DNA from: a virus
Virus record (IMG/VR): IMGVR_UViG_3300021962_000040
Coordinates: 1 to 64,000 of that record
Reading direction: 5' to 3' (one strand)
DNA: 64,000 bases
A program made the translations under genes and the position numbers. Shown here one piece after another: positions 1-64,000 of the stretch. Under the pieces are notes generated by a model. The model was not told where the DNA came from and made no database searches. It saw nothing but the letters and a program-made list of their open reading frames with translations. Numbering within the stretch: position 1 is the first letter of the stretch; every line of letters starts with the position of its first letter.

Positions 1-612
1 CATTAATGTATCTACATTAATAACTCCTTGAAGAGTACCGCTCTCTAATGCATATGCAATATTAAGAGCCATACCTGTTATCATCCAGGAATCATATAGA
101 TTTGTTGTATTACAATTCCAAGCATTAACTTTTTTACTCCACTTGTCATCATAAATACATTCAAAGTTAGAGTTATCTACAGTAGGTATTCTACCAGATG
201 TGTCATCTATAACTTCATAATTCCAAAGTTTTGCTAAAAGAAGAGTAGATTTAATTGTTTCAGCATTATTAAGAGATTCATAAAAGTCTTCATGACTAAT
301 AATAAAATCTGCTTTTTCATAATCCCCAACAATTACAATGTCATGCTCTTTAGCAACAACTTTAATTCTATCTAGTGATACGGGACACTTAGGTAATACA
401 AAAGCCCTCTTAAAAGTTTTCCAACTAAATGTTGTTTCAGTTAAAAGTTTGTCTTTTATATACTCATACTTGTCCGGATCTTGAACACATAATACTGGAT
501 CAACAGTGTCAAGATTTGAAGAAGATAGCACCCCATATACAGGGGCACTATCTAATCCAAAGTGTTGTAATACTGTTTGATCTAAATCTTGATAAACAGA
601 TTTACTTGCCAT
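1..612 (-). CDS. Hypothetical protein, C-terminus cut by window edge
   Basis: The reading frame opens at an ATG at 610-612 and stays open to base 1, giving 204 residues with no stop, so the 3' end lies outside the window. The start overlaps the stop of the upstream AAA+ ATPase gene (TAATG), the usual coupling in this arm. The protein begins MASKSVYQDL and mixes hydrophobic beta-type segments (IVIVGDYEKADFII) with acidic stretches. I recognise no catalytic motif. Position directly after the MoxR/VWA pair suggests the same operon; function unknown. Confidence 0.85.
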   Translation of the reverse strand, partial: MASKSVYQDLDQTVLQHFGLDSAPVYGVLSSSNLDTVDPVLCVQDPDKYEYIKDKLLTETTFSWKTFKRAFVLPKCPVSLDRIKVVAKEHDIVIVGDYEKADFIISHEDFYESLNNAETIKSTLLLAKLWNYEVIDDTSGRIPTVDNSNFECIYDDKWSKKVNAWNCNTTNLYDSWMITGMALNIAYALESGTLQGVINVDTLM

Positions 613-1883
613 TACTTCATTGTCATTTTGATGATATCTGGATTCATCATCATCTTGTTAAACTTCTGTTTGTTACCATTAAAGATTGTACGTACTACCA
701 AATACTTTAAGTCATTGGTGAAGTAATCCTTAGTAGAAAGAGAAATCAAACGGTCAGTTACTTTCTGACTAATTGTATTGTCTTTTGCATATACAACTGC
801 ATAGTTAGCCAAACGTGTTGCAAGAGTTGAAGCAATGTCCGCTCTGTAGTTATCACCACTACCAATACAAGACTTAAGTTCACCCAAGATGTATGACTCA
901 TTATCATGTGTCAACAAATCTTTAGGTGTAACCAGCTTGTCCAGTTTGTTATTAATAAATACAGTGAACATGCTTGCAAATGCATCTCCTACAGAACCTT
1001 CACCAATCATTTGGATCATACCTAAGTTATCCTCAAATGAATCAAAGCTAGAAATAGCATTGAAGAAAGTTGTAATAGATCTTGCATTAGTTTCAGTTGT
1101 AACTAATTCAGGATGCATCAACAAGAAGTTAATACAACGTGAGTCAATACCTGCTTCCTCTGCCCAACGTGCCCATACATTAATGTCAAACCTTAAGTTT
1201 GCAGTAATGTAACGTGTCTTTTGTGCAGCATCTACAGAATTAACCATGTAATCACCATTGTCCGGGTTTGATGTCAAGATGATGTGCCAATCTTTTGGAA
1301 GAGACCATGAGATATAAGTCTGACGGTCAATCAATTCCATAACCGCTTGAATAAATCTCACATCAGCACGGTTCCAGTCATCAAGTAATAGAATACCTCC
1401 TTCTTTTTTATCTGCAATCCATTCAGGAGCACAGTAAGACATTCTGTTCTTACCTGTCATCTTATATCCATTCTTTAGATATTCAGATACAGCAAGTTCA
1501 TCCACCCAAATTCCTACTTTCTTAACTACAGTTCCAGCCATGTTAGCTAGATCAGAAGAAGCTGCTGCTCTTTGAGCTGCTGTGTAATTTACTAAATCTG
1601 GAGAGTTTGTTGGCATAGCCTGTTCTTTGTACATCTGAAACTGACGTACAGGAAAACCTACTAAGTCACCAAGCTCCTCAATCTGTGCTAAGTTTAACTT
1701 TACAAAATTTAAATTGTGTTCTTGAGCAAGTTCAACAACTGTTGAAGTCTTACCAATACCTGATTCACCCATAACTTCAATAGCAACCGGTGGTTTGCCT
1801 TGAGCTTGCAAGAATCTGTTGTTGTTAATAATGTGGTTTACGAAACCTTTGAGATCATCAATGTTTAAATTTACTTGTGCCAT
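612..1883 (-). CDS. MoxR-type AAA+ ATPase
   Basis: 423-residue AAA+ ATPase of the MoxR/AAA_5 type. Walker A GESGIGKT lies at residues 39-46, Walker B ILLLDD at 164-169, and a sensor-1 region TSNPDNG at about 204-210. Arginines follow in the AAQKTRY segment. MoxR ATPases act as chaperone-like remodelling factors, normally with a VWA-domain partner that binds the substrate. Here the gene immediately upstream in the operon (1890-3050) encodes exactly such a VWA protein, 6 nt away, so the two probably form one complex. In a phage the target is unknown; assembly of metal-containing or multi-subunit complexes is the usual guess for the family. The domain call is firm, the role is inference. Confidence 0.9.
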   Translation of the reverse strand: MAQVNLNIDDLKGFVNHIINNNRFLQAQGKPPVAIEVMGESGIGKTSTVVELAQEHNLNFVKLNLAQIEELGDLVGFPVRQFQMYKEQAMPTNSPDLVNYTAAQRAAASSDLANMAGTVVKKVGIWVDELAVSEYLKNGYKMTGKNRMSYCAPEWIADKKEGGILLLDDWNRADVRFIQAVMELIDRQTYISWSLPKDWHIILTSNPDNGDYMVNSVDAAQKTRYITANLRFDINVWARWAEEAGIDSRCINFLLMHPELVTTETNARSITTFFNAISSFDSFEDNLGMIQMIGEGSVGDAFASMFTVFINNKLDKLVTPKDLLTHDNESYILGELKSCIGSGDNYRADIASTLATRLANYAVVYAKDNTISQKVTDRLISLSTKDYFTNDLKYLVVRTIFNGNKQKFNKMMMNPDIIKMTMK

Positions 1884-1889
1884 AATTGA

Positions 1890-3050
1890 TTAGTTTAATT
1901 GAATTGTTTTACCAGGTAAATGTTCTGTCTTATGAGATCTGCTACTAAGAACCCATAAAGTATTCTTAGGACAGTTCTCAGGAGAACTACATTCACCATC
2001 TGTTAAATATATAAGAGCTGTATAACGCCCATGGTCATTAAAATGATTAATTACTGGTTGGAAATCAGTGCCTCCGCGGCCTTTGATGTTCCAATCTTTT
2101 TTAGGATTAAAGTCTTCAACAGAATTAATCTGAGTATCACACTGTGCAACTGTAATCTTGTGACCAGTCTTATGCATGTGATGTAACTCATTCATAAATT
2201 CTTTAAGTTCATCACTACTTACAGATCCAGATGTATCTACACCTACAAGTATGTGATTCTTATGTTTAATCTTCAATCCGGGATTCTCACTGTATCTTTT
2301 ATTATACTTTCTTCTGAGCTTCTTTGTAAAGACAATGGATGAATTCCCAACAAATCTTCTGAGATAAGCTTTCCAATCAAACTTTGGAGGTTCAATTGTA
2401 AAAAGTCTTCTAAATATCTCAGCTAACTCACCAGGTAAATGACCTTGTCTTTTCTCTGTTTGCTCAGCTGCCTCCTTAAGCTGATGATCAATCTGTTTTT
2501 CAATAAGCTTTTTTTCAGCTTCTGATAAATCATCAAACTCTTGCCAAGTCTTGTGATCATAAATACTTTCACCGTCCATTTGAGACATAATATTCTCAAG
2601 TGTTTCTGAAGTACCATTATCACGTGCTTGTTGAAGTAATTCATAATAAACTTTTGTACCGGCCTTAGCAGGAAGATTCAACTCTGGAAACTGGTCAAGA
2701 GTTAATCCACCTTCAGGTAAATATTTGCTATCAATATATTGATTGATCTCAAGATCAGCTGCAATATTAAATAGTCTGTGGTCCGGATACATATCCTTTA
2801 CAGTCAAGTGACCAAAAGCAATATGCAGAAGCTCATGCTTCAAAAGACCTGTTGTATGTTCTTCAGATAAGGGATCAACAAAATCTGGATTTATAGAAAG
2901 CTGTACACCAATACCGTGTTTACTAACACCTGCAGTAGGAATATCTTTTCTATATTTTTTGTTGAGACCAATCAAGAACAAACCATAAAAAGGTTCTGTG
3001 AATATCAATAGCTTAGAAGCCTTTGATATTTTGTCAATTACGTTTTGCAT
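1890..3050 (-). CDS. Metallopeptidase-like / VWA-domain protein, MoxR partner
   Basis: 386 residues with two modules. The N-terminal half carries HELLH at residues 72-76 followed by a further His at 81, a zinc-metallopeptidase HExxH signature. The C-terminal half is a von Willebrand A domain with an intact MIDAS: DTSGS at 272-276, a GGTD segment near 325, and the LTDGE aspartate near 350. This two-part architecture matches what I know as the DUF2201 family (peptidase-like plus VWA) that travels with MoxR ATPases. Start at 3050 overlaps the end of the upstream gene by 17 nt. Likely role: substrate-binding and/or proteolytic partner of the adjacent AAA+ ATPase. Whether the peptidase is active cannot be judged from sequence alone. 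Confidence 0.85.
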   Translation of the reverse strand: MQNVIDKISKASKLLIFTEPFYGLFLIGLNKKYRKDIPTAGVSKHGIGVQLSINPDFVDPLSEEHTTGLLKHELLHIAFGHLTVKDMYPDHRLFNIAADLEINQYIDSKYLPEGGLTLDQFPELNLPAKAGTKVYYELLQQARDNGTSETLENIMSQMDGESIYDHKTWQEFDDLSEAEKKLIEKQIDHQLKEAAEQTEKRQGHLPGELAEIFRRLFTIEPPKFDWKAYLRRFVGNSSIVFTKKLRRKYNKRYSENPGLKIKHKNHILVGVDTSGSVSSDELKEFMNELHHMHKTGHKITVAQCDTQINSVEDFNPKKDWNIKGRGGTDFQPVINHFNDHGRYTALIYLTDGECSSPENCPKNTLWVLSSRSHKTEHLPGKTIQLN

Positions 3051-3423
3051 TTTTAGGCCATTTAACTTTTACATGTACACCATCTATGGGTAGCCCAAGA
3101 CTATCCACTGAATTATAAACTAAATCTGTAACACAATTGAAGAAGTAAGTTTTCAATGTCTCATCTCCAATTAGTTCAGGATTAGTTTTAATTTCATCAT
3201 AGATGTTATCAAAACTCAATAAACTTAGATTATCAAATCCAAATTTGTTTAGGTAATCACGTCTCCTATGAGACTGGATACCTTTAGAAAGAAGTTTTAC
3301 ATACACTGAATCCAAGTTTAAGTTTATGATATTACTTACAGCAATCTCAAAATCTTCTTTCCCGGCATTAAGCATGCGTTGTAACTCCAACAATTCTGCT
3401 AGTTCTAATTTTGTATCAATCAT
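3034..3423 (-). CDS. Hypothetical protein, 129 aa
   Basis: 129 residues, mostly helical in character, beginning MIDTKLELAELLELQRML, with a basic segment SHRRRDYLNK in the middle. It overlaps both neighbours (17 nt with the VWA gene, 8 nt with the 115-aa gene), which supports translation as part of this operon. I recognise no domain. Confidence 0.75.
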   Translation of the reverse strand: MIDTKLELAELLELQRMLNAGKEDFEIAVSNIINLNLDSVYVKLLSKGIQSHRRRDYLNKFGFDNLSLLSFDNIYDEIKTNPELIGDETLKTYFFNCVTDLVYNSVDSLGLPIDGVHVKVKWPKNAKRN

Positions 3424-3763
3424 TTATTTCTAATGTTTTCTTCATCCAGTCTGGACGAACCTTGGAATTTAACTGAACTATCCATTCTTTTGCAGAAGGA
3501 ATGTAATTGTTACAATCCTCCTTAACATGTTGTTCTCCAACATATCTTGTGTATACTGTTTTACCATCTGAGTTGATAAAACTTTTTCCAAATAATTTTT
3601 CTGCTTCAAAGATCCCTTCAGAATGGTGACGGAAAAGCCTATGATTTGAATGACCAAGCCAAGACTTGGTTTCATCAAACCACTCATGAATATGTAAATA
3701 ATCTTCAGGTTTTCCTCCCCATTTCCTTGCAGAGCTTTTAGCGTGCAAGTTTGGATGGGCCAT
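3416..3763 (-). CDS. DUF6915-like hypothetical protein
   Basis: 115 residues with a distinctive conserved-looking pattern: MAHPNLHAKSSARKWGG at the start, IHEWFDETK, RLFRHHSEGIFE and EQHVKEDCNNYIPSAKEW. From memory this matches a family of small phage and plasmid proteins of unknown function (DUF6915). The many His, Cys and acidic residues could bind metal or form a nuclease-like site, but that is speculation. It overlaps the 129-aa gene downstream and shares its start region with the stop of the 126-aa gene upstream. Confidence 0.75.
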   Translation of the reverse strand: MAHPNLHAKSSARKWGGKPEDYLHIHEWFDETKSWLGHSNHRLFRHHSEGIFEAEKLFGKSFINSDGKTVYTRYVGEQHVKEDCNNYIPSAKEWIVQLNSKVRPDWMKKTLEIND

Positions 3764-4143
3764 TAAATATCAAATATAGATAGATCTTCCCAAGAGTATT
3801 CTTCTACAGTTCTCTGACTATACTCTACATTAGCAGTCATAGTATCAAGATCAATAGTAATATTACCAAAACCACCCTCATTGTTATACCAATCAGCACC
3901 TTCAATGGCGTCATCAATAAACTCATAGCAGTCATTTTGTAATAAGTTATACTCATGATCAGTCATGTATGAATTACTAACCATATCTCTTGAGTAATGA
4001 TATTTTCCTGTGACATCATAATATAGTAAGTCATCAATATCACCACTATCTCCTGATCCAGAGAAAGTAATCTCTATTTTATTTATTCCTTTGTCTTTTA
4101 GCTTTACCAGAATTGGTAGGATTTGTTGTGATAGTTTTGCCAT
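3763..4143 (-). CDS. Hypothetical protein, DUF6878-like
   Basis: 126 residues. The N-terminal part reads KGINKIEITFSGSGDSGDIDD, a pattern I associate with an uncharacterised family (DUF6878) found in phages and mobile elements. The rest is acidic and aromatic (DWYNNEGGFGNITIDL). The start overlaps the RusA-like gene by 65 nt in another frame, a longer overlap than usual here; an internal later start is possible but would remove the conserved segment. Function unknown. Confidence 0.7.
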   Translation of the reverse strand: MAKLSQQILPILVKLKDKGINKIEITFSGSGDSGDIDDLLYYDVTGKYHYSRDMVSNSYMTDHEYNLLQNDCYEFIDDAIEGADWYNNEGGFGNITIDLDTMTANVEYSQRTVEEYSWEDLSIFDI

Positions 4144-4507
4144 TAGGATTTATTTCAATTATTACTCCTGGATTTACCTTGTCATATTGATAATCAAAAA
4201 ACACAGGTTTAATGAAATCAACATTGTCATCTTCTATCCAACCAAATGTGACCATGTCATCTTGAACGGTCTGGGCTGGATTAATATAGTCAAACTTATG
4301 TTTGGTACCTCTAATAAATGTAAGGCCTATTTCCACAGGAAGTGTGTGTTTAGCTAATTCAGCTTTGAATGCATCAGCATATTGTACATAATAATTCTTT
4401 GCAGTCTTTCTGTAATTAACTACTGTTTTACTGGCAATAAAATATTTGCCGGTCCAACGTCTACCATTCTTTGATGATGGTACGTTTCCTGGTATAAAAA
4501 ACTTCAT
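4079..4507 (-). CDS. rusA: RusA-like Holliday junction resolvase
   Basis: 142 residues. It begins with the RusA-type opening FFIPGNVPSSKNGRR and carries the acidic cluster expected of the family: D73 in HKFDYINPAQTV, D83/D84 in VQDDMV, and D93/D94 in GWIEDDN, preceding a basic C-terminus (KAKRQRNK). RusA enzymes are dimeric endonucleases that cut four-way DNA junctions, here presumably resolving recombination or replication intermediates before packaging. It overlaps the primase gene by 4 nt (ATGA type), placing it in the replication operon. Confidence 0.85.
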   Translation of the reverse strand: MKFFIPGNVPSSKNGRRWTGKYFIASKTVVNYRKTAKNYYVQYADAFKAELAKHTLPVEIGLTFIRGTKHKFDYINPAQTVQDDMVTFGWIEDDNVDFIKPVFFDYQYDKVNPGVIIEINPNGKTITTNPTNSGKAKRQRNK

Positions 4508-5484
4508 ACTTTATATAATGCTTCCTTTAAAAGCGGTTTTAAATGTTGATGTGTTTGTTCAAAGCCATGTTCTTTAACGGCATCTGATATGTCTTTGCAT
4601 ATAGTTAGGGCTGTTCCATTGATATTATATGCTTTTGCATATCTTTCAATAGCCTTATGTCCTGCATCATCATTATCAAATAAAGTTATTATCTTCTTGT
4701 ACTTTGTCTTAAGATTCTCAATGATATAAGCTTTAATAACTGTATTCTCACTGTCCGGTGCTATAACCTCTATGTTATAACCAAATCCTTTTAAGCACAT
4801 TGCATCTTTCAATGAAGAGCAAATAACTAAATAGGGTTGGTCATACTTAAGTTGATCAAGACCTTGAATGTGTGATTTAAGCTTATGGAACTTGTGCTTC
4901 TTCTTAAATGGTTGATAGATCTTATATGGGTTACCGTCTTTATCACAGTAAGCATAGATGTGCTCACCTTCAATTTTTAATTTACTGACAGTACCATCTT
5001 CTTCCTTAATCATATTATAATACTCAACAGGCTTGACATTAAATTCTTCAAGCATTGTCTTTCCTATTCTATAACTTAACCAATAAGCAGAGTCTAAAGT
5101 ATTCCATTCTCTTGGATTAACATAATCCAGTTCCCACTTAGTGTGTGGGTTAAGCTCAACAGATTCTTGACCTTGATTCTTTATAAAGACATTATAATCA
5201 TGGACAAGTTTATCACATGCTGTGGCATAATCAATGCCAAATAGCTCCATGACAATGGTAATCTTGTTACCAAACTTACCAGTTGAGAAATCTTTAAATA
5301 AATACTGCCTCTGTACTTTATCTACATAAATGCAGAAACTAGGAGTCCTTTCTGAAGGATTCCATGCAGATTTAATTTTGATATCCTGACCTGTAAGTTT
5401 TTCATTAAGACCTAAGTAATACTGAAAAGCCCAATAGCTTGGAACCTGGTTTACTTCAACAATAACGTTTTTTGTACTGAACAT
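4504..5484 (-). CDS. DnaG-type primase with TOPRIM domain
   Basis: 326 residues. The N-terminal part (about 35-100) resembles a primase zinc-binding-type domain without its cysteines: WNPSERTPSF, then YLFKDFSTGKFGN. The TOPRIM region carries LVICSSLKDAM (219-229) and LFDNDDAG (268-275). The DxD pair is intact, but the first TOPRIM motif has Ser where a catalytic Glu is usual. Shorter than bacterial DnaG, with no helicase-binding domain visible. Role: RNA primer synthesis for phage replication, probably with the DnaB-like helicase at 7465-8418. Its first seven residues, MFSTKNV, are identical to those of the SSB-like gene upstream. Confidence 0.8.
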   Translation of the reverse strand: MFSTKNVIVEVNQVPSYWAFQYYLGLNEKLTGQDIKIKSAWNPSERTPSFCIYVDKVQRQYLFKDFSTGKFGNKITIVMELFGIDYATACDKLVHDYNVFIKNQGQESVELNPHTKWELDYVNPREWNTLDSAYWLSYRIGKTMLEEFNVKPVEYYNMIKEEDGTVSKLKIEGEHIYAYCDKDGNPYKIYQPFKKKHKFHKLKSHIQGLDQLKYDQPYLVICSSLKDAMCLKGFGYNIEVIAPDSENTVIKAYIIENLKTKYKKIITLFDNDDAGHKAIERYAKAYNINGTALTICKDISDAVKEHGFEQTHQHLKPLLKEALYKV

Positions 5485-5490
5485 AAATTA

Positions 5491-5520
5491 AAGAGGGAAG
5501 GCCCGGAGGCCCTCCCTTAT
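5491..5520 (-). terminator. Strong GC hairpin between SSB-like and primase genes
   Basis: In an AT-rich gap, GGGAAGGCC and GGCCCTCCC pair around a CGGA loop with one mismatch. On the minus strand it is followed by CTTTAATTT, only a weak T-run. It sits just after the SSB-like gene, so it could be a partial terminator or attenuator that makes more SSB than primase mRNA, or an mRNA-stabilising 3' hairpin. Confidence 0.6.
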
Positions 5521-5535
5521 TTAACTGATTACTAA

Positions 5536-6201
5536 TTATAGATCAAAATCATCTCCTGAGTTACCTGAAGTAGGCTCAAACCCAGAAGTTGCTGCTGCTT
5601 CTTTTTTAACAAGCTTTCTTACATGCTCATCATAATTGAAGGTCAACAATCTACCTGCAGTAGAACCAACTGCTTCAAGTGGTAAACCTGTCTTAGATAA
5701 ACGTGGCAAATGTAAATCTACATTTACATAACCATCATTATTTTCCCACTCACGGCCACCAATACAAGCATTAATGTACTCAGTATTTTTGAAGATTTGC
5801 TTACATGCATTTGAAAACTGCTCAAGTGAGTTAGCTTCAATCATATCTACTTCATCTCTCTTACCGGTAACATCTGCTAAGAAAGCAATTGCTTTTACCA
5901 TCTCATCTGCAGCTACAATCTTTCTACCTGTAGGAAGAGTTGTATCTTTATAAGGATAAGGAGACATTCTAACACGTCCAACCTGACCTTGATAACGTGG
6001 TCCATTCTGATTGTCTGCATCTACCAAGAAACCTTGGAATTCTCCACCAACTGGTTCTGTTTCTACATTTAAAATGATATTAAATGCTTGTGGATCATAA
6101 GGGGTAGCATCAAAGCTCAAACTGTTGATTTTTACTTTGTGATTACCTGGTCCAATTACTGGACTTACTCTGTTTGCTGAAACGTTTTTTGTACTAAACA
6201 T
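5536..6201 (-). CDS. Putative single-stranded DNA-binding protein
   Basis: 221 residues. It has a beta-rich body (HKVKINSLSFDATPYD, FNIILNVETEPVGGEFQGF) followed by a low-complexity linker and the acidic-hydrophobic tail SGDDFDL. Such a tail is the hallmark of phage and bacterial SSBs, where it recruits replication partners. It lies between primase and a RecA/Sak4-like ATPase, consistent with that job. No OB fold can be proven by eye. Start chosen at the MFSTKNV methionine, matching the primase N-terminus. Confidence is moderate for function, high for the gene. Confidence 0.65.
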   Translation of the reverse strand: MFSTKNVSANRVSPVIGPGNHKVKINSLSFDATPYDPQAFNIILNVETEPVGGEFQGFLVDADNQNGPRYQGQVGRVRMSPYPYKDTTLPTGRKIVAADEMVKAIAFLADVTGKRDEVDMIEANSLEQFSNACKQIFKNTEYINACIGGREWENNDGYVNVDLHLPRLSKTGLPLEAVGSTAGRLLTFNYDEHVRKLVKKEAAATSGFEPTSGNSGDDFDL

Positions 6202-6229
6202 GTGATTTGATTTTTAAAATTTAAAGTTA

Positions 6230-6916
6230 CTATTCATTTTCATACTTCTGGATACATTCTTTAACAAGTTGAAGATCATTTTCAATGAACTCCTCCTCAA
6301 ACATACCCATTGGGGATTTACAGGTATTCTCACCATCTGTTTGTGTTGCAAACACATAGTTAAGCTTACCATCATCTTCTTTAATTACTCTACCAAATAA
6401 AACAATTGAAAACAAACCTTCTAATGTAAGAGAGTTGTCAATCATTTTACCTACAGTTTTGGCTTTGATTCTACGTTTACCATTGATATCAGTGCTATCC
6501 TCTGAGTGTGTTAAAAAGAACACATAGAGATCATCTCTGAGATCTTTTGGTGCTTTAGCAACTGCTGCAAGATTTGCTGCAATAGAAGTAAATTTATCAT
6601 AACCCTTCTCAGCTGCTTTGTCAAAGTATTCAAAGCTTGACATATATTGCCAGTCATCAATAACTAAGTTCTTGATGTGTGGCATCTTCTCACTAACATG
6701 CAACATTGCTTTCAATACACCTGGACCAGAGGAAACACTCAATAGATTTCCTTTAGGATTTTCTTTATCCAAAGCTGTGTATTTGCTTTTCCAACCTTTA
6801 AAAGGTAAAGGTTTGTTAGCAATGTTAATGATTACCGTTTCACTAGGATTTAAGTTCCTAATGGATGTTGATTTACCTGAGCCTGACTCAGCAATTACTA
6901 ATACACTTTGTGCCAT
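6230..6916 (-). CDS. Sak4-like RecA-fold ATPase
   Basis: 228 residues. Walker A is at the very N-terminus (AESGSGKST, residues 9-17) and a Walker B-like LVIDDWQYM follows about 85 residues in; then FFLTHSED and a basic RRIKAKTVGKMID segment. The short single-domain layout with an N-terminal P-loop matches Sak4/AAA_24-type phage ATPases, which promote single-strand annealing or recombination together with SSB. The SSB-like gene is directly downstream, which supports that pairing. The exact subfamily is inference. Confidence 0.75.
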   Translation of the reverse strand: MAQSVLVIAESGSGKSTSIRNLNPSETVIINIANKPLPFKGWKSKYTALDKENPKGNLLSVSSGPGVLKAMLHVSEKMPHIKNLVIDDWQYMSSFEYFDKAAEKGYDKFTSIAANLAAVAKAPKDLRDDLYVFFLTHSEDSTDINGKRRIKAKTVGKMIDNSLTLEGLFSIVLFGRVIKEDDGKLNYVFATQTDGENTCKSPMGMFEEEFIENDLQLVKECIQKYENE

Positions 6917-6934
6917 ATTTACTTGATTTACTGT

Positions 6935-7468
6935 TTACTTTTTCTTTTCTAGTCTGCTTTCAATTCTTTCTATTGCATTGGCAATTCTGTCTAAAGCATC
7001 AACTATACCTCTGTAAGAGAACTTCTCATCTGGATCAGGTAATTCTTGAAGATTCAAGATTTCCTTTACTTCAGAAGCATGTCTGTTAGAAGCATCATTA
7101 ATAACTTTCAATTCAGCTACAGGGATCAAGTATCTTTCAAAGCCTGCATTAGAAGTAGTAAGTTCATACTCTTCTTTCCAATATGGATTATTCTTTAGAA
7201 GATACAATGTTCTTTTTGGATCTTCAGAATCATAATCAATACTTACAAACTCAGTATAGATATCCTGACTTTTTTGTAATTCACTAGGAAAGAAACTGAT
7301 ATACAAATCATCTTTCCCTGGGGGTCTATAAGCCATCTTTGGAATAAACAAAGCATCTGGCATTCCTGAAGCATCAAAGTAATCTTGATGTTCAGATCTT
7401 AATAAATTGACTTTTGATTTTCTTTCTTCTGGAGTCATTTGTTTTTCTTGATTTTTAGTACTTATCAT
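6935..7468 (-). CDS. Hypothetical replication-module protein, 177 aa
   Basis: 177 residues beginning MISTKNQEKQMTPEERK, close to the MFSTKN start of two nearby genes. The C-terminal third is helical, ending in a Lys/Glu-rich coil (DALDRIANAIERIESRLEKKK), which suggests oligomerisation. It overlaps the helicase gene by 4 nt. No recognised domain. Position between DnaB-like helicase and Sak4-like ATPase suggests a replication or recombination accessory. Confidence 0.7.
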   Translation of the reverse strand: MISTKNQEKQMTPEERKSKVNLLRSEHQDYFDASGMPDALFIPKMAYRPPGKDDLYISFFPSELQKSQDIYTEFVSIDYDSEDPKRTLYLLKNNPYWKEEYELTTSNAGFERYLIPVAELKVINDASNRHASEVKEILNLQELPDPDEKFSYRGIVDALDRIANAIERIESRLEKKK

Positions 7469-8418
7469 CGGGTTTGTGTTGGAGGAGTTGGCATTTCCAT
7501 AATTTCCATTTGTGCAAATAAGCCTTTGAAAAAGCTCATTCTTGTATCACCATTACGTGCTTTTAAGAAATGTAGAACCAAAGTTGCATCATCTTCAATG
7601 ATATATCTATCAGGACCATAATATCTAATCTTTTGTTTAGCAGGTCTATTAATACCAATCAAAGTATCAGCATGCTGTAACATTGCATCTGAACCAAATA
7701 TATCTGATTCTAATATGTAGTTACCATACTTCCCATCTACAGCTCTATCTGGATTATCAATATTTCTATTAAGTTGTGAAAGCACAATAAATAGAACAGG
7801 GTAATCCCTCTTTGTTTGTGTAAAAAATTCTCCTAGCTCAAATAGCATATCTAAGCTATTGTTTTGATAAGGTGCTCTCTTTACCAACATTGTGTGGTCA
7901 AGAGTTATAATAGTCTTCTGTCCTTTATGAGCATCCATGTACATATCAATCTGCTCACGCATTTGATTGACAGTCATAGGTGTACTAATAATATCAACAG
8001 GATACTTAACTCTTCCTTTTGCATACTCATGACATTTGTTCAAGACATCATTAGTTAGTTTAGAACCGGCACTACATAATTCTTTGTATGTTTTACCAGT
8101 GATTGATGAGAACTCTCTTAAAGCAGATGTTCTACCAACCATCTCAAACTGAAATTCTAAAGCTCTGAAATCATCATTGGGATTCAGTGAAAATGATTCC
8201 CTGATAATCTGATCTTTAATTAGAGTTTTACCTGAACCAGGTCTTCCTCCTATTACAGTAAGTGTATTCCATTCTAAACCATCTGTTGTAGCATCATTGA
8301 ACTTGGGCCATGGTGTATATATAGACTTTTCAAGTCCAGCAGATCTTTTCTGCATATACTTAAGGGCTTCATTGAATGAAGCATATTGCCCGTTCCAGGC
8401 TTTTTCTGGTTTACTCAT
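7465..8418 (-). CDS. DnaB-like replicative helicase (C-terminal RecA domain)
   Basis: 317 residues. Walker A GGRPGSGKT (57-65) follows a short N-terminal segment ending in GLEWNTLTVI; then a Walker B region KTIITLDHTML and LFIVLSQLNRNID, the typical H4-type helicase SQLNR motif. Compared with DnaB (about 450 residues) the N-terminal primase-binding domain is missing, leaving essentially the RecA-like motor. Probable hexameric 5'-3' helicase of the phage replisome. It overlaps the gene upstream by 4 nt. Confidence 0.85.
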   Translation of the reverse strand: MSKPEKAWNGQYASFNEALKYMQKRSAGLEKSIYTPWPKFNDATTDGLEWNTLTVIGGRPGSGKTLIKDQIIRESFSLNPNDDFRALEFQFEMVGRTSALREFSSITGKTYKELCSAGSKLTNDVLNKCHEYAKGRVKYPVDIISTPMTVNQMREQIDMYMDAHKGQKTIITLDHTMLVKRAPYQNNSLDMLFELGEFFTQTKRDYPVLFIVLSQLNRNIDNPDRAVDGKYGNYILESDIFGSDAMLQHADTLIGINRPAKQKIRYYGPDRYIIEDDATLVLHFLKARNGDTRMSFFKGLFAQMEIMEMPTPPTQTR

Positions 8419-9020
8419 ACTACTCTTTCTGTAAAATGCTGTGTATCAGTTTGAACTCCATCTCTTACCATATCACAATAGTCAGCTAGTGTAGACTTTT
8501 TGACTTTGTGTTTGTCTTGTTTTGCAATGAAGTATTGACTTGTTTGCATATAGAGATAATTATTTGCTCTGTATTCATCAACATACATCTTAGTTGCTTT
8601 GTGTACTTCCTCCCAAGTATAATCAAATGCTTCAAAGAACCATCTAAATGATTCTCCAAGAGCCTTTGTATTATTTCTTGCTGGCATACCGCTTGGTAAC
8701 TTACCTTTTGGAAAGGTGTCTCTGTACAACTCAATCTGTTGTACAAATTCTTTTCCCATCAGTTGGATGTTAGTTTTCTTTTTAGCCTTAACAAAATAAT
8801 TATCTAATAAATAAATGAATGCCATACCCTTTTCTGTGATAGTTATTACTCTACCAGTATCACTCAAATCATATGTAATAAACTCAGCATTAATGAGTTC
8901 ATGTATACAATCTTCATGCTTTACAAAAGGACATTGAACATTTTCTCTGACAGAATATAAGAACAAGCACGTGTTGGGTGTAATCTTATATTCTAGTATT
9001 TTCTGTAATAGTTCCCACAT
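8415..9020 (-). CDS. Hypothetical winged-helix-like protein next to helicase
   Basis: 201 residues. The first about 95 residues look like a winged-helix fold (LLQKILEYKITPNTCLFLYSV, then ITITEKGMAFIYLL); the rest is helical and aromatic (SFRWFFEAFDYTWEEV). Coupled by a 4-nt overlap to the DnaB-like gene. By position it could be a helicase loader or replisome organiser, but no ATPase motif is present. Function not proven. Confidence 0.65.
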   Translation of the reverse strand: MWELLQKILEYKITPNTCLFLYSVRENVQCPFVKHEDCIHELINAEFITYDLSDTGRVITITEKGMAFIYLLDNYFVKAKKKTNIQLMGKEFVQQIELYRDTFPKGKLPSGMPARNNTKALGESFRWFFEAFDYTWEEVHKATKMYVDEYRANNYLYMQTSQYFIAKQDKHKVKKSTLADYCDMVRDGVQTDTQHFTERVV

Positions 9021-9036
9021 TTTTTAGCTATCAAAT

Positions 9037-9735
9037 TTACCAAATTATACTCTCTTTTCCAAGCTTATTGAGCTTTTTGTTTATAGTGTTGAAAAGATCA
9101 TTGCTATCCCAATGACCTCCAGTGTATGCAGCTGATGCAGGATGGCTAACCCGGATAACATCCAGATTATTAAGGTATTGTGACCATTCTTCAGCTTTCT
9201 TACCGAGAAGAACGGCTATACAATCCTTATGACGTCTATTAACATAATCAAGGAAGAATGCAGTAAAGCCTTTCCATATATGATAATGAGAACCAATCTC
9301 TCCAACTCTACAAGTAAGTGCTGTATTCAGCATAATTATACCCTGTCGGGTCCATCTTTGCAGGTTTGGGTCTCTTTCATACCCTTCCGGGTATAATTTT
9401 TCCACCTCACTAAAGATATGTCTTAATGAGGGTTGTTCTTTCATTGTTTTACTACAACTAAATGATATTCCATCAGCAACTCCTGCTTGAGGATAAGGAT
9501 CTTGACCAATCATAATAACTTTCACATTATTAGAAGGACATGTAAGAATACCATTAAATGCTTCACTTATTTTTGGTGTGAATTTATGACCAAGTGTGTG
9601 TTCTTGAATTAATTCTTCCATCAAAATTTGAAACTCAAATTGATCCAGGAAGAACTCTAAAGCCTTCCAGTCATGAGCAATCATGATCTTTGAAAGTTTT
9701 TCTTTAATGTCTGTGATGTTTATTGTTTTTTCCAT
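9037..9735 (-). CDS. ung: Uracil-DNA glycosylase, family 1
   Basis: 232 residues, the usual length for family 1 UDG. Catalytic water-activating motif GQDPYP at 77-82 (GQDPYH in most), uracil-binding region GISFS, ILNTAL-type segment IIMLNTALTCR, and the C-terminal HPASAAYTGGHW motif with His198, standing for HPSPLSxxxG. Removes uracil from DNA, here likely keeping the phage genome free of deaminated or misincorporated dU. The HPASAAY variant is unusual but keeps the His. It is transcribed away from the plus-strand gene that starts 26 nt upstream. Confidence 0.93.
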   Translation of the reverse strand: MEKTINITDIKEKLSKIMIAHDWKALEFFLDQFEFQILMEELIQEHTLGHKFTPKISEAFNGILTCPSNNVKVIMIGQDPYPQAGVADGISFSCSKTMKEQPSLRHIFSEVEKLYPEGYERDPNLQRWTRQGIIMLNTALTCRVGEIGSHYHIWKGFTAFFLDYVNRRHKDCIAVLLGKKAEEWSQYLNNLDVIRVSHPASAAYTGGHWDSNDLFNTINKKLNKLGKESIIW

Positions 9736-9742
9736 ATATTTG
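9735..9742 (+). promoter_or_regulatory. Bacteroidota-type -7 box TATATTTG
   Basis: TATATTTG, a full match to the TAnnTTTG -7 consensus of Bacteroidota, ends 18 nt before the ATG of the lone plus-strand gene at 9761 and touches the start codon of ung. No clear TTTG was found at -33. Confidence 0.5.
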
Positions 9743-9760
9743 CTTTTAAATCATACAATT

Positions 9761-10183
9761 ATGTCTGAAGAAAAATACTCTGCGGGAGAAGTTTATGACT
9801 TAACCCAAAATCTTAAGGGATTAGAAATTAATACAGGTTTTATCCTAGGTCTTGAAAGGATTCTAGTTTATTTCCTAACAAAAGTCATTGAGGATAAGTC
9901 TACTATACCTCCAATGTTTAAGAAGTTTGAGGAGTTATTATCTCCTAATACAGCGGGGAATCCACCTCAATTAACTGAGATGGAAGCCCACATCTATACT
10001 TTATTTGCTTTGCAACAACTACTTAGAGCTTCAGCTTATGATCAAAATCTAGTTAGAAAAGTAGAAAATGCTATCAAAGATGAAGATATCAAAGACTTCT
10101 TGAAAGCATACGTTGAAAACAATGCTGATGAAGCAAAGTCAATGTATGATAAAATGCAACAAGACTTATCATCTAAGGTTTAA
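9761..10183 (+). CDS. Hypothetical helical protein, lone plus-strand gene in left arm
   Basis: 140 residues from the ATG at 9761 (a longer frame opens at 9683 but its extra residues are the reverse of ung). Sequence is mostly amphipathic helix: LKGLEINTGFILGLERILVYFLTKVIED, then LTEMEAHIYTLFALQQLLRAS, then an acidic/Lys C-terminus. It is the only plus-strand gene in the first 21 kb and converges on the 127-aa gene with a 15-nt overlap. Its own promoter (TATATTTG at 9735) suggests separate timing. Function unknown. Confidence 0.75.
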   Translation: MSEEKYSAGEVYDLTQNLKGLEINTGFILGLERILVYFLTKVIEDKSTIPPMFKKFEELLSPNTAGNPPQLTEMEAHIYTLFALQQLLRASAYDQNLVRKVENAIKDEDIKDFLKAYVENNADEAKSMYDKMQQDLSSKV

Positions 10184-10552
10184 GTTGTTAAAGTCACCAA
10201 TTTCTATACAGGCTTGTATAGCAAGGTTTAATTCTGATTTGTCACAGTCTGCAAATGATTTGCAATACTCAGTGTTATTTCTTGTGAAGCACAAGCCTGA
10301 TTGACGTTTTACCATAAGTTTGATTTCTTCAAAAGTATAGCCAAGTTCATTGGCTATCTCTCTACACATGGCATGTATTCTAGCAAGCTGTGCATTACTA
10401 CCTTTATCTGTAGTAACCCCAATAAATAGATCTAAATGAGCACCATCTGGGATGGATTTCAAGAAGTTTTTAAACCTTGTTTCATTAGCCTTTAAGGGAA
10501 AATGTAATTCACCGTCCTTGACGGTTAGTTTCATGTAAATATTGTCTCTCAT
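10169..10552 (-). CDS. Hypothetical protein with NinB-like features
   Basis: 127 residues. Its central section (NAQLARIHAMCREIANELGYTFEEIKLMVKRQSGLC) and end (KSFADCDKSELNLAIQAC) recall the arrangement of NinB/Orf-like recombination proteins of lambdoid phages, where a helical C-terminal region binds ssDNA. The resemblance is from memory and weak. It overlaps the end of the plus-strand gene and is coupled to the 24-aa microORF upstream by ATGA. Confidence 0.65.
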   Translation of the reverse strand: MRDNIYMKLTVKDGELHFPLKANETRFKNFLKSIPDGAHLDLFIGVTTDKGSNAQLARIHAMCREIANELGYTFEEIKLMVKRQSGLCFTRNNTEYCKSFADCDKSELNLAIQACIEIGDFNNLNLR

Positions 10553-10623
10553 ATACTGATTGTGACATGAGTTCCCGGTTGTTCATCACCTGGATCAGAG
10601 ATAATTATGATGTAGTTTTCCAT
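10549..10623 (-). CDS. Possible 24-aa microprotein
   Basis: A short frame of 24 residues starting MENYIIIISDPGDE, ending at a TGA that overlaps the ATG of the next gene (ATGA). It also overlaps the end of the MazG-like gene by 29 nt. The coupling fits other gene joints here, but the size is at the limit of what can be claimed. Confidence 0.3.
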   Translation of the reverse strand: MENYIIIISDPGDEQPGTHVTISI

Positions 10624-10897
10624 TTTTAAAGTAGTTTGTTTTTTTCTTTTCAATCCTAGCATTAATATAGGTAGAATCATAGTAATTTACTAATTCAGTT
10701 ACCCACATCAGTACGTCAGCAATTTCATCTTCAATCTGTTGATCATTCATTGCACCTTTTTTATTGATATTTTGCATAAGTGCAGTAGCAAGTTCACAAC
10801 ATTCTTCAGCTGCTTTTCTTTTTGTGTACTCAGCATCAAAAAATGTTGCAGAAGGATTTAAGAAATTATCAATTGCACCTTTTACTTTTTCAATCAT
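10595..10897 (-). CDS. MazG-like nucleotide pyrophosphohydrolase
   Basis: 100 residues, all helical. It carries the metal-binding pattern of the all-alpha NTP pyrophosphatase superfamily: KAAEECCELATAL (EExxE) and about 20 residues later DEIADVLMWV (ExxD). Such enzymes hydrolyse (d)NTPs or alarmones; phages use them to clean nucleotide pools or lower stress signals. Normal length for single-domain MazG-like proteins. Substrate cannot be told from sequence. Confidence 0.85.
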   Translation of the reverse strand: MIEKVKGAIDNFLNPSATFFDAEYTKRKAAEECCELATALMQNINKKGAMNDQQIEDEIADVLMWVTELVNYYDSTYINARIEKKKTNYFKNGKLHHNYL

Positions 10898-10903
10898 AAT
10901 TTT

Positions 10904-11086
10904 TTAGTTTAATAGTAAATAACTAATAGTAATACCTGCTAAGAAATGCAGAATAGAATAATAAATTAATTGTTTTACTGTACTTTTAGTACACTCTAAT
11001 TCTCCAATATAACGAAGAACACTAATTGGTGTTTTAATGTAGTCTTCTTCAGCATTTTTTCTAAAATAATCTAAATCTTTTTTCAT
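10904..11086 (-). CDS. Small tail-anchored membrane protein
   Basis: 60 residues: a charged N-terminus (MKKDLDYFRKNAEED) and one C-terminal hydrophobic helix (IYYSILHFLAGITISYLLL) ending two residues from the stop, a tail-anchor layout. Start overlaps the upstream gene by 4 nt. Function unknown; early phage membrane microproteins often affect the host envelope or superinfection, which is only a guess here. Confidence 0.65.
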   Translation of the reverse strand: MKKDLDYFRKNAEEDYIKTPISVLRYIGELECTKSTVKQLIYYSILHFLAGITISYLLLN

Positions 11087-11484
11087 ACTTCTGGAACAAA
11101 TAATATTTTTTTAGTATTCCAAAGGACTCTTCCTTGAGAATCTTTCATATACTCTTTTTCATTGTGAGCTTGAATACGGTATTCTTGCTTACATCTTGAA
11201 CACTCCACGTAGTTATCTTCAACATCACCTCCATCTGGTTCATAATCTTCAAAGATCTCATCAAGATCTTCTATATTTTTATGACCACATGAACATGTGA
11301 ATTTAACAGATACACTATAAGTTGTTTGCTCTTCACAAGTAAAAGAACCTTCAATTGTTTTCTCAGCATTTTCTTCTCTTTGTTCAGCTTCTTTAATGAG
11401 TTTGATCATCTCTAGATTACCAAACTCAGGAGGGACAATTTCATTTCCCCTATAAAATTTACCATCTTTTAATATCAATCTCAT
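11083..11484 (-). CDS. Zinc-ribbon hypothetical protein, 133 aa
   Basis: 133 residues. A C-terminal zinc ribbon is visible: CSCGHKN, an acidic spacer (DLDEIFEDYEPDGGDVEDN), then CSRCKQEYRI. The N-terminus (MRLILKDGKFYRGNEIVP) looks like a small beta hairpin. It belongs to a run of small zinc-ribbon genes in this operon. No enzymatic motif. Confidence 0.7.
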   Translation of the reverse strand: MRLILKDGKFYRGNEIVPPEFGNLEMIKLIKEAEQREENAEKTIEGSFTCEEQTTYSVSVKFTCSCGHKNIEDLDEIFEDYEPDGGDVEDNYVECSRCKQEYRIQAHNEKEYMKDSQGRVLWNTKKILFVPEV

Positions 11485-11496
11485 TATCGTTATTGT

Positions 11497-11625
11497 TTAT
11501 TGCTTAGGACCTTTTTGTGCTTTCTTAACAGCTTTATCTACATAGACACCTTTTGTATGGCATGATTTAGATGTGCTGCATGATACCAAAATGATACCTA
11601 TAATAATTGCAATTAGTTTTTTCAT
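11497..11625 (-). CDS. 42-aa putative lipoprotein
   Basis: Short frame from ATG at 11625: MKKLIAIIIGIILVSCSTS followed by about 25 polar residues. It is a textbook type II signal peptide: two Lys, a 12-residue hydrophobic core and the lipobox LVSC. After cleavage a mature lipopeptide of about 27 residues would be anchored by Cys16. Such tiny phage lipoproteins are known in other systems as superinfection-exclusion or receptor-blocking factors; that role is inference. It lies 11 nt from the previous gene in the operon. Confidence 0.75.
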   Translation of the reverse strand: MKKLIAIIIGIILVSCSTSKSCHTKGVYVDKAVKKAQKGPKQ

Positions 11626-11637
11626 TGTTCTTGTTGT

Positions 11638-11796
11638 TTAGTTATAATATTCTACTACTTCATAGTGAGACATGTGCCCACAATTAATACACTCTAATTT
11701 GTCACAAGACTCATGGTGTACTGACAATGACTCATGCCCGCATAAGTCACACTTAATAAGAGCACTTACCCATCCTATTTCTTGTTCCTCACTCAT
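11638..11796 (-). CDS. 52-aa zinc-ribbon microprotein
   Basis: Frame from ATG at 11796: MSEEQEIGWVSALIKCDLCG, then a spacer with His, Ser and Cys, then CINCGHM and an aromatic tail (VVEYYN). Two CxxC pairs about 20 residues apart make a zinc ribbon. Located between the lipoprotein and another zinc-ribbon gene with 8-13 nt gaps. Function unknown. Confidence 0.65.
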   Translation of the reverse strand: MSEEQEIGWVSALIKCDLCGHESLSVHHESCDKLECINCGHMSHYEVVEYYN

Positions 11797-11804
11797 TATT
11801 TTCT

Positions 11805-12011
11805 TTACTTAAATCTTATTGAGTTCTCTACTTTGATGAACTCTTGTCCACAACTTTCACAATACAAATCATGATGACTAAATTCAATTAGATTTGCTTT
11901 AAAACAATTAGGACACATTATACCGGAGTCAAATACTGAAGCCTGTTCAATTTGTTCTTGATCAGCTTCTTGCTCCCTTACTTCCATAAAAATTTCTTTC
12001 ATTTTACCCAT
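11805..12011 (-). CDS. 68-aa zinc-ribbon protein
   Basis: 68 residues: a helical acidic N-terminus (MKEIFMEVREQEADQEQIEQ) and a zinc ribbon CPNCFKANLIEFSHHDLYC with a following CESCGQEF. Overlaps the upstream gene by 8 nt. One of several small zinc-ribbon proteins here, possibly paralogues of the 52-aa protein (shared HHDLYCxxCG/ HHESCDxxxCxxCG layout). Confidence 0.7.
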   Translation of the reverse strand: MGKMKEIFMEVREQEADQEQIEQASVFDSGIMCPNCFKANLIEFSHHDLYCESCGQEFIKVENSIRFK

Positions 12012-12243
12012 AGTTAATACCTTTATGTTTGATTACATAGTGATACAACCATCCACAGTCATCATCTTCATGTTCCTCTTCATGAACAGCTAAATATTCA
12101 GGAAGGACCTGTTGGATTGCTTGCATGTCTGTACGTCTCCAATAGCCAAATCTAAGATTAAAAAAACCGGCAGAATCAGAATCAATCTGAAAACTGCCGG
12201 CTACATTATAGATTGCCTGGAATACCTCAAAGTCTAATCTCAT
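12004..12243 (-). CDS. Hypothetical protein, 79 aa
   Basis: 79 residues, aromatic N-terminal half (FGYWRRTD) and a strongly acidic segment (HEEEHEDDDCGW). ATGA-type overlap with the SF2 helicase gene upstream. No recognised domain. Confidence 0.65.
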   Translation of the reverse strand: MRLDFEVFQAIYNVAGSFQIDSDSAGFFNLRFGYWRRTDMQAIQQVLPEYLAVHEEEHEDDDCGWLYHYVIKHKGINYG

Positions 12244-13334
12244 ACTACCACAGTTGTTATTTTTTCTTGATCTAATCCTTCTAGTGCTTTATCTACCCAT
12301 TTCTCATCTATAGTATCTTTATAACACAGGATATGACAAGTAGCTACCTGAGTTGGATTAAGTCTTAATAGACGGCCAATTCTCTGAGCAGACTTTCTTT
12401 CATTGCCATAAGCATGCATTATGATACCAACTTTAAGATCTGGTACAGTAACACCTTCATTAAGCTGCATTACACAAGATAGTTTTTGTATTCTACCATC
12501 CTTAAACAACTGAAGATTCTCATCAGATTTAGGATTAGTAGAATGATAACTATGCTTACATATTCTATCAGCTTGTTCTTGAGTATTGGCAAATATGATA
12601 CACTTGCTACTCACCTGATCTAAAATACTTTTAAGATAAATCTCTTTGGTATTATAGTCCATCATTGCTCTCATTCTAAGAATAGAAAAGAACTGTAATT
12701 GTTTTGGTGTATTTGCTGTAGCCAATTGCTTGGTCAGATAATCATAGTCATTCTTTTCAGAAGTATACCATACACCACCATTTTTATTCTTCTTCTTGAA
12801 TGCTGGCAGTTTACTCAAACTAATTTTGTGAACATAAATTCTGTAATCATTTAGAATTTTTTGGTCTGTTGCTTGATCTACAGAAAACTTAAATACAATA
12901 GGACAGTATTTATAAACCATTCTATATTTCTCACTGGTTTTTCTAACAGGTGGTGTTCCTGTTAAACCTAGAATCTTACCTTGAAAGTTTTCAAGAAAAG
13001 TTTCATGAGTATCCAATAGACTGTGGCATTCATCTAAATAGACAATGTCATAATCAGTAGGATCCTGTTTGTTTATAGAAAGATATGTGCTAAATACTAT
13101 ATGCTTGCTTAACTTTTCTAGATTCATTTTCTTTAGTTCATCTTCCCAAGAGTCTTTAATAGACAATTTGGGTATTACAACTAATACCTTTATGAGAGGG
13201 TGGTAGTTTTTCATTAGATGTTTAATAGCAATTCTAGTCTTGCCAACACCCATAGAAATACCAACACCACATCTTTGATACTTTTCTATCTCTTTTAATG
13301 CTTGTTCTTGTACTGAATCTTTTTTAGTTACCAT
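12240..13334 (-). CDS. SF2 DEAD/DEAH-like helicase
   Basis: 364 residues, a compact SF2 helicase/translocase. Walker A MGVGKT (28-33), motif II DECH (101-104), motif III-type TGTPP (125-129), and in domain 2 the SKCIIFANTQEQAD and QRIGRLLRLNP (motif VI) segments. Close to the UvsW/RecG-like or SNF2-like helicases found in large phages; likely acts in fork restart, branch migration or recombination. The start at 13334 follows a structured RNA region without an overlapping gene, so this ORF may begin a processed transcript. Confidence 0.88.
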   Translation of the reverse strand: MVTKKDSVQEQALKEIEKYQRCGVGISMGVGKTRIAIKHLMKNYHPLIKVLVVIPKLSIKDSWEDELKKMNLEKLSKHIVFSTYLSINKQDPTDYDIVYLDECHSLLDTHETFLENFQGKILGLTGTPPVRKTSEKYRMVYKYCPIVFKFSVDQATDQKILNDYRIYVHKISLSKLPAFKKKNKNGGVWYTSEKNDYDYLTKQLATANTPKQLQFFSILRMRAMMDYNTKEIYLKSILDQVSSKCIIFANTQEQADRICKHSYHSTNPKSDENLQLFKDGRIQKLSCVMQLNEGVTVPDLKVGIIMHAYGNERKSAQRIGRLLRLNPTQVATCHILCYKDTIDEKWVDKALEGLDQEKITTVVV

Positions 13335-13561
13335 TTGATAAATGTTTTAAAATGAATAAGAAGATCTCTTCCAGGCTCACCCTGGTTGTGGATTTGATTG
13401 AACATAGTTTACTGTTCACCTGTTGTAAGTGCACTACAGAGCAGGGTCCATCACATTATACCTTGAGGCATTTAAAACTTATTGGGTAATTACTCCCATA
13501 AGTCAAGGTTTCTTTCAACGGTGCTAATCTGTCTTATGTAAGAGATCTTTCTTACTCATAG
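13335..13561 (-). ncRNA. Structured non-coding segment downstream of tRNA-Leu
   Basis: 227 nt without an ORF. On the minus strand it folds into several perfect hairpins: 13538-13555 (GTAAGA/TCTTAC, 6 bp, directly after the tRNA) and 13371-13385 (CCAGG/CCTGG around GTGAG) just before the helicase gene. Base composition is less AT-rich than flanking genes. It may be the 3' half of one RNA with 13646-13812, with the tRNA embedded, or a processed spacer. Confidence 0.5.
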
Positions 13562-13645
13562 TAGCCGGGATGGGACTTGAACCCACACGAGCAAATGCTC
13601 AAGAGATTTTAAGTCTCTCATGTCTACCTTTTCATCACCCAGCTA
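13562..13645 (-). tRNA. tRNA-Leu(UAA)
   Basis: 84-nt class II tRNA. Acceptor TAGCTGG pairs with CCGGCTA, the D arm contains AAAAGGTAGAC, the anticodon stem AGAGA/TCTCT holds loop CTTAAAA... with anticodon TAA, there is a long variable arm (TGAGCATTTGCTCG, itself a hairpin), and the T arm has GTGGGTTCAAGTCCCA. No CCA is encoded. TTA is a very frequent Leu codon in the phage genes, so the tRNA fits translational supply. Confidence 0.95.
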
Positions 13646-13812
13646 GTGTGCTGTCTTTCCAGCAGTCATAGCTTTTCTTACAGCTAACCGTGTTCCCTTA
13701 TCTCCAGAGACCAATAGCACCCGTTTATACTTTGGGTACACCAAGTGCTTGTCTTTCCAAGCTGTCACGATTTTACTAGTGTCAGACAATTGTTTTGCCT
13801 CTCATTACCTCA
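13646..13812 (-). ncRNA. Structured non-coding segment upstream of tRNA-Leu
   Basis: 167 nt between a zinc-ribbon gene and the tRNA. Two perfect 5-bp hairpins share the identical loop GAAAGA: 13747-13762 (GCTTG/CAAGC) and 13649-13664 (TGCTG/CAGCA). A third perfect stem is at 669-686 of the 13-kb block (13669-13686, TAGCT/AGCTA) and a 4-bp ACCC/GGGT stem at 13719-13737. A frame without ATG (GTG start, 41 basic residues ending at the TAG that opens the tRNA) also crosses it. I favour RNA because of the repeated loop. Confidence 0.5.
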
Positions 13813-14061
13813 CTAGTTTTGGGGAGCCTCTACCTGATTACTGGCATCCATTCCTCCGAGCAGGGGAAAATTTCTTTGTTTCATCTCTTCATCAAGAGCT
13901 TGATCTGGACTATAGATTTTGTTGCATTTACCACATATGTGTGCTTCACCATCTTCAGTCCAAGTATTAATATACTCACCTTCTTTTATATGAGGTGAAC
14001 ATGTTTCACAATTACAGGCATTCTGAGTTCCACAATGGGGACAATAAAAAGCTCCTAACAT
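13813..14061 (-). CDS. Cysteine-rich zinc-binding protein, 82 aa
   Basis: 82 residues with eight cysteines: CPHCGTQNACNCETC near the N-terminus and CGKCNKIY about 25 residues later, so one or two zinc sites. The C-terminal part is Gln/Asn-rich. It sits between tRNA-Arg and the structured region before tRNA-Leu. No known enzyme signature. Confidence 0.7.
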   Translation of the reverse strand: MLGAFYCPHCGTQNACNCETCSPHIKEGEYINTWTEDGEAHICGKCNKIYSPDQALDEEMKQRNFPLLGGMDASNQVEAPQN

Positions 14062-14074
14062 ATTAATAATTTTG

Positions 14075-14148
14075 TGATCCCATCTGGACTTGAACCAGAA
14101 ACCTACAGCTTAGAAGGCTGTTGCTCTATCCAATTGAGCTATAGGACC
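14075..14148 (-). tRNA. tRNA-Arg(UCU)
   Basis: 74-nt tRNA. Acceptor GGTCCTA/TGGGATC with discriminator A, D arm AGCTCAATTGGATAGAGC, anticodon stem ACAGC/GCTGT with loop CTTCTAA (anticodon TCT), T arm CTGGTTCAAGTCCAG. No encoded CCA. It decodes AGA, which is by far the commonest Arg codon I see in the structural genes of this window. Confidence 0.95.
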
Positions 14149-14154
14149 AAGTAT

Positions 14155-14445
14155 TTACTCTTTTTCTAGGTCTCTAAGAATCTTTTTAAGGATAGATGAA
14201 AGCATGTCTTTTCTTTGTGATTCAAAGTCATTGATTTTCTCTGCTAAATATTGTGTTGTTACAAATATAAGCTCTGAATAGCTAAGTTCTTCAGCTAATT
14301 TTTGAGCAATGTGACTTGGTTTCTTATTACCTGCTGTTACAACTTCTATTGCTATTTCAGATAACTTTCCACTTAGTTCAGCTAAATGGGATTCAGAGAT
14401 TCCTAGAGCTTCAGCAATATTTTTTGATTCATGATTAAATTCCAT
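14155..14445 (-). CDS. Hypothetical helical protein, 96 aa
   Basis: 96 residues, almost entirely helical (NIAEALGISESHLAELSGKLSEIAIEV at the start, KDMLSSILKKILRDLEKE at the end). The first part could be read as a helix-turn-helix-like motif (IAEALGISESHLAEL), but no full domain is recognisable. Ends 6 nt before tRNA-Arg. Confidence 0.65.
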   Translation of the reverse strand: MEFNHESKNIAEALGISESHLAELSGKLSEIAIEVVTAGNKKPSHIAQKLAEELSYSELIFVTTQYLAEKINDFESQRKDMLSSILKKILRDLEKE

Positions 14446-14447
14446 AG

Positions 14448-14717
14448 TTAATATCTTGATTGTGAATAACCTAATTCCTTTGCTTCCTCTGGATTTTTTT
14501 CTATCCAGTCATGACAATTTCTACATACTGAAAGCCAGGTAGAAGTATCCAAGTGATACTTCCCCCTACCTTTCATGTGGTGAATGTCCGTAGATCTAAG
14601 AGTACAGTTAAAGACTTTAGCTTGACACATGGGTAATTTGTCAAGATGAATTTTTCTCAACTTTGAATAATCAGAGTTGGTCTTTACCATTTTCTTAGAT
14701 ACTTTGTTTAGGGACAT
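14448..14717 (-). CDS. HNH endonuclease
   Basis: 89 residues. HNH signature: MCQAKVFNC (first cysteines), TDIHHMKGRGKYHL (catalytic His pair), SVCRNCHDWIEKNPEEA (second Cys pair and His), ending LGYSQSR. The layout matches small stand-alone phage HNH proteins, which act as homing-type or packaging-associated nicking nucleases. It overlaps the 177-aa gene upstream by 23 nt. Away from terminase here, so a packaging role is not implied. Confidence 0.88.
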   Translation of the reverse strand: MSLNKVSKKMVKTNSDYSKLRKIHLDKLPMCQAKVFNCTLRSTDIHHMKGRGKYHLDTSTWLSVCRNCHDWIEKNPEEAKELGYSQSRY

Positions 14718-15228
14718 TACCTTTGAGTGTTAAAAAGTTTTTTGGTAGCAAACCTTCAGACATAAATTTTAGTATTACATCTTCATAGGTTAAGCCTAGA
14801 TCTTTTAAAGAAAGTGTATTCTTATATTCCGGAATGTACTCTTCTGCCGGGATATCAATAATTGCTCTGACATTTTCTCCAAATAGTTTATAAAGATAAT
14901 CATTTATTCTCCTGTTAGAAACAGTTTGTTTCCAAATGTTGAGAACATCTTGGCCTCTTTGCCATACTTTTTTGATTCTTCTTTTCTTGTCCCAATGGAG
15001 TTTAGCTTGTTCTTCCAGAGTATAAACATTTAAACCATGTAACACACGTTTAAATAAAAAGTGTTGATGAGGATTAAGCTTAGTGTAATCTAATTTCATC
15101 AAATCTTCTTTGGTGTGTAGTTGATACTCTTGAAGTAAGCCATAATAAGCATACCTTTCTTCTCTTAACTGTAAATAGTTAATGTCTTGCTGAGTTTTCA
15201 GCTGTTGAATTTGTTCTGGATTTAGCAT
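14695..15228 (-). CDS. Hypothetical protein, 177 aa
   Basis: 177 residues, helical, Tyr/Lys/Arg-rich (NYLQLREERYAYYGLLQEY; DKKRRIKKVWQRG), basic enough to bind nucleic acid. No recognised domain. Transcription may restart between it and the terminator at 15257-15291. Confidence 0.7.
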   Translation of the reverse strand: MLNPEQIQQLKTQQDINYLQLREERYAYYGLLQEYQLHTKEDLMKLDYTKLNPHQHFLFKRVLHGLNVYTLEEQAKLHWDKKRRIKKVWQRGQDVLNIWKQTVSNRRINDYLYKLFGENVRAIIDIPAEEYIPEYKNTLSLKDLGLTYEDVILKFMSEGLLPKNFLTLKGNVPKQSI

Positions 15229-15256
15229 AAGTTTGGTTTTAAGTGTGTGTCTATAA

Positions 15257-15291
15257 AGAAAAAAAGGGCAGCATTACTGCCACCCTTTTAA
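15257..15291 (-). terminator. Rho-independent terminator after the 196-aa gene
   Basis: On the minus strand: AAAAGGG, GGCAG stem, TAATG loop, CTGCC, then CTTTTTTTC. A stable stem plus a run of seven T directly after the stop of the 15311-15901 gene makes a good intrinsic terminator within the left-arm transcript. Confidence 0.75.
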
Positions 15292-15310
15292 TCAAATTGG
15301 TACTCTAAAA

Positions 15311-15901
15311 TTAAAGTTCAAATGTATCTTCTAGATCATCTACAATAACTTCTTCTACTGCATCATCAACTTCTTCAACGTCATTTGAATCATCTTTCAA
15401 ATCAAATGCTTCTTGAATAGTTGCTGTTGCTACTGCAGAAACTTTGTTGATATTAGAAGTAGCACCATTTGCACTACGGATTGCATCAACATTGTTATGT
15501 TGTACAAACTCATCTTGTTCACTTGGATCAGCTGTATAATAAGTGATTCTATAAATAGGCTCACCATAGATACAACATACAATTCCTGTGTCACCAGCAA
15601 TCTTTAAGTGCTGATCAGGATTTTCTTCACTGAATGGAGTGGTAGATTCTTTAACTACAATCTTACCTGGAAGTTCCATTCCCTTGGTAAAACCAAACAT
15701 TTTCAATTCTTCCATTTTACCTTTAAGAAGAGTTGTCATCTTTTGAGTTTTTAACCAACCTACATTCTTAAGATTAGCAGGATTAGATTGAATCATTGTG
15801 CGTGATTGTTGTAAGACTACAAAACCATACTCAGGATTGTTTTTGCTTTGGCGGATAACCATACCGTTATCATCAGCCAATACTGTTACTGGGCTGTACA
15901 T
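15311..15901 (-). CDS. Acidic-tailed protein, possible ssDNA-binding/OB-fold
   Basis: 196 residues. A beta-rich body (VTVLADDNGMVIRQSKNNPEYGFVVLQQ; MELPGKIVVKES; AGDTGIVCCIYGEPIYRITYY) is followed by a long acidic tail ending VDDLEDTFEL. The ending resembles the acidic-hydrophobic tip of SSB proteins and of the 221-aa SSB-like protein at 5536. Second SSB, or a clamp/transcription partner, are options. It forms its own unit, with a terminator behind it and a probable promoter in the gap before 15928-16212. Confidence 0.7.
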   Translation of the reverse strand: MYSPVTVLADDNGMVIRQSKNNPEYGFVVLQQSRTMIQSNPANLKNVGWLKTQKMTTLLKGKMEELKMFGFTKGMELPGKIVVKESTTPFSEENPDQHLKIAGDTGIVCCIYGEPIYRITYYTADPSEQDEFVQHNNVDAIRSANGATSNINKVSAVATATIQEAFDLKDDSNDVEEVDDAVEEVIVDDLEDTFEL

Positions 15902-15927
15902 GTTTTTTAAAATTTTAAGTGAATTGA

Positions 15928-16212
15928 TTAAATGAAATCCCCTTCATCTTCGGGGAAATAGTATGGGTCAACCCTATTACTTAGAAGATCTATATCATCT
16001 TCTGATAGAAAAACTTCTTCTTCTTCTTGACTTATATCTTCCAATGCTATTTCAACATTTTTAGAAGAGTACAGGTTGTAAAAGGGGTTAACACAATCTT
16101 TAGTATAGGCAATACCTAATGAATTCAAATCTTGAATGTCTTGGTCAGTCATATCAAGATATTGTTCAACTGAGAGCTCAATTATACGTCCATTAGGAAG
16201 CTGTAAAATCAT
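15928..16212 (-). CDS. Hypothetical acidic protein, 94 aa
   Basis: 94 residues, very acidic (EDISQEEEEVFLSEDDIDLLSN). First gene after a strong Bacteroidota-type promoter at 16235-16264, with a 22-nt leader region before the ATG. Acidic early phage proteins of this size are often DNA mimics or inhibitors of host factors; there is no motif to prove it. Confidence 0.7.
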   Translation of the reverse strand: MILQLPNGRIIELSVEQYLDMTDQDIQDLNSLGIAYTKDCVNPFYNLYSSKNVEIALEDISQEEEEVFLSEDDIDLLSNRVDPYYFPEDEGDFI

Positions 16213-16234
16213 TTTGACTAATGATAAATTAGAT

Positions 16235-16264
16235 CAAATATATAATTTTACTAATTGAATTCAA
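16235..16264 (-). promoter_or_regulatory. Bacteroidota-type promoter
   Basis: On the minus strand TTG (plus-strand CAA at 16262-16264), 19 nt, then TATATTTG (plus-strand 16235-16242). Both boxes and spacing match the Bacteroidota housekeeping promoter consensus. It lies in a 106-nt gap, 23 nt upstream of the 94-aa gene. Confidence 0.7.
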
Positions 16265-16318
16265 GCTGTTACATTAAAATATTACATGAGACTTGTAAAA
16301 TAATTAGCATTAATATAG

Positions 16319-16582
16319 CTATCTCAATATTAATAATTTACCTTTTCTGGTTAAATAACCTTTAGTTTTTAGTTCTTTGATGTATGCAGATACTTGAGAT
16401 ACACTTTTATCACTTATATCCGCCAGTGTACTTAAAGACGGAAAGCATTCTCTTTGCTTGTTTGCATATGTACTAAGTATGGCATACAATCCTTTTGCTT
16501 GTAAACTAAGATCAGGGTCTGTCATTATATCTTTTGAAACTATACCAAAGCTATGGCTTTTTTTGAACATATTGTTCAGCAA
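16319..16582 (-). CDS. Winged-helix (HTH_36-like) DNA-binding protein
   Basis: 87 residues. It carries a winged-helix pattern typical of HTH_36/RepA-N-type proteins: DPDLSLQAKGLYAILSTYANKQRECFPSLSTLADISDKSVSQVSAYIKEL followed by KGYLTRKG (the wing); I list it in pieces: LSLQAKGLYAIL, CFPSLSTLADI, SVSQVSAYIKELK. Probable transcription or replication regulator. The Met at 16570 is an alternative start. It overlaps the upstream small ORF. Confidence 0.8.
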   Translation of the reverse strand: MLNNMFKKSHSFGIVSKDIMTDPDLSLQAKGLYAILSTYANKQRECFPSLSTLADISDKSVSQVSAYIKELKTKGYLTRKGKLLILR

Positions 16583-16700
16583 TTAAACTAAAGGCTTTGT
16601 TGAAGTCTTCTTCTGCAATTAGTTCCGGGTTATCCCAATTATACTTGGTAGACATCCATCTACCAAATGTGGGAATTAATACATCATTCACTGATGTCAT
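16551..16700 (-). CDS. Small hypothetical protein, 49 aa
   Basis: 49 residues starting MTSVNDVLIPTFGRW from the ATG at 16700, inside the end of the 168-aa gene (17-nt overlap, different frame). A longer frame opens at 16790 but its extra residues lie wholly over the upstream gene. The C-terminus overlaps the winged-helix gene by about 20-30 nt. Function unknown. Confidence 0.55.
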   Translation of the reverse strand: MTSVNDVLIPTFGRWMSTKYNWDNPELIAEEDFNKAFSLIAEQYVQKKP

Positions 16701-17190
16701 CTTCTTCAAGGTCAGATACTCTTTCAAGTGCTCTGTCAATAACTCTGGGGATATATGTGCCATTGTAATGAGGGATTTGAGATTTTTCAATTTTAATCAT
16801 CTCAAATATACTCAAACTATGCTCATATGGTGTTTCTTCCCCATAAAAAAGATTACATTTCATGCTATGATGGTAACAATCATGTTCATTATGCCAGTCA
16901 TTACTCTTTATGACTTGGCCAAAAACATAACCATCTTCAATAAGTCCAAGATCAATAAGCCTATCTTCAAAGAAGTGTTTGCTCTTATGACCATATGGGA
17001 CTTTCACTTTGAAATAATCATTAGGCTCAAAAATGGATATCCTATCCTCTGTAAGCAGCATGTTGATTATACCATTTAGAACATCTGATGTAGAATTACT
17101 GACAATGAGATTGGCAATTTGATCTGATACAGGAGATTTAAGATGTCTTTGAATGAACTTTGCTATCACTGGTTTACTAATCTGTACCAT
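16684..17190 (-). CDS. Hypothetical protein, 168 aa
   Basis: 168 residues: a helical N-terminal domain (PVIAKFIQRHLKSPVSDQIANLIV) and a His/Cys-rich middle (HNEHDCYHHSMKCNLFYGEE) that might bind metal, with an acidic end (DLEEDDISE). Overlaps the 80-aa gene upstream by 14 nt. No recognised family. Confidence 0.7.
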   Translation of the reverse strand: MVQISKPVIAKFIQRHLKSPVSDQIANLIVSNSTSDVLNGIINMLLTEDRISIFEPNDYFKVKVPYGHKSKHFFEDRLIDLGLIEDGYVFGQVIKSNDWHNEHDCYHHSMKCNLFYGEETPYEHSLSIFEMIKIEKSQIPHYNGTYIPRVIDRALERVSDLEEDDISE

Positions 17191-17419
17191 TTAGTGTTTG
17201 TTTTAATAATTTCAACTTACGTTCAGCATTTTCTTTTGCTTCTTTGCTTATAGAGCTTGTTGTTAAGACAAAGCTTAAGTTCCATTCTTCTCTTGATAGC
17301 TCATTACGGGATAAACCCCTGAGCCATTGCATGTATTCTTGGTCTGTCATATAAAGATTTATGAATAGAGACGGGCTGGTTTCCCACTTACGCCATAAGG
17401 ACCCATCAGTATTCTCCAC
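17177..17419 (-). CDS. Hypothetical protein, 80 aa
   Basis: 80 residues beginning MENTDGSLWRKWETSP. Contains a helical, charged C-terminal half (SKEAKENAERKLKLLKQTLNG). Preceded by an 81-nt gap with a perfect 14-nt palindrome at 17483-17496, so its transcription may be regulated separately. Function unknown. Confidence 0.65.
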   Translation of the reverse strand: MENTDGSLWRKWETSPSLFINLYMTDQEYMQWLRGLSRNELSREEWNLSFVLTTSSISKEAKENAERKLKLLKQTLNGTD

Positions 17420-17482
17420 TTACCAAACCATAGCTATATACTACTACTGTTATATAGTAATATATTCCTGGTACTGTTAGTA

Positions 17483-17496
17483 TCCGGTATACCGGA
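17483..17496. promoter_or_regulatory. Perfect 14-nt palindrome TCCGGTATACCGGA
   Basis: TCCGGTATACCGGA is a perfect inverted repeat in the AT-rich gap between the 198-aa and 80-aa genes. No T-run follows on either strand, so an operator or small RNA hairpin is more likely than a terminator. Confidence 0.5.
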
Positions 17497-17500
17497 AACT

Positions 17501-18097
17501 TCAGACATAGTTATTGATATTGATTAGCACAGATCCATCAATGGAAAAATCTAAATGTTCCTTGATAAGTACTTGTGAATCTTCATTTTTAACTTGTCTG
17601 ATAATACTTTTAATTTGCTCAGCATCCATCTTTTTAAAAGAATCCATGAATCTTTTATAAGGTTTCATTATCTCATGCTTTTGCTCAATCATGTGATATG
17701 TACTTAAAAAAGCTAGACCTTCTCTTTTTGTATTGACAGATACCGTGTACTCATAAGGATTGTAAAAACTTATTGAGAACAAATAATCCTTATCATATTC
17801 ATACATCAGGATATGATCATACTTATATGCATAAGAACTATGTACATAAGTCTTACTAACCATTTGAAGTTTATTCATTAACCACTTTGGTGTCTTGTAT
17901 GTTAATGTAAACTTTAGTTGTGTATGATTTTTGTCAATAAAATAAGACTGTGAGAGTGAATAATTAAAGAATTTTGTCCAAATACTTATAATATTATTCT
18001 CACGATCTGCTGAAATATTACTTTCATTCATACACCGTGGTCCATAATTCTTTATCCTTACAAGTGTTGCTTGCTTATTCCCCTCTTTTATCTTCAT
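17501..18097 (-). CDS. Hypothetical protein, 198 aa
   Basis: 198 residues rich in Tyr, Ser and Asn with alternating beta-type segments (YLFSISFYNPYEYTVSVNTK) and a helical C-terminal third (MDAEQIKSIIRQVKNED). It overlaps the two-helix membrane protein gene by 4 nt. No recognised family. Confidence 0.65.
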   Translation of the reverse strand: MKIKEGNKQATLVRIKNYGPRCMNESNISADRENNIISIWTKFFNYSLSQSYFIDKNHTQLKFTLTYKTPKWLMNKLQMVSKTYVHSSYAYKYDHILMYEYDKDYLFSISFYNPYEYTVSVNTKREGLAFLSTYHMIEQKHEIMKPYKRFMDSFKKMDAEQIKSIIRQVKNEDSQVLIKEHLDFSIDGSVLININNYV

Positions 18098-18399
18098 TTC
18101 ATACCAATTTCAATGTGAAAACAAAGAATTAGTAATTGAACTGAGGGATCAACACGATTATATGCACCAAAGAATCCAAATGCTGGTACAATAGCACCTC
18201 TAAACTTTGGTTTAGGCATTCTAATCATCAATGCAACAATGGCTAACAACATAGCAACTAACAGGAATACTGCTAAACTTGGTGCAAACCAAATCTGTGC
18301 TTTAAATAGACTTACAATAAATGTACTGTAAAGTATGGGCAATGCTAATACTATGGCTGCTTTTGCTAAGAAGCCACAAAAAATTTTGTGTTTGTTCAT
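18094..18399 (-). CDS. Putative membrane protein, two TM helices
   Basis: 101 residues. TM1 about 12-30 (LAKAAIVLALPILYSTFIVSL is one helix), TM2 about 38-58 (APSLAVFLLVAMLLAIVALMI, shown in part), a basic stretch RMPKPKFRG, then a weakly hydrophobic end. Early-region phage membrane proteins of this size are usually host-envelope effectors; a holin is possible but the endolysin is in the other arm. Confidence 0.65.
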   Translation of the reverse strand: MNKHKIFCGFLAKAAIVLALPILYSTFIVSLFKAQIWFAPSLAVFLLVAMLLAIVALMIRMPKPKFRGAIVPAFGFFGAYNRVDPSVQLLILCFHIEIGMK

Positions 18400-18400
18400 C

Positions 18401-18550
18401 TTATTCTAATTTAATGGGTTTTCTACCTGTTCCGTCATCAGCATAGATAACAGTGTTTTCATCTTTTCTAACAATTGCTACATTAAGAGAAGCGGTAATA
18501 AATTCTTTACCGCCTCTCATGTAGTAATAAACAAAAGTTTCTTCAATCAT
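18401..18550 (-). CDS. 49-aa hypothetical protein
   Basis: Frame from the ATG at 18550 (ATGATTGA overlap with the stop of the 92-aa gene) to a TAA at 18401, one base before the next gene's ATG. Sequence starts MIEETFVYYYMRGGKEFIT and is beta-like throughout. The exact fit into the gap supports it. Confidence 0.65.
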   Translation of the reverse strand: MIEETFVYYYMRGGKEFITASLNVAIVRKDENTVIYADDGTGRKPIKLE

Positions 18551-18821
18551 AACTTGTGCAATAGTTTAAGTAATCATCATCATCTCTATCCTGAATTTCA
18601 GCTGCATCATGCATAACTGCTAATTCAAGTAGTTCATCATTCTCTTGTAACTCATCTTGTATTTCTTCATTAGATGGAAATGATACATCTTTAGTAAATA
18701 ATCTTAAAGGTACATCCTGTCCATCAAAGAACCAAGTATAAGTAGCATTTCTAAACAATGCTAGTCCTATCATGTTATCACATGACACGAACATATCTGG
18801 TTTTAGGATTAGAACTTTCAT
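18543..18821 (-). CDS. Hypothetical protein, 92 aa
   Basis: 92 residues, acidic C-terminal half (NEEIQDELQENDELLEL; QDRDDDDYLNYC). Coupled by short overlaps to genes on both sides. No recognised domain. Confidence 0.65.
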   Translation of the reverse strand: MKVLILKPDMFVSCDNMIGLALFRNATYTWFFDGQDVPLRLFTKDVSFPSNEEIQDELQENDELLELAVMHDAAEIQDRDDDDYLNYCTSYD

Positions 18822-19045
18822 AGTCTGTTTTTTGTGTTAAGACCTTCTTCTAATTCTGATTCTTCTTGCCACCAGATGGCAATTCCAATTAGTGCTACCA
18901 TATAGGCAACTTGTGCAGCAATAGCCCATATGCTCCATTCAGAGATTGGGTGTGCAAATACACTTCCTAGGGTAATCATACCCTCCATGAATAGACCAAC
19001 TAACCATACTGTGGCTAGTTTAGTCATGAATTTAACTTTCTTCAT
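18818..19045 (-). CDS. Small two-TM membrane protein, holin-like layout
   Basis: 75 residues: basic N-terminus (MKKVKFMTK), TM1 around 10-30 (LATVWLVGLFMEGMITLGSVF in part), TM2 around 41-60 (AAQVAYMVALIGIAIWW), then an acidic tail (EESELEEG). Size and topology resemble class II holins, but it is 3 kb away from and opposite to the endolysin, so the call stays structural. Confidence 0.65.
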   Translation of the reverse strand: MKKVKFMTKLATVWLVGLFMEGMITLGSVFAHPISEWSIWAIAAQVAYMVALIGIAIWWQEESELEEGLNTKNRL

Positions 19046-19104
19046 CTTGATTTGGTTTTAAGTGGGGTTTGTTTTTGGTTTTTCTTGTATACTTTTTTTT
19101 GTTT

Positions 19105-19269
19105 TTATACACGTTGGGCCGTGTTGCCATTCTGATTTCCTGAATTGTTAGTTCTATCTTTTTCATCTTCATAACATTGTTGGCAGATGTGAACTTCATC
19201 ACAACTACAAGTTAATTCTGGGGATATGCTATAAAGCATAAACATATCCATTGCGTCTTCATACAGCAT
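19105..19269 (-). CDS. 54-aa hypothetical protein with Cys pairs
   Basis: Frame from the ATG at 19269, two bases after the upstream stop, to a TAA at 19105. It reads MLYEDAMDMFMLYSISPEL, then CSCDEVHICQQC and a polar Asn-rich tail. The CxC and CxxC pairs could bind zinc. Fits the gap tightly. Confidence 0.65.
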   Translation of the reverse strand: MLYEDAMDMFMLYSISPELTCSCDEVHICQQCYEDEKDRTNNSGNQNGNTAQRV

Positions 19270-19271
19270 AA

Positions 19272-19502
19272 TTATCCATTTAAGATTTCAATTTCCTTTT
19301 TAACGAGTGCATCAGTAACTTCCTTCTGCATCTTACATGTGTATTCATAAAGCTCAACAAAGTAATAAACATCACATCCGGCTTCATCTATGCACACTTG
19401 ATTGATCTTGTCCATCACCGATTGTAATTCAGCTAGTCTCTTATCTTCACGATTCTTAATCATTTCAAGTGTCATAAAATTTAATTCATCTAATAGTTTC
19501 AT
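19272..19502 (-). CDS. Hypothetical helical protein, 76 aa
   Basis: 76 residues, a single long amphipathic helix region (LLDELNFMTLEMIKNREDKRLAELQSVM, in part) with a Cys-bearing turn (CIDEAGCDVYYF). It is the first ORF after the large structured RNA region, so its leader may be part of that RNA. Function unknown. Confidence 0.7.
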   Translation of the reverse strand: MKLLDELNFMTLEMIKNREDKRLAELQSVMDKINQVCIDEAGCDVYYFVELYEYTCKMQKEVTDALVKKEIEILNG

Positions 19503-20536
19503 ATAAATAGATTTTAATTAATACTGTACCACTCTGTATTTACACGGGCTTGTGACCGTCATTGGCTACATTAGTACAAGGGCTGAGTGTTGACCCTTAT
19601 GGCAATAGTTTTAGAATGTTTCCATCCTTTACACACACCAACATTACTGCAGGTATATTGCACGTTCACAGATTTAGATGTCTGCCATCACTACCTTGAG
19701 AGTTATAGTTTCATTTTCACACCAACTTCCTTGCGGGATTCACAGGCTGCCACCTGTTAGATAGATACTACTCACTCTACTTACTATCTGTCTTGCGGAC
19801 GTCAAGTCTGTACATATTTCAGTACAATAAGAACATTGTGTTCCCAAGGTCCAAGAAGGATTTTGCTTTGTCATATTAGTTATGGGATACAACCCTAAGT
19901 TAATAAGAAAAGGATGGATGAAGGAAGTTCTCCTTGGTTGTATAACATGCTTGCTTTTGACAAGTTTAGTTACCAACTCCCTTCTACTTTCAGCGGCCAG
20001 GCTTACTCATTGATTACAATTACTCACGACACGGTATTTCTACCAGCATCTTCACTGTAAACTAATAACAGATCCCCAATTGGCGGTTGGTACTACTGTT
20101 ATCTAACCATACACTTATTACGCTTTCACGCTCAACACCATTTCCATCTGGTGTCTACAACTCTCTTACCCTGTAGGGCCATTCCAAGTTGCAGAAGTAT
20201 GATTACCTTTCAGTGGCATGCTAATGCATGGCCTGTTCTTTCTTAAGGAACAGACTTTATTCCATCACTGGATTATCCTTTGGTCACGAAGGCTGACCTG
20301 TTGTTTCAGTAACCTGACGAGCAGGCTTAACGTACACACCATGAGTATTTCAACTCTGAGGGTAACAACTTGTATACTTATACAGAGATACATGCTAACC
20401 CATTACGTCTAATGGAGCATATACTCTGGATATACATTTAGGTATATCAGCCTATTGGTCTTGTAACTATACTGGACCAACCCACGCCAGCAGCTTACTG
20501 GATATTTGCCTGGTTAAAGGAAAGGCAACAATACTA
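19503..20536 (-). ncRNA. Candidate giant structured non-coding RNA (about 1 kb)
   Basis: About 1.03 kb with no convincing protein on either strand, unlike the packed surroundings. On the minus strand it is full of perfect stem-loops, for example (plus coordinates): 20429-20448 (7 bp, 6-nt loop), 20233-20253 (6 bp), 20135-20154 (6 bp), 19759-19789 (6 bp), 20401-20414, 20282-20298, 19921-19935, 19578-19598 and 19743-19756 (4-5 bp), plus long-range pairs such as 20067-20071 with 20096-20100. Several loops are GAAA/GCAA-like. Size, phage setting and tRNAs in the same arm recall the giant RNAs GOLLD and ROOL, but I cannot assign a family. No tRNA is seen inside it. Confidence 0.65.
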
Positions 20537-20806
20537 TTATCTGAAGTTATCATATGGACTATGATAAGTTATTTGGTCAGAGCCAGGGATGTACTTCTCA
20601 AAGGTTACATTAGGACCTTGCCAGTAAACCATCTTGCGGGTTATCTGACACCAAAGTCTTGCCATCCAAAGAGTGGGAAATACAAAGACCCGGTAACCTT
20701 TTCTCATATACTGAAGCTTAAGAAACAGTAGAGAGTAAGTATCCCTAGTAGTGATAGACTCATATGTATTATAAGTGGTCACTATGTATGTTTTTTTCTT
20801 GATCAT
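20537..20806 (-). CDS. Hypothetical protein, 89 aa (longer form possible)
   Basis: From the ATG at 20806: MIKKKTYIVTTYNTYESITT, then LLFLKLQYMRKGYRVFVFPTLW in outline and an aromatic C-terminus. Codon choice looks protein-coding. The same frame is open back to an ATG at 21025 (162 aa), adding a hydrophobic segment (LKLLYFLFVCVLLFEW), but that part overlaps RNA hairpins and has less convincing sequence. I prefer the shorter form, with ATAATAATAGAT just upstream of its ATG. Confidence 0.5.
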   Translation of the reverse strand: MIKKKTYIVTTYNTYESITTRDTYSLLFLKLQYMRKGYRVFVFPTLWMARLWCQITRKMVYWQGPNVTFEKYIPGSDQITYHSPYDNFR

Positions 20807-21020
20807 AGCTATATCTATTATTATGGTGAGACAAGTGGAATGATAGGTTTGATTGTGGTAATATGCGGGGTATTTGGCCACCCACTCAAACAGTAACACA
20901 CAAACAAATAAAAAATAAAGCAGTTTTAACTGGTGCTTAGCAGGTAAGTGGTCCTCTTGTACAGATTCATCCGCTATCAACTGGTGAATGTGTATGCAAG
21001 GTGTGTGCAAGGTGGAACAA

Positions 21021-21103
21021 AGCATAGTTAACTTATCTGCAAGTAACTATGCTCAGTTCCTTCTGGGTTCAACTGGGTTTCCCCAGTTCCTGCTTTAGGC
21101 AGG
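21021..21103 (-). ncRNA. Three consecutive perfect hairpins after the 112-aa gene
   Basis: Minus-strand RNA order: CCTGC/GCAGG with the gene's own stop codon in the loop (21089-21103); AACTGGG/CCCAGTT closed by a GAAA tetraloop (21071-21088); and a 10-bp perfect stem AGCATAGTTA/TAACTATGCT with a 13-nt loop (21021-21053). No T-run follows, so this looks like a structured RNA or processing/stability element, perhaps the 5' part of the larger RNA region. Confidence 0.6.
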
Positions 21104-21433
21104 TTCTACCCAGAAGAGGCCTTCTAGTGCCTCCCCAGTTTCACGGTTGACAACAGGATTGTTGCTCAATTGGAAACCTGGGATTTCATCCCCTACATTA
21201 AGTTTGCTTTGCAAGCCTTTAATGGTGGGATGATTGGCTTTCATTGACTCACCGGTCTTTGGATCGGTTAAGGCAAGGATGCCAAAGCTGAGATTCTGTT
21301 GGTTGCGTGCACCAACTTGGAATCCAGCAATCTCAGCCTTTGCCTGTGTCAAAGGTGCTGAGGAGACAATGATGACAGCACTCTGTGTGTCAGCATTGAC
21401 TTTAATCTTACGGAAGAAAACTGATTTGCTCAT
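21095..21433 (-). CDS. Hypothetical protein, first gene of the leftward arm, 112 aa
   Basis: 112 residues, beta-rich (SAVIIVSSAPLTQAK; GDEIPGFQLSNNPVVNRETGE; LEGLFWVEPA). A GDEIPGF segment is vaguely like MELPGKI of the 196-aa acidic-tailed protein at 15311, so both may share an OB-like fold; this is weak. Its codons are visibly richer in G/C than those of its neighbours. As the leading gene of the leftward transcript, separated from the rest by structured RNA, it is probably highly and early expressed. Confidence 0.75.
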   Translation of the reverse strand: MSKSVFFRKIKVNADTQSAVIIVSSAPLTQAKAEIAGFQVGARNQQNLSFGILALTDPKTGESMKANHPTIKGLQSKLNVGDEIPGFQLSNNPVVNRETGEALEGLFWVEPA

Positions 21434-21623
21434 GGTAAATTATTTTTTTAGGATTAAACTTATGGGGGCCACCCCCCTGTCAAAATTTAGCCGGGGAGCG
21501 GTTCCATAGCACCCCTCAAGAATGCAACACATAAATTGGTTGTAGGTACGGGGGGTATGTGCATCTCTGTAGAAAGATGGGGGGATGGTTGGACGGGGTT
21601 AAAAAATTTGGTATATTAGAAGT
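21434..21623. promoter_or_regulatory. Divergent control region / candidate origin with G/C clusters
   Basis: 190 nt between the two arms. It contains a GGGGG-CCA-CCCCC hairpin near 21463-21477 and four or more G-runs (near 21551-21556, 21580-21586, 21596-21599) in an otherwise AT-rich genome. Both arms must be transcribed outward from here. A replication origin would fit such a divergent, compositionally distinct region, but no iterons were seen. Confidence 0.5.
21607..21618 (+). promoter_or_regulatory. Late-type box TTTGGTATATTA just before an ATG
   Basis: TTTGGTATATTA ends 5 nt before the ATG at 21624. If it is a -10-type element, transcription would start about at the ATG, giving a leaderless mRNA. 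It matches the recurrent GTATATTA boxes of the right arm. Confidence 0.45.
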
Positions 21624-21884
21624 ATGGAGAACCGTATAGAAGAGTACATTGATATTGATAGAGCTTACTATAGTTCCTATAGGATAGTGACTAAGAAGAT
21701 TACCTTTGAGGATCTATTAGATGAGGATAGTGATAAAGGTTATTCCACTCTTCTTATACATGATCCTGAGAAGGAGATCACCCCGGATGTTGTGAATGAC
21801 CTTATAGATTATTTTGTGGGGCTGGAGGAATATGAACTCTGTGCTGAATTAAAAAATATCTTGGATAAAAAAATAATATCCTAA
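21624..21884 (+). CDS. Hypothetical protein, first gene of the rightward arm, 86 aa
   Basis: 86 acidic residues (MENRIEEYIDIDRAYYSSY; FEDLLDEDSDKGYSTLLIHD) with a helical end (GLEEYELCAELKNILDKK) of a kind common in small Bacteroidota proteins. No recognised function. Possibly leaderless (see the box at 21607). Confidence 0.7.
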   Translation: MENRIEEYIDIDRAYYSSYRIVTKKITFEDLLDEDSDKGYSTLLIHDPEKEITPDVVNDLIDYFVGLEEYELCAELKNILDKKIIS

Positions 21885-21909
21885 ACCTTTTTTATTTAAC
21901 TTTTTTTGG

Positions 21910-21917
21910 TATATTTG
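21910..21917 (+). promoter_or_regulatory. -7 box TATATTTG before the 99-aa gene
   Basis: TATATTTG matches the Bacteroidota TAnnTTTG consensus and lies 26 nt before the ATG at 21944, behind a T-rich stretch (CTTTTTTTGG). A -33 TTG is not evident. Confidence 0.5.
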
Positions 21918-21943
21918 TTCTGAACAAATAAAAACCAAAAATC

Positions 21944-22243
21944 ATGGAACAGAATTTTTCTGAACAAGAAGTCCAATTATCTAAAGAACAATTGGCACAA
22001 CGTAGAAAAGAAATCACTGAATTCTACAAGAGTAACATCCAGCATTTGAAAGTACAGAAGGAGTATGAGCAACTCTTAACTGACATTGAAGAGCTCAGAG
22101 CAAAAAGAATGCAGGCTCAGATGTTCCTTGCTCAAGCCTTTGCTGCTGGTAAAGATGAAGAGGTTGAGAAAGCTGAAGCAGATTTTAACAAAGCTATGGC
22201 TGACGTAGAAGAGACTGATGGTCCAACATTAAAACCTATTTAA
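21944..22243 (+). CDS. Coiled-coil hypothetical protein, 99 aa
   Basis: 99 residues, nearly all charged helix: QLSKEQLAQRRKEITEFY, EYEQLLTDIEELRAKRMQAQ, EEVEKAEADFNKAMADVEE. Heptad-like spacing suggests a coiled coil. It is two bases from the endolysin gene, so it could be a lysis accessory or an abundant virion/packaging helper. Function not known. Confidence 0.75.
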   Translation: MEQNFSEQEVQLSKEQLAQRRKEITEFYKSNIQHLKVQKEYEQLLTDIEELRAKRMQAQMFLAQAFAAGKDEEVEKAEADFNKAMADVEETDGPTLKPI

Positions 22244-22244
22244 C

Positions 22245-23162
22245 ATGAGAATGCTAAAGAAAGGAGATACTGGTGAAGACGTAAGAAAGCTTCAGCAGAT
22301 TCTTGGTCTTAAGGCAGACGGAAGCTTTGGAGACAAAACACGTGCAGCCGTAATCAGATACCAGATGCATCATGAGCTTACTCCTGATGGCGTTGTTGGT
22401 AATGAGACATGGACGTTGTTATTATCTAAAGGAGGTTTTACAGAAGCCATTGATCAAGATACAGATTTGAGTAGTCAGTATTATACCACTAAGTATAATC
22501 AGACAATCCACAAGTACTTCTTACCTACAGATGAGTATGTGCATGAGAAGCTTGACAATGAGTATATCATGCTGCATCATACAGCCGGAGGAGCTAATCC
22601 TTATGCTTGTGTGGATATGTGGGGTAAAGATACAAGAGGTAGGATTGCTACTGAGTTTGTATTAGGTGGTCAAGATCACGCAACCGGAAAGTCTAAGCAT
22701 GATGGTGTCATGGTACAGGCTTTTCCTCAAGGTAATCTTGGCTGGCACATTGGTGATTCAGGTTCTGGGTACATGAACCGTAGAACCGTGGGCTTAGAGA
22801 TTTGCTCAATGGGTCATCTTAACAAGGATATGAAAACGTATGTGAATAGCAAAGTGGTTGATAGTCAAGTGATTACACTTGATGAAGCATTCAGAGGAGC
22901 TATCCACTGGCATAAATATTCTGACAAGCAGATTGAAGAGGTGGAAAAATGGTTGAGATTCATTGGAGAAAGAGATGGTGTAGATCTAAGAGTAGGTCTG
23001 CAACAGTGGATCAAAAAGCAAGGTGCCACTAAAGCATTTGATTTTCAGGAGGATGCCTATTACGGAAAAGTAAAAGGTTTATTATCTCATACTAATGTCA
23101 GACGTGATAAGATGGATGTTTATCCTGATCCAAGACTGATTGATGTTATCATGAGTTTGTAA
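22245..23162 (+). CDS. Endolysin: peptidoglycan-binding domain plus N-acetylmuramoyl-L-alanine amidase
   Basis: 305 residues. Residues 4-60 form a PG_binding_1 domain (KGDTGEDVRKLQQIL, ADGSFGDKTRAAV, DGVVGNETW). Residues about 105-300 are an Amidase_2 domain: first zinc His in LHHTAG (111/112), GWHIGD, catalytic-region TVGLEICSMG, and a final SHTNVRRDKMDVYPDP with the C-terminal His. Cuts the amide between MurNAc and L-Ala. No signal peptide is visible, so a holin must release it. Binding domain first, catalytic domain last, the reverse of many Gram-positive phage endolysins. Confidence 0.9.
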   Translation: MRMLKKGDTGEDVRKLQQILGLKADGSFGDKTRAAVIRYQMHHELTPDGVVGNETWTLLLSKGGFTEAIDQDTDLSSQYYTTKYNQTIHKYFLPTDEYVHEKLDNEYIMLHHTAGGANPYACVDMWGKDTRGRIATEFVLGGQDHATGKSKHDGVMVQAFPQGNLGWHIGDSGSGYMNRRTVGLEICSMGHLNKDMKTYVNSKVVDSQVITLDEAFRGAIHWHKYSDKQIEEVEKWLRFIGERDGVDLRVGLQQWIKKQGATKAFDFQEDAYYGKVKGLLSHTNVRRDKMDVYPDPRLIDVIMSL

Positions 23163-23188
23163 GCTGTAACAGTAAACCAACAAAAAAA

Positions 23189-23551
23189 ATGGCATTAGTA
23201 AACAAAGTAGAGAAGAAGATTAAAACAACCAGGGAGAGTGTGATTAAGTATCAGATTCTTACCTACTGTTTTTTTAATGGAGTTCAGATCAGTCAGTCAG
23301 ATCTTGACTGTCTGACTGAGCTTGCATTGAACAAAGACATTGAGCTTACAAAGTTTTGTGACCTTATTACAGAGAAGGAGATTTTTAAAAGTGCACAGTC
23401 TGCAAGAAATGCAGTTACTAAAGCGGCTAAGAAACTCTTGATCTCTAAGACCGGCAAGAATAAAAAGACTATTAGGCTCAATGAGAAGATGGAAATCCAA
23501 GAAGACGGCACTATATTCTTAGACTTTAAAATATTAGGGAATGAATCCTAA
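23189..23551 (+). CDS. Hypothetical protein, 120 aa
   Basis: 120 residues. Helical N-terminal region (KYQILTYCFFNGVQISQSDLDCL), a helix-turn-helix-like stretch (SARNAVTKAAKKLLI) and a short beta end (GTIFLDFKIL). Located before and overlapping the IHF-like gene by 11 nt, so possibly a DNA-binding partner. I do not recognise the family by name. Confidence 0.7.
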   Translation: MALVNKVEKKIKTTRESVIKYQILTYCFFNGVQISQSDLDCLTELALNKDIELTKFCDLITEKEIFKSAQSARNAVTKAAKKLLISKTGKNKKTIRLNEKMEIQEDGTIFLDFKILGNES

Positions 23552-23900
23552 GAACTATAAACAGTTTAAGGAAGGTATTGCTGAAGAAGTGGGCGTCCAC
23601 CAGAATGTAGTTGAGGACTTCATAACATTTTATTATGGACGCCTTAGAAAGAATCTGAGTGAATTAACTTATCCAAGAGTTTTTGTAGACGGTTTGGGTA
23701 CGTTTGTCTTAAGAAAGCAAAAGCTGGATAAGACTATCAAAAGAAACAAAGATATCTTGGGTAATCTGGGCAAGCAGACTTATGCCGGTTATGAGAAGAC
23801 AATTGGTGTCAAGGAGAAACTGGATAAGTTAGAGCAAGCACAGAAGATGTATGATGAAATGCTTGAAGCTAAGAAAGAATTTAAAAACCAAAAGAAATGA
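23541..23900 (+). CDS. IHF/HU-like DNA-binding protein
   Basis: 119 residues. The first about 75 follow the HU/IHF plan: helix-helix (FKEGIAEEVGVHQNVVEDFITFYYGRLRKNL, in outline), then the strand VFVDGLGTFVLRKQKL; the C-terminal third is a Lys/Glu coil instead of a full beta arm. HU/IHF proteins bend DNA. crAss-like phages are known to carry IHF-subunit genes near the structural module, matching this position. Possible role in packaging or transcription. Confidence 0.75.
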   Translation: MNPKNYKQFKEGIAEEVGVHQNVVEDFITFYYGRLRKNLSELTYPRVFVDGLGTFVLRKQKLDKTIKRNKDILGNLGKQTYAGYEKTIGVKEKLDKLEQAQKMYDEMLEAKKEFKNQKK

Positions 23901-24049
23901 AGATTGAAAAATATTCTATGGACTGTTGGTATTTGTTGCCAACAATTGCATACTACAATGATCTAATCTGGAATGGTTCCAGATCAATTGATTTGCGTTT
24001 CTTAAACTGGGGTATATCATTTATAATTCAAGAACAAAAATGGGACTAG
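23897..24049 (+). CDS. 50-aa aromatic microprotein
   Basis: Frame from an ATG that overlaps the previous stop (ATGA) to a TAG overlapping the next gene's start. MKIEKYSMDCWYLLPTIAYY and an aromatic remainder, rich in Trp, Tyr and Leu. Tight fit between two genes supports it. Could be membrane-associated; function unknown. Confidence 0.6.
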   Translation: MKIEKYSMDCWYLLPTIAYYNDLIWNGSRSIDLRFLNWGISFIIQEQKWD

Positions 24050-24360
24050 AAAAATTTATAGGTGCATTTAAAAGCACACCGCAAATTCTTGAGGGAATCA
24101 AGAATAGTGTATTCAAGAAAGAGCATATTGAAGCTGAGGCTGCTTTGAGATGGGGTATTTGTAAATCTTGCCCGTCTCTTGATACAGCAGGAAGCAAATG
24201 TTTTGCTCCAGGTACTCAACCATGCTGTGGTGAATGTGGTTGTAGTCTGGGTTTCAAAACAAGATCTTTAGCATCATCTTGCCCATTGGGTAAGTGGAAT
24301 GCTATCATGGATGAGGAAACAGAACATAAACTTAAAACCAACATCAAATATGAAGATTGA
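24040..24360 (+). CDS. Cysteine-rich zinc-binding protein, 106 aa
   Basis: 106 residues. A helical N-terminus is followed by a dense Cys cluster: RWGICKSCPSLD, SKCFAPGTQPCCGECGCSLGFK and SSCPLGKWN. At least eight cysteines arranged in CxxC-type pairs make two zinc sites likely. The CGECGCSL...CPLGKW pattern recurs, as I remember, in Bacteroidota phage proteins of unknown function. Confidence 0.75.
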   Translation: MGLEKFIGAFKSTPQILEGIKNSVFKKEHIEAEAALRWGICKSCPSLDTAGSKCFAPGTQPCCGECGCSLGFKTRSLASSCPLGKWNAIMDEETEHKLKTNIKYED

Positions 24361-24544
24361 AATAGAAGAAAGAGAACTTGATGCATTACCTAATGATATG
24401 GAATTGGGTAAGTATGTAAGATTTAAAATGGCTGAAGCAAAGAAGGCTCAGTCAACTAGTATTTCTAACGGTATTCCTAAATGGACTACAACAGCAACAG
24501 CTGATGTAGAGATTGAATGGAATCCAGATTCAAATGTAATATGA
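24350..24544 (+). CDS. Hypothetical protein, 64 aa
   Basis: Start taken at 24350 (MKIEIEERELDALPND), since the longer frame from 24299 lies over the upstream gene. 64 residues with a helical middle (FKMAEAKKAQSTS) and a polar end. Its stop overlaps the nuclease start (ATATGA). Function unknown. Confidence 0.6.
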   Translation: MKIEIEERELDALPNDMELGKYVRFKMAEAKKAQSTSISNGIPKWTTTATADVEIEWNPDSNVI

Positions 24545-25353
24545 GTATTTATTTTAAGGAGGATGGTCACTTATACAAGAGTTTAGGTGATGAAAACATA
24601 GATTGGCTGAGTGTCACGTCTTTTATCGGTATGTTTAAACCAAAATTTGATTCCAAGGATGCTGCTTTAAAAGCGTCTAGGAATAAGAAATCTAAATGGT
24701 ATGGTTTAACACCGGCTCAGATTACTGATGCGTGGGAATCAGAATCACAAAGAGCTATTAAATTAGGTAATTGGTATCATGGCCAAAGAGAAGCAGATTT
24801 GCTTGAGTGTGAGACAATTGAAAGAGATGGTTCACAACTACCTATTGTTAGACCCATTATTGATGGAGAACTTAAATTAGCACCAGATCAAAGGCTATCT
24901 GATGGGATTTACCCAGAGCATTTAGTGTATTTGAAGTCAGCAGGTCTCTGTGGCCAGGCAGATTTAGTTGAAGTTGTAAATAACACTTTAAACATTACAG
25001 ATTATAAGACTAATAAAGAGATCAAAGAAAAAGGTTTTACAAACTGGGAAGGTGTAACTCAGAAGATGTATCATCCAGTTTCGCATTTAGATGATTGTAA
25101 TTTAAACCATTATAATTTACAATTGAGTATTTATGCGTATATTATTAAGAAGCACAATCCTAGATTAAAGATTGGAAAGCTGGTTATTCAACATGTTAAG
25201 TTTGTTCAACTTGGGGTTGATGACAATGGTTATCCAATCAATGAGCATGTAAATGGTGAACCTGTGATTGAAGATATTACATTCTATGAATTACCATACT
25301 TACAAGATGAAGTGAATAGTATAATCATGTGGTTGAAGGATAATAGAAAGTAA
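24541..25353 (+). CDS. PD-(D/E)XK nuclease, Cas4/RecB type
   Basis: 270 residues from the Met at 24541. Motifs of RecB/Cas4-like nucleases: His80 (GNWYHGQRE), an acidic residue at 126 in YPEHLVY, GLCGQADLVE with D141, NITDYKT with D154/K156, and a QLSIYAYII segment after about 35 residues. Cleaves DNA, likely in recombination, repair or genome processing. crAss-like phages carry nucleases of this superfamily. An upstream in-frame Met at 24517 would overlap the previous gene more deeply. Confidence 0.85.
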   Translation: MSIYFKEDGHLYKSLGDENIDWLSVTSFIGMFKPKFDSKDAALKASRNKKSKWYGLTPAQITDAWESESQRAIKLGNWYHGQREADLLECETIERDGSQLPIVRPIIDGELKLAPDQRLSDGIYPEHLVYLKSAGLCGQADLVEVVNNTLNITDYKTNKEIKEKGFTNWEGVTQKMYHPVSHLDDCNLNHYNLQLSIYAYIIKKHNPRLKIGKLVIQHVKFVQLGVDDNGYPINEHVNGEPVIEDITFYELPYLQDEVNSIIMWLKDNRK

Positions 25354-25354
25354 G

Positions 25355-25591
25355 ATGCTAGATGTAGTAAATGATCAAGTAAAGATTCAAGGGGTAACAC
25401 CTAGTGATATGTCTGAATTTTACAATCTTTATGATAGAACTTTAACTATAAGAAACGCTATTGATTACATGGATTGGCTAAACGCAAATCAAAGATTGCA
25501 AAATAATGAAATAGAATCACTAACTTTAATGTTGAATTCGGGTGATATTGAAGACTTCAATTTGGCATTAGTAATAATTAAAAATAAATGA
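25355..25591 (+). CDS. Hypothetical protein, 78 aa
   Basis: 78 residues (MLDVVNDQVKIQGVTPSDMS; MDWLNANQRLQNNEIESLTL), helical. Its stop overlaps the start of the 172-aa gene (ATGA). No recognised domain. Confidence 0.65.
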   Translation: MLDVVNDQVKIQGVTPSDMSEFYNLYDRTLTIRNAIDYMDWLNANQRLQNNEIESLTLMLNSGDIEDFNLALVIIKNK

Positions 25592-26106
25592 TAGTAAGAC
25601 TGTTTGACGTTCAGAATGGTAAAGTAATTCCCACTGAACATTGCTATACATTAGATTCTTTGAAGTCTATAATGGATAATTATCCAGATACATACATGTC
25701 TGTATATCAGTATCTGTTTTATATGACATGTCCTAATCCGGACATGAACCCTTTTTTCAATGTTCCGGAAGCAGAGAAAGAAGATTTGATTATGGAAGAA
25801 GTATTGATGCAAGAATCTCCAGAAGATGAAGTAATTTTGAGAGCAATTGCAACATGCAACAAATTATATGAAACACCAACGTATAGAGCTTACAAGGGTA
25901 TTAAATCAATGCTTGATAGATTAGCAAAGTATATGGAAACAACATCAATTGAACATGGCAGAGATGGTAACATTAACTCATTGGTTAATGCTGCTGCAAA
26001 GTTTGAACAAATTAGATCCTCATACAAAGGAGCTTTCAGTGACATGAAACAGGAACAGGAAAGTCATGTAAGAGGAGGGCAAGGTTTAGCTTATGATCAG
26101 TTATGA
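25588..26106 (+). CDS. Hypothetical protein upstream of TerL, candidate small terminase
   Basis: 172 residues. N-terminal half is mixed and acidic; the C-terminal half is helical with a central SMLDRLAKYMETTSIEHGRDGN and a Gln/Glu-rich end. It lies two genes before terL, where small terminase subunits often are, but I see no clear helix-turn-helix. Treated as a candidate by position only. Confidence 0.55.
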   Translation: MIVRLFDVQNGKVIPTEHCYTLDSLKSIMDNYPDTYMSVYQYLFYMTCPNPDMNPFFNVPEAEKEDLIMEEVLMQESPEDEVILRAIATCNKLYETPTYRAYKGIKSMLDRLAKYMETTSIEHGRDGNINSLVNAAAKFEQIRSSYKGAFSDMKQEQESHVRGGQGLAYDQL

Positions 26107-26282
26107 TACACGAAAAAAAAGAAGAGTGGGTATTTTGTTATTGGGATGACTGCCTTTTTATTAACACATTAAACAAAGAAAAATATGGAAAACCAGAAAA
26201 TTGTGCCAGTGGGCAAGAGAGTATTGATCAAGGAGAAGAAACCGGGGGAGTTCTTTCCGGGGACCAAGATAATGATTCCTGA
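26103..26282 (+). CDS. Possible 59-aa ORF overlapping the GroES-like gene
   Basis: ATGA coupling to the previous stop; reads MIHEKKEEWVFCYWDDCLF and then runs about 98 nt into the GroES-like gene in another frame, ending with a Gly/Asp-rich tail. The first about 27 residues fill the gap exactly and look protein-like, the rest may be forced by the overlapping gene. Could be real or a short leader ORF. Confidence 0.35.
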   Translation: MIHEKKEEWVFCYWDDCLFINTLNKEKYGKPENCASGQESIDQGEETGGVLSGDQDNDS

Positions 26283-26460
26283 TGCAGCTAGAGAAAAGAC
26301 ATTTCAAGGCTACATTGTGGGCATTGGTAAAGAAGTAACTGAAGTAAATGTAGGTGATCTTATTCAGTATGTAGATTACGCAACACCCGTTGAGATGAAG
26401 CATAATGGTGAGAAGCATTTACTTATTGCTCAAGGTGATATTCTTGCTGTGATTGAATGA
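26185..26460 (+). CDS. GroES-like co-chaperonin
   Basis: 91 residues, typical Cpn10 length. Key features in order: VPVGKRVLIKEKK (first strand), a short loop with PGTKIMIPDAAREK standing for the mobile loop and its hydrophobic tripeptide, FQGYIVGIGKEV, VNVGDLIQYVDYA, and the C-terminal GDILAVIE (DILA in GroES). Such phage co-chaperonins (T4 gp31 is the precedent) team with host GroEL and can change its cage to fold the phage capsid protein. Placement directly before TerL, portal and MCP fits. Stop overlaps the terL start. Confidence 0.88.
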   Translation: MENQKIVPVGKRVLIKEKKPGEFFPGTKIMIPDAAREKTFQGYIVGIGKEVTEVNVGDLIQYVDYATPVEMKHNGEKHLLIAQGDILAVIE

Positions 26461-28643
26461 ACAGAATAGTTCCAACATATGAAAATGGTCAGTGGACTAC
26501 TACGGAGTTTTATACTACGCAGGAGTTCATTGACTTTTTACTGAGCATCTTCAAAGAACCTGGTCAGTATGAGTATGATGAAACATCATTCTTGTTTAAC
26601 AAAGAAGCACAAAACTTCAACAAGAATGGTTTTTATTGCTCAGCTCCTTTTAGATCAAAAGACTTTAACGTTTATTGGGAAGCAGAAAAGGAGAAGTGCC
26701 GTAATGGTGCAATCTACAGGAATGCTGGAAAGACCTGGTATCTTACAAGAGACTACTACATGTGGTTAAACTTTCTTCCAATCTATGATAAAGAAGAGAA
26801 GAAATATGGGTTTGCCAAAGTCAGAGATGCACAGTATCATATGGCTATCTATGAACTGTTGGCTGAGTTAAGTAATAAACACTCAGCTATTTTAAAGAAA
26901 CGTCAGATTGCTTCTTCTTACTTCCACATGGGTAAGCTTATAAACACCTACTGGTTTGAAGAAGGTAGTGTATGTAAGATTGGTGCTTCACTAAAAGACT
27001 ACATCAATGATAAAGGTTCTTGGAAATTCTTGGATGAGTACAAAGATTTCTTGAATGAACATACTGCTTGGTATAGACCAAGTAATCCTGAAAAGGTTCT
27101 TTTATGGCAACAACAGATTGAAGTAAGAGTTGGTAACAGAAAGACTACCAAAGGTTTAAAATCTAAGATACAAGGTGCCTCTTTTGAGAAGAGTGCAACA
27201 ACAGGTGTCGGTGGTCCTACTACATACTTTTTCCATGAGGAAGCTGGTATTGCTCCAAAGATGATGGAGACTTATGAATACTTAAGACCTGCAATGTCTT
27301 CCGGTATGGTTACTACAGGTATGTTTATTGCTGCAGGATCTGTGGGTGATTTGGAACAATGTAATCCTTTGAAGGACATGGTTCTTAATCCAACAAACAA
27401 TGACATCTATGCTGTAGAAACAAACCTGCTTGATGCAGATGGAACCATTGGCTTAGCCGGCTTATTTATTCCTGAGCAATGGTCAATGCCCCCATACATT
27501 GATGAGTATGGTAACTCATTAGTTGAAGAGGCTTTGAAGGCAATTCATGCTGAAAGAGAAAAGTGGAAGTCTGAACTAAACCCAGAGCAGTATCAGTTAC
27601 GTATATCTCAGAAACCAACCAATATAGCTGAAGCATTTGCTTATAGAAAGGAGTCTATCTTTCCACAGGGTATTATTTCTAAGCAACTTAAAAGGATTGA
27701 AGACAAAGAATATTCTTTTGAGCATATTGAATTGGAAAGAACTGTAGAAGGTATTGAAGCTAAAAGAAGTAACAAACTTCCTATATCACAGTTTCCGGTA
27801 GATAAGAAGATGCAAGATAAATCTGGTGTCCTTGTTGTATGGGAAAGACCTGTTAAAAATCCTTCATTTGGGATGTACTATGCATCTGTTGACCCCGTGT
27901 CAGAAGGTAAAACAACTACTTCAGATTCACTCTGTAGTATCTTTGTTTACAAGAGTGCTGTAGAGGTTACAAGAGAAACTCCTGATGGATATGAATCCTT
28001 TATTGAGAAAGATAAAATTGTAGCAGCTTGGTGTGGTAGATATGATGATGTTAACAAGACTCATGAGCAATTGGAAAAGATCATTGAATGGTACAATGCT
28101 TGGACTGTTGTGGAGAACAACATCTCTTTGTTTATCCAGTACATGATCTCTAGAAGAAAGCAGAGATACTTGGTACCAAAGCAACAAATTCTATTCTTAA
28201 AAGATCTTGGTTCAAATGCAACAGTATACCAAGAGTATGGATGGAAGAACACCGGTATTCTATTTAAGAGTCACCTCATCTCTTATGCAATTGAGTTCTT
28301 AAGAGAAGAGACTGATACTGAGTTAGATAACCATGGAAATATTCTCAGTACTACATTGGGTATTGAAAGGATTCCAGATCCTATGTTGTTGAAAGAGATG
28401 CTTGCTTACCAACCTGGTGTCAACGTTGACCGTTTGGTAGCTTTCTCTGCATTGGTTGCATTTGCCAAAATTCAACAGTCAAACAGAGGATTTACTAAAA
28501 GAAAAGAAGAAGATGCAACAAAGAATTTGCAAAATCAAAATAATTTGTATAAATTAAAGTATAGTCCGTTTAAAAACTTGGAACGTAATAAAACTATGAC
28601 TTCAGGTAGACCAGGGAGATCTGCTTTTAAAAACTTTAGATAA
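26457..28643 (+). CDS. terL: Terminase large subunit
   Basis: 728 residues. ATPase part: KKRQIASS (147-154) sits where a Walker A of terminases is expected but lacks the GK(S/T); a Walker B-like YFFHEEAG lies near 257-264. Nuclease part: YYASVDPVSEGKTTTSDS near 475 (first Asp), VVENNISLFIQY near 545 (acidic), and a DPMLLKEMLAY end region. Size, domain order and the following portal gene support TerL. Motor that pumps DNA into the prohead and cuts it. The degenerate P-loop is typical of some phage TerL lineages or a real deviation. A GKT at 91-93 is outside the fold position. Confidence 0.82.
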   Translation: MNRIVPTYENGQWTTTEFYTTQEFIDFLLSIFKEPGQYEYDETSFLFNKEAQNFNKNGFYCSAPFRSKDFNVYWEAEKEKCRNGAIYRNAGKTWYLTRDYYMWLNFLPIYDKEEKKYGFAKVRDAQYHMAIYELLAELSNKHSAILKKRQIASSYFHMGKLINTYWFEEGSVCKIGASLKDYINDKGSWKFLDEYKDFLNEHTAWYRPSNPEKVLLWQQQIEVRVGNRKTTKGLKSKIQGASFEKSATTGVGGPTTYFFHEEAGIAPKMMETYEYLRPAMSSGMVTTGMFIAAGSVGDLEQCNPLKDMVLNPTNNDIYAVETNLLDADGTIGLAGLFIPEQWSMPPYIDEYGNSLVEEALKAIHAEREKWKSELNPEQYQLRISQKPTNIAEAFAYRKESIFPQGIISKQLKRIEDKEYSFEHIELERTVEGIEAKRSNKLPISQFPVDKKMQDKSGVLVVWERPVKNPSFGMYYASVDPVSEGKTTTSDSLCSIFVYKSAVEVTRETPDGYESFIEKDKIVAAWCGRYDDVNKTHEQLEKIIEWYNAWTVVENNISLFIQYMISRRKQRYLVPKQQILFLKDLGSNATVYQEYGWKNTGILFKSHLISYAIEFLREETDTELDNHGNILSTTLGIERIPDPMLLKEMLAYQPGVNVDRLVAFSALVAFAKIQQSNRGFTKRKEEDATKNLQNQNNLYKLKYSPFKNLERNKTMTSGRPGRSAFKNFR

Positions 28644-31399
28644 TGAAGGTATATAACGCATTGGATTTAAAGAAAGGTGCAAAGGGAGAGGGGTATCCAA
28701 CTACCACTAGTCTCACTCAGCCTATTCAATTCCTACCTGCAAAGGAGAAGGATGATGATTGGGCAGCCTGGAACATTGATTGGTTAGAGCTTCAGGGGAT
28801 GGAGTTTTTAAGATTGAATGCAAGAAAGTTGTTGAAAAACTACAAGCTTGCAAAAGGTATCATTGATAAAACAGACTACATTGTAGCAGAAGATAATGAC
28901 TATGCTCAGATGATTGATGTCTTAACCAAAGAAGATCACTCAGCATTAGAGCTTAAGTTCTACCCTATTATTCCCAACGTGGTTAATGTACTATGTGGGG
29001 AATTCTCTAAAAGATACAACAAGATTCAGTTTAGAGCGGTAGATGATCTATCCTATAATGAAATGCTTGAGCAAAAAAGAATCCAAGTAGAGCAAAATCT
29101 ACTTGCTGATGCTGAAGCAAAGTTAATTGCTAGAATGATTGAGATGGGAATGGACCCAGATAGTCCAGAAGCTCAACAGCAATTAGCTCCTGAAAATATT
29201 AAATCACTGCCTGAGATTGAAGACTTCTTTAGAAAGGATTATAGATCTATAATTGAGGAGTGGGCAGGACATCAATACAATGTTGATGAAGAAAGATTCA
29301 AGATGGCAGAACTAGAAGAACGTGGTTTCCGTGATATGTTAATCACAGACCGTGAGTTCTGGCATTTCAGAATGTTAGAAGATGATTATGAGGTTGAACT
29401 TTGGAACCCTGTTCTAACTTTCTACCACAAGTCTCCAGATTCAAGATATATTTCTGAAGGTAACTTTGTTGGAAAACTTGATTTAATGACTGTATCAGAT
29501 GTAATTGATAAGTATGGTTATTTGATGACAGAAGAACAATTACATTCATTACAGAATATTTACCCTGCAAAATCAGCACTATATCAAGTTAATGGTTACC
29601 AGAATGATGGAGCTTATTATGATCCAAGTAGATCACATGAGTGGAATACAAATTCTCCTGGTTTAGCTTATAGACAATTTACTAGCAACTGGTCTAATGA
29701 TCCAGCTAGAGGTGGTGATATTGTAAGTGCAATCTTAAGTGAAAGTGATGATGTACTAAATTGGGGTCAAGGTTATTTGATGAGAGTTTGTACAGTCTAT
29801 TGGAAAACTCAAAGAAAAGTTGGTCACTTGACTAGGATTACTGAAGATGGAGAAATCATTCAAGAAATTATTGATGAAACATTCAAAGTAACTGAAAAAC
29901 CAATTTATGATACATCAGTATTTAAAAACAAGACAAAGGAGAATCTTCTCCAAGGTGAACACGTTGATTGGATCTGGATTAATGAAGTATGGGGCGGAGT
30001 TAAGATTGGTCCAAACTTGCCTGCTTTCTGGAGATCAAACATTAGTAATAATATTAATCCCATTTACGTAGGAGTTAATAGAACTAAGCCTGGAAGAATT
30101 CCATTCCAATTTAAAGGATCACAAACATTATATGGCTGCAAGCTACCTGTAGAAGGTAGAGTATTCTCTGATAGAAATACTAAATCAACTTCTTTGGTAG
30201 ATTTGATGAAAGCTTACCAGGTTGGCTATAACATGGTAAATAATCAGATTGCAGACATCTTAGTAGATGAGTTGGGTACTGTTATCATGTTTGATCAGAA
30301 CGCATTACCTAGACACTCTATGGGTGAAGATTGGGGTAAAGGAAACTATGCTAAAGCATATGTTGCAATGAAGGATTTCCAAATGCTTCCTTTAGACACA
30401 TCTATTACCAATACGGAGAATGCTACTAATTTTAATCATTACCAGGTTCTGAACATGGAACAAAGTAATAGATTGATGGGTAGAATTAATCTGGCTAATT
30501 ACTTTAAGCAACAGTGTTTTGATGCAATTGGTGTTAATCCTCAGAGACTTGGTGCCCCAATGGGTCAAGAAACTGCAACAGGAGTTACACAAGCATTGAA
30601 TCAATCTTATGCTCAAACAGAGATTTACTTTAATCAGCACTCTGATTATTTAATGCCAAGAGTGCATCAGATGAGAACTGACTTGGCTCAGTACTATCAA
30701 AGTAGAAATCCAAGTGTAAGATTAAGCTACATTACAACTGAAGCTGAAAAGGTTAACTTTACTATTAACGGTACTGATCTCTTATTAAGAGACTTTAATA
30801 TTTTTGCTACAACTAAAACTAACCATAGAGCTATTCTTGATCAATTGAAGCAATTAGCTCTTACAAATAATACTACTGGTGCAACAATCTTTGATCTTGG
30901 TAATATTGTCAAAGCTGATTCAATTGCTGAAGTCACCGATATCCTCAAGGGTGCGGAGCAGAAGCAAATGGCTATGAGAGAGCAAGAAATGCAGAACCAA
31001 AGACAAATGCAGGAACAAGCTCTTCAAGCAAGAACTCAAGAAGAACAAATGAAACTTCAGTTTGAATCTGATCAAAATGATAAGAACAGACAGAATGAGA
31101 TTCTTGTTGCAGAGATTAGAGCTGCCGGCTATGGTTCTGGAGTTGATATCAATCAAAACATGATGTCTGATTACAGAGATGCCATGAGTGATATTAAAAA
31201 GACTACAGAATATCAAGAGCAGATGAATCTAAAACGTGAGCAAAATGCTATGACAAATAGCATGACTCAGAAGAAACTTGATGTGGAGAGAGATAGACTA
31301 GCAACTCAAAGAGATATTGCAAATACTCAACTTGAAATTGCTAGAGAGAATAAGAATAAGTATGATTCAAAAGGCAAACCTAATAGCAAAGAAAAATAA
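28643..31399 (+). CDS. Portal protein
   Basis: 918 residues, shares one base with terL's stop. Long alpha/beta protein with features of crAss-like portals: an N-terminal region with PIIPNVVNVLCGEFSKRYNK, a central part with SRTKPGRIPF-like segment (VNRTKPGRIPFQF), GRINLANYFKQQCFDAIGVN and TGVTQALNQSYAQTE, then a 150-residue Gln/Glu/Arg coiled coil (about 770-900). Forms the dodecameric channel at the capsid vertex. Identification rests on position between TerL and scaffold/MCP and on size. Confidence 0.8.
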   Translation: MKVYNALDLKKGAKGEGYPTTTSLTQPIQFLPAKEKDDDWAAWNIDWLELQGMEFLRLNARKLLKNYKLAKGIIDKTDYIVAEDNDYAQMIDVLTKEDHSALELKFYPIIPNVVNVLCGEFSKRYNKIQFRAVDDLSYNEMLEQKRIQVEQNLLADAEAKLIARMIEMGMDPDSPEAQQQLAPENIKSLPEIEDFFRKDYRSIIEEWAGHQYNVDEERFKMAELEERGFRDMLITDREFWHFRMLEDDYEVELWNPVLTFYHKSPDSRYISEGNFVGKLDLMTVSDVIDKYGYLMTEEQLHSLQNIYPAKSALYQVNGYQNDGAYYDPSRSHEWNTNSPGLAYRQFTSNWSNDPARGGDIVSAILSESDDVLNWGQGYLMRVCTVYWKTQRKVGHLTRITEDGEIIQEIIDETFKVTEKPIYDTSVFKNKTKENLLQGEHVDWIWINEVWGGVKIGPNLPAFWRSNISNNINPIYVGVNRTKPGRIPFQFKGSQTLYGCKLPVEGRVFSDRNTKSTSLVDLMKAYQVGYNMVNNQIADILVDELGTVIMFDQNALPRHSMGEDWGKGNYAKAYVAMKDFQMLPLDTSITNTENATNFNHYQVLNMEQSNRLMGRINLANYFKQQCFDAIGVNPQRLGAPMGQETATGVTQALNQSYAQTEIYFNQHSDYLMPRVHQMRTDLAQYYQSRNPSVRLSYITTEAEKVNFTINGTDLLLRDFNIFATTKTNHRAILDQLKQLALTNNTTGATIFDLGNIVKADSIAEVTDILKGAEQKQMAMREQEMQNQRQMQEQALQARTQEEQMKLQFESDQNDKNRQNEILVAEIRAAGYGSGVDINQNMMSDYRDAMSDIKKTTEYQEQMNLKREQNAMTNSMTQKKLDVERDRLATQRDIANTQLEIARENKNKYDSKGKPNSKEK

Positions 31400-31403
31400 T
31401 TTG

Positions 31404-31481
31404 AAACCTATGTGAAAATATATTTTGGTGATAGCTATATACTGCAGAAAATGTGGAGCTATCCCAAAATATTATAGGTTT
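31404..31481 (+). promoter_or_regulatory. Long imperfect hairpin between portal and scaffold genes
   Basis: Three perfectly paired blocks nested in order: AAACCTAT (31404-31411) with ATAGGTTT (31474-31481), ATATTTTGG (31420-31428) with CCAAAATAT (31464-31472), ATAGCT (31431-31436) with AGCTAT (31457-31462). In total 23 bp, one 8-nt bulge. No T-run follows, so RNA processing, mRNA stability or attenuation is likelier than termination. Confidence 0.7.
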
Positions 31482-31533
31482 AACTCAAATATTCTTTCTA
31501 TATTGTATATGTAAAACCAACAAAACAAATAGT

Positions 31534-32814
31534 ATGAATACACAGTCAGTAGAAACTAAAGTGGAAAAGGTAGACATTAACCTTGATGAACTGTTTGAAG
31601 GAGCAGCTTCAGCAACTAGTGTTACTATTCCATCTGAGGGTGACAAGAAAAAATCTGAGCCTAAGATGGTGAATATTTTTTCAAAAGAAAAACCAGTAGA
31701 TTTTTCTTTCACTGAGCCAGGTGCAAGTGATGATGAAGAAGATGATACTGATGAAGAAGAAACAGGTGCTGCATCAAAACAACCAACAGCCGCTTCAAAA
31801 AAAGAATCTTCTGATCTTTTAGACTCTTTTATGGATGAGGAAGATGAAGAAGAGAAAGTAGAAACTAGAGGAAGAAAAAAGATTGAAGGAATTGCGGATG
31901 TATTCCAAAAGCTTATTAAAGAGGACAAGATTGTTCCTTTTGAAGATGATAAGAATTTAGAAGAATACAGTTTAAAAGATTGGGAAGAGTTGATTGAAGC
32001 TAACTTAGAAGAAAGAGCTAATCAAGTAAGAAGAGAAACTCCTAAACAATTTTTTGATGCATTACCTCAAGAACTTCAGATTGCAGCACGTTATGTAGCT
32101 AACGGAGGAACTGATCTAAAAAGCCTTTTTGCAACTTTAGCACAAGCTGAAGAAACAAGAGACTTGGATATCAAAAGTGAGAGAGATCAGGAATTAATTA
32201 TCCGTGATTATTTAAAAGCTACAGGCTACGGATCAACTGAAGAAATTGAAGAGGAAATTGAAATTTGGAAAGATCTTGGTAAACTAGAGGCACAAGCATC
32301 TAAGTTCAAACCAAAATTGGATAAGATGCAAGAACAAGTTGTTGCAAGAAAACTTGAAGAACAAGAAATGAGAAGAAAGCAACAAGAGCAAGCATCTCAA
32401 CAATATATGCAGAATGTGTATGAAACACTTAAAGATGGTACTGTAGGTGATGTTAAGATTGATAGAAAGACTCAGAATATGTTATATAACGGTCTTGTTC
32501 AACCTAACTATCCTTCTGTAAGTGGAAGAAATACAAACTTACTTGGTCACTTGTTAGAGAAGTATCAGTTTGTAGAACCTAATTACACATTGATTTCTGA
32601 AGCTCTGTGGCTGCTTTCTGATCCTGATGGATACAAAGCACGTATCATGGAAAAAGGTTCTCAGAAAGCTGTAGAATCTACAGTAAGAAAACTAAAAACT
32701 GAACAAGCTAACAGTGGTGGAAGTTCTCTTGGTGTAGATAAGGTTGAAGAATCTGAAAGACCAATTAGTAAAAGAAAAATACAAAGACCTAATAATATTT
32801 TTAAACGCTTTTAA
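31534..32814 (+). CDS. Acidic scaffold-like protein
   Basis: 426 residues from the Met at 31534 (a longer frame from 31453 adds non-coding-looking residues). Acidic, low-complexity N-terminus (SDDEEDDTDEEETGAAS), helical middle (QASKFKPKLDKMQEQVVARKLEEQEMRRKQ in outline), basic C-terminus (RKIQRPNNIFKRF). This composition and the place between portal and MCP are typical of capsid scaffolds; a basic C-terminal hook often binds the coat protein. Confidence 0.72.
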   Translation: MNTQSVETKVEKVDINLDELFEGAASATSVTIPSEGDKKKSEPKMVNIFSKEKPVDFSFTEPGASDDEEDDTDEEETGAASKQPTAASKKESSDLLDSFMDEEDEEEKVETRGRKKIEGIADVFQKLIKEDKIVPFEDDKNLEEYSLKDWEELIEANLEERANQVRRETPKQFFDALPQELQIAARYVANGGTDLKSLFATLAQAEETRDLDIKSERDQELIIRDYLKATGYGSTEEIEEEIEIWKDLGKLEAQASKFKPKLDKMQEQVVARKLEEQEMRRKQQEQASQQYMQNVYETLKDGTVGDVKIDRKTQNMLYNGLVQPNYPSVSGRNTNLLGHLLEKYQFVEPNYTLISEALWLLSDPDGYKARIMEKGSQKAVESTVRKLKTEQANSGGSSLGVDKVEESERPISKRKIQRPNNIFKRF

Positions 32815-32854
32815 CAACAACAATTAATAATTAACAACAAAAACACAATCAATT

Positions 32855-34474
32855 ATGGCAACTCCTGTTTTAAACAATGGAATTTTCCTGAGAGACACTA
32901 GCTACAAAGCCAGTTCTCACGTAGATTCTTACCACTTAACTCAAATGTTAGGTAGTGCTGAACCCATGGATATGGGTCCAGTGGACTTATGGGCTATGAC
33001 TCAAAAAGTTGAAATGCCCCTTTATCAAATGGCTTCTTTTGGTGGTAAAAATACCATCATGGTTGACAATGCACGTGGAGAGTACAAGTGGCAAACGCCA
33101 ATTGCTCAAGACCTTCCTTTTGTAGTTGTGGATCTTGATCCTCAAAATGCAAGCAAAGGTATTGACGGTACTACTTTCACTATCAAATTGTCTAAGAGAT
33201 CATTTGGTCATGGTGATATCATCACTTATGACAAGTACAACGGTTTAGAATTGTACATTACAGCTTCTGATATCATCCCTGCTGGTGATGGTTTCATCTA
33301 CACTGTACAATTGGTGAACAACAACAACGCTGCAAGTCTTGATAACAAGTATCTTGCTCCTGGAACTAAGTTCTTCCGTAAAGGTTCTGCCCGTGGTGAG
33401 TACGGTGAAAGATTCTCTGACATTGAAACTGGTTCTGGTTTCCGTGAGTTCTACAACTACGTAGGTGGTGCTGAAGCTCACGTTCACTATTCTATTTCTA
33501 GCCGTGCTGACTTAATGATCAAAGGTGGTCTTAATGCTGACGGTACTGTACCTGTAACTGAAATCTGGAGAAACTTTAACCAGGATCAAACTAATCCTTC
33601 TGTTTCTTCTATTGAAGAGCTTGTAGCTTCTATGGGTAAAGCTGGTGCACGTGATGCTTTTGAAAGCGGTAAATTGTCACGCACATTTGTTACCAATATG
33701 GAAGCAGCTCACTTAACCAAAATTGCTAATGACATTGAGACTTACTTGATGTGGGGTAAAGGTGGTAGAATTAAGCAAGATGGTCCGGATGATATCAGAT
33801 TGTCTGTAGGTTTGTGGTCTCAATTGGATAACTCATTCAAGAGAGTATACAACAAATCTTCTTTCTCTCTTGATATGTTCAAGTCTGAGCTTTACAACTT
33901 CTACCAAGGTAAAGTTGAGTTCAAAGGTCCAGATCCACAACGTAAGCTTGTTGTACAAACTGGTATCGGTGGTATGCAGTTGATCAACAAAGCTATTGCT
34001 GATGAAGTATACGGATCTGGTTTAGTTCAAAATGCTTCTGAAATTGGTGCTGTTACCGGTAAAGGTATGGATCTTGATTTTGGATTTGCATACACTAGCT
34101 TCACTATTCCTTTCTTGGCTAACGTGAAGTTTGTATTGAACCCTGCATTTGATAACTTGCACACCAATGATATTGAGAATCCTTTGATTGATGGCCGTCC
34201 ATTAAGTTCTTACAGCTTTATTATCTTTGACGTTACTGATAACGGAAATGATAACATCTACTTGTTGAAACTTAACTGGGATAACCAATTGAAGTGGTTC
34301 TACCAAAACGGTACTATGGACTACATGGGACGTACTCAAGGGTTTGCATCTTCTGGTAACTTCAATGGATACCGTGTATACATGAGCCAGACTATGCCTG
34401 CCATCTGGGTAAAAGACCCAACTAAGGTTCTTAAGATTGTTATGAGAAACCCAGTTACTGGCGGATCATTCTAA
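32855..34474 (+). CDS. Major capsid protein
   Basis: 539 residues following scaffold, followed by a strong terminator and with more G/C-ending codons than its neighbours, a sign of high expression. N-terminal helix region (TSYKASSHVDSYHLTQMLG), PMDMGPVDLWAMT, a Gly-rich E-loop-like part and a well-ordered C-terminal half. No HK97 fold can be proven by eye, but order portal-scaffold-MCP and size match crAss-like MCP. Likely main client of the GroES-like protein. Confidence 0.8.
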   Translation: MATPVLNNGIFLRDTSYKASSHVDSYHLTQMLGSAEPMDMGPVDLWAMTQKVEMPLYQMASFGGKNTIMVDNARGEYKWQTPIAQDLPFVVVDLDPQNASKGIDGTTFTIKLSKRSFGHGDIITYDKYNGLELYITASDIIPAGDGFIYTVQLVNNNNAASLDNKYLAPGTKFFRKGSARGEYGERFSDIETGSGFREFYNYVGGAEAHVHYSISSRADLMIKGGLNADGTVPVTEIWRNFNQDQTNPSVSSIEELVASMGKAGARDAFESGKLSRTFVTNMEAAHLTKIANDIETYLMWGKGGRIKQDGPDDIRLSVGLWSQLDNSFKRVYNKSSFSLDMFKSELYNFYQGKVEFKGPDPQRKLVVQTGIGGMQLINKAIADEVYGSGLVQNASEIGAVTGKGMDLDFGFAYTSFTIPFLANVKFVLNPAFDNLHTNDIENPLIDGRPLSSYSFIIFDVTDNGNDNIYLLKLNWDNQLKWFYQNGTMDYMGRTQGFASSGNFNGYRVYMSQTMPAIWVKDPTKVLKIVMRNPVTGGSF

Positions 34475-34490
34475 TCTAATTGATGAATTC

Positions 34491-34528
34491 AAAAAAGGGG
34501 GGATGGGTCAAACCTCCTCCCTTTTTTT
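34491..34528 (+). terminator. Rho-independent terminator after MCP
   Basis: AAAAAAGGGGGGATGGG, loop TCAAA, CCTCCTCCCTTTTTTT. A G/C stem with a flanking A-run and T-run makes it bidirectional in form. It would limit transcription beyond the capsid gene. Confidence 0.85.
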
Positions 34529-34555
34529 ATCTTAAATTAAACAAAAGAAAAAATT

Positions 34556-34810
34556 ATGTCAATTTATAAAAAAGCTCCGTTTGATCATGTTAGTGAGTTC
34601 TCTAACAAAACAACCAAAGAGTTATTTGCTACTCCAGAGTTTGATGCTTCAGTAGAAGCTTTGTTTGGAAATGCTGCATGCATTGCAGCTATAGAACAAG
34701 TTTTGGTAAGCAGAGCTTATGCAAATAATGCTGCCGCAATTACTGGTGGATTGGTTGCAGGTCAATTATACAACAACACAACTACTAAAGCAATTACTGT
34801 GGTAGTTTAA
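34556..34810 (+). CDS. Small structural-type protein, 84 aa
   Basis: 84 residues, Ala/Asn-rich (NAACIAAIEQVLVSRAYANNAAAITGGLV in outline) and ending TTTKAITVVV. The composition resembles small capsid-decoration or linker proteins. It follows MCP after the terminator; no formal family. Confidence 0.65.
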   Translation: MSIYKKAPFDHVSEFSNKTTKELFATPEFDASVEALFGNAACIAAIEQVLVSRAYANNAAAITGGLVAGQLYNNTTTKAITVVV

Positions 34811-34827
34811 AAACTCAAAAAACTTTT

Positions 34828-34841
34828 GCCGGGAAACCGGC
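34828..34841 (+). promoter_or_regulatory. GCCGG-GAAA-CCGGC hairpin
   Basis: A perfect 5-bp G/C stem capped by a GNRA (GAAA) tetraloop, just after the 84-aa gene. The downstream stretch (ATTAGATTAT) is not a T-run; more likely an mRNA 3' stabiliser than a terminator. Confidence 0.5.
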
Positions 34842-34858
34842 ATTAGATTATAAAAAAT

Positions 34859-34874
34859 GTACATAATTATGTAC
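34859..34874. promoter_or_regulatory. Perfect 16-nt palindrome GTACATAATTATGTAC
   Basis: A perfect inverted repeat 31 nt upstream of the 338-aa gene, in an A/T-rich leader followed by TTTTGAGTTATAATTT. Likely an operator or a short cruciform/hairpin in the leader. Confidence 0.55.
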
Positions 34875-34905
34875 TTTTGAGTTATAATTTAAAAACCAAA
34901 TAATT

Positions 34906-35922
34906 ATGAATGATTACACAATTGTAGAAAAGTATCAGCAAAACAAGAGCAGGACTATTGCTGTACGTCCATTCTTTGATCCCAACAAACAAAACATGGG
35001 ATTGGAAAACTATGGTATGTCCCTTTATGATGGGGTGTGGCATGAAGAATCTTTAGCATGTCTTGAACTCAATGGAGTCAAAAGATATGTAACTGGTTTG
35101 AATGAATTTGCACCAGAAGTAAAAAAACTTGCTCCTGGAGAAAGAGAGATTAAGATTAAAGAAATTAGAAGAGTTGTTTCACAACTTGAGGCTGAACTTG
35201 CAGCAAATGTTATTGACGTTGAAGATAAAGATTTCTGGAACAAAGTAACTTTATTAAAACCTGACAATGACAAATTCTGGTCAAGAATTAGTTTAAGATG
35301 TGGTAATGACCCTGTTTACTTAGATCCAGACACTGATCCTTATGATCTTATTAAACTTTACGCAATTAATGCTGGTGGTTTTAGCATTGTTGCTAAATCT
35401 TTGAAAGATGCTAAGAAATCTATCAACTCTCCTAAGTTCTACTTAGATCAGTTGCAAGAGACTGTAAATACTAGAACTGAGTTTACTAAACTTAGAAACA
35501 AAGCTATTTCTGAATTGGAAAAACTATTCACTAAAAACACAAATAAGCTTATGTATGTAGCTAAAGTTGTTGATGGTGATAGCACACAATATACTAAGTC
35601 CACTCCAAATGATATCTTGTATGAAAACATGGATATCTTTATTAACGGTGAGGGTACTGAATCTAACAAAACAAGAGCTGCAGAATCATTCATTGAAGCT
35701 GCCAATGCAACCATGGAAGATTTGAAAATCAGAGCATTGGTTAAAGATTGTATGTTCTACAGATTCATTATACCAAAATCAAATGGTTGGATTGAAACAT
35801 TAGATGGTCATGCTAGATTGGGTAAGAGACCTTCAGAAGTTGTTGAATTTTTGAAAGATCCTATCAATGAAGAAGTATTGACATCCCTATTAAGTAAAGT
35901 AGAACCATATTGGACAATTTAA
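34906..35922 (+). CDS. Structural-module hypothetical protein, 338 aa
   Basis: 338 residues, mixed helices (EREIKIKEIRRVVSQLEAEL; FTKLRNKAISELEKLF) with a WIETLDGHARLGKRPSEVVEFL end region. It has a compact look of a virion or head-maturation protein, between the 84-aa protein and the connector. No recognised domain. Confidence 0.75.
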   Translation: MNDYTIVEKYQQNKSRTIAVRPFFDPNKQNMGLENYGMSLYDGVWHEESLACLELNGVKRYVTGLNEFAPEVKKLAPGEREIKIKEIRRVVSQLEAELAANVIDVEDKDFWNKVTLLKPDNDKFWSRISLRCGNDPVYLDPDTDPYDLIKLYAINAGGFSIVAKSLKDAKKSINSPKFYLDQLQETVNTRTEFTKLRNKAISELEKLFTKNTNKLMYVAKVVDGDSTQYTKSTPNDILYENMDIFINGEGTESNKTRAAESFIEAANATMEDLKIRALVKDCMFYRFIIPKSNGWIETLDGHARLGKRPSEVVEFLKDPINEEVLTSLLSKVEPYWTI

Positions 35923-35928
35923 TAAGTC

Positions 35929-36633
35929 ATGAATAATCAAATCCTTCGGTTAAAGTTAAAGCAAAGATTGAACAAGCTTTCTAGTAATGATTATGATAAT
36001 CTAGAAAACTGGCAAATCATTGAAGCATTCAATAAAGCTCAGGTAGAATGGGTTAGAAGAATGCTGCATGGCAATAATCTTTATAAAGAAGGAGATGAGC
36101 TTTCTAAGAGAAGGATTGATGACTTACAAATACTGTTAACAGAACTACCGTTAGTTGGTACTTCTAATGATCAGTATTTCCAAACAACAAATTTTCCACC
36201 GGCTAATTACTTAGAATACAAAAGAGTTAGTACAAATGCTGTTACAGAATGTTGTCCTGATCCCCGTTCAATGACAGTTTATTTAGGTGAGGTTGCTAAT
36301 GTAGACTTATACCTTAGAGATCCACTTAAGAGACCTGATTTTGAATGGGGTGAAACATTCCTTACAATGATTAATAATACAATCAGAATTTATTTAAGGG
36401 AATTTACTCTTGCTAATCCAGTGCTTACTTATTACAGACAACCCAGAGGAATTGAATTTACGGGTGTTTTAAATCCATATACTGGAATTATTTCTACAGC
36501 AGATGTTACCTCAGAATTTAAAGATGACATTGTAGAATTAATGCTAGATGATGCTGCCGCACTAATTGCTGGAGATATTGAAAACTTTAATCAAATGCAG
36601 AGAGAACAACAAGCTGCAGAAAGAAATAACTAA
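35929..36633 (+). CDS. Head-tail connector / adaptor protein
   Basis: 234 residues. Helical N-terminus (RLKLKQRLNKLSSNDYDNLENWQIIEAFN) and conserved-type regions (YLEYKRVSTNAVTECC; RIYLREFTLANPVLTYYRQPRG). By place after the capsid genes and by its small alpha-beta character it fits the adaptor (ring 1) proteins of crAss-like phages that sit between portal and tail. Inference from order and size. Confidence 0.65.
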   Translation: MNNQILRLKLKQRLNKLSSNDYDNLENWQIIEAFNKAQVEWVRRMLHGNNLYKEGDELSKRRIDDLQILLTELPLVGTSNDQYFQTTNFPPANYLEYKRVSTNAVTECCPDPRSMTVYLGEVANVDLYLRDPLKRPDFEWGETFLTMINNTIRIYLREFTLANPVLTYYRQPRGIEFTGVLNPYTGIISTADVTSEFKDDIVELMLDDAAALIAGDIENFNQMQREQQAAERNN

Positions 36634-36635
36634 TT

Positions 36636-37127
36636 ATGGACTACACTAAAAGACCTTTAAAAAGAAAATCAGAGTCTGCTTCAGAAGAAGCAATGGAAAA
36701 ACCAATGTTGAAAAGAACAGCATCTGGCAGATCTCCTGAAATGCAGAAAGTAGATACTATGACTGGTAACTTAGTAGAGGAACTTATGAATGCTTCAACT
36801 AGTTTTCATAAGCTTCATTTGAAGGTTACTGGACCTGGATCTTTTGCTGCTCATAAAGCATTGAATGAATTATATGATGCTTTACCGGGATTAGCAGATT
36901 CTATAGCTGAAGGATATCAAGGTGCATGTGAAATGATTTTAAAATGCAGCGGAGAAGGACCAATGTATTTAGAATCTGTTGAAGATGCTGTTGAATACTT
37001 ACGTCAAATGAAAACACAAGTTGATGAATTGCAAGCTGTAATGCATCATACTGAGATTGTAAATTTGTTAGATACAGTCAAAGATGCAATTAACAGTGCA
37101 AAATACAAATTAATTTTCTTGGCATAA
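36636..37127 (+). CDS. Dps/ferritin-like protein with intact ferroxidase ligands
   Basis: 163 residues. A basic N-terminal tail (YTKRPLKRKSES, KPMLKRTASGR) is followed by a four-helix-type body. The sequence LHLKVTGPGSFAAH places His61 and His73 twelve residues apart, then Asp88 and Glu92 (LADSIAEG) follow at +15 and +4. This is exactly the spacing of the Dps ferroxidase ligands (H51, H63, D78, E82 in E. coli Dps) including the LHxxxxGxxF signature. I infer a Dps-like mini-ferritin, perhaps oxidising iron or protecting and binding DNA. Two bases after the connector gene. Confidence 0.75.
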   Translation: MDYTKRPLKRKSESASEEAMEKPMLKRTASGRSPEMQKVDTMTGNLVEELMNASTSFHKLHLKVTGPGSFAAHKALNELYDALPGLADSIAEGYQGACEMILKCSGEGPMYLESVEDAVEYLRQMKTQVDELQAVMHHTEIVNLLDTVKDAINSAKYKLIFLA

Positions 37128-37140
37128 GTTGTAAATTGTA

Positions 37141-37159
37141 AAACTTTTTGTATATTATA
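37141..37159 (+). promoter_or_regulatory. Late-promoter candidate, copy A
   Basis: AAACTTTTTGTATATTATA, identical over 19 nt to 49211-49229. It lies 51 nt before the 412-aa gene and just before a palindrome (37160-37178). Members of the GTATATTA box family upstream of right-arm genes. Confidence 0.6.
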
Positions 37160-37178
37160 TATGTGCACGGTGCACATA
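37160..37178. promoter_or_regulatory. Palindrome TATGTGCAC-G-GTGCACATA
   Basis: A perfect 9-bp inverted repeat around one G, directly downstream of the promoter box at 37141-37159, so it falls on or next to the likely transcription start. Could be an operator or a 5'-leader hairpin. Confidence 0.6.
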
Positions 37179-37210
37179 ATATTTATTTGTAAACTTAAAA
37201 CTGAAAAAAA

Positions 37211-38449
37211 ATGGCTTATTTTAATCATGCGTTTGGCAAAGCATTTGTTGTAGATGGTTTTGCTGCTGCAGGAGTCAAGACTTCTGCTTTCACACCTGGT
37301 TTGTTTGAAGTTGTAAACAGCTCATGGGCTTCTGTAGAAGCTTCTGCAGGTAACAACATCACAGCAGGTCAATTATTTTACCTTGTACAAGGTAGCTTTC
37401 AAACTGAAGACAACATTGGTAACAACCCAGGTCACGGGGGTTACAAAGAGTCTGTAAAATCTAAAGGCATTAATGCTAGATTTATCAGCAGATTATGGTC
37501 TTCTGAGTGTCAATCTTCTACAGCTGCAACTGTAAAAATTTGTGTAGGTTCTACTTGTGCTCCTTGTGGATCTAACCTTTTCTTACGTTTAGATGTTAAA
37601 GGTTCTCCTGCTTTACGTTTCTTGAACCACAATGCTTATGCAATTGGTGATAGTTCAGGAAGTGCTTATCAAAACAATGTACCTGGTAACTGCTGTGCAT
37701 TGGATCAAACTTACCTTGACCCTGCTGTTGCTTTAGCTAAAGCTGCTGCTATGTTGTTGGAAGATCCAATCATCAAGCCTTTTGCTAAGGAAAAAACTGG
37801 CGGTGGAATGCAAGTAACTGTAGGTGCTACTACAACTACTTACACTATTGCTCAAGTATTAGGTTTAGCTCCTTCTGGAAACTATACTCCTTCTGTTGAT
37901 CCTGTTGCTGATCAAGTATCTGCTTGTGTATCTTTCCAAGGTGCTTATGTAGACACTAAATTTGGTAGCTGCTCATTTGATACACGTGATCATTATGAGA
38001 AAGAGCCAGTACAATTGATCGGTTCAGTATTGAATGAGACTGGTGATCCTTGTAATGACTGTGGTGTTGTAACTACTACTCCTGGTACCATGCAACAAAC
38101 TTCTGGTGAAACTGTATTGAGAGATGTATTGTTAACTGAGGCTTACAGACAATCTCCTTACAACCAAGGAAATCCTGATTCTGCACGTATCCGTCAAATT
38201 GAAGGATCTGACAAAATCTTGTCTGCTATTGACCGTGAGGCTTTGTACAAAACGTACTACATCCAACATAGCATTCCAAGATTGAACAATCCTTCTGGAA
38301 CGTTTGATAATGATCAATATGTTTATACCATCTATGTTAAGTGTACTGCTACTGCATTGATCACTAAAATGGATACGTTGATGGCTAAAATTGTTCAAGT
38401 GGCTGGTGCTTCTGGTAATCCAATCACTTTTGAATCAAATATTGACTAA
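37211..38449 (+). CDS. Cysteine-containing virion protein, 412 aa
   Basis: 412 residues with own promoter and own terminator, G/C-rich codons like MCP, implying an abundant structural protein. Ala/Ser/Thr-rich; about a dozen cysteines, including VGSTCAPCGS, GNCCALD and DPCNDCG. Contains a YTIAQVLGLAPSGNYTPSVDPVAD segment. It may be a head fibre, decoration or major tail-type component. No family recognised. Confidence 0.75.
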   Translation: MAYFNHAFGKAFVVDGFAAAGVKTSAFTPGLFEVVNSSWASVEASAGNNITAGQLFYLVQGSFQTEDNIGNNPGHGGYKESVKSKGINARFISRLWSSECQSSTAATVKICVGSTCAPCGSNLFLRLDVKGSPALRFLNHNAYAIGDSSGSAYQNNVPGNCCALDQTYLDPAVALAKAAAMLLEDPIIKPFAKEKTGGGMQVTVGATTTTYTIAQVLGLAPSGNYTPSVDPVADQVSACVSFQGAYVDTKFGSCSFDTRDHYEKEPVQLIGSVLNETGDPCNDCGVVTTTPGTMQQTSGETVLRDVLLTEAYRQSPYNQGNPDSARIRQIEGSDKILSAIDREALYKTYYIQHSIPRLNNPSGTFDNDQYVYTIYVKCTATALITKMDTLMAKIVQVAGASGNPITFESNID

Positions 38450-38466
38450 TCACTATAGATCAATAT

Positions 38467-38505
38467 AAAAGAAGGTGGGGTAGAAATATCCCACCTTTCT
38501 TTTTT
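38467..38505 (+). terminator. Rho-independent terminator
   Basis: AAAAGAAGGTGGG, loop GTAGAAATAT, CCCACCTTTCTTTTTT: a stable 9-bp stem with a T-run, directly after the 412-aa gene. Confidence 0.88.
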
Positions 38506-38512
38506 ATCTATA

Positions 38513-38530
38513 TTTTTTTTAGTATATTAT
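38513..38530 (+). promoter_or_regulatory. Late-type box TTTTTTTTAGTATATTAT
   Basis: T-run plus AGTATATTAT, 33 nt before the ATG at 38564, of the same kind as the boxes at 37141 and 49211. Confidence 0.5.
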
Positions 38531-38563
38531 GTATATAGAATGCATTAAGTAAACTCAATCCTT

Positions 38564-39118
38564 ATGGCCAGTAAGCATATTTTAAGTCTAGAAGTTCCAA
38601 CTGTATCAAATTGTGAGATTTTATCCATACGGGATACCAGTGAATATTCTGAATTAATTCCTATTGATTGTCCGGAATTGCTCATTACTGTTCCAGGATT
38701 CAATTCATCTGTTATTGTTAAAACAACTCCAGAATTTTTTGTAAATTTAAATGGATGTGATTTGGCATTACAGAAAACAGATTGTAATGAGAGTAGAATT
38801 GGTCTTCCTGATGGTGTATATGTCATCAAGTATAGCGTTGCACCAAATGATAAAGTTTATGTAGAGTACAATCATTTAAGAATTACTAATATCTTAAATG
38901 CTTATTATAAAGTATTGTGTTGCATTGACTTAGAAAATTGTGAACCTTTTAGTGAAAAAAAGGAACTTATTGAAGAAATGCAATACATTAGAACTTTAAT
39001 TGATGGAGCAGTTGCTAAAGTAGAATACTGTAGTAGCCCATCATTAGGTATGGATATGTATAACTATGCATTGAAAAGACTTGACAAAATTCTGTGCAAA
39101 AGTTGCGGATGTAATTAA
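38564..39118 (+). CDS. Hypothetical structural-module protein, 184 aa
   Basis: 184 residues. Beta-rich start (HILSLEVPTVSNCEILSIRD; LLITVPGFNSSVIVKT), helical middle (EKKELIEEMQYIRTLIDG) and a Cys-rich end (DKILCKSCGCN). First of a gene run encoding cysteine-containing tail-region proteins. Function unknown; probably virion or assembly. Confidence 0.7.
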   Translation: MASKHILSLEVPTVSNCEILSIRDTSEYSELIPIDCPELLITVPGFNSSVIVKTTPEFFVNLNGCDLALQKTDCNESRIGLPDGVYVIKYSVAPNDKVYVEYNHLRITNILNAYYKVLCCIDLENCEPFSEKKELIEEMQYIRTLIDGAVAKVEYCSSPSLGMDMYNYALKRLDKILCKSCGCN

Positions 39119-39141
39119 TAATTTTTAAAACCAATAAATAT

Positions 39142-39306
39142 ATGAATTGCAAACAATGTAACAAAGGATTTAGCTGCGGGTGTCAAAAAACAACAGCCCC
39201 AGATGGATCAGTAGTCCACAAAACTTGTTTAACGGATTACATTAACAGTAAAAAATTAAATAACACAAGTACACCAACAGTACAACCTACTATAAATACA
39301 AACTAA
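39142..39306 (+). CDS. 54-aa cysteine-rich microprotein
   Basis: Frame from the ATG at 39142 to TAA at 39306: MNCKQCNKGFSCGCQKTT, a Cys at about 29, then a Thr/Asn-rich tail. The CxxC...CxC pattern suggests a small zinc knuckle. It lies neatly between two genes with 23- and 7-nt gaps. Confidence 0.65.
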   Translation: MNCKQCNKGFSCGCQKTTAPDGSVVHKTCLTDYINSKKLNNTSTPTVQPTINTN

Positions 39307-39313
39307 GTACATA

Positions 39314-39880
39314 ATGATGTTTGAACTTGTTAAAAAGATAGAAGTAGAGCAAAAGTTTGCTGAAGCTGTTTATAGAGATTTCCGTTCTAAAAGATATGGA
39401 ATAGCTTCATGTTGTTATATAGATCTTGAAAAACTTAAGATTAAAAAACAACTATGTGATTGGCAAGATCACTCTGCTTGTGAAACAAGTTGTTCAGCAG
39501 GTTGTACAGCAGCTCCTGTAGTAAGTGTAGGTTTAATGGGTACTACTGTTTATACACCACCAACCGCATCATGTGATACAGGTCATGGTTCATGTCCTCA
39601 AGTTACTGTATGTCCTGACAACAGTGTATTAGAAAACATTCTTAAACAGTTACAATTAATTCAAAGTGAGATTATAAATCAAAAGCCTGATTCATTTGTA
39701 TATCACCAATCAACTCCAGCTACTGTTTGGCATATTGTTCACAATCTTGAAAAATATCCAAACTTAAATGTTGAAGATCTTGCGGGTGATGATATAGTAG
39801 GTCAAGTGAGTTATATTAATTTAAATGAATTAGAAATAACTTTTATAATCCCTGTAGAAGGAACAGCATATTTATCTTAA
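39314..39880 (+). CDS. Tail-region protein with fibre-type C-terminal domain, 188 aa
   Basis: 188 residues. A Cys-rich middle (CETSCSAGCTAAP; CDTGHGSCPQVTVC) precedes a helix (VLENILKQLQLIQSEII) and a C-terminal beta domain TVWHIVHNLEKYPNLNVEDL, ending AYLS. That domain recurs as the last part of many phage tail fibres and adaptors (similar to the end of the 742-aa fibre). Probably connects fibre and tail. Confidence 0.75.
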   Translation: MMFELVKKIEVEQKFAEAVYRDFRSKRYGIASCCYIDLEKLKIKKQLCDWQDHSACETSCSAGCTAAPVVSVGLMGTTVYTPPTASCDTGHGSCPQVTVCPDNSVLENILKQLQLIQSEIINQKPDSFVYHQSTPATVWHIVHNLEKYPNLNVEDLAGDDIVGQVSYINLNELEITFIIPVEGTAYLS

Positions 39881-39910
39881 AACAAAAAATAACAATTAAA
39901 ACAATCAATT

Positions 39911-42139
39911 ATGGCAATTAAGTATTTATCCGATTTAGTCACCTATGCAATTGACATGCAGAAAAAAGTGCTGTCAAATGCCGTGATTCATCCAACGGGT
40001 ACAGCTCCAAGTGCTCCGGTTACTGGTCAAGTATATTTTGATACAGCAACAAGTGAGTTAAAAGTTTGGAATGGTACAATTTGGGTTTCAGCTTCTGGTG
40101 ACATTACAGCAGTAACTGCTGGCACTGGTTTAACTGGTGGTGGTTCATCAGGTGCTGTTACATTAAGTGTAGCAACTGGTGGTATTACAACTTCTCTGAT
40201 TGCAGATAGCAACGTAACACTTGCTAAAATTGCAAACATTGGTGCAAGCACAATCCTTGGTAACAACACAGGATCTGCTGCAGCTCCTATTGCACTGACA
40301 AGTGCTCAAGTGCAAACTATGTTAGGTTACATCACAGGTAACCAGACTATTACATTAAGTGGTGATGCTACTGGTAGTGGAAGCACGGCTATTACAGTTA
40401 CCCTTGCAAACTCAGGTGTTACAGCTGGTACATACAGATCTGTAACTGTAGATGCAAAAGGTAGAGTGACTGCTGGTACTAACCCAACTACAATTGCAGG
40501 TTATGGCATTACTGACTTCTACGCTCAAGTAATTTCTGGCTTTGTTACTGGTGCAAACTCAACAGTATTAAGTACAGATACACTTGAAGTAGCAATTGAA
40601 AAACTACAAGGTCAAGTTAATGCTAGACTTACAGGTAACCAAACCATCACTCTTTCCGGTGATGTAACTGGTTCTGGTGCTACAGCAATTACTGCAACCT
40701 TAGCAAACTCCGGTGTAACTGCAGGAACTTATAATAGTTCAGCAACAACTAATACTCCTCTTACAGTTGATGCAAAAGGTAGAATTACTGCTACTGGTAC
40801 CGAAGTAACAATTACTCCAGCATGGTCTAGCATTACAAGTAAGCCTACAACTCTTTCTGGTTTTGGTATTACAGATGCTGTAAACAAAGGTGGAGATACA
40901 ATGACAGGTCTACTTATTCTAAGCGGAGATCCTGTTGCAAACTTAGGTGCAGCTACTAAACAATATGTTGATAGCGTTGCTCAAGGTTTAGATCCTAAAG
41001 CTTCTGTTAAAGCTGCAACTACCGCAAATATTACTTTATCAGGTCCTCAAACAATTGATGCTGTTGCTCTTGTAGCTGGTGATAGAGTTCTTGTTAAAAA
41101 TCAAACTACTCAAGCTGACAATGGTATTTATATTGTACAAGCTGCTGGTTGGACACGTTCAGCTGATATGGATGCTTGGACTGAAGTTCCAGGTGCATTC
41201 TGTTTTGTTGAGCAAGGCACTGTTAACGGTGATACTGGTTGGGTTTGTACAAGTAATCAAGGTGGTACTTTAGGTTCAACTGCAATTACTTTTGTACAGT
41301 TTACTGGTGCTGGTACTTATACCGCAGGTACAGGTCTTACTTTAACAGGTACTCAATTTAGCATTGCTAATACTGGTGTTACTGCTGCTTCTTATGGTAG
41401 TGCAAGTGCTGTATCAACATTTACAGTAAATGCTCAAGGTCAGTTGACTGCTGCTAGTTCAACATCTATTCAAATTGCTCAATCACAAGTTACTAACTTA
41501 ACTACAGATTTAGGAAACAAGCAACCTTTAGATGCTACTCTTACCGCATTGGCTGCTTATAATACTAATGGGTTCCTTGTACAAACTGCTGCTGATACAT
41601 TTGCTGGTAGAACATTAACTGCTGGTGCTGGTATTATTATTAGTAATGGTAGTGGTGTAGCTGGTAACCCAACAATTAGTATTGCTTCAACTGGTGTTAC
41701 AAATGGTTCTTATGGTTCTGCTACTCAGGTTGCTACATTTACTGTAGATGGAGATGGTAGATTAAGTGCTGCTGCTAACGTTGCTATTCAAACTGCTAGT
41801 ACAACTGCAGCTGGTCTTGTTGAACTTGCAACCAGTGCTGAAACAATAGCAGGTGCAAGTACCACATTGGCTGTAACTCCTGCAGGATTGGCCGCAACTA
41901 TTCCTGGTGTAATTGCTGCTGATAAATTTAGAGCAGATATTGGTGATGGTTCTAGCACTATAATTCCAGTTGCTCACAACCTTAATGCTCTTTATATCAT
42001 GGTACAAACTTGGGAAACTTCTACGGGTGCTCAAGTTTATGTGGATACTACAATTGTAGATCCTAATAATATTGTACTTAGATTTGCAGCTCCTCCAGCA
42101 CCAAATGATATTAAAGTAAATATTATTAGGATTGGATAA
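39911..42139 (+). CDS. Tail fibre with tandem beta repeats, 742 aa
   Basis: 742 residues of Gly/Thr/Ala/Ser-rich repeats. Repeat units contain GNQTITLSGDATGSGSTAI, SGVTAGTYRSVTVDAKGRVTAG and a YGITDFY motif, which are the classical collagen-like/ phage fibre repeat units. The N-terminal 40 residues (YLSDLVTYAIDMQKKVLSNAV) are the attachment part. The C-terminal about 60 residues form the fibre-type domain (IIPVAHNLNALYIMVQTWET). Function: receptor-binding fibre. No S74 domain, so folding does not use an intramolecular chaperone. Confidence 0.85.
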   Translation: MAIKYLSDLVTYAIDMQKKVLSNAVIHPTGTAPSAPVTGQVYFDTATSELKVWNGTIWVSASGDITAVTAGTGLTGGGSSGAVTLSVATGGITTSLIADSNVTLAKIANIGASTILGNNTGSAAAPIALTSAQVQTMLGYITGNQTITLSGDATGSGSTAITVTLANSGVTAGTYRSVTVDAKGRVTAGTNPTTIAGYGITDFYAQVISGFVTGANSTVLSTDTLEVAIEKLQGQVNARLTGNQTITLSGDVTGSGATAITATLANSGVTAGTYNSSATTNTPLTVDAKGRITATGTEVTITPAWSSITSKPTTLSGFGITDAVNKGGDTMTGLLILSGDPVANLGAATKQYVDSVAQGLDPKASVKAATTANITLSGPQTIDAVALVAGDRVLVKNQTTQADNGIYIVQAAGWTRSADMDAWTEVPGAFCFVEQGTVNGDTGWVCTSNQGGTLGSTAITFVQFTGAGTYTAGTGLTLTGTQFSIANTGVTAASYGSASAVSTFTVNAQGQLTAASSTSIQIAQSQVTNLTTDLGNKQPLDATLTALAAYNTNGFLVQTAADTFAGRTLTAGAGIIISNGSGVAGNPTISIASTGVTNGSYGSATQVATFTVDGDGRLSAAANVAIQTASTTAAGLVELATSAETIAGASTTLAVTPAGLAATIPGVIAADKFRADIGDGSSTIIPVAHNLNALYIMVQTWETSTGAQVYVDTTIVDPNNIVLRFAAPPAPNDIKVNIIRIG

Positions 42140-42172
42140 ATCAGTAAATTTGTAATTATATAGAAATCAACT

Positions 42173-45100
42173 ATGGCTATTAAATTATTATCTTCTACCA
42201 AAATAGGCAACTTCACTTTACCCCATACAGATGGGGTAAGTGGACAAGCCTTAGTTACTGACGGTAATGGAAATATATCTTTTGCTCACACAGGAGGTAT
42301 GTCCGGTTTGTCTTTTTCAAATGGTGTTTTAACTGCCACCACAGCATCCGGTAACATTACTGTCAATTTGGATGGAAGATATGCTTTAAGCAGTCATACA
42401 CATGCCTATGATAATTATCAGTCTTGGAATCTAAAAACAAATGGGGTTCAAAGGACAACCGTACAGTCTGGGGGTACATTAGATCTTGTAGCGGGATCTA
42501 ATGTTACTCTCAGCTACGGAGCTGGTGGTGTGGTAACAATTGCTGCTGGATCATCATCTGGAACAGTGACTTCTGTTTCTGGTACAGGAACTGTTTCTGG
42601 TTTAACTTTATCAGGTACTGTAACATCATCTGGTTCATTAACTCTTGGAGGTACTTTAACTTTAACAAGTGCACAGGTTACTTCAGCATTAGGATTTACA
42701 CCATACAATTCAACTAACCCTAGTGGTTACATTACAAGTAGTGGTTCTATTTCAGGAAATGCTGCAACTGCAAATACATTACAAACAGCTAGAACTATAA
42801 CTATTGGCAGTACTGGCAAAACATTTAATGGTTCTGCAAACGTTTCTTGGACATTAGCTGAAATAGGAGCTCAGGCATCTGGTTCATATGCTGCATCTGT
42901 TCACACGCATGATGACAGATATTATACAGAAACAGAGTCAGATGGTAGGTTTATTAGAAAGAATACCTGGGAAGGTAGTGCATATGTAGGCACAGGTGGT
43001 GATTTTTATGGTACTATATTTTATGATAGTAATAATAGTGGTTACTATATGGATCCTGCAAGTACATCTAATTTAAATGGTGTATCTGCTAGACAATACT
43101 ATCAATCATTACACGGTGAGCCTAGAAATAACCTTGGTGATCCTACAGTCACTGATATGGCTTTATTTGATGCACAGTTTAATAACAAAACTGAATTTTA
43201 TCCAGCATCAAAAGTAAAGTTTTTTACATCTAGTGATGGTACAAACTTTACAGAATATACAGGATTTTCTGATGTACAAAAGCAGAAATTTATGGGAGGT
43301 GATGAAGACTCTGGTGTCTTTATTCCTAACCTTACAAATAGATTTAGAATTGAATTAGATGCATCAGGTTATGTATTTGTAAGCATGCTTTACATGTACT
43401 GGTCATCAAACTCACATTCTACAAAGATGCATATATGGGCACGTAGATGTGATAATCAACAATGGTATCAGATTACATCTAGTGACACATATATTAGCTC
43501 ATGGCCCGGTCATGCAACATTACCTTTTCCAAGTATTGCTTGGTTAGAAGGTAATACTACATCTTCCGGTCATCATGATAAAATTAGAATTGAATTCATT
43601 CCTTCTTGGAGTGGACATGCTACATATGGAGGTAATGTAATTTCTCTAAATAGATTGCAGATGTGGGGTGGTTACCCTGCTGGTAAAAGAAATGTATTTA
43701 CTACTTACTATGATAGAAGTATTGCATATCCAGGAACTGTATCAGCACCTACATTTAGTGGAGCATTATCAGGTAATGCAAGTACAGCTACATCAGCAGC
43801 AACTTGGACAATAGGACGTACAATAACTATTGGAAATACTGGTAAAACAGTTAACGGTTCAGGTGATGTAAGTTGGACTTTAGCAGAGATTGGTGCACAA
43901 GCTGCAGGATCTTATGCAGCAGCTAGCCATACTCATGATGATAGATACTACACTGAAACAGAAACTAATAATTTCTTTAGTGGTACAACAGCTATATCAG
44001 GTTACAATAAAGGAAACTGGGATACAGCTTTTGGATGGGGTAATCACGCTTCTGCTGGTTATTTAACATCAGCAAGTCTTTCAGGATATGCTACTCAAAC
44101 TTATGTAAATACAGCTGTTGCAAATGTTATTAACTCTGCACCGGCTGCTTTAGATACTTTAAATGAATTAGCTGCAGCTTTAGGCAATGATGCTAGTTTT
44201 TCTACAACAGTAAGTACATCTCTTGGTAATAGACTTAGAGTTGATACTGCATCACAAGGATTAACAGGAACTCAGCAATCAAATGCAAGAACTAATCTTG
44301 GATTAGGTACAGCAGCAACTTCAAATACTGGAGATTTTGCTACATCTGGTCATAGTCACTCTAATGCTACAACTGGAGCTGCTGGATTTATGTCTGCAGC
44401 TGACAAGAGTAAATTAGATGGAATTGCTTCAGGTGCTACAGCTAATTCTGGTACAGTAACTAGTGTATCTGGAACAGGTAGTTATGGAGGTTTGACTTTA
44501 AGTGGTACAGTAACTAGTTCAGGTTCTTTAACATTAGGCGGAACACCTAGCGGGACTTGGCCAATTTCTGTTTCAGGTAATGCAGCTACAGCAACTTCTG
44601 CAACATCAGCAAGTTTAATGAGTTCTTCAGGAGCTTTAACAACACAACATGGTGATGGTAGAATTGGATATACATATGCACTTACAAATCCTCAAACAGG
44701 ATTATTTGCGGCAACAGATAATGCTAATGCAATTCTCACTGTAAACAGACATCCTGGAGATTACTATAGTCAATTAGGTTTTAGTTCTAATGGTAATCTT
44801 TATTATAGAAACTTTGTAAACACAGCAATTAATACATCTCAAGGATGGCAAACTATATGGACAAGTAGTAGTTTGACTAACTTGAATCAGCTTTCTAATG
44901 GTCCAGGTTATACATCAAATACAGGTACAGTTACAAGTGTATCAGGTACAGGAACTGTAAGTGGATTAACACTTTCAGGAACGGTAACAACTTCTGGTAA
45001 TTTAACATTAGGTGGTACACTTACATTAACAAGTGCTCAAGTTACAACAGCTCTTGGGTTTACTCCTTATAACTCTACTAATCCAAATGGATATATAACT

Positions 45101-47056
45101 TCAAGTGGATCTATTAGTGGTAATGCTGCTACAGCAACTTATGCAACAAGTGCAGGTACTGCAGATCAAATTGATAGTGTAGGATTTAGAAATACAGGTA
45201 GTAATGCTCCTGTTAATGCGGACACATTAGACAGTAATGGTATTACTTATTACACTGGCGGTGTAACAAACTTTTCTGGAAATGCTTCAGATGGAGCTTT
45301 ATATTCTCAAGTTTATAGTTCATCTTGGCAGCATCAAATAGCAGGTGATTACCGTTCTGGTATGATTGCTGTTAGAGGTAAAAATAATGGTAGTTGGACA
45401 GGTTGGAGAACAATTATTGATTCTTCTACTATTGGTTCACAATCTGTAAACTATGCTACAACAGCAGGATCCGCAAACTCTGTAGCATGGGGTAATGTCA
45501 GTGGTAGACCTACTGCAGTTAGTTCATTTACAAATGACTCAGGTTATATTACATCTGGTAGTTCAATTAGTGGTTCTTCTAGATTATTAGCTCATGTTGA
45601 TGGTCCAAGAGATCTATCTGACCGTAGACCAAATTGGAATGCTAGAACTGCAACATTTGATTTTGTTGGAGCTGGTACTGGAAATGGCTCAGGCAATTAT
45701 GCTGGAATATTAACATTTGTTCCATGGGATGGTACATCTGCAAGTACAGGTGATTCATCTTATCAATTGTCTTTTGCAAACCAAAGTGGTGTTAATGCAT
45801 CAGGTCCTGCACGTCTTAGTATAAGAAATGGTATAAATTCAACATGGAACTCTTGGCAAGAAATTTTAACTTCCAGCAATTATAATAGTTATTCTCCAAC
45901 ATTAACTGGTGGCAATGCTAGTGGAACATGGGGTATTAGTATTAGTGGTAATGCTGCAAGTGCAAGTTCAGTAGCATGGGGTAATGTTTCAGGAAAACCA
46001 AGTGTTGCTACACATAGAGGTGAAGGAAGTAATTATATTGACTATGCACGTTATGTTTATAATAACGGTGCTTATTCTGGATCAGGTTGGATTGAACCTT
46101 CTGATCTTGGTGTAAGATATGCGGCTAGTTCAAACTATGCTACATCTTCTGGAAGTTGTACTGGTAGAGCAGAACTTTTAAACGGTTGGGGTGGGTGTTA
46201 TAATAATAGTCATCCTGGATATGGTTTAAGAGCTTGGTATGATTGGTCTAACTGTGAAGGTTATAAGAATGGTATTACAATAGGTTCAAATCCTGGTGAC
46301 ACAGCATATGGTTTTATGCTTTGGCAAAACATGTGGGATGATAGAACTTATACTAAGAGGTGGAATGGTGGATGGCAAAGTGTTAGAACTTTGATGAATC
46401 ATCAAGATGATCCTTATGCTGCAAATATGAATCAGTATGTAAGGACATCAGATTCTCCAACATTTGCTCAAGTATATTCAAATGGTTGGTTTAGAAACTA
46501 TGGCCGTCAAGGTATGTATAACCAAGATTATGGTAACCATTTTTATGCTCATTCAGATGCGTATTGGACTGTGGCTGGTAATAACGGTTCTGCTGCAGGA
46601 ATTATGTTTAGAACCGGTGGACATGAAGGTGTCTTAAGAGGCTATGTTTATGTTGATTCTTCTAATAATATTGGTTTCTTAAACTCTGGTGGTTCTTGGT
46701 CATTGCGTTGTGATAACTCAGGTAATGTTGTTGCTACTGGTGATGTTACTGCTTATTCTGATGCACGTATAAAGACTGAGGTCAAGACTGTAGAGGATGC
46801 ATTAGATAAAGTATTAGCACTACGTGGTGTAACATATAAGAGAACGGATATTGAAGATAAGTCTACTAAGTTGGGTGTAATTGCTCAAGAAGTAAAAGAA
46901 GTTCTTCCAGAGGTTGTTTCTGAAAATGAAGACGGAATGCTTACTGTATCTTATGGTAATATGGTGGGTGTACTTATTGAAGCAATGAAAGAACAGCAAT
47001 CAATGATTGAAACACTTGAAGCTAAAATTGAATTGTTAACTAGATACTTAAAGTAA
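42173..47056 (+). CDS. Large tail fibre with S74 intramolecular chaperone, 1627 aa
   Basis: 1627 residues. N-terminal (1-100) attachment with LPHTDGVSGQALVTDGNGNIS. Then repeats (two near-copies of SGTGTVSGLTLSGT plus TSALGFTPYN and GNAATA units at about 130-205 and 920-990). A separate globular region at about 320-530 (FYPASKVKFFTSSDGTN; SWPGHATLPFPS) looks like a sugar-binding insertion. The C-terminus is a peptidase S74 domain starting near Ser1529 (YSDARIKTEV, then TKLGVIAQEVKEV), which self-cleaves and drives trimer folding. Receptor-binding protein, probably with enzyme or lectin domain. Cleavage would leave a 99-residue chaperone. Confidence 0.88.
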   Translation: MAIKLLSSTKIGNFTLPHTDGVSGQALVTDGNGNISFAHTGGMSGLSFSNGVLTATTASGNITVNLDGRYALSSHTHAYDNYQSWNLKTNGVQRTTVQSGGTLDLVAGSNVTLSYGAGGVVTIAAGSSSGTVTSVSGTGTVSGLTLSGTVTSSGSLTLGGTLTLTSAQVTSALGFTPYNSTNPSGYITSSGSISGNAATANTLQTARTITIGSTGKTFNGSANVSWTLAEIGAQASGSYAASVHTHDDRYYTETESDGRFIRKNTWEGSAYVGTGGDFYGTIFYDSNNSGYYMDPASTSNLNGVSARQYYQSLHGEPRNNLGDPTVTDMALFDAQFNNKTEFYPASKVKFFTSSDGTNFTEYTGFSDVQKQKFMGGDEDSGVFIPNLTNRFRIELDASGYVFVSMLYMYWSSNSHSTKMHIWARRCDNQQWYQITSSDTYISSWPGHATLPFPSIAWLEGNTTSSGHHDKIRIEFIPSWSGHATYGGNVISLNRLQMWGGYPAGKRNVFTTYYDRSIAYPGTVSAPTFSGALSGNASTATSAATWTIGRTITIGNTGKTVNGSGDVSWTLAEIGAQAAGSYAAASHTHDDRYYTETETNNFFSGTTAISGYNKGNWDTAFGWGNHASAGYLTSASLSGYATQTYVNTAVANVINSAPAALDTLNELAAALGNDASFSTTVSTSLGNRLRVDTASQGLTGTQQSNARTNLGLGTAATSNTGDFATSGHSHSNATTGAAGFMSAADKSKLDGIASGATANSGTVTSVSGTGSYGGLTLSGTVTSSGSLTLGGTPSGTWPISVSGNAATATSATSASLMSSSGALTTQHGDGRIGYTYALTNPQTGLFAATDNANAILTVNRHPGDYYSQLGFSSNGNLYYRNFVNTAINTSQGWQTIWTSSSLTNLNQLSNGPGYTSNTGTVTSVSGTGTVSGLTLSGTVTTSGNLTLGGTLTLTSAQVTTALGFTPYNSTNPNGYITSSGSISGNAATATYATSAGTADQIDSVGFRNTGSNAPVNADTLDSNGITYYTGGVTNFSGNASDGALYSQVYSSSWQHQIAGDYRSGMIAVRGKNNGSWTGWRTIIDSSTIGSQSVNYATTAGSANSVAWGNVSGRPTAVSSFTNDSGYITSGSSISGSSRLLAHVDGPRDLSDRRPNWNARTATFDFVGAGTGNGSGNYAGILTFVPWDGTSASTGDSSYQLSFANQSGVNASGPARLSIRNGINSTWNSWQEILTSSNYNSYSPTLTGGNASGTWGISISGNAASASSVAWGNVSGKPSVATHRGEGSNYIDYARYVYNNGAYSGSGWIEPSDLGVRYAASSNYATSSGSCTGRAELLNGWGGCYNNSHPGYGLRAWYDWSNCEGYKNGITIGSNPGDTAYGFMLWQNMWDDRTYTKRWNGGWQSVRTLMNHQDDPYAANMNQYVRTSDSPTFAQVYSNGWFRNYGRQGMYNQDYGNHFYAHSDAYWTVAGNNGSAAGIMFRTGGHEGVLRGYVYVDSSNNIGFLNSGGSWSLRCDNSGNVVATGDVTAYSDARIKTEVKTVEDALDKVLALRGVTYKRTDIEDKSTKLGVIAQEVKEVLPEVVSENEDGMLTVSYGNMVGVLIEAMKEQQSMIETLEAKIELLTRYLK

Positions 47057-47970
47057 TGCCAATAGGTTCAGGAAGTATATCAGCAACAGGTATTAACTTG
47101 GAATTAGGTAGATCCTCTAATGCAGCTTTATCAATAGATACTGCTGAGAATGGGGGTTATGTTGCTATAAACTCCTGTAGTCCTTTTAGACCTAGTTCTT
47201 CAAATCCTGCTTCATATAGTGAATGGAGGAGATATGATCATGCATATGCTTGTTGCAATGCTCCTACAATTACATCTGTTACTGCAGGAACAAGTTCACT
47301 TACAGTAAACTTTTCTACAAGCAACTGTACAGCTGTTCATTTGGAATATAGCACCAATGGTTCTAGTTGGAGTACAACTACTGTAGGATGTTCATCACCA
47401 CAAACCATAGGAGGACTTGCTTCTGGTACAAGTTATATAGTTAGAATGAGAATTACCTGTACATCAACAGGTGGATATTCTTCTTATTCTAACGCAACAA
47501 CAATGTCTACAAGTGCATCATATCCTGCATATGGTACGTATCTTTCAAGTTATTGTTCAGGTTGTACTTTGTATTATAGATATGCTAATGGATCTGGTGG
47601 ATCTTATGATGTAAGTCAAGGATGTTCTACAAGTTGTGGAGGATGTTGTTGTGCAAGTGCAGCTGGTACATATCTTTATCAGAATTGCTCCGGTTGTGAT
47701 TTATATAACTATTATGCAGATGGTTGTTATGGAACTTATTCTAGTTTTGTAGAATCTAATTCACCAACTTGTGGTTGTGGAGGAGGAGGTACATCATGGT
47801 GTCAATTTGGACAAACAGAAGGTACAGGGTATTATAATTATGTAAATTGTCAAGGACAGATGATTGAGGGAGAGGCTTATTGGGCTTATGATTTATTAGA
47901 TTGTATAGATATTTTTCAACCATTCAGAGGTGTAAGACCTTTAGGAACTGATTGCTCATTCATGCTTTAA
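47056..47970 (+). CDS. Fibronectin-III and Cys-repeat adhesin-like protein, 304 aa
   Basis: 304 residues. It starts with a common phage N-terminus (IGSGSISATGINLELGRSSNA), then a Fn3-type domain (APTITSVTAGTSSLTVNFS ... GLASGTSYIVRMRI), then two Cys-rich repeats of about 50 residues (GTYLSSYCSGCTLYYRYANG / GTYLYQNCSGCDLYNYYADG). Stop shares a base with the S74 fibre's end. Likely a tail-tip or fibre protein binding the host surface. Confidence 0.8.
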   Translation: MPIGSGSISATGINLELGRSSNAALSIDTAENGGYVAINSCSPFRPSSSNPASYSEWRRYDHAYACCNAPTITSVTAGTSSLTVNFSTSNCTAVHLEYSTNGSSWSTTTVGCSSPQTIGGLASGTSYIVRMRITCTSTGGYSSYSNATTMSTSASYPAYGTYLSSYCSGCTLYYRYANGSGGSYDVSQGCSTSCGGCCCASAAGTYLYQNCSGCDLYNYYADGCYGTYSSFVESNSPTCGCGGGGTSWCQFGQTEGTGYYNYVNCQGQMIEGEAYWAYDLLDCIDIFQPFRGVRPLGTDCSFML

Positions 47971-47980
47971 AAAATAAATT

Positions 47981-48238
47981 ATGACAAATTTAAATTCATA
48001 TACTGTTGATAATCATGTTTATAGTTTAAATCAAAACTATCAACTTGGTAAAGATTTGGTTAAACTTGTAATGATAACCAATATAAATGATACTATATTT
48101 TTCTTTTGTGAGAAACAAGATGGAGTATATCTTGGACATATAGATCAAACAACTTCTATTGAAATGAAAACAATTCCTGTGAATGCTTTAGTTTTTCACA
48201 GAAGTATACTAAAATCTCTTTTGAATAATAATAATTAA
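47981..48238 (+). CDS. Hypothetical protein, 85 aa
   Basis: 85 residues, beta-type (YTVDNHVYSLNQNYQLGKDL; FFFCEKQDGVYLGHIDQ). Between the adhesin-like gene and the 167-aa gene. No recognised domain. Confidence 0.65.
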   Translation: MTNLNSYTVDNHVYSLNQNYQLGKDLVKLVMITNINDTIFFFCEKQDGVYLGHIDQTTSIEMKTIPVNALVFHRSILKSLLNNNN

Positions 48239-48277
48239 TTTACTAAGTTTGTTAAACCAAAAATTAAATTTAAAAAA

Positions 48278-48781
48278 ATGGCACTAAAGATCACAAAAAA
48301 AATTGGCACAGATCAGGGTATTACTTCTGAAGCCTATGTCCGTATTGTTAATTATAATATCAACAAAAACGGAATTGCAAACTTTGCACTTCAAACTTTT
48401 TTAAGTCAGAATGATGTTCCCTCTTTAATTTCAAATACACCTGGTGCCCCAGGTAGTGTGAGAAATAATGCAATTGGGGATACTTTCCAAACCTTTTTAC
48501 AAAAAGAAGTAGAGGAGAAATTCATGATTACAAAACCAGTAACTAAAGAAGTAGATGTTGAACAAACACTTACTACTACAGATGCTGATGGTAATCCTGT
48601 AACCGAAACTGTTATTCAGAAAGCTATCCAAACTGTGTTGGAAGAGGTTGAAGAAACCCGTGTTGCACTTGTTCCAGATCTTTCTCTTTTAGCAGGTCAA
48701 GATATTTTTCAGTATGCTTATGGTAAGCTTAAAGAGAAATTAGTTGCTGAGTTTGGAGCAAGTTATGTGAAAGATTGTTAG
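48278..48781 (+). CDS. Hypothetical structural-module protein, 167 aa
   Basis: 167 residues. N-terminal beta part (ITKKIGTDQGITSEAYVRI), central acidic/Thr-rich linker (VEQTLTTTDADGNPVTET), helical end (FQYAYGKLKEKLVAEFG). The GITSEAYVRI pattern occurs in many phage structural genes, but the function is unknown to me. Probably a virion or tail component. Confidence 0.7.
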   Translation: MALKITKKIGTDQGITSEAYVRIVNYNINKNGIANFALQTFLSQNDVPSLISNTPGAPGSVRNNAIGDTFQTFLQKEVEEKFMITKPVTKEVDVEQTLTTTDADGNPVTETVIQKAIQTVLEEVEETRVALVPDLSLLAGQDIFQYAYGKLKEKLVAEFGASYVKDC

Positions 48782-48786
48782 AATGT

Positions 48787-48816
48787 TTTGAAATAAAGAA
48801 ACATTTTATATATTTG
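48787..48816 (+). promoter_or_regulatory. Bacteroidota-type promoter
   Basis: TTTG (48787-48790), 18-nt spacer, TATATTTG (48809-48816): both boxes and spacing fit the Bacteroidota -33/-7 promoter. The next gene starts at 48839, 23 nt beyond. Confidence 0.65.
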
Positions 48817-48838
48817 TAAAACATTAATAATTGATACC

Positions 48839-49132
48839 ATGGCAAAAAAATCAACAAAAGAGGAAGTTAAGAAACTAACTGGAGAAGAGTTAGAGCAACT
48901 TCAGAGTTTAAATTCTACTTATCAAAACATTGTAGGTAACCTTGGAAACATTGAGATTGCCAAGTTTGACCTATTAAATGAGTTAACTTCTGTTAAACTC
49001 AAAATGAATGAGTTTACTTCTACCTTACAAGAAAAGTACGGAGATGTGACTATTTCAATTTTTGATGGTACAATCACTGACCCTGAAGCAGTTACTGAAG
49101 GACCTCAAATGCAAGTGGTAAGACCTGAATAA
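48839..49132 (+). CDS. Hypothetical coiled-coil protein, 97 aa
   Basis: 97 residues, mostly helix (EVKKLTGEELEQLQSLNSTYQNIVG; FDLLNELTSVKLKMNEFTST in outline), with a polar end. Has its own promoter at 48787. Could be a fibre assembly helper; function unknown. Confidence 0.65.
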   Translation: MAKKSTKEEVKKLTGEELEQLQSLNSTYQNIVGNLGNIEIAKFDLLNELTSVKLKMNEFTSTLQEKYGDVTISIFDGTITDPEAVTEGPQMQVVRPE

Positions 49133-49210
49133 ATTTCAGGTTTTACCTTCTGGTATTAGATTTTTTTTGTTTTACAACTTAATAATGATCAAACTTATTG
49201 TTTGGTTATT

Positions 49211-49229
49211 AAACTTTTTGTATATTATA
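49211..49229 (+). promoter_or_regulatory. Late-promoter candidate, copy B
   Basis: AAACTTTTTGTATATTATA, an exact 19-nt duplicate of 37141-37159, 39 nt before the ATG at 49269. It is followed by GTATGTACCGGATGTTTGTAC, again partly palindromic (GTAC ... GTAC). Confidence 0.6.
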
Positions 49230-49268
49230 GTATGTACCGGATGTTTGTACGTTGTAAAATAAAACCTT

Positions 49269-51686
49269 ATGATACCAGTAAATAATAAGCACATTGCACC
49301 TTGTTCACCAATTTCTTCAAATTGTGTTATCTGGCAGGGTCCAGATATTCCTTGTATCGGCATTTGTAATGGTGATACGGTAAGTGATGTAGTTGGTAAA
49401 TTGGGAGATGAGTTATGCTCCATTATAGATGCAACTTGTCAATGTAATCCTGACCTATCTGGTTTGGATTTAAGCTGTTTACCAGTAAATACCCCGTTAA
49501 ATTTAGAAGCTGTTCTTCAAGCAATTATAGACTATGTATGTAGTCTTAACCCTGGTGGAGGTGGTTCTTTACCTAATATTACTTTACCTACTTGTTTAAG
49601 ATACAATGATCCTTTAGGAAATCCTGTTACTCAGTTACCTTTGGATCAATTTGCAATATTGCTTGGTAATAAGATCTGTCTTATTTTATCTGACATTACT
49701 AACTTACAAGTAGCTGTTGCAAGTTTGCAAGCTAGAGTTACAATCTTAGAGAACTGTGTACTTCCTTGTACACCTTCTACTCCTGGAGGAGATATTGATA
49801 TTTTATCTGATTGTTTATTTCCTGGTACCTTAGTACCCATCTCTCAATTAGTATCTGCTCTTGAAGATGGTTTTTGTGCATTTAGAGATGCTGTAGGTTC
49901 AATAACTCTTATTAACTCTGCTATTTCTTCACAATGTTTATTTGGTAGTACTCCAAAATTAAGTGGTAATGGAAACTATGGTAGTACGGCTGGTTGGGTA
50001 AATACACCAACTACATTAGCAGAATCTAACATCAACCAATGGTTGGTGATTTGTGATTTATATGCTGCTATAAAAAGCATACAAGACAACTGTTGTGTTA
50101 CAGGATGTAATGGTGTTACATTTGATGTAACTTACACAACCATTGATCAAAACAATGACGGTGTTGTAGAAGCATTAGCTCTTGATTTCTCAGGTTCAAA
50201 CATTCCTTCAGGATTTACTGATTGCAATGGTGTAACTATCATGACTATCACTGATTCTATAGGTACATCAATTACAGTACCTGTAAACGTTACTTCTGCC
50301 TCAATGGGTTCTACCATCAATGTAAGCTTATCAGGTTTGAATACCTTGGCCGCTATCACATTGTCTATACCATTCTGTGTTACAGATAATACAAGTCAGT
50401 GTTCTGATAAACAAACCGTAATTATACCTTTAAATATTCCTTGTCCAGCAGTTACAGCAACTTCCGCATTAAATGACATTACTGTATCTTTCCCTAACAC
50501 TTTAGGAACAAGTGCAATATACTCAGTTGTAGCAATTGATACTACTACAGGAGCTACTTTAGGTCAAACTATTATAACTAACCCTGCAGCACTTGTTACT
50601 CATACATTTGGTGGAGCAATTGCTGGTAGAACTTATAACATTATTGTTACAGTAACTCAAGGTTCTTCTACTAAAACTTGTCCTGCTACAAGCGTTGTAG
50701 CTCAAGGTGGAACAACTGGTTATATAATTACTTTCTGTAAAGATAATACCACTGCTAATGTAACATGGACTGGTACGCCTCCTATAGTTGGAACTGTTTA
50801 CAAGTGGACTGATGGTGTACAATTTACAGATGAATGTATTACAGTATCAGCAGGACCTTTAAATTTACAAACAACTGCTTATAACGTAACTACATTAGAT
50901 ATTGTTTCTCAAACAAATTGTACAGTTTGTCAAGCAATTACACCTTCTTTTAACTGTGTCTCAGGTAACTGTGTAGATCCGGGAGATGGAACAGGTGCTT
51001 ATGCTACTTTATTAGACTGTCAACTTAATTGTATTTCACCAGCACCTATATCATATAATTGTCAATCAGGAAACTGCGTAGATCCTGGAGATGGTTCTGG
51101 TACATACTCAACTTTAGCTGCATGTCAAGCCGTATGTTCAGTACCTCCGGTTACTACATATAACTGTGTTTCAGGCAACTGTGTTTCTGTATCTGGTAGC
51201 AGTGGAACTTATACTACATTAGCAGCTTGTCAATTAAACTGTGCTCCTCCTGTTCCTCAAACTTATAACTGTATTTCAGGAAACTGCGTAGATCCGCTTG
51301 ATGGAACCGGTACATATAGTTCTCTTGTAGCTTGTCAAGCAGCATGTGCTTCTCCTAAACCTGAAGTATCTGGTGTAACAGGTTACATGGAACCATGTAT
51401 TGGTGGTACCATTGATGATCACATGGGAGCTTCTGTAACCTTAAGTCAAACTGTTGCTGTAGATACTCAGTTTGATGTAGTAATTGGATATACAGATTTA
51501 AATGGAAGTTGTAATAATCCTTTATATCTTCAAAATATTGTTGTTGAAATATTGGCTGGACAATCTACTTCAAACTTTATTGCATGTAACAATGGGGTTT
51601 ATATTCCTAGTGGTGCTTTAATTTGTACTGCATGTATTACTGCTTGTAATAATCCTGATGTTGATATTGCTTCTTTTTCATGTTAA
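49269..51686 (+). CDS. Large Cys-rich virion adhesin with four tandem repeats, 805 aa
   Basis: 805 residues, no signal peptide. N-terminal attachment segment (SSNCVIWQGPDIPC; GDTVSDVVGKLGDELCS), central Thr/Ser-rich Ig-like parts (VTFDVTYTTIDQNNDGVVE; ATSALNDITVSFPN). From about residue 561 to 696 four tandem repeats of about 35 residues follow the plan YNCxSGNCVDPGDGTGTYxTLxACQxxC, with four Cys each. A last beta domain ends the chain. Disulphide-rich repeats suggest an extracellular stalk or receptor-binding protein. Promoter copy B controls it. Confidence 0.8.
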   Translation: MIPVNNKHIAPCSPISSNCVIWQGPDIPCIGICNGDTVSDVVGKLGDELCSIIDATCQCNPDLSGLDLSCLPVNTPLNLEAVLQAIIDYVCSLNPGGGGSLPNITLPTCLRYNDPLGNPVTQLPLDQFAILLGNKICLILSDITNLQVAVASLQARVTILENCVLPCTPSTPGGDIDILSDCLFPGTLVPISQLVSALEDGFCAFRDAVGSITLINSAISSQCLFGSTPKLSGNGNYGSTAGWVNTPTTLAESNINQWLVICDLYAAIKSIQDNCCVTGCNGVTFDVTYTTIDQNNDGVVEALALDFSGSNIPSGFTDCNGVTIMTITDSIGTSITVPVNVTSASMGSTINVSLSGLNTLAAITLSIPFCVTDNTSQCSDKQTVIIPLNIPCPAVTATSALNDITVSFPNTLGTSAIYSVVAIDTTTGATLGQTIITNPAALVTHTFGGAIAGRTYNIIVTVTQGSSTKTCPATSVVAQGGTTGYIITFCKDNTTANVTWTGTPPIVGTVYKWTDGVQFTDECITVSAGPLNLQTTAYNVTTLDIVSQTNCTVCQAITPSFNCVSGNCVDPGDGTGAYATLLDCQLNCISPAPISYNCQSGNCVDPGDGSGTYSTLAACQAVCSVPPVTTYNCVSGNCVSVSGSSGTYTTLAACQLNCAPPVPQTYNCISGNCVDPLDGTGTYSSLVACQAACASPKPEVSGVTGYMEPCIGGTIDDHMGASVTLSQTVAVDTQFDVVIGYTDLNGSCNNPLYLQNIVVEILAGQSTSNFIACNNGVYIPSGALICTACITACNNPDVDIASFSC

Positions 51687-51703
51687 AATAAATATTTATA
51701 AAT

Positions 51704-52267
51704 ATGGCTTGTAATTGTAATAAATGTAATCCTAATAAACCTTGTGGCTGTAATGATTCTGCTTTACATGCCCCATGTTCTTACACTGATTGCAGTGTAG
51801 GAAGTGAAAGGTGTGAGGATGTTCAGTGTGCAGAATGTGTAAGTTACTGCGGCACTAGCTTTAGAATTGTAGATGGAACTAATATCTTTCAGATTAGTGA
51901 AGGAGATAGACTTGATATGATTCTTCAAAAGCTTTCATTAATTCTTATAAACGGATTTGGACCTTGCAATGCTGATAATGTTCATCATGCTCCATATAAT
52001 GTCTATGCCACTAATATTACAAATACTGGTGTTACCATCTTATGGAATAATGAATCATCATTAACAACAGGTATAAGTGTATACTATGATACAGTAACAT
52101 CACCATCTGGTTGGGTATTGGCAAACTCTATTCCTGTGGCTCCTACAGTTCTTACATATCAATTAGCTAACCTTACTCCGTCTACCCAATATAAAATCAA
52201 ATTAGTATCTAATGATGGGACTACACTTTGCAATAGTGTTGAAATTTTAATCACAACACTTGCTTAA
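51704..52267 (+). CDS. Fn3-containing Cys-rich virion protein, 187 aa
   Basis: 187 residues. N-terminal Cys cluster (CNCNKCNPNKPCGCND; SERCEDVQCAECVSYC), a RLDMILQKLSLILING helix similar to the start of the 805-aa protein (GDxxxxxxxKL), then a fibronectin-III domain (NVYATNITNTGVTILWNN ... LTPSTQYKIKLVS). Likely a partner or tip of the 805-aa adhesin. Confidence 0.75.
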   Translation: MACNCNKCNPNKPCGCNDSALHAPCSYTDCSVGSERCEDVQCAECVSYCGTSFRIVDGTNIFQISEGDRLDMILQKLSLILINGFGPCNADNVHHAPYNVYATNITNTGVTILWNNESSLTTGISVYYDTVTSPSGWVLANSIPVAPTVLTYQLANLTPSTQYKIKLVSNDGTTLCNSVEILITTLA

Positions 52268-52314
52268 GATAAACAACAAGTGATAGTTTGTTGGTTTTCT
52301 GTCACACCTGTTGG

Positions 52315-52344
52315 AGAGGTCCTGGTAACAGGGCCTCTTTTTTT
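52315..52344 (+). terminator. Rho-independent terminator
   Basis: AGAGG, CCTG, loop GTAA, CAGG, CCTCT, then TTTTTTTA, with one unpaired base on each side. Ends the tail-adhesin transcript before the phosphoesterase gene. Confidence 0.85.
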
Positions 52345-52354
52345 ATAAAAAAAA

Positions 52355-52365
52355 TAGTATATTTA
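52355..52365 (+). promoter_or_regulatory. Late-type box TAGTATATTTA
   Basis: TAGTATATTTA 24 nt before the phosphoesterase ATG (52390), immediately after the terminator. Same family as the GTATATTA boxes elsewhere. Confidence 0.45.
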
Positions 52366-52389
52366 CATCAGAATCTTTAACAAAATCCT

Positions 52390-53568
52390 ATGAATAATAT
52401 AGAAAAAAAGGTTATAGAATCCTTAAAATGGAAAAAACATCCTAGCTATTGTGCACACAGACTGGGATTATCTGAGTCTGAATATTGTCAGATCAGAGAT
52501 AAAGTTAGAAAAAATCATATTAAAGGTCAAGCTTCCAGACAATATAATTTGGACAAAGGGGAAGCAAAATTAGAAGCCTTAGTAACTTTTGAACCAAAAA
52601 ACCCTGATGAAATTATTAAGCTTTTAAACATTAATCCAAAAGAATGGAAGCTTTCTTCATATTGGAATAAACAAGTTCAAGAAGGTTGGAGAATTTCAGC
52701 TCTTGTTACAAAGATTAAAGAAAGTGATGAGGGTAAACTCTTTGAACAACTTTTAAGTAAATGGAATCCTAAAAAACATTACATTGATTCTAAACCAAAA
52801 GTAAATAAAAATTTACCAGATGTATGTGGAGTTATTTCAATGCAAGATATTCATTTTGGTAAGGAAGGTAATACTTTTATTGATCTAGATTTTGAATTAG
52901 CAATAGAAGATTTAATGCAACGGGGTAGTCTATCCCACAATATAAAGGTTCTTTACTTTGTCATAGGAGGTGATCTTATTAATATGGATACCTTTGCCGG
53001 TACAACAACGTCAGGAACACCTTTAGATAACTCTATGAAAGCAACAGATGCTTATGTACAAGCATTTGATTCTATGCACTGGGCTGTTGAATATATGGCC
53101 GGTTATTGTGAGAAACTAGTCATTGTTTATTTGCCAGGTAATCATGATAGATTATCATCATTCCATTTAGCACATGCTTTATCTAAATCAATCCAAGGTC
53201 CCAATATTGAATGGGATGTTGATTATGCTGAAAGAAAGGTGCATGTATGGGGTGAAAACTTTAATGCCTTTGAGCATGGTGATGTTAAGTCAAAAAGCAC
53301 GCCTTTAGTTTATGCTACAGAGTTTCCGTTTCACTGGGGTAGTACAAAGTTCAGAACCTTATTTACAGGCCACTACCATCAAAACAAGAAGGTGGAATAC
53401 TTAACAACAAGTGAGGAAGTAGGGTTTGTTCAAAAAACTCTACCTAGTCTTTGTAAGACGGACTACTACCATTATCATAACAAATATGTAGGTAATAGGA
53501 GATCAGCTGTGCTTGAGCTTCAATCATATACAAAAGGAACTGTCTGTGAATTGGTTTATTCTGCATAA
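52390..53568 (+). CDS. Calcineurin-like metallophosphoesterase
   Basis: 392 residues. N-terminal helix-turn-helix-like and helical region (about 1-120), then a metallophosphoesterase domain: MQDIHFGKE (DxH), FVIGGDLIN (GD), LPGNHDRLS (GNHD), FEHGD and FTGHYHQNK (GHxH). All metal-binding motifs are present. Conserved in crAss-like phages as an MPE family protein. Possible roles: nuclease or nucleotide/phosphoester hydrolase in DNA processing or host takeover. The N-terminal domain may target DNA. Confidence 0.88.
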   Translation: MNNIEKKVIESLKWKKHPSYCAHRLGLSESEYCQIRDKVRKNHIKGQASRQYNLDKGEAKLEALVTFEPKNPDEIIKLLNINPKEWKLSSYWNKQVQEGWRISALVTKIKESDEGKLFEQLLSKWNPKKHYIDSKPKVNKNLPDVCGVISMQDIHFGKEGNTFIDLDFELAIEDLMQRGSLSHNIKVLYFVIGGDLINMDTFAGTTTSGTPLDNSMKATDAYVQAFDSMHWAVEYMAGYCEKLVIVYLPGNHDRLSSFHLAHALSKSIQGPNIEWDVDYAERKVHVWGENFNAFEHGDVKSKSTPLVYATEFPFHWGSTKFRTLFTGHYHQNKKVEYLTTSEEVGFVQKTLPSLCKTDYYHYHNKYVGNRRSAVLELQSYTKGTVCELVYSA

Positions 53569-53588
53569 AGTCTTTTTTAAGTGCTTAA

Positions 53589-53605
53589 TTTTTTGTAAAT
53601 TATAA
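53589..53605 (+). promoter_or_regulatory. Late-type box TTTTTTGTAAATTATAA
   Basis: TTTTTTGTAAATTATAA, 11 nt before the ATG at 53617; close to the TTTTTGTATATTATA motif. Confidence 0.45.
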
Positions 53606-53616
53606 ATGTCAACTAT

Positions 53617-54150
53617 ATGATAAATAACTTTAAAGGACCGGATCTAAATGCTCCCCGCTACAGGGAGAAAAGGTTGGGTCTACTAAATAGCAAAACAATA
53701 AGAGAGTTCAAGGATAAGTACCCTATTTATGAAAATGTTGACAATGAGAAACTAAAAAGTATAATAAGGATATTTAACAGACAAGTGTGGGAAGCTGTAA
53801 TTAAATATAGAGATGGAGTAGAATTACCAGATTCACTTGGTTATTTGTTCATAGGAACATGTGCACCAAGCAAGTCTGTGAATACTAATTATGCTTTATC
53901 AAAGCAGTATGGAAAAGTACTGCAGAATAAGAACTGGGAAACTGATGGTAATTTGGGTAAAATCTTTTATACCAATTGGTCCACCAAGTATAAGTTTAAG
54001 AACCGTGAGTTGTGGAGATTTGAAGCAGTTAGAGACTTTAAAAGAACTGTTGCTAAAGAATATCCTGAGAACTGGACTAAGTATGTGTTTATGAAAAACA
54101 AATACAGAGTAGCTCACTTATACTCCGCCAAAACTGCTGAAAAAGTATAG
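53617..54150 (+). CDS. Structural-module hypothetical protein, 177 aa
   Basis: 177 residues, basic and aromatic (FNRQVWEAVIKYRDGVELPDS; NWSTKYKFKNRELWRFEAVRD). It sits before the two tail ring/tubular genes. Resembles a conserved crAss-like structural gene (gp77-type neighbourhood) by order only. Possibly an assembly factor or RNA-binding protein given its charge. Confidence 0.65.
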   Translation: MINNFKGPDLNAPRYREKRLGLLNSKTIREFKDKYPIYENVDNEKLKSIIRIFNRQVWEAVIKYRDGVELPDSLGYLFIGTCAPSKSVNTNYALSKQYGKVLQNKNWETDGNLGKIFYTNWSTKYKFKNRELWRFEAVRDFKRTVAKEYPENWTKYVFMKNKYRVAHLYSAKTAEKV

Positions 54151-54177
54151 TTTTGGCTAACTATAAAAATTAAAAAC

Positions 54178-54843
54178 ATGGCAACAATTGCAGACGTAGT
54201 ATCAAGAATAAGGGGTCAAATAAAGGCAGAAAGTCAAGATGCTTTTACTACTGACCGATACATATATAGCCTTATCCAGAAGTTTTCTCAAGTATTAATG
54301 AGAAGACAAGACTTTGCTAATAAGTTAATGAAGTTTAACTCAATATGGAAAACTCTTCCTTATGTAGAACTTATTGAAGTAGATAAAGTAGAAGCTCATT
54401 GTTCAGGCATTCAAAGTGGCTGTACAATTATGAGAACAAAGAATCCATTGCCTGATATGATTGAAGGTTACTGGGGCCCATTGATTAGAAGTATTACTTC
54501 AATTGACGGTTCTCAAGAATTACAACCTACTCAACCAGCTACCTATCTGTCAATGACAAAGACAACATCTTTTAGATATAATACAACCAAGTACTTTTGG
54601 TTTATTGATCATCACATTTACTTTCCAGATTTGGAATGGGATGCTGTTAAGATAGAAGCTGTTTTTGATTCAGACATTTCAGCTTGGCAATGTGATGATA
54701 AGTGCGTTCCAATATATGAGCAAGACATCAATATTCCAGAATCTTTATTTGCTGAGGTTGAATCTCAAGTTTTAACTGTGATGAGTAATACTTTGAGAAT
54801 TCCTTCAGAAGATTCTGATAACAAAATAAATCCCCATAGATAA
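54178..54843 (+). CDS. Tail tubular / ring protein A
   Basis: 221 residues. N-terminal helices (ADVVSRIRGQIKAESQDAFTTDRYIYSLIQK in outline), central Cys/beta region (HCSGIQSGCTIMRTKN) and an FPDLEWDAVKIEAVF part. Comparable to the P22 gp4/crAss tail tubular proteins that stack under the portal. Stop and start of the next gene overlap by one base, a paired arrangement with the 295-aa protein. Assignment is by order. Confidence 0.62.
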   Translation: MATIADVVSRIRGQIKAESQDAFTTDRYIYSLIQKFSQVLMRRQDFANKLMKFNSIWKTLPYVELIEVDKVEAHCSGIQSGCTIMRTKNPLPDMIEGYWGPLIRSITSIDGSQELQPTQPATYLSMTKTTSFRYNTTKYFWFIDHHIYFPDLEWDAVKIEAVFDSDISAWQCDDKCVPIYEQDINIPESLFAEVESQVLTVMSNTLRIPSEDSDNKINPHR

Positions 54844-55730
54844 TGGCAATCTCTCATAAATATAGAACCTTTGATCAACTGTACAATGATGTTACAGTTG
54901 ATTTTGCTGCATATGCTCTAGAGGGTTTTATAGACCCTCAGCAATTGATTAAAGTAGCTACTAGAGTTAATTATGATTTGGGTCTAAGAATTCATAGAAC
55001 TAAAGAAGTAGTGTTAGATGTTGAGCATGGTAAGGCTAGATTGCCTTATGACTTTGCCTATTTAAACTATGCATTTAGATGTGGCAGCTATACAGTTGCT
55101 GACAGACAACCAAGTGGTACTCACATTGAAACATTTAATGATGTTCCTTATGTACCAGCTCCAGGAGAATCTGGTCCATGTAAAGACCCTACCTGCAAAG
55201 ATGTATGTGTTATAAAGACTTGTGATAATAAGAATGAATATCAGATTGTTCAAAAAGTAGGTGGTGCAAATCAGTATAGAGTATTTACTGCTTTTGTTCC
55301 ATTGAGAATGAACACTGTTAATAAGTTTACTTGTGACTGTCCTAATATTAATGAGCAGGCGGCAGATGTTGCTGAAATCAAGGATGGTTTTATTCTAACC
55401 TCTTTTACTACAGGTAAGGTTTATTTAAACTATCAAGGGGCAATGGAAGATACTGATGGAAATTTGCTTGTCTTAGATCATCCTTATTGTAATGAATACT
55501 ATGAATACGCATTAAAGCAAAGAGTCATAGAAAATATGATTTTTGCTGGTGAAAATCTAGGCAGTCAGTTGACATTGATTGAGCAGAGATTAAGAGCTGC
55601 TAGAAACAATGCATTGAGTTTTGTTAATACCCCAGACTTTAGAGAACTATATGAAGTATGGTGGAATAACAGAAGAGCTCAATATCATAATTATTATAAC
55701 ATGTTTAAAAGTCATCCAGTGATTGGATAA
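54843..55730 (+). CDS. Tail tubular / ring protein B
   Basis: 295 residues. Helical N-terminus (FDQLYNDVTVDFAAYALEGFIDPQQL), beta core (KEVVLDVEHGKARLPYDFAYLNYAFRCGSYT), a Cys-rich patch (CKDPTCKDVCVIKTC) and a helical end with RVIENMIFAGENLGSQLTLIEQRL. Likely ring protein beneath the connector, next to the muzzle-like gene. By order, tail hub assembly. Confidence 0.62.
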   Translation: MAISHKYRTFDQLYNDVTVDFAAYALEGFIDPQQLIKVATRVNYDLGLRIHRTKEVVLDVEHGKARLPYDFAYLNYAFRCGSYTVADRQPSGTHIETFNDVPYVPAPGESGPCKDPTCKDVCVIKTCDNKNEYQIVQKVGGANQYRVFTAFVPLRMNTVNKFTCDCPNINEQAADVAEIKDGFILTSFTTGKVYLNYQGAMEDTDGNLLVLDHPYCNEYYEYALKQRVIENMIFAGENLGSQLTLIEQRLRAARNNALSFVNTPDFRELYEVWWNNRRAQYHNYYNMFKSHPVIG

Positions 55731-55739
55731 TAATTTATT

Positions 55740-58700
55740 ATGGCACAACAACAGTATTCAAACTCCTCTTCTATAGAGACCAATACTTTTGCAAAAGGTA
55801 TGGTGAAGGATTTATATGCTTCATTACAACCTAAAGAAAACTGGTCTCATGCTAGAAATGCATATAATAACTCAGTAGATGGGGATGCTGGTGTCATTGG
55901 TAATGAGCCGGCAAACTTGCAATGTGGAATTGTTCCATATACAATTATTGGATTTATACATAAAAGAGCAGATCAATGGTATGTATTTTCAACAGATGAC
56001 ATCAATTCAGAAATTGGATTTTATGATGAAAGTACCTGTAGTTATACAACTATTGTAAATGATCCTTGCTTAAACTTTAATAGAAAGTTCTTAATTACAG
56101 GTGCTTCAAAAGAGAACTATGATTGCACTTGGCAGATTTACTGGGATGATTCTAACAATCCGTCAAGAACTTTGAATGTTGATGAAATTCCTTGGGTACA
56201 AACCATAGTAAGTGCACCCGGCTCTGATTGTATTATTTATCAAGATACAGCAGTACTTGATTGTGAAAAACTAAGATTAGCTCCACTAGTTAATACACCT
56301 TGTTTAAACTTAACAAAAGCTCTTGATGGTGGTTTGTTAAGAAATGGTACATATCAAGCATTTATTGCTTATATGGAAAATGATGTTGTTGTTACAGACT
56401 ATATTGGTATTTCTAATCTTCAGAGCTTATTCAATCATGATAACAATGCTGGATCTTTAAACATAGAAATAACTAATCTTGATAAAGACTATGAGTTCTT
56501 CCAACTTGTTATTCTTAGTAACAATCAACAAAACATTGTTGCAAAGATAATTGGAAGCTATAGCACAGAGCAATCTAATATTAGCATTGATTATATTGAT
56601 CCGGCAACATTAAGTCTTGACTTTACAGTTTTATTTGCTAGAAAGCCTGCCTATGAAAAATCAGATGCAATGTATGTTGTAAATGATTATTTGATTAGAC
56701 AGGGTCCTACAGAACAATTTGATTTTAATTATCAACCAATTGCAAATCAGATTAAAACTAACTGGGTTGTTGCTGAATATCCATCTACATACTATTATAA
56801 AGGTGGTAATAAAACAGGTTTCTTAAGAGATGAGGTTTACTCATTCTTTATTAGATGGATCTATAATACAGGTGAAAGAAGTAAATCATATCACATTCCC
56901 GGTAGACCTCCTAAACTTGCAGGTGAAAACCAGTATGGTGAAGTAGTAAATGAAACAGCTCAATCAAACGGTATTAACTCCCTTAATGGGCCAAACTATA
57001 ACTTTGAGGTATTTGATACGTCAACTGTTACATCATTAGCACCTTTACCGTTAACTGATGGTGGTGTTATTTTAGGTAGGGGTGAGATGGGTTATTGGCA
57101 GTCTACTGAACAATACCCTGCTACTAAACCAGAAATATGGAATGCAACTTATGTAGATCCTACAAATGGCGTGAACATTGGTGCTACGTCAAATCAACAG
57201 TTTGATCTTTGTGGTAAAAAGATTAGACATCATAAGATGCCTACAGAAGAAAAAAATTCAATTCTTCAGATCTATAGTACTACATCAGATGCTGTTAGAA
57301 TCTTAGGAGTTGAGTTTACAAATATTGGCAAACCTAAATTTAATGATGGAACATATATTCCTAACATTGTAGGTTATGAAATTTTAAGAGGATCAAGAGA
57401 AGGTGCTAAATCTGTTTTAGCAAAAGGTATATTTAGGAACATGCGTAAGTATACAATTCCAAATAATACCACCACTCTTCAAGGTCTTTATCCAAACTAC
57501 CCATATAATGACTTAACACCTGACATCTATTTTCATGATGGTGCAAATGGTAGTGGTCCTGGTAAAATGACAGATGGTTGTGATAACTTAACAGATTCAA
57601 TAAACAATCATGCTCCATTAACCGGATATGCTCAGAATGTATTTACATTTCACTCTCCTGAGTTGATGTTTAAAAGACCATATCTTAACTCTTATGAAGC
57701 AAGATTATATGGTGAACTTAATGGCACATCTATTGGATACTTTATCAAATCAGAACAACACCCTCAGTATAAATTATTGAGAAACGTTGCTGCATTACTA
57801 TCAGGTATTATAGGTGTTGGTTATGCTATTAATGCTATTCAGGGTATTAGAAAGAATAAAATTAATTATGCTATACCAACTTGGGAAGCTGGTAATGCTG
57901 ATAGCTGGTTTGTAGCTGGATTTACTAATGGTACTACATCAGTTAACCAAGGTATAAACGTTGGTATAGCGGCTGCAGCACTTGCCGGAACTAGTGGTAA
58001 TGCTCTTGCTGAAATTTTATCAGATGATGGTTATGCTGTAGGTTCTTTATTTGGAGGAACAGGTGTTAGACAACTTGCAAATATTCAACAAGGTGTTGTT
58101 CAATCAGCATTTGGTTTAACTCCATTAATTAGAGGTGGTTCTGCGGAAAAGGAATTTGAACTTAGAGATGAAGCTGGTGGAATGCCTTCTGTTCTTCAAG
58201 TATTTATCAGCTGGTTAACTGCTAGACAAAAAATTGCAGAAGGTGCTCAAAAGATTATTGATGTAATTTACAATTTTGTTCAGCCTTCTGATTTTGCTTT
58301 GAAGCATAATTCACATGCTGATATATTTAATTACTCTCCAACTATTAATGGAAATAGATATAGATCAATAGTTAGAGAACAGAATTATATTGGATCCGCT
58401 TTTCAAGTGTTTGATGGTCAATATAAAATTAACAACTTATTTAGACCAAGAACTGCAGCTATTGCAATTACAGATACATTTAATGATCCTCAAGTAAAAG
58501 ATACCTCAAGATATGTTGTAGGTGGTGGTTACAATAGTGCTGGTACTGGTATTAATACAAGTTACAACTATTTAGAATCCCCTGGTGTACCTAGAGCAAG
58601 GAGTGTATCAATGCATTACGGTGCTTTGAAGTTTAATTTTCAAAATCAATATGGACAAATAGACGGTATCAAGCAAGTGGTGATGAGAGGTTGTGTTAAC

Positions 58701-61700
58701 TTTGTTGATCCAAAAAAACCAGATGCCTTTAAATATTCCAGTGATTCTTTATTTGCCGGAGATACATACATTGGTAGATATACTGAAAAAGTTATCATGC
58801 CAATCTTTAGTGATTTCTTATATGGTCAACCTGATGGATATACTTATGACTATTTAAAAAGGGTTAATATCCCTTATCCAAGATTCTGGATGAATACTCA
58901 AAAGTATGATACTACAGATTTGGCCAATGAGATTATGACATTAGGTTTAGCAAATACACAACAAGCTTTACCTAATGACCTTTACTATTTAGACAGAGGT
59001 GATAGTTGTAGCACATTTGCTACAATGTTTGGAGCTTCAGATCCTAACCCAGCATTTGCAATGAGATATGCATACATGTATACTCATTGTAATGGTGTTT
59101 TGGATTTCTTTGTAGAATCAGAATTGAATATTGTACAAAGAGACTGGGAAGATAGAAGAAAGGATAGACATTATGATGCCTATGAATACAATGATGTAGA
59201 TGAGTTATTCCATGCAGATATTATCAAAGAAGATAACTTCTACAAATATGATTACTCTTTAAGTGCTAGTAGATTTATCACTAACCTAACATCATACGGT
59301 GAAGTACAAACAAGAGATTATGATCCTCATGAAGCAGAGACTTGTTTTGATTACTATCCAAATAGATTAATCTATTCTTTACAATCTCAAGAAGAAGCCA
59401 AGAAAGATTTCTGGAGAGTATTCTTACCAAACAACTACAAGGAGTTTAAGGATAAGGTGAGCGTAATTAAACCAATGAGTAAAAATGGTGCAATCATATT
59501 CTTCCCTTATATGTCACCACAATTGTTCCAAGGTGTAGATACACTTGAAACAGATCTTGGTACTAAGCTTACAATTGGAGACGGTGGTTTATTTAGCCAA
59601 CCATTCCAGAATGTTGCAAATTCTGATTTACCAAATGAATATGGATCTTGTGAAAGTGCAAGAACTGTTGTTAATACTCCTCTTGGTTTATTCTATTTAT
59701 CACAAGCTCAAGGTAAGGTTTTCCAATTTACAGGTAGCTTAGAGAACATTGCAAACCGTGGAATGAAGTGGTGGTTTAATAAGTATTTACCATCTGTTTT
59801 AATTAGAGAGTTTCCTGAATTAGAAGGTACTCCTTTAGCAGATAATCCTGTTATTGGTGTTGGTTGTCAAGCTGTATATGATATCAATGATGACATTGTA
59901 TACTTCTGTAAAAAGGACTTTAGTGTTAAACCACAATACAAAGCTGGTATGACATTTAATCCTGTGACTAATACTTTCACTTATGTGTATCCATCAGGAC
60001 TTCAAATTCCAGTTACACTTGGAGATAAGTTTTTCTTTGATGATGCTTGCTGGACTGTATCATATGATCCAAAAGCAAAAGCTTGGATATCTTTTCATGA
60101 CTGGTGTCCTGAATTAACTATACCAAGTATAAATCACTTCTTAACAACTAAGACAGTTGATCTTGAAGAACCTTATTGTCCTCCTGGATATAGTTATAAT
60201 CCAAACACTCAACAGTGTGAAAGAGCTTTTAGTGAATCTGCACCAGCTGTTGTTACCGTTCAGGAATTAGAAGCAATCATAACAGGCGGTCCTCAAAACT
60301 GTTTGTTTGACGTAATACTTGCAGTTGATACATCCGGAAGTACGGGTGGATCTTCTGGATCAATTGGTCAGGCTGAAAGAACTTTTGTTACTGAGTTTAT
60401 CAATAATCCAAATATTCAAAGTGGTTTAGCTTTAGGAAATATTCAAATCGGCATTACTTCATGGGCCAGTACTAATCAAAATATTAGTATGTCACCAAAT
60501 GGATTCTCAATGAGCAATACTTTAACAGCTGCTCAAGTTGATGCGTGGTATGTAGCTAACTGGTACAATGGTGGTACTTCTGTTGCATCTGCAATGGTAT
60601 TTGCTCAGAATATTTTGAATAACAAGGTTGGTTCACAACTTGGTGATAGAACAGCTCTTGCAAACTTTAAACAGTATCTTGTAATTATTACAGATACTAC
60701 AGCACCACCTCCAGCAAATACAGGATGTGCATATCAATCTAATACATTAGGTGGATCCAGTACAGGTCCTGCTAATCAGTTTGTAATGGCTGTGTTTGCC
60801 GGAGCTACAAGCCCTACTCCACCAAACCCTGGTACATTAAGTAATATTAGCTGTAACCAACCTTCTTATGAGTTTGGTGTAGCTGGTAATGATTTGCCTG
60901 GTATTGCAGCTGTTGTTGATAGTGTATTTGCACAAGCTTGTGGTGGCGGTTATCAATGTAATTGTCCAACAGGATATACTTTAGTTTATCCAAATACTAC
61001 AACTACTCCAATACACTGGACTCAATCAACAGGTACATGTGCACCAAATGGTGGTGATAGTTATGCTCCTATTTGTAGAAGGGTAACTTGTGCATGTCCT
61101 CCACCTCCTGCAGTTTGGGCTACAACAACTCAAACAGGTCAGTGTGATAACTTGTATTTAGCTGGACCAAATGGCGATCCTAATTATGTTAACCAGACTC
61201 CATTGACATGTAATTATATTGGTTTAGAAACTACACCAGCAAGTAATAAGTCTGGTAGTATCTGGAGACATAATTACCGTTGTGATTTGTACTCTAACTA
61301 TTATGGTCAAGATTACCCATGGGAAGTTGAATTAATTGAGAATACAGGTCAAATTGTAAATACAATTAGAAGTGTTGAGTATCAATTAGAATCCTATGTT
61401 TACAAAGGAGATCTTTATCATGGTTGTGGAGATGATAGATGGCATGATCTAGACTTTAACTTTGATGAGGCTATTCTTTACAATACTGAACAAGTGTCTG
61501 GATTACTTACATTAGAACTTAATCCAAAGGAAAACCCTTATAATATTCTTCAGTATCCTATTGTAGGAGCTAATGATATCAAAATACTTTATTCAAAAGA
61601 AGAACAGAAGTATAGATTTAATCAGTTCTGGGATGTCACAAAAGATAGAGGAGAGTTTTCAAATGCTGAGCAAGAAATCTTTATAACAAGATTGAATGGT

Positions 61701-61868
61701 TATATCAGAGATCTGAATGCAGCTAACCTTAACTACCAGAAAGCTGAAGACCAAAGAAAGAAGTTTAGACACTATTACAATAAACTTATCTTAAGAAGAA
61801 AAGTATCTGGTGATAGAAAAATGCTTCTCAAACTTAATAATACTAAATTAGTTTTATCTCTTAGATAA
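55740..61868 (+). CDS. Tail muzzle/stabilisation-like protein with inserted VWA domain, 2042 aa
   Basis: 2042 residues. Beginning NTFAKGMVKDLYASLQPKENW resembles tail stabilisation proteins of crAss-like phages (large 'muzzle'). Residues about 650-850 contain a hydrophobic/Gly-rich patch (YAINAIQGIRKN; IAAAALAGT). Near the C-terminus, between Cys-rich segments (CPPGYSYNPNTQQC and QCNCPTGYTLVYP), a von Willebrand A domain spans about 1520-1740 with a complete MIDAS: DTSGS at 1529-1533, GGTS in the loop and ITDTTAP. The last about 120 residues are helical. Likely the tail tip or baseplate-equivalent that seals the channel; the VWA could bind a host or metal ligand. Confidence 0.82.
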   Translation: MAQQQYSNSSSIETNTFAKGMVKDLYASLQPKENWSHARNAYNNSVDGDAGVIGNEPANLQCGIVPYTIIGFIHKRADQWYVFSTDDINSEIGFYDESTCSYTTIVNDPCLNFNRKFLITGASKENYDCTWQIYWDDSNNPSRTLNVDEIPWVQTIVSAPGSDCIIYQDTAVLDCEKLRLAPLVNTPCLNLTKALDGGLLRNGTYQAFIAYMENDVVVTDYIGISNLQSLFNHDNNAGSLNIEITNLDKDYEFFQLVILSNNQQNIVAKIIGSYSTEQSNISIDYIDPATLSLDFTVLFARKPAYEKSDAMYVVNDYLIRQGPTEQFDFNYQPIANQIKTNWVVAEYPSTYYYKGGNKTGFLRDEVYSFFIRWIYNTGERSKSYHIPGRPPKLAGENQYGEVVNETAQSNGINSLNGPNYNFEVFDTSTVTSLAPLPLTDGGVILGRGEMGYWQSTEQYPATKPEIWNATYVDPTNGVNIGATSNQQFDLCGKKIRHHKMPTEEKNSILQIYSTTSDAVRILGVEFTNIGKPKFNDGTYIPNIVGYEILRGSREGAKSVLAKGIFRNMRKYTIPNNTTTLQGLYPNYPYNDLTPDIYFHDGANGSGPGKMTDGCDNLTDSINNHAPLTGYAQNVFTFHSPELMFKRPYLNSYEARLYGELNGTSIGYFIKSEQHPQYKLLRNVAALLSGIIGVGYAINAIQGIRKNKINYAIPTWEAGNADSWFVAGFTNGTTSVNQGINVGIAAAALAGTSGNALAEILSDDGYAVGSLFGGTGVRQLANIQQGVVQSAFGLTPLIRGGSAEKEFELRDEAGGMPSVLQVFISWLTARQKIAEGAQKIIDVIYNFVQPSDFALKHNSHADIFNYSPTINGNRYRSIVREQNYIGSAFQVFDGQYKINNLFRPRTAAIAITDTFNDPQVKDTSRYVVGGGYNSAGTGINTSYNYLESPGVPRARSVSMHYGALKFNFQNQYGQIDGIKQVVMRGCVNFVDPKKPDAFKYSSDSLFAGDTYIGRYTEKVIMPIFSDFLYGQPDGYTYDYLKRVNIPYPRFWMNTQKYDTTDLANEIMTLGLANTQQALPNDLYYLDRGDSCSTFATMFGASDPNPAFAMRYAYMYTHCNGVLDFFVESELNIVQRDWEDRRKDRHYDAYEYNDVDELFHADIIKEDNFYKYDYSLSASRFITNLTSYGEVQTRDYDPHEAETCFDYYPNRLIYSLQSQEEAKKDFWRVFLPNNYKEFKDKVSVIKPMSKNGAIIFFPYMSPQLFQGVDTLETDLGTKLTIGDGGLFSQPFQNVANSDLPNEYGSCESARTVVNTPLGLFYLSQAQGKVFQFTGSLENIANRGMKWWFNKYLPSVLIREFPELEGTPLADNPVIGVGCQAVYDINDDIVYFCKKDFSVKPQYKAGMTFNPVTNTFTYVYPSGLQIPVTLGDKFFFDDACWTVSYDPKAKAWISFHDWCPELTIPSINHFLTTKTVDLEEPYCPPGYSYNPNTQQCERAFSESAPAVVTVQELEAIITGGPQNCLFDVILAVDTSGSTGGSSGSIGQAERTFVTEFINNPNIQSGLALGNIQIGITSWASTNQNISMSPNGFSMSNTLTAAQVDAWYVANWYNGGTSVASAMVFAQNILNNKVGSQLGDRTALANFKQYLVIITDTTAPPPANTGCAYQSNTLGGSSTGPANQFVMAVFAGATSPTPPNPGTLSNISCNQPSYEFGVAGNDLPGIAAVVDSVFAQACGGGYQCNCPTGYTLVYPNTTTTPIHWTQSTGTCAPNGGDSYAPICRRVTCACPPPPAVWATTTQTGQCDNLYLAGPNGDPNYVNQTPLTCNYIGLETTPASNKSGSIWRHNYRCDLYSNYYGQDYPWEVELIENTGQIVNTIRSVEYQLESYVYKGDLYHGCGDDRWHDLDFNFDEAILYNTEQVSGLLTLELNPKENPYNILQYPIVGANDIKILYSKEEQKYRFNQFWDVTKDRGEFSNAEQEIFITRLNGYIRDLNAANLNYQKAEDQRKKFRHYYNKLILRRKVSGDRKMLLKLNNTKLVLSLR

Positions 61869-63508
61869 TGAAAGGCAAACTTGATTACATACATAGAAGA
61901 GGCTTACCCGGAGGACCTAATGAACAGTTTACTTATGTAACTGGAGTGTTCTCTGTGGATGGCTATAGAAATGATTCTCCAGATGTAAATAATTCTTTTA
62001 ATGTTATTCCTTCAGGTAGAATTACTATGAAAGAAAAGGATGGGCAACCTTTGAAAAAAGGACCCATTCTTGGTATTGATAATCTAGGTAATCAACAAAT
62101 GATGATGCCTGGAGGAGAATATCAGTTTCCTGGTAATCAGGTATTTGAACTACCTCTTAAAAAAGAAGGTGGTGCATTACTAGACAAAACTATTAAATGT
62201 TCTGGTTGTGGTTGGGAATGGAAAGCTGTTGATGGTGGTTCTGATATTATGGACTGTCATAAGTGTGGTGGTGAAGGATTGGTTAAAGCACAAGACGGTA
62301 TTGAAGTAGATGAAGAAGATGATGATAGAGAAATGGTTGAAGGTATTGCTAATATCTTAAGACAAGTAAAAAGTGTTAAGAATAGAAAGCAGATTGCTGA
62401 CAATATGGTTGAAGACTTTGAAGAAGAAGATGTAGATTATAATCTTCAAGAGTTTTTAAAAATGTCTAGAGTAATGAAAGAGGGAGGGGATCTAAGAAAA
62501 GCTCAGATGGGTTATATGATGCCTCCTATAGGTTTTGGTATGATGAATACCGTTTCAAATTTATATGATTATTTTTTTGGTAATGATCCAAAAGCCAATA
62601 CTTCATCTGGTAAAACACCTGTAACAGAAAAAGAAAAATTAGAGTATAAGCAATTATTTGCTGATTATAATGCTAAGAAAAAAGAGTTTGATGTTCAGAG
62701 AAGAACTAATGATAATATTTTAGGTATTGATAATTCAAAAAATATTTCTTTATCATCTGGTAGATTTCAAGGAGCCAGTGTTTCTCCTCAAGTTGTAAAT
62801 GAAGCTGTAAGTGCCGCTAAGTCACAAGGTGTTGATCCATGGTTAATGCTATCTGTAATAGGTAGAGAATCTACATTTGGTAGTGGAGCGGCTGGTAATT
62901 TAAAACGTGCTGGTGACAAAAGCAGATTAGTTTCTGGTTGGGATGTTGCTGAAAACTATCAACCTTATGAACCTTTGAGATACCTTGCCGATAAAAAGGT
63001 TCCTGGAATTGAAGTTAAAAAAGATAACCATGGTTGGCATTATGATATAGAAGATAGACAAGCTCTAAACAACTATATTAAACAACACCCGGAATTAGTA
63101 GAACAATATAGAGAAAAGATTGAGGCTACTCCTGAACTAGGTAAATTAGATAGTTTTGATTTAGCTGCAAAGTTTCTCAAAGAAAAAGGTCTTGCAAGAT
63201 ATAATCCGGGAGATCCAGATTATTCTTCAATGGTTAGGCAAGATATGAAAACCTTAAAGTCTGACCCAAAGTTAAGATCATATATGAGAACACTTGGATA
63301 TGAAGAAGGTGGTGAACTTGACAAATATCCAGATGGTGGTGAATTAGAACAATATAAAAAATATATTAATGGTGAGTATGAAAATACACCTGAAGAATTA
63401 GAGGCTGAAAAGATATATGATAAACTAAATAGAGTTTATTATAAGGCGGCTAAAGATGCAGGAATGAGTGCACCTAATTATATTATGAGCACACTACTTA
63501 CACTTTAA
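61868..63508 (+). CDS. Virion protein with zinc knuckle and lysozyme-like domain
   Basis: 546 residues, sharing one base with the muzzle gene. Zinc motif KCSGCGWEWK ... CHKCGGEG at about 109-135. A lytic-transglycosylase-like region at about 310-460 with WLMLSVIGRESTFGSG (candidate catalytic Glu near 334) and RYNPGDPDYSSMVR. Glu/Lys-rich coils in between and EGGEL/DGGEL motifs near the end. Probable ejected or cargo protein that opens the peptidoglycan on entry. Catalysis is inferred from the GRES motif. Confidence 0.75.
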   Translation: MKGKLDYIHRRGLPGGPNEQFTYVTGVFSVDGYRNDSPDVNNSFNVIPSGRITMKEKDGQPLKKGPILGIDNLGNQQMMMPGGEYQFPGNQVFELPLKKEGGALLDKTIKCSGCGWEWKAVDGGSDIMDCHKCGGEGLVKAQDGIEVDEEDDDREMVEGIANILRQVKSVKNRKQIADNMVEDFEEEDVDYNLQEFLKMSRVMKEGGDLRKAQMGYMMPPIGFGMMNTVSNLYDYFFGNDPKANTSSGKTPVTEKEKLEYKQLFADYNAKKKEFDVQRRTNDNILGIDNSKNISLSSGRFQGASVSPQVVNEAVSAAKSQGVDPWLMLSVIGRESTFGSGAAGNLKRAGDKSRLVSGWDVAENYQPYEPLRYLADKKVPGIEVKKDNHGWHYDIEDRQALNNYIKQHPELVEQYREKIEATPELGKLDSFDLAAKFLKEKGLARYNPGDPDYSSMVRQDMKTLKSDPKLRSYMRTLGYEEGGELDKYPDGGELEQYKKYINGEYENTPEELEAEKIYDKLNRVYYKAAKDAGMSAPNYIMSTLLTL

Positions 63509-63531
63509 TAATTAGTAAAAGTGGTTATTTA

Positions 63532-63546
63532 TTTGTATATTAATAG
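63532..63546 (+). promoter_or_regulatory. Late-type box TTTGTATATTAATAG
   Basis: TTTGTATATTAATAG, 8 nt before the ATG of the last gene; same motif family as 37141 and 49211. Confidence 0.45.
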
Positions 63547-63554
63547 TATATAAT

Positions 63555-64000
63555 ATGGGAATGAGATATTTAAATCAAAAAAGTTTAAAGTATATGCAAG
63601 ATGGTGGAGCTGCTGCACCAGCACAAGAGGTATCTCTTTCCCAGCAAGTTGCATCTATGTTGCAATCTGGTGCAGATCCTAGAAGTGTTGCTCAACAACT
63701 ATTGTCAAGTGGTGTAGATGAAGCGGACATTAAAGAGATCTTTATGGATCTTGGAATGGCTCCTAGTGATGTTGATGCTTTATTTCAATCAGAAGAAGAA
63801 GTTCAACAAGAGTTAGATCAAGCATTGGCTGAAGCTCAAGCTGAAGAATCAGCAGCAGAACCAGCTGATCAACCTGAACCTGCAGATACTGAAGTGGAAT
63901 TTGGTGCATTTGGTAATTCAATGCCAGAGGCTCAGTTTGGTTTAGAGACACCGTTGGCACCAACAATAAATCAATACTTTGGTGGTATTGCTAGACAAAA
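63555..64000 (+). CDS. Acidic virion-type protein, truncated by window end
   Basis: Starts MGMRYLNQKSLKYMQDGG, then an Ala/Gln/Glu-rich acidic part, and runs off the end at 64000 (148 codons seen). The MQDGG segment recalls the GG-motifs of the preceding protein. Probably a second cargo or assembly protein of the virion. Confidence 0.75.
   Translation, partial: MGMRYLNQKSLKYMQDGGAAAPAQEVSLSQQVASMLQSGADPRSVAQQLLSSGVDEADIKEIFMDLGMAPSDVDALFQSEEEVQQELDQALAEAQAEESAAEPADQPEPADTEVEFGAFGNSMPEAQFGLETPLAPTINQYFGGIARQ

Follow-up and report, generated by a model that had tools for sequence, protein, structure and literature searches.

Judged by its sequence, the RNA encoded on the minus strand at 19503-20536 of the 64,000-nt stretch of viral DNA analysed here (the window) is a divergent branch of GOLLD and not a new class of giant RNA. 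A predicted self-cleaving twister ribozyme lies directly behind it, and we consider it probable that ribozymes in this position free GOLLD with a defined 3' end from the leftward transcript. With somewhat less assurance, we favour the wider reading that interchangeable ribozymes from three or more unrelated classes (twister, pistol and HDV-like), together with a widespread module of twister architecture, would be the standard GOLLD 3'-end makers in a large and mostly uncultured group of phages, with further classes hiding in 3' modules still to be assigned.

GOLLD env-38 forms a closed cage in vitro, a 14-mer seen by cryo-EM whose cap is formed by the 5' domains and whose function is unknown, and ROOL RNA too forms an RNA cage (PMC12286853). 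In one Lactobacillus prophage, GOLLD was dispensable for phage production, according to work cited in PMC7567579. Self-cleaving ribozymes, for their part, are enriched near phage genes for reasons that have been called unknown (PMC10085705; PMC4604425). A search of the open-access literature found no paper in which GOLLD is connected with either twister or pistol, and neither ribozyme is mentioned in the paper on the GOLLD structure (PMC12286853). GOLLD itself being a known family, what is new is its ribozyme-tailed 3' end; this novelty is provisional, because the literature search covered open-access papers.

Genomic context of the RNA

The window comprises bases 1-64000 of a 117,753-base IMG/VR virus record, in which genes are directed mostly leftward to the left of ~21.5 kb and rightward to its right. 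The interval 19503-20536 is the exact intergenic gap between two protein genes on the minus strand (Table 1). An initial annotation of this DNA had seen no convincing open reading frame across the 1.03 kb; the gap was confirmed, with no frame open across homologues, and the boundaries proposed then are nearly exact for the RNA. In the upstream 89-aa frame, 25 of the 47 changes relative to two relatives (L057 and L059) fall at third codon positions, and there are no indels. A longer ORF of 162 aa (20537-21025, minus strand) is misleading, as it is interrupted by stops in its first half in relatives, and only its last 89 codons (20806-20537) look coding. A PHROG search with the product of the downstream 76-aa gene gave no match.

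Table 1. Features of the RNA locus and its surroundings in the window.
Feature	Position	Strand	Evidence and remarks
89-aa gene, upstream	20537-20806	-	Ends at the gap start; no indels and third-position bias relative to L057 and L059
Hairpin pair close to the presumed 5' end	20448-20429 and 20428-20383	-	
5' domain of GOLLD RNA	19985-20450	-	Covariation in 15 homologues; 5' end approximate
GOLLD 3' domain	19580-19984	-	RF02032 model positions 1-416 of 416, 88.8 bits, E 3e-23; covariation
3' terminal hairpin, GGGUCAACACUCAGCCC	19580-19596	-	Best-conserved end of the subfamily; stem with compensatory changes across 20 homologues
Type-P1 twister (predicted)	19526-19577	-	RF03160 positions 1-68 of 68, 56.8 bits, E 1.2e-11
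76-aa gene, downstream	19272-19502	-	Transcribed in the same direction; starts 23 nt past the twister
tRNA genes	13561-13644 and 14074-14148		5.4-6 kb farther leftward from the RNA

The terminase, portal and head proteins of the record matched PHROG head-and-packaging families, and the best phage matches of the terminase were crAss-like and Flavobacterium phages, at ~27% identity; on these grounds, the source phage is probably a distant relative of crAss-like phages with a Bacteroidota host. The RNA had been described as lying near tRNA genes, which do exist leftward of it, although at a distance of 5.4-6 kb the wording was loose. Between both tRNA genes and a helicase-like gene lies a freshwater-1 RNA (RF02979, 75.9 bits; 13393-13455, minus strand). 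No sigma-70-like promoter was found on the minus strand upstream of the RNA, a consensus that says little for a Bacteroidota phage, and no intrinsic terminator was found on the minus strand 3' of GOLLD within the window.

Assignment to GOLLD

A scan of the whole window at Rfam gathering scores returned only the two tRNAs and the freshwater-1 RNA, with nothing in the interval, and the identity of the RNA was found by an E-value search instead. The 3' domain matches the RF02032 model over its full length, at a score below the GOLLD gathering cut-off of 150 bits, and therefore default Rfam scans miss this RNA. Its total length is ~870 nt, in agreement with a family encoded by phages or prophages, often close to tRNAs, whose members frequently exceed 800 nt; the presumed 5' end was placed at ~20450 by the first conserved hairpin.

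Compared with GOLLD (RF02032; env-38), the window RNA shares the full-length match in the 3' domain, a less conserved 5' domain, a phage-encoded length of >800 nt and the same strand order. It differs in its score (88.8 against 150 bits) and in what follows it, namely a predicted self-cleaving ribozyme, whereas the canonical GOLLDs L076 and L077, which score 192 and 180 bits, are situated among tRNAs. A profile of the 5' domain had no match in either of these loci, and for this reason the window branch may carry a different 5' type.

The giant structured phage RNA proposed by the initial annotation, on the minus strand and GOLLD-like in size and setting, is thus borne out, with the Rfam model search suggested there finding GOLLD below its gathering score and no ROOL. 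The resemblance to GOLLD stands at E 3e-23, and that to ROOL, alike in size and phage setting, falls away: ROOL was rejected because its covariance model found no match here even with E values as high as 10 allowed. That the RNA might be a new class had also been raised, and the full-length GOLLD match speaks against this; a giant-RNA class unrelated to GOLLD is very improbable in our view. The score under the Rfam cut-off and the 5' domain without counterpart in L076 or L077 would suit novelty, yet the whole model was matched and relatives match it down to 5e-39.

Homologues were gathered via a neighbouring 112-aa gene and RNA pattern searches, and the same GOLLD subfamily was found at ~27 other distinct loci. 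The branch members match GOLLD with E values from ~1e-12 to 5e-39, every match lying below 150 bits, and some were detected only with a profile built in this analysis; by these matches, the window RNA and its relatives form a coherent branch of GOLLD that goes undetected in default Rfam scans. L108 and L109 gave partial, low-scoring GOLLD matches. A blastn search of a phage collection returned nothing for the window RNA or for its relative L129, and GOLLD had no match in six named crAss-like and Flavobacterium phages, which is not proof of absence; therefore, there is no cultured host to offer. Among genome contigs, a first pattern search gave nothing and a second mostly chance matches. L138, a contig of a Campylobacterales bin, and L140, of a Bacteroidia bin, carry the same GOLLD branch and are perhaps prophages or misbinned phage contigs.

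Conserved structure and coding potential

Both domains keep a conserved secondary structure, with covariation far above controls. Compensated double changes are displayed by 62 of the 72 RNAalifold pairs in the 3' domain (20 homologues) and by 69 of the 86 in the 5' domain (15 homologues). Controls, computed in Python, were shuffled alignments and slid partners: paired cells reach 94.0% in the 3' domain and 94.6% in the 5' domain, against 70% after shuffling and 32-46% with slid partners, and doubly changed cells number 358 and 309, respectively, against 97 +/- 9 and 95 +/- 8. Two features of this comparison favour structure, namely that the structure was taken from the alignments under test and that shuffling disregards relatedness, yet the margin is large. 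Furthermore, the minus strand of the gap folds at -280.6 kcal/mol, compared with -254.7 kcal/mol in shuffles (z -3.2, only 20 shuffles).

Within the 3' terminal hairpin, ACACUCAGC is invariant among 20 homologues. This hairpin corresponds to one predicted initially at 19578-19598, and further early predictions (20233-20253, 20135-20154 and 20282-20298) are likewise conserved with compensatory changes. The predicted hairpin at 20429-20448 has a counterpart with other bases at the equivalent place in L106/L107, where this 5'-hairpin site lies directly past the upstream gene's stop codon. Two observations that the initial annotation had named as evidence against an RNA, conserved codons and uncompensated stem changes, were not borne out: no conserved codons were seen in homologues, and the stems are compensated.

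A protein gene was rejected, as every one of the six frames holds stops in 20 homologues (7-38 per frame per 850 nt), indels are frequent among homologues and the stems are compensated; these same findings reduce a coding or decayed coding region to a negligible prospect, despite the ORFs of up to 78 aa listed within the gap.

A predicted twister ribozyme behind GOLLD

Two bases separate the GOLLD 3' end from the twister on the same strand, which is the sole significant twister match (19577-19526) in the 117,753-base record. The initial annotation was correct in assigning a GOLLD-like RNA to the interval and overlooked the twister in its last 80 bases. The score of 56.8 bits falls below the RF03160 cut-off of 67.2 bits; in the model alignment, the sequence keeps UAA, GC, L4 CAAGCC, UAAA and GAG.G, with a compensated change in the T1 pseudoknot, from CCC/GGG in the consensus to CAC/GUG. 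As in type-P1 twisters (RF03160), P1, UAA, P2, L4 and the GAGGG-type strand follow in order, and T1 and T2 complementarity is retained; the window copy differs in having no P3, in its T1 CAC/GUG and in lying directly behind a giant RNA. Cleavage would presumably occur between U19573 and A19572, 7 nt beyond the GOLLD hairpin.

Locus L046 is 98.8% identical near the ribozyme and has the same outer stem and GAGGG strand, with a 127-nt core replacing 32 nt. This core swap alone separates window 19569-19536 from L046 6867-6993, and the assembly of L057 shows a run of N exactly at the swap site, as if the population were mixed. The core of L046 represents a conserved module, found directly behind GOLLD in L123, L129, L134, L215, L224, L255 and L310 as well; in these seven loci and in L058, the module lies 5-15 nt past GOLLD.

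The module was found in >120 viral stretches, represented here by 110 unique copies, in most cases away from GOLLD and at times with two copies per locus (L182-L261 and others, plus L058, L123, L129 and L134). Its layout is UAAUGCACC...UUCCCAAGG...CAGUUGUAAU, a variable insert and AUUACAACUGAGUGCAGAGGG, and it also has a CCCAAGG loop and GAGGG. Its P1 is variable and pairs only in the UAA/GAGGG register (z 7.1, against -1 and -2 in shifted registers), and its 5-bp P4 is intact in 106 of the 110 unique copies, with >10 different sequences. No Rfam model matches the module; its plan is that of a twister, so that it appears twister-like, and it is possibly an undescribed ribozyme subclass.

Other elements behind GOLLD in relatives

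Pistol ribozymes (RF02679) and an HDV-like fold (CPEB3, RF00622), whose folds are unrelated and which are absent from the window, take the same place behind GOLLD in relatives. Pistol starts 6 nt past GOLLD in G091 and G099 and 5 nt past it in L204, where its score of 33.9 bits narrowly misses the 34.5 cut-off. In G102 it comes after the twister-like module, and in G090 and G094 it lies ~280 nt beyond GOLLD, past an insert of no assigned family. The CPEB3/HDV-like fold was detected in G070 and G075, which are closely related to each other (E 0.009 and 0.03, respectively); partly read by eye, it displays a P1 starting with a G-U pair, a P2, a 3-bp P3 (loop UUCACGU) and a P4, and we regard the evidence for its HDV-like identity as weak. 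Intrinsic terminators stand <=10 nt from the GOLLD end in L125 and L118, and a tRNA-His 13 nt past it in L309.

In the remaining 3' flanks, an ORF begins at once after GOLLD or the sequence has no family match. Apparently structured sequence lies directly 3' of GOLLD in eight loci (L163, L166, L167, L168, L170, L172, L312 and L313), for which no convincing match was found in Rfam, and L301 differs from L303 by an insert of ~165 nt bounded by CAAAACTCTC/GAGAGTTTTG; these flanks and this insert are candidates for further ribozymes.

The search of 28 phage records gave five significant pistol matches and two strong twister matches, every one of them located 3' of a GOLLD RNA and on its strand; one weak twister match (E 0.05) lies elsewhere in G101. 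When loci were grouped by their last 60 nt into distinct ends, with the window's twister merged with L046, a ribozyme motif occurred within ~20 nt downstream of GOLLD in 10 of 28 ends and in none of 24 upstream regions. This is an undercount because exact patterns were used; conversely, L204, L215 and L224 were found through the module pattern alone, and without them the count is 7 of 25. More than half of the distinct loci carry no recognised ribozyme.

Discussion

The position, class and interchange of the elements behind GOLLD are direct observations, as are the identity and conserved structure of the RNA, and the exchange of unrelated ribozymes, terminators and a tRNA at one spot is best explained by a common requirement for a defined 3' end; we infer cleavage and its timing, 3'-end maturation as its purpose, and particle assembly. 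In the proposed sequence of events, the minus strand from ~20450 to 19573 would yield the GOLLD RNA, transcribed leftward with the flanking small genes, and the twister directly behind the 3' hairpin is predicted to cut ~7 nt past the GOLLD domain, which would free GOLLD with a defined end bearing a 2',3'-cyclic phosphate and give the downstream mRNA a 5'-OH. Because no minus-strand terminator follows GOLLD in the window, the twister is the one evident release route there. In relatives, the twister-like module, pistol, the HDV-like fold, an intrinsic terminator or an adjacent tRNA would do the same job. The cut of a twister or HDV-like ribozyme falls at the 5' side of the ribozyme, so that hardly any tail stays behind. 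Pistol is cleaved close to its own 3' end, and ~55 nt of it would remain on GOLLD; therefore, the trimmed GOLLD ends would not be alike. The freed RNA may assemble into a multimeric RNA particle, by analogy with GOLLD env-38; a 14-mer is not to be assumed here, because the env-38 cap is built from 5' domains and the 5' type of the window RNA may differ.

The short distance from the twister to the 76-aa gene (23 nt), with similarly short distances in L224 and L255, would also suit a ribozyme serving the downstream early mRNA, whose 5'-OH leader would alter stability or translation while GOLLD remained a passive neighbour. We hold this to be unlikely, since GOLLD is constant while the gene that follows varies between phages, and since the terminators that replace ribozymes in L125 and L118 would not serve a downstream gene. 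Still less probable is a reading of the ribozymes as selfish or mobile passengers, which would frequently end up behind GOLLD and do nothing for the RNA. The wide distribution of the twister-like module, mostly away from GOLLD and at times in two copies, and the swapped core as the only difference between L046 and the window are what such passengers would lead one to expect; against this, the same few bases are occupied by no fewer than two classes that Rfam matches firmly (twister and pistol) and by two more types, and the 3' elements lie on one strand and never upstream of GOLLD. Release of GOLLD with a defined 3' end thus remains our preferred reading.

The Rfam cut-off hides this GOLLD branch, and the result defines the 3' end that structural studies of the branch require, while GOLLD 3' flanks without a recognised element are a place to seek new ribozymes. 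The exchange of ribozyme classes, terminators and a tRNA at one spot suggests a testable role for phage ribozymes, namely that of defining a giant RNA's 3' terminus.

Follow-up and report, generated by a model that had tools for sequence, protein, structure and literature searches.

A predicted Dps-like mini-ferritin of the DUF5856 family as an accessory gene in the virion module of a crassvirus

What would a phage do with a mini-ferritin-like gene set among the genes of its virion? The question is raised by one locus in a 64,000-nucleotide stretch of viral DNA (positions 1 to 64,000 of IMG/VR record IMGVR_UViG_3300021962_000040), the whole of which we call the window. An open reading frame on the + strand (36636..37127, stop codon included) encodes a protein of 163 amino acids that we annotate, on reading-frame, family, fold and profile evidence, as a Dps-like mini-ferritin of DUF5856/PHROG 858. 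The frame is intact and begins with an ATG 2 nt past the stop codon of the preceding gene. An alternative start at M20 was considered, since KPMLKR there looks like the N-terminus that relatives usually have; it is not preferred, because the 78% identical protein of contig L002 has no methionine there and aligns from M1.

Membership in DUF5856, a family to which the first-pass annotation had pointed from the letters of the DNA, is borne out by Pfam (PF19174; 60.1 bits against a curated cut-off of 34.6, E 4.6e-16) and by PHROGs (family 858, E 7e-19). The PHROG family carries the label “starvation-inducible transcriptional regulator” and also “DNA binding protein,” the former most likely derived from Dps annotation. 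An NCBIfam search with the protein gave nothing meaningful, and PF00210, the Pfam Ferritin model that includes Dps, found no match in the window's record, while it matched in 14 of 14 control genomes. DUF5856/PHROG 858 occurs in more than a thousand phage records, where it is called “unknown function” or “transcriptional regulator,” and it includes rI.-1 of phage T4. Our literature search did not find DUF5856 by name.

AlphaFold2 confidently models the monomer as a bundle of four helices with a short BC helix, together with a tail that is disordered (predicted helices 34–63, 69–93, 95–103, 115–135 and 139–162). Dps ranked top in a single-sequence search of the PDB, with an E-value of only 0.02 that is not significant, whereas a profile built from 28 relatives reached HP-NAP at E 2e-4, in an alignment that runs gap-free through both ligand helices with the ligands in register. 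The PDB rows listed by Foldseek were Dps proteins, each with an E-value of only about 3e-3 to 2e-2. Because helical bundles reach high structural scores easily, no single score is decisive, including that of the VIA-align match to MsDps2 (Z 15.8, 2.3 Å, 126 residues); what makes the case is that fold, profile and ligand register agree. The Dps/ferritin-like structure proposed in the first-pass annotation thus holds at the level of prediction, and the outcome named there as speaking against it, a fold without a bundle, was not seen. Sequence and model together support a predicted Dps-like four-helix bundle with ferroxidase-type ligands.

The ligands themselves had been read correctly. Residues 61, 73, 88 and 92 are H, H, D and E, and their spacing of 12, 15 and 4 is exactly that of H51, H63, D78 and E82 of E. 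coli Dps. Their codons lie on the + strand at 36807..36818 (H58 and H61, at the end of helix A, H61 being the first ferroxidase-type ligand), 36852..36854 (H73, the second) and 36897..36911 (D88 to E92, the third and fourth). H58, H61, H73, D88 and E92 are invariant in 72 of 72 aligned near relatives and again in 13 diverse members with 21–55% identity to the Dps-like protein, which include T4 rI.-1 and members from Klebsiella phage KP27, Pantoea phage Phynn, Serratia phage IME250, Salmonella phage Sajous1 and small podoviruses. Only 11 columns are invariant among these 13, with the four main ligands and H58 among them; residues common to all include H58, H61, H73, A75, D88, E92, G96, D146, L159 and L162. 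Given this invariance and the gap-free alignment of the family profile to solved Dps chains, the ligand pattern is not due to chance. The motif H-x11-H-x14-D-x3-E also occurs only once in the window (six-frame ORFs of at least 60 codons), against about 1.4e-4 matches expected from composition in the Dps-like protein and 0.02 in the window ORFs, a count that we retain only as a check since it is redundant once homology is established. The spacings H73–D88 and D88–E92 are fixed across the DUF5856 members compared. Between H61 and H73, the crassvirus lineage and podovirus ctEw122 have a spacing of 12, but the members from T4, Ackermannviridae and most podoviruses have one of 9; therefore, the exact Dps spacing is a property of this protein and not a constant of the family.

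E. coli Dps has a further metal ligand, D67. Its place is taken here by N77 (codon 36864..36866, + strand), in a position that is not conserved as an acid: the 72 relatives have N (57), G (14) or K (1), so the acidic ligand of Dps is not found there, while the Dps chains in the profile alignment have E. In addition, our protein has Leu where Dps has a Trp next after its first ligand His. Since the D67 position is N, G or K, the Trp is replaced by Leu and PF00210 is unmatched, we file the protein under DUF5856 and not under classical Dps; it is a DUF5856 protein with a predicted ferritin-like fold that probably works in a Dps-like manner. A conserved site does not by itself make iron the metal.

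The gene is embedded in the structural region of a Crassvirales phage, as indicated by a crassvirus major capsid protein (32855..34474, + strand; Pfam Crass_capsid, 1e-32), portal, terminase and a second ring protein (CrAss_Ring_1, 54843–55730). Directly upstream lies a gene for a crassvirus tail ring (connector) protein of 234 aa (35929..36633, + strand), for which the best annotated match by tblastn is the “ring protein” of csAssE-Sib (9e-7), followed by virion and structural proteins of Cellulophaga phages. Downstream, a 412-aa protein (37211..38449, + strand) is predicted to be a homologue of the auxiliary capsid protein gp36 of phicrAss001. VIA-align, run with a model of only moderate confidence, ranked phicrAss001 capsid chains first, with 7qof chain a (333 residues) at Z 13.8 over 303, far above unrelated rows, while Foldseek with the same protein gave nothing significant. 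We identified 7qof chain a as gp36 because the chain length and the published capsid composition fit (PMC10172136); gp36 is located in the phicrAss001 capsid (PMC10172136). The block continues with a conserved 184-aa protein (38564..39118, + strand) recognized by synteny and without a PDB match. PDB profile searches with the ring, 412-aa and 184-aa families gave nothing significant. The placement between a connector and a virion protein, on which the first-pass annotation had remarked, is thus supported, with the downstream neighbour assigned by predicted fold. Nearly all loci fetched by similarity to the Dps-like protein show the order ring, Dps-like, 412-aa type, 184-aa type. The one near relative found outside this setting (L057, 5902–6375) has neighbours unrelated to those in the window.

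The spacing of these genes bears on when the protein is made. Ring gene and Dps-like gene lie −1 to 13 nt apart in all but one of 86 deduplicated loci, and TATATTA stands between them in none of 86. By contrast, the intergenic stretch after the Dps-like gene (37128..37210) contains TATATTA at 37151–37157 and the palindrome GTGCAC-G-GTGCAC at 37163–37175. Of 112 loci, 100 have TATATTA ahead of the auxiliary capsid gene, compared with 4.8% of random stretches, and both elements occur in L002 and L096 as well. Judged by sequence, they are probably a phage promoter and operator of the auxiliary capsid gene. Given the short ring-to-gene gap and the presence of TATATTA only after the Dps-like gene, this gene most likely closes the ring unit as its final cistron and belongs to the late virion module.

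So close a tie to the ring gene could mean that the protein is a required piece of the head–tail junction, a ferritin-fold cage taken over for assembly. The linkage is tight in the set fetched with the Dps-like protein, and ring and Dps-like proteins diverge in parallel (Mantel r 0.54). However, in a set of 80 ring-bearing contigs fetched with the ring protein, and thus not chosen for presence of the gene, it follows the ring gene directly in 43, lies beyond an inserted gene in 1 (L108) and is absent from 36; phages with the ring and auxiliary capsid genes in common therefore do not all carry it. A search of 17 gene-less records over their full length, which exceeds 107 kb in four, found no copy at another place, and csAssE-Sib and Cellulophaga phi17:2 have no Dps-like gene at the ring site. 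Two contigs, L096 and L097 (about 5706–5760), retain a deletion scar: immediately after the stop codon of the ring gene come the codons of the last 17 residues of the Dps-like gene, TVKDAINSAKYKLIFLA, and then a stop, and nothing else of the gene is left. Their ring protein shares 90% identity with that of L002, which has the gene. At least nine presence changes are needed on the ring tree, and at least five gains or losses are forced by its well-supported branches. Because it is repeatedly absent in relatives, the Dps-like gene is an accessory gene in crassviruses and not a building block. The absences, the scar and the forced changes argue strongly against an indispensable assembly role, and the earlier suggestion of a cage repurposed for assembly, taken as a required part, is not upheld; we regard it as highly improbable. 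The slot between ring and auxiliary capsid genes looks like a site for optional genes: L109 (5709–5919) and L137 (5699–5885) have a membrane-type protein of about 60 aa in it instead, and in L108 (5705–7078) a glycosyltransferase-like gene is inserted ahead of the Dps-like gene.

An accessory protein may still travel in the particle. The mini-ferritin could be packaged in or on the virion through an N-terminal peptide and act there or on entry, as a guard of the packaged DNA, as an iron carrier or as a protein passed on to the host, and not only in the infected cell. Several observations are consistent with this: the position between ring and auxiliary capsid genes, a conserved N-terminal motif on a variable linker, three podoviruses in which the family gene comes right behind that for the portal or connector, and Dps-like domain models in viral database proteins named prohead protease. 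Moreover, gp217 of Sajous1, which we confirmed as a member of DUF5856/PHROG 858, was found with 10 spectra by MS in CsCl-purified virions and was modelled as a ferritin (PMC10892097). Against this, the authors of the MS data caution that low counts may be contaminants, and although an iron-based entry route was proposed for Sajous1, host TonB or FeoB mutants left infection unchanged (PMC10892097). The gene is also repeatedly lost, and T4 rI.-1 (L175, 520–906; NC_000866, 58819–59205), a member of the same family with all four ligands, adjoins the lysis-inhibition gene rI, as does the KP27 member, both outside a virion module. On balance, we consider packaging possible but rather unlikely. A broader proposal would make DUF5856 proteins the phage counterpart of the ferritin cargo of encapsulins: virion-borne, iron-loading cages that an N-terminal peptide tethers inside or on the particles of crassviruses, ViI-like myoviruses and some podoviruses. 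It seems to us unlikely; if it were true, T4 rI.-1 would be a genetically tractable relative. The location of the T4 and KP27 genes beside rI would suggest another idea, namely that the protein kept the fold but is metal-poor and mainly binds DNA or other proteins, or regulates lysis or transcription. The loss of the D67 ligand, the basic N-terminal tail and both PHROG labels (“starvation-inducible transcriptional regulator” and “DNA binding protein”) point the same way. Nevertheless, only a metal site would readily account for the presence of four ligands and H58 among so few invariant columns. Moreover, the protein showed no known DNA-binding domain, and the PHROG label most likely came from Dps annotation. 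We judge this idea improbable.

The N-terminal tail figures in several of these readings. Residues 1–33 (36636..36734, + strand) form a disordered tail of low pLDDT with a conserved L-K-R motif (L25–R27). It is basic, as first noted, but modestly so: the net charge over residues 1–36 is +3, within a family range of +1 to +5. An L-K-R type motif with a variable linker is present in 60 of 61 distinct N-termini. Since the motif is conserved while the linker varies, a tether to DNA or to a partner is suggested, and the peptide probably anchors the putative cage either on DNA or on a component of the virion. We also considered whether the motif is a targeting signal common to proteins of the window; only the amidase at 22245 starts similarly, which lends no support. 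As a separate observation, the tail of the present protein (36636–36719) has two like strings, KRPLKR (residues 5–10) and KPMLKR (22–27), while relatives have one only, near the start.

Taking these points together, we propose that the gene is an accessory, late-expressed one for a predicted iron-sequestering Dps-like mini-ferritin, possibly virion-associated, and we think this the likelier account by a reasonable measure of confidence. H61 and H73 of one subunit and D88 and E92 of its partner would form a metal site at the two-fold interface. The subunits could then assemble into a small cage that binds and oxidizes Fe2+, probably with H2O2, and stores the iron. Being made late together with virion proteins, such cages would keep free iron from generating hydroxyl radicals that harm phage DNA and proteins in the virocell, and the N-terminal L-K-R peptide on its linker would probably tether them to DNA or a virion component. 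In this putative role, the protein probably limits iron-driven oxidative damage during infection. Host dps and catalase are strongly induced in lytic infection (PMC7354516), Dps genes in phages have been discussed as oxidative-stress genes (PMC8008677), and freshwater phages carry ferritin along with other oxidative-stress genes (PMC6802176).

The proposal can be set beside known systems. With bacterial mini-ferritins (E. coli Dps, HP-NAP, MrgA, MsDps2), the protein shares the four-helix bundle with BC helix and the H/H/D/E register, but it has N or G at the D67 position in its lineage, HL for HW, and no PF00210 match. Other DUF5856 members, including T4 rI.-1 and Sajous1 gp217, have the same H58, H61, H73, D88, E92, G96 and D146, whereas our protein has a longer N-terminal tail with L-K-R and an H–H spacing of 12 instead of 9; its gene lies between crassvirus ring and auxiliary capsid genes and not by rI or a primase. 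The Dps genes of Gratiaviridae and other gut phages and of Lactobacillus phages are likewise phage-borne and are read as oxidative-stress genes (PMC8008677, PMC6669764). Those are recognized as Dps proper, and the Lactobacillus ones lie by DNA-metabolism genes, unlike the present DUF5856 gene in a virion module. By analogy only, the arrangement recalls the ferritin-like cargo of encapsulins, with a small ferritin-like protein, an HK97-fold shell and a short terminal peptide on a linker. The targeting peptides of encapsulin cargo are mostly C-terminal (PMC11202242); the peptide here is N-terminal, and its use in phage loading is a supposition.

For some crAss-like phages (cr106_1, cr108_1, ctDAq1), databases already name a protein as Dps-like, Yutin 2021 makes no mention of Dps, and a ferritin-like reading of one DUF5856 member has been published (PMC10892097). 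Our analysis adds a metal site common to DUF5856 members, the location of the gene between ring and auxiliary capsid genes, the finding that it is optional and has left a deletion scar, and a connection of the Dps-like protein with T4 rI.-1 and the Sajous1 virion data. DUF5856 thereby gains a concrete biochemical hypothesis that is testable in a model phage, and if family members do travel in virions, phages would carry iron-handling cages along with them.

Two further observations were made along the way. In BFVD, a region of A0A6J7XDU5 (333 aa) and of A0A6J7WIS1 (432 aa), both named “Prohead protease,” matches the Dps-like model; judging from these models, both entries may have a Dps-like domain fused to a protease of head maturation. 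Elsewhere in the window, on the − strand at 615–3050, an AAA ATPase adjoins a DUF2201 metallopeptidase/VWA-like protein, an arrangement that resembles MoxR–VWA pairs.
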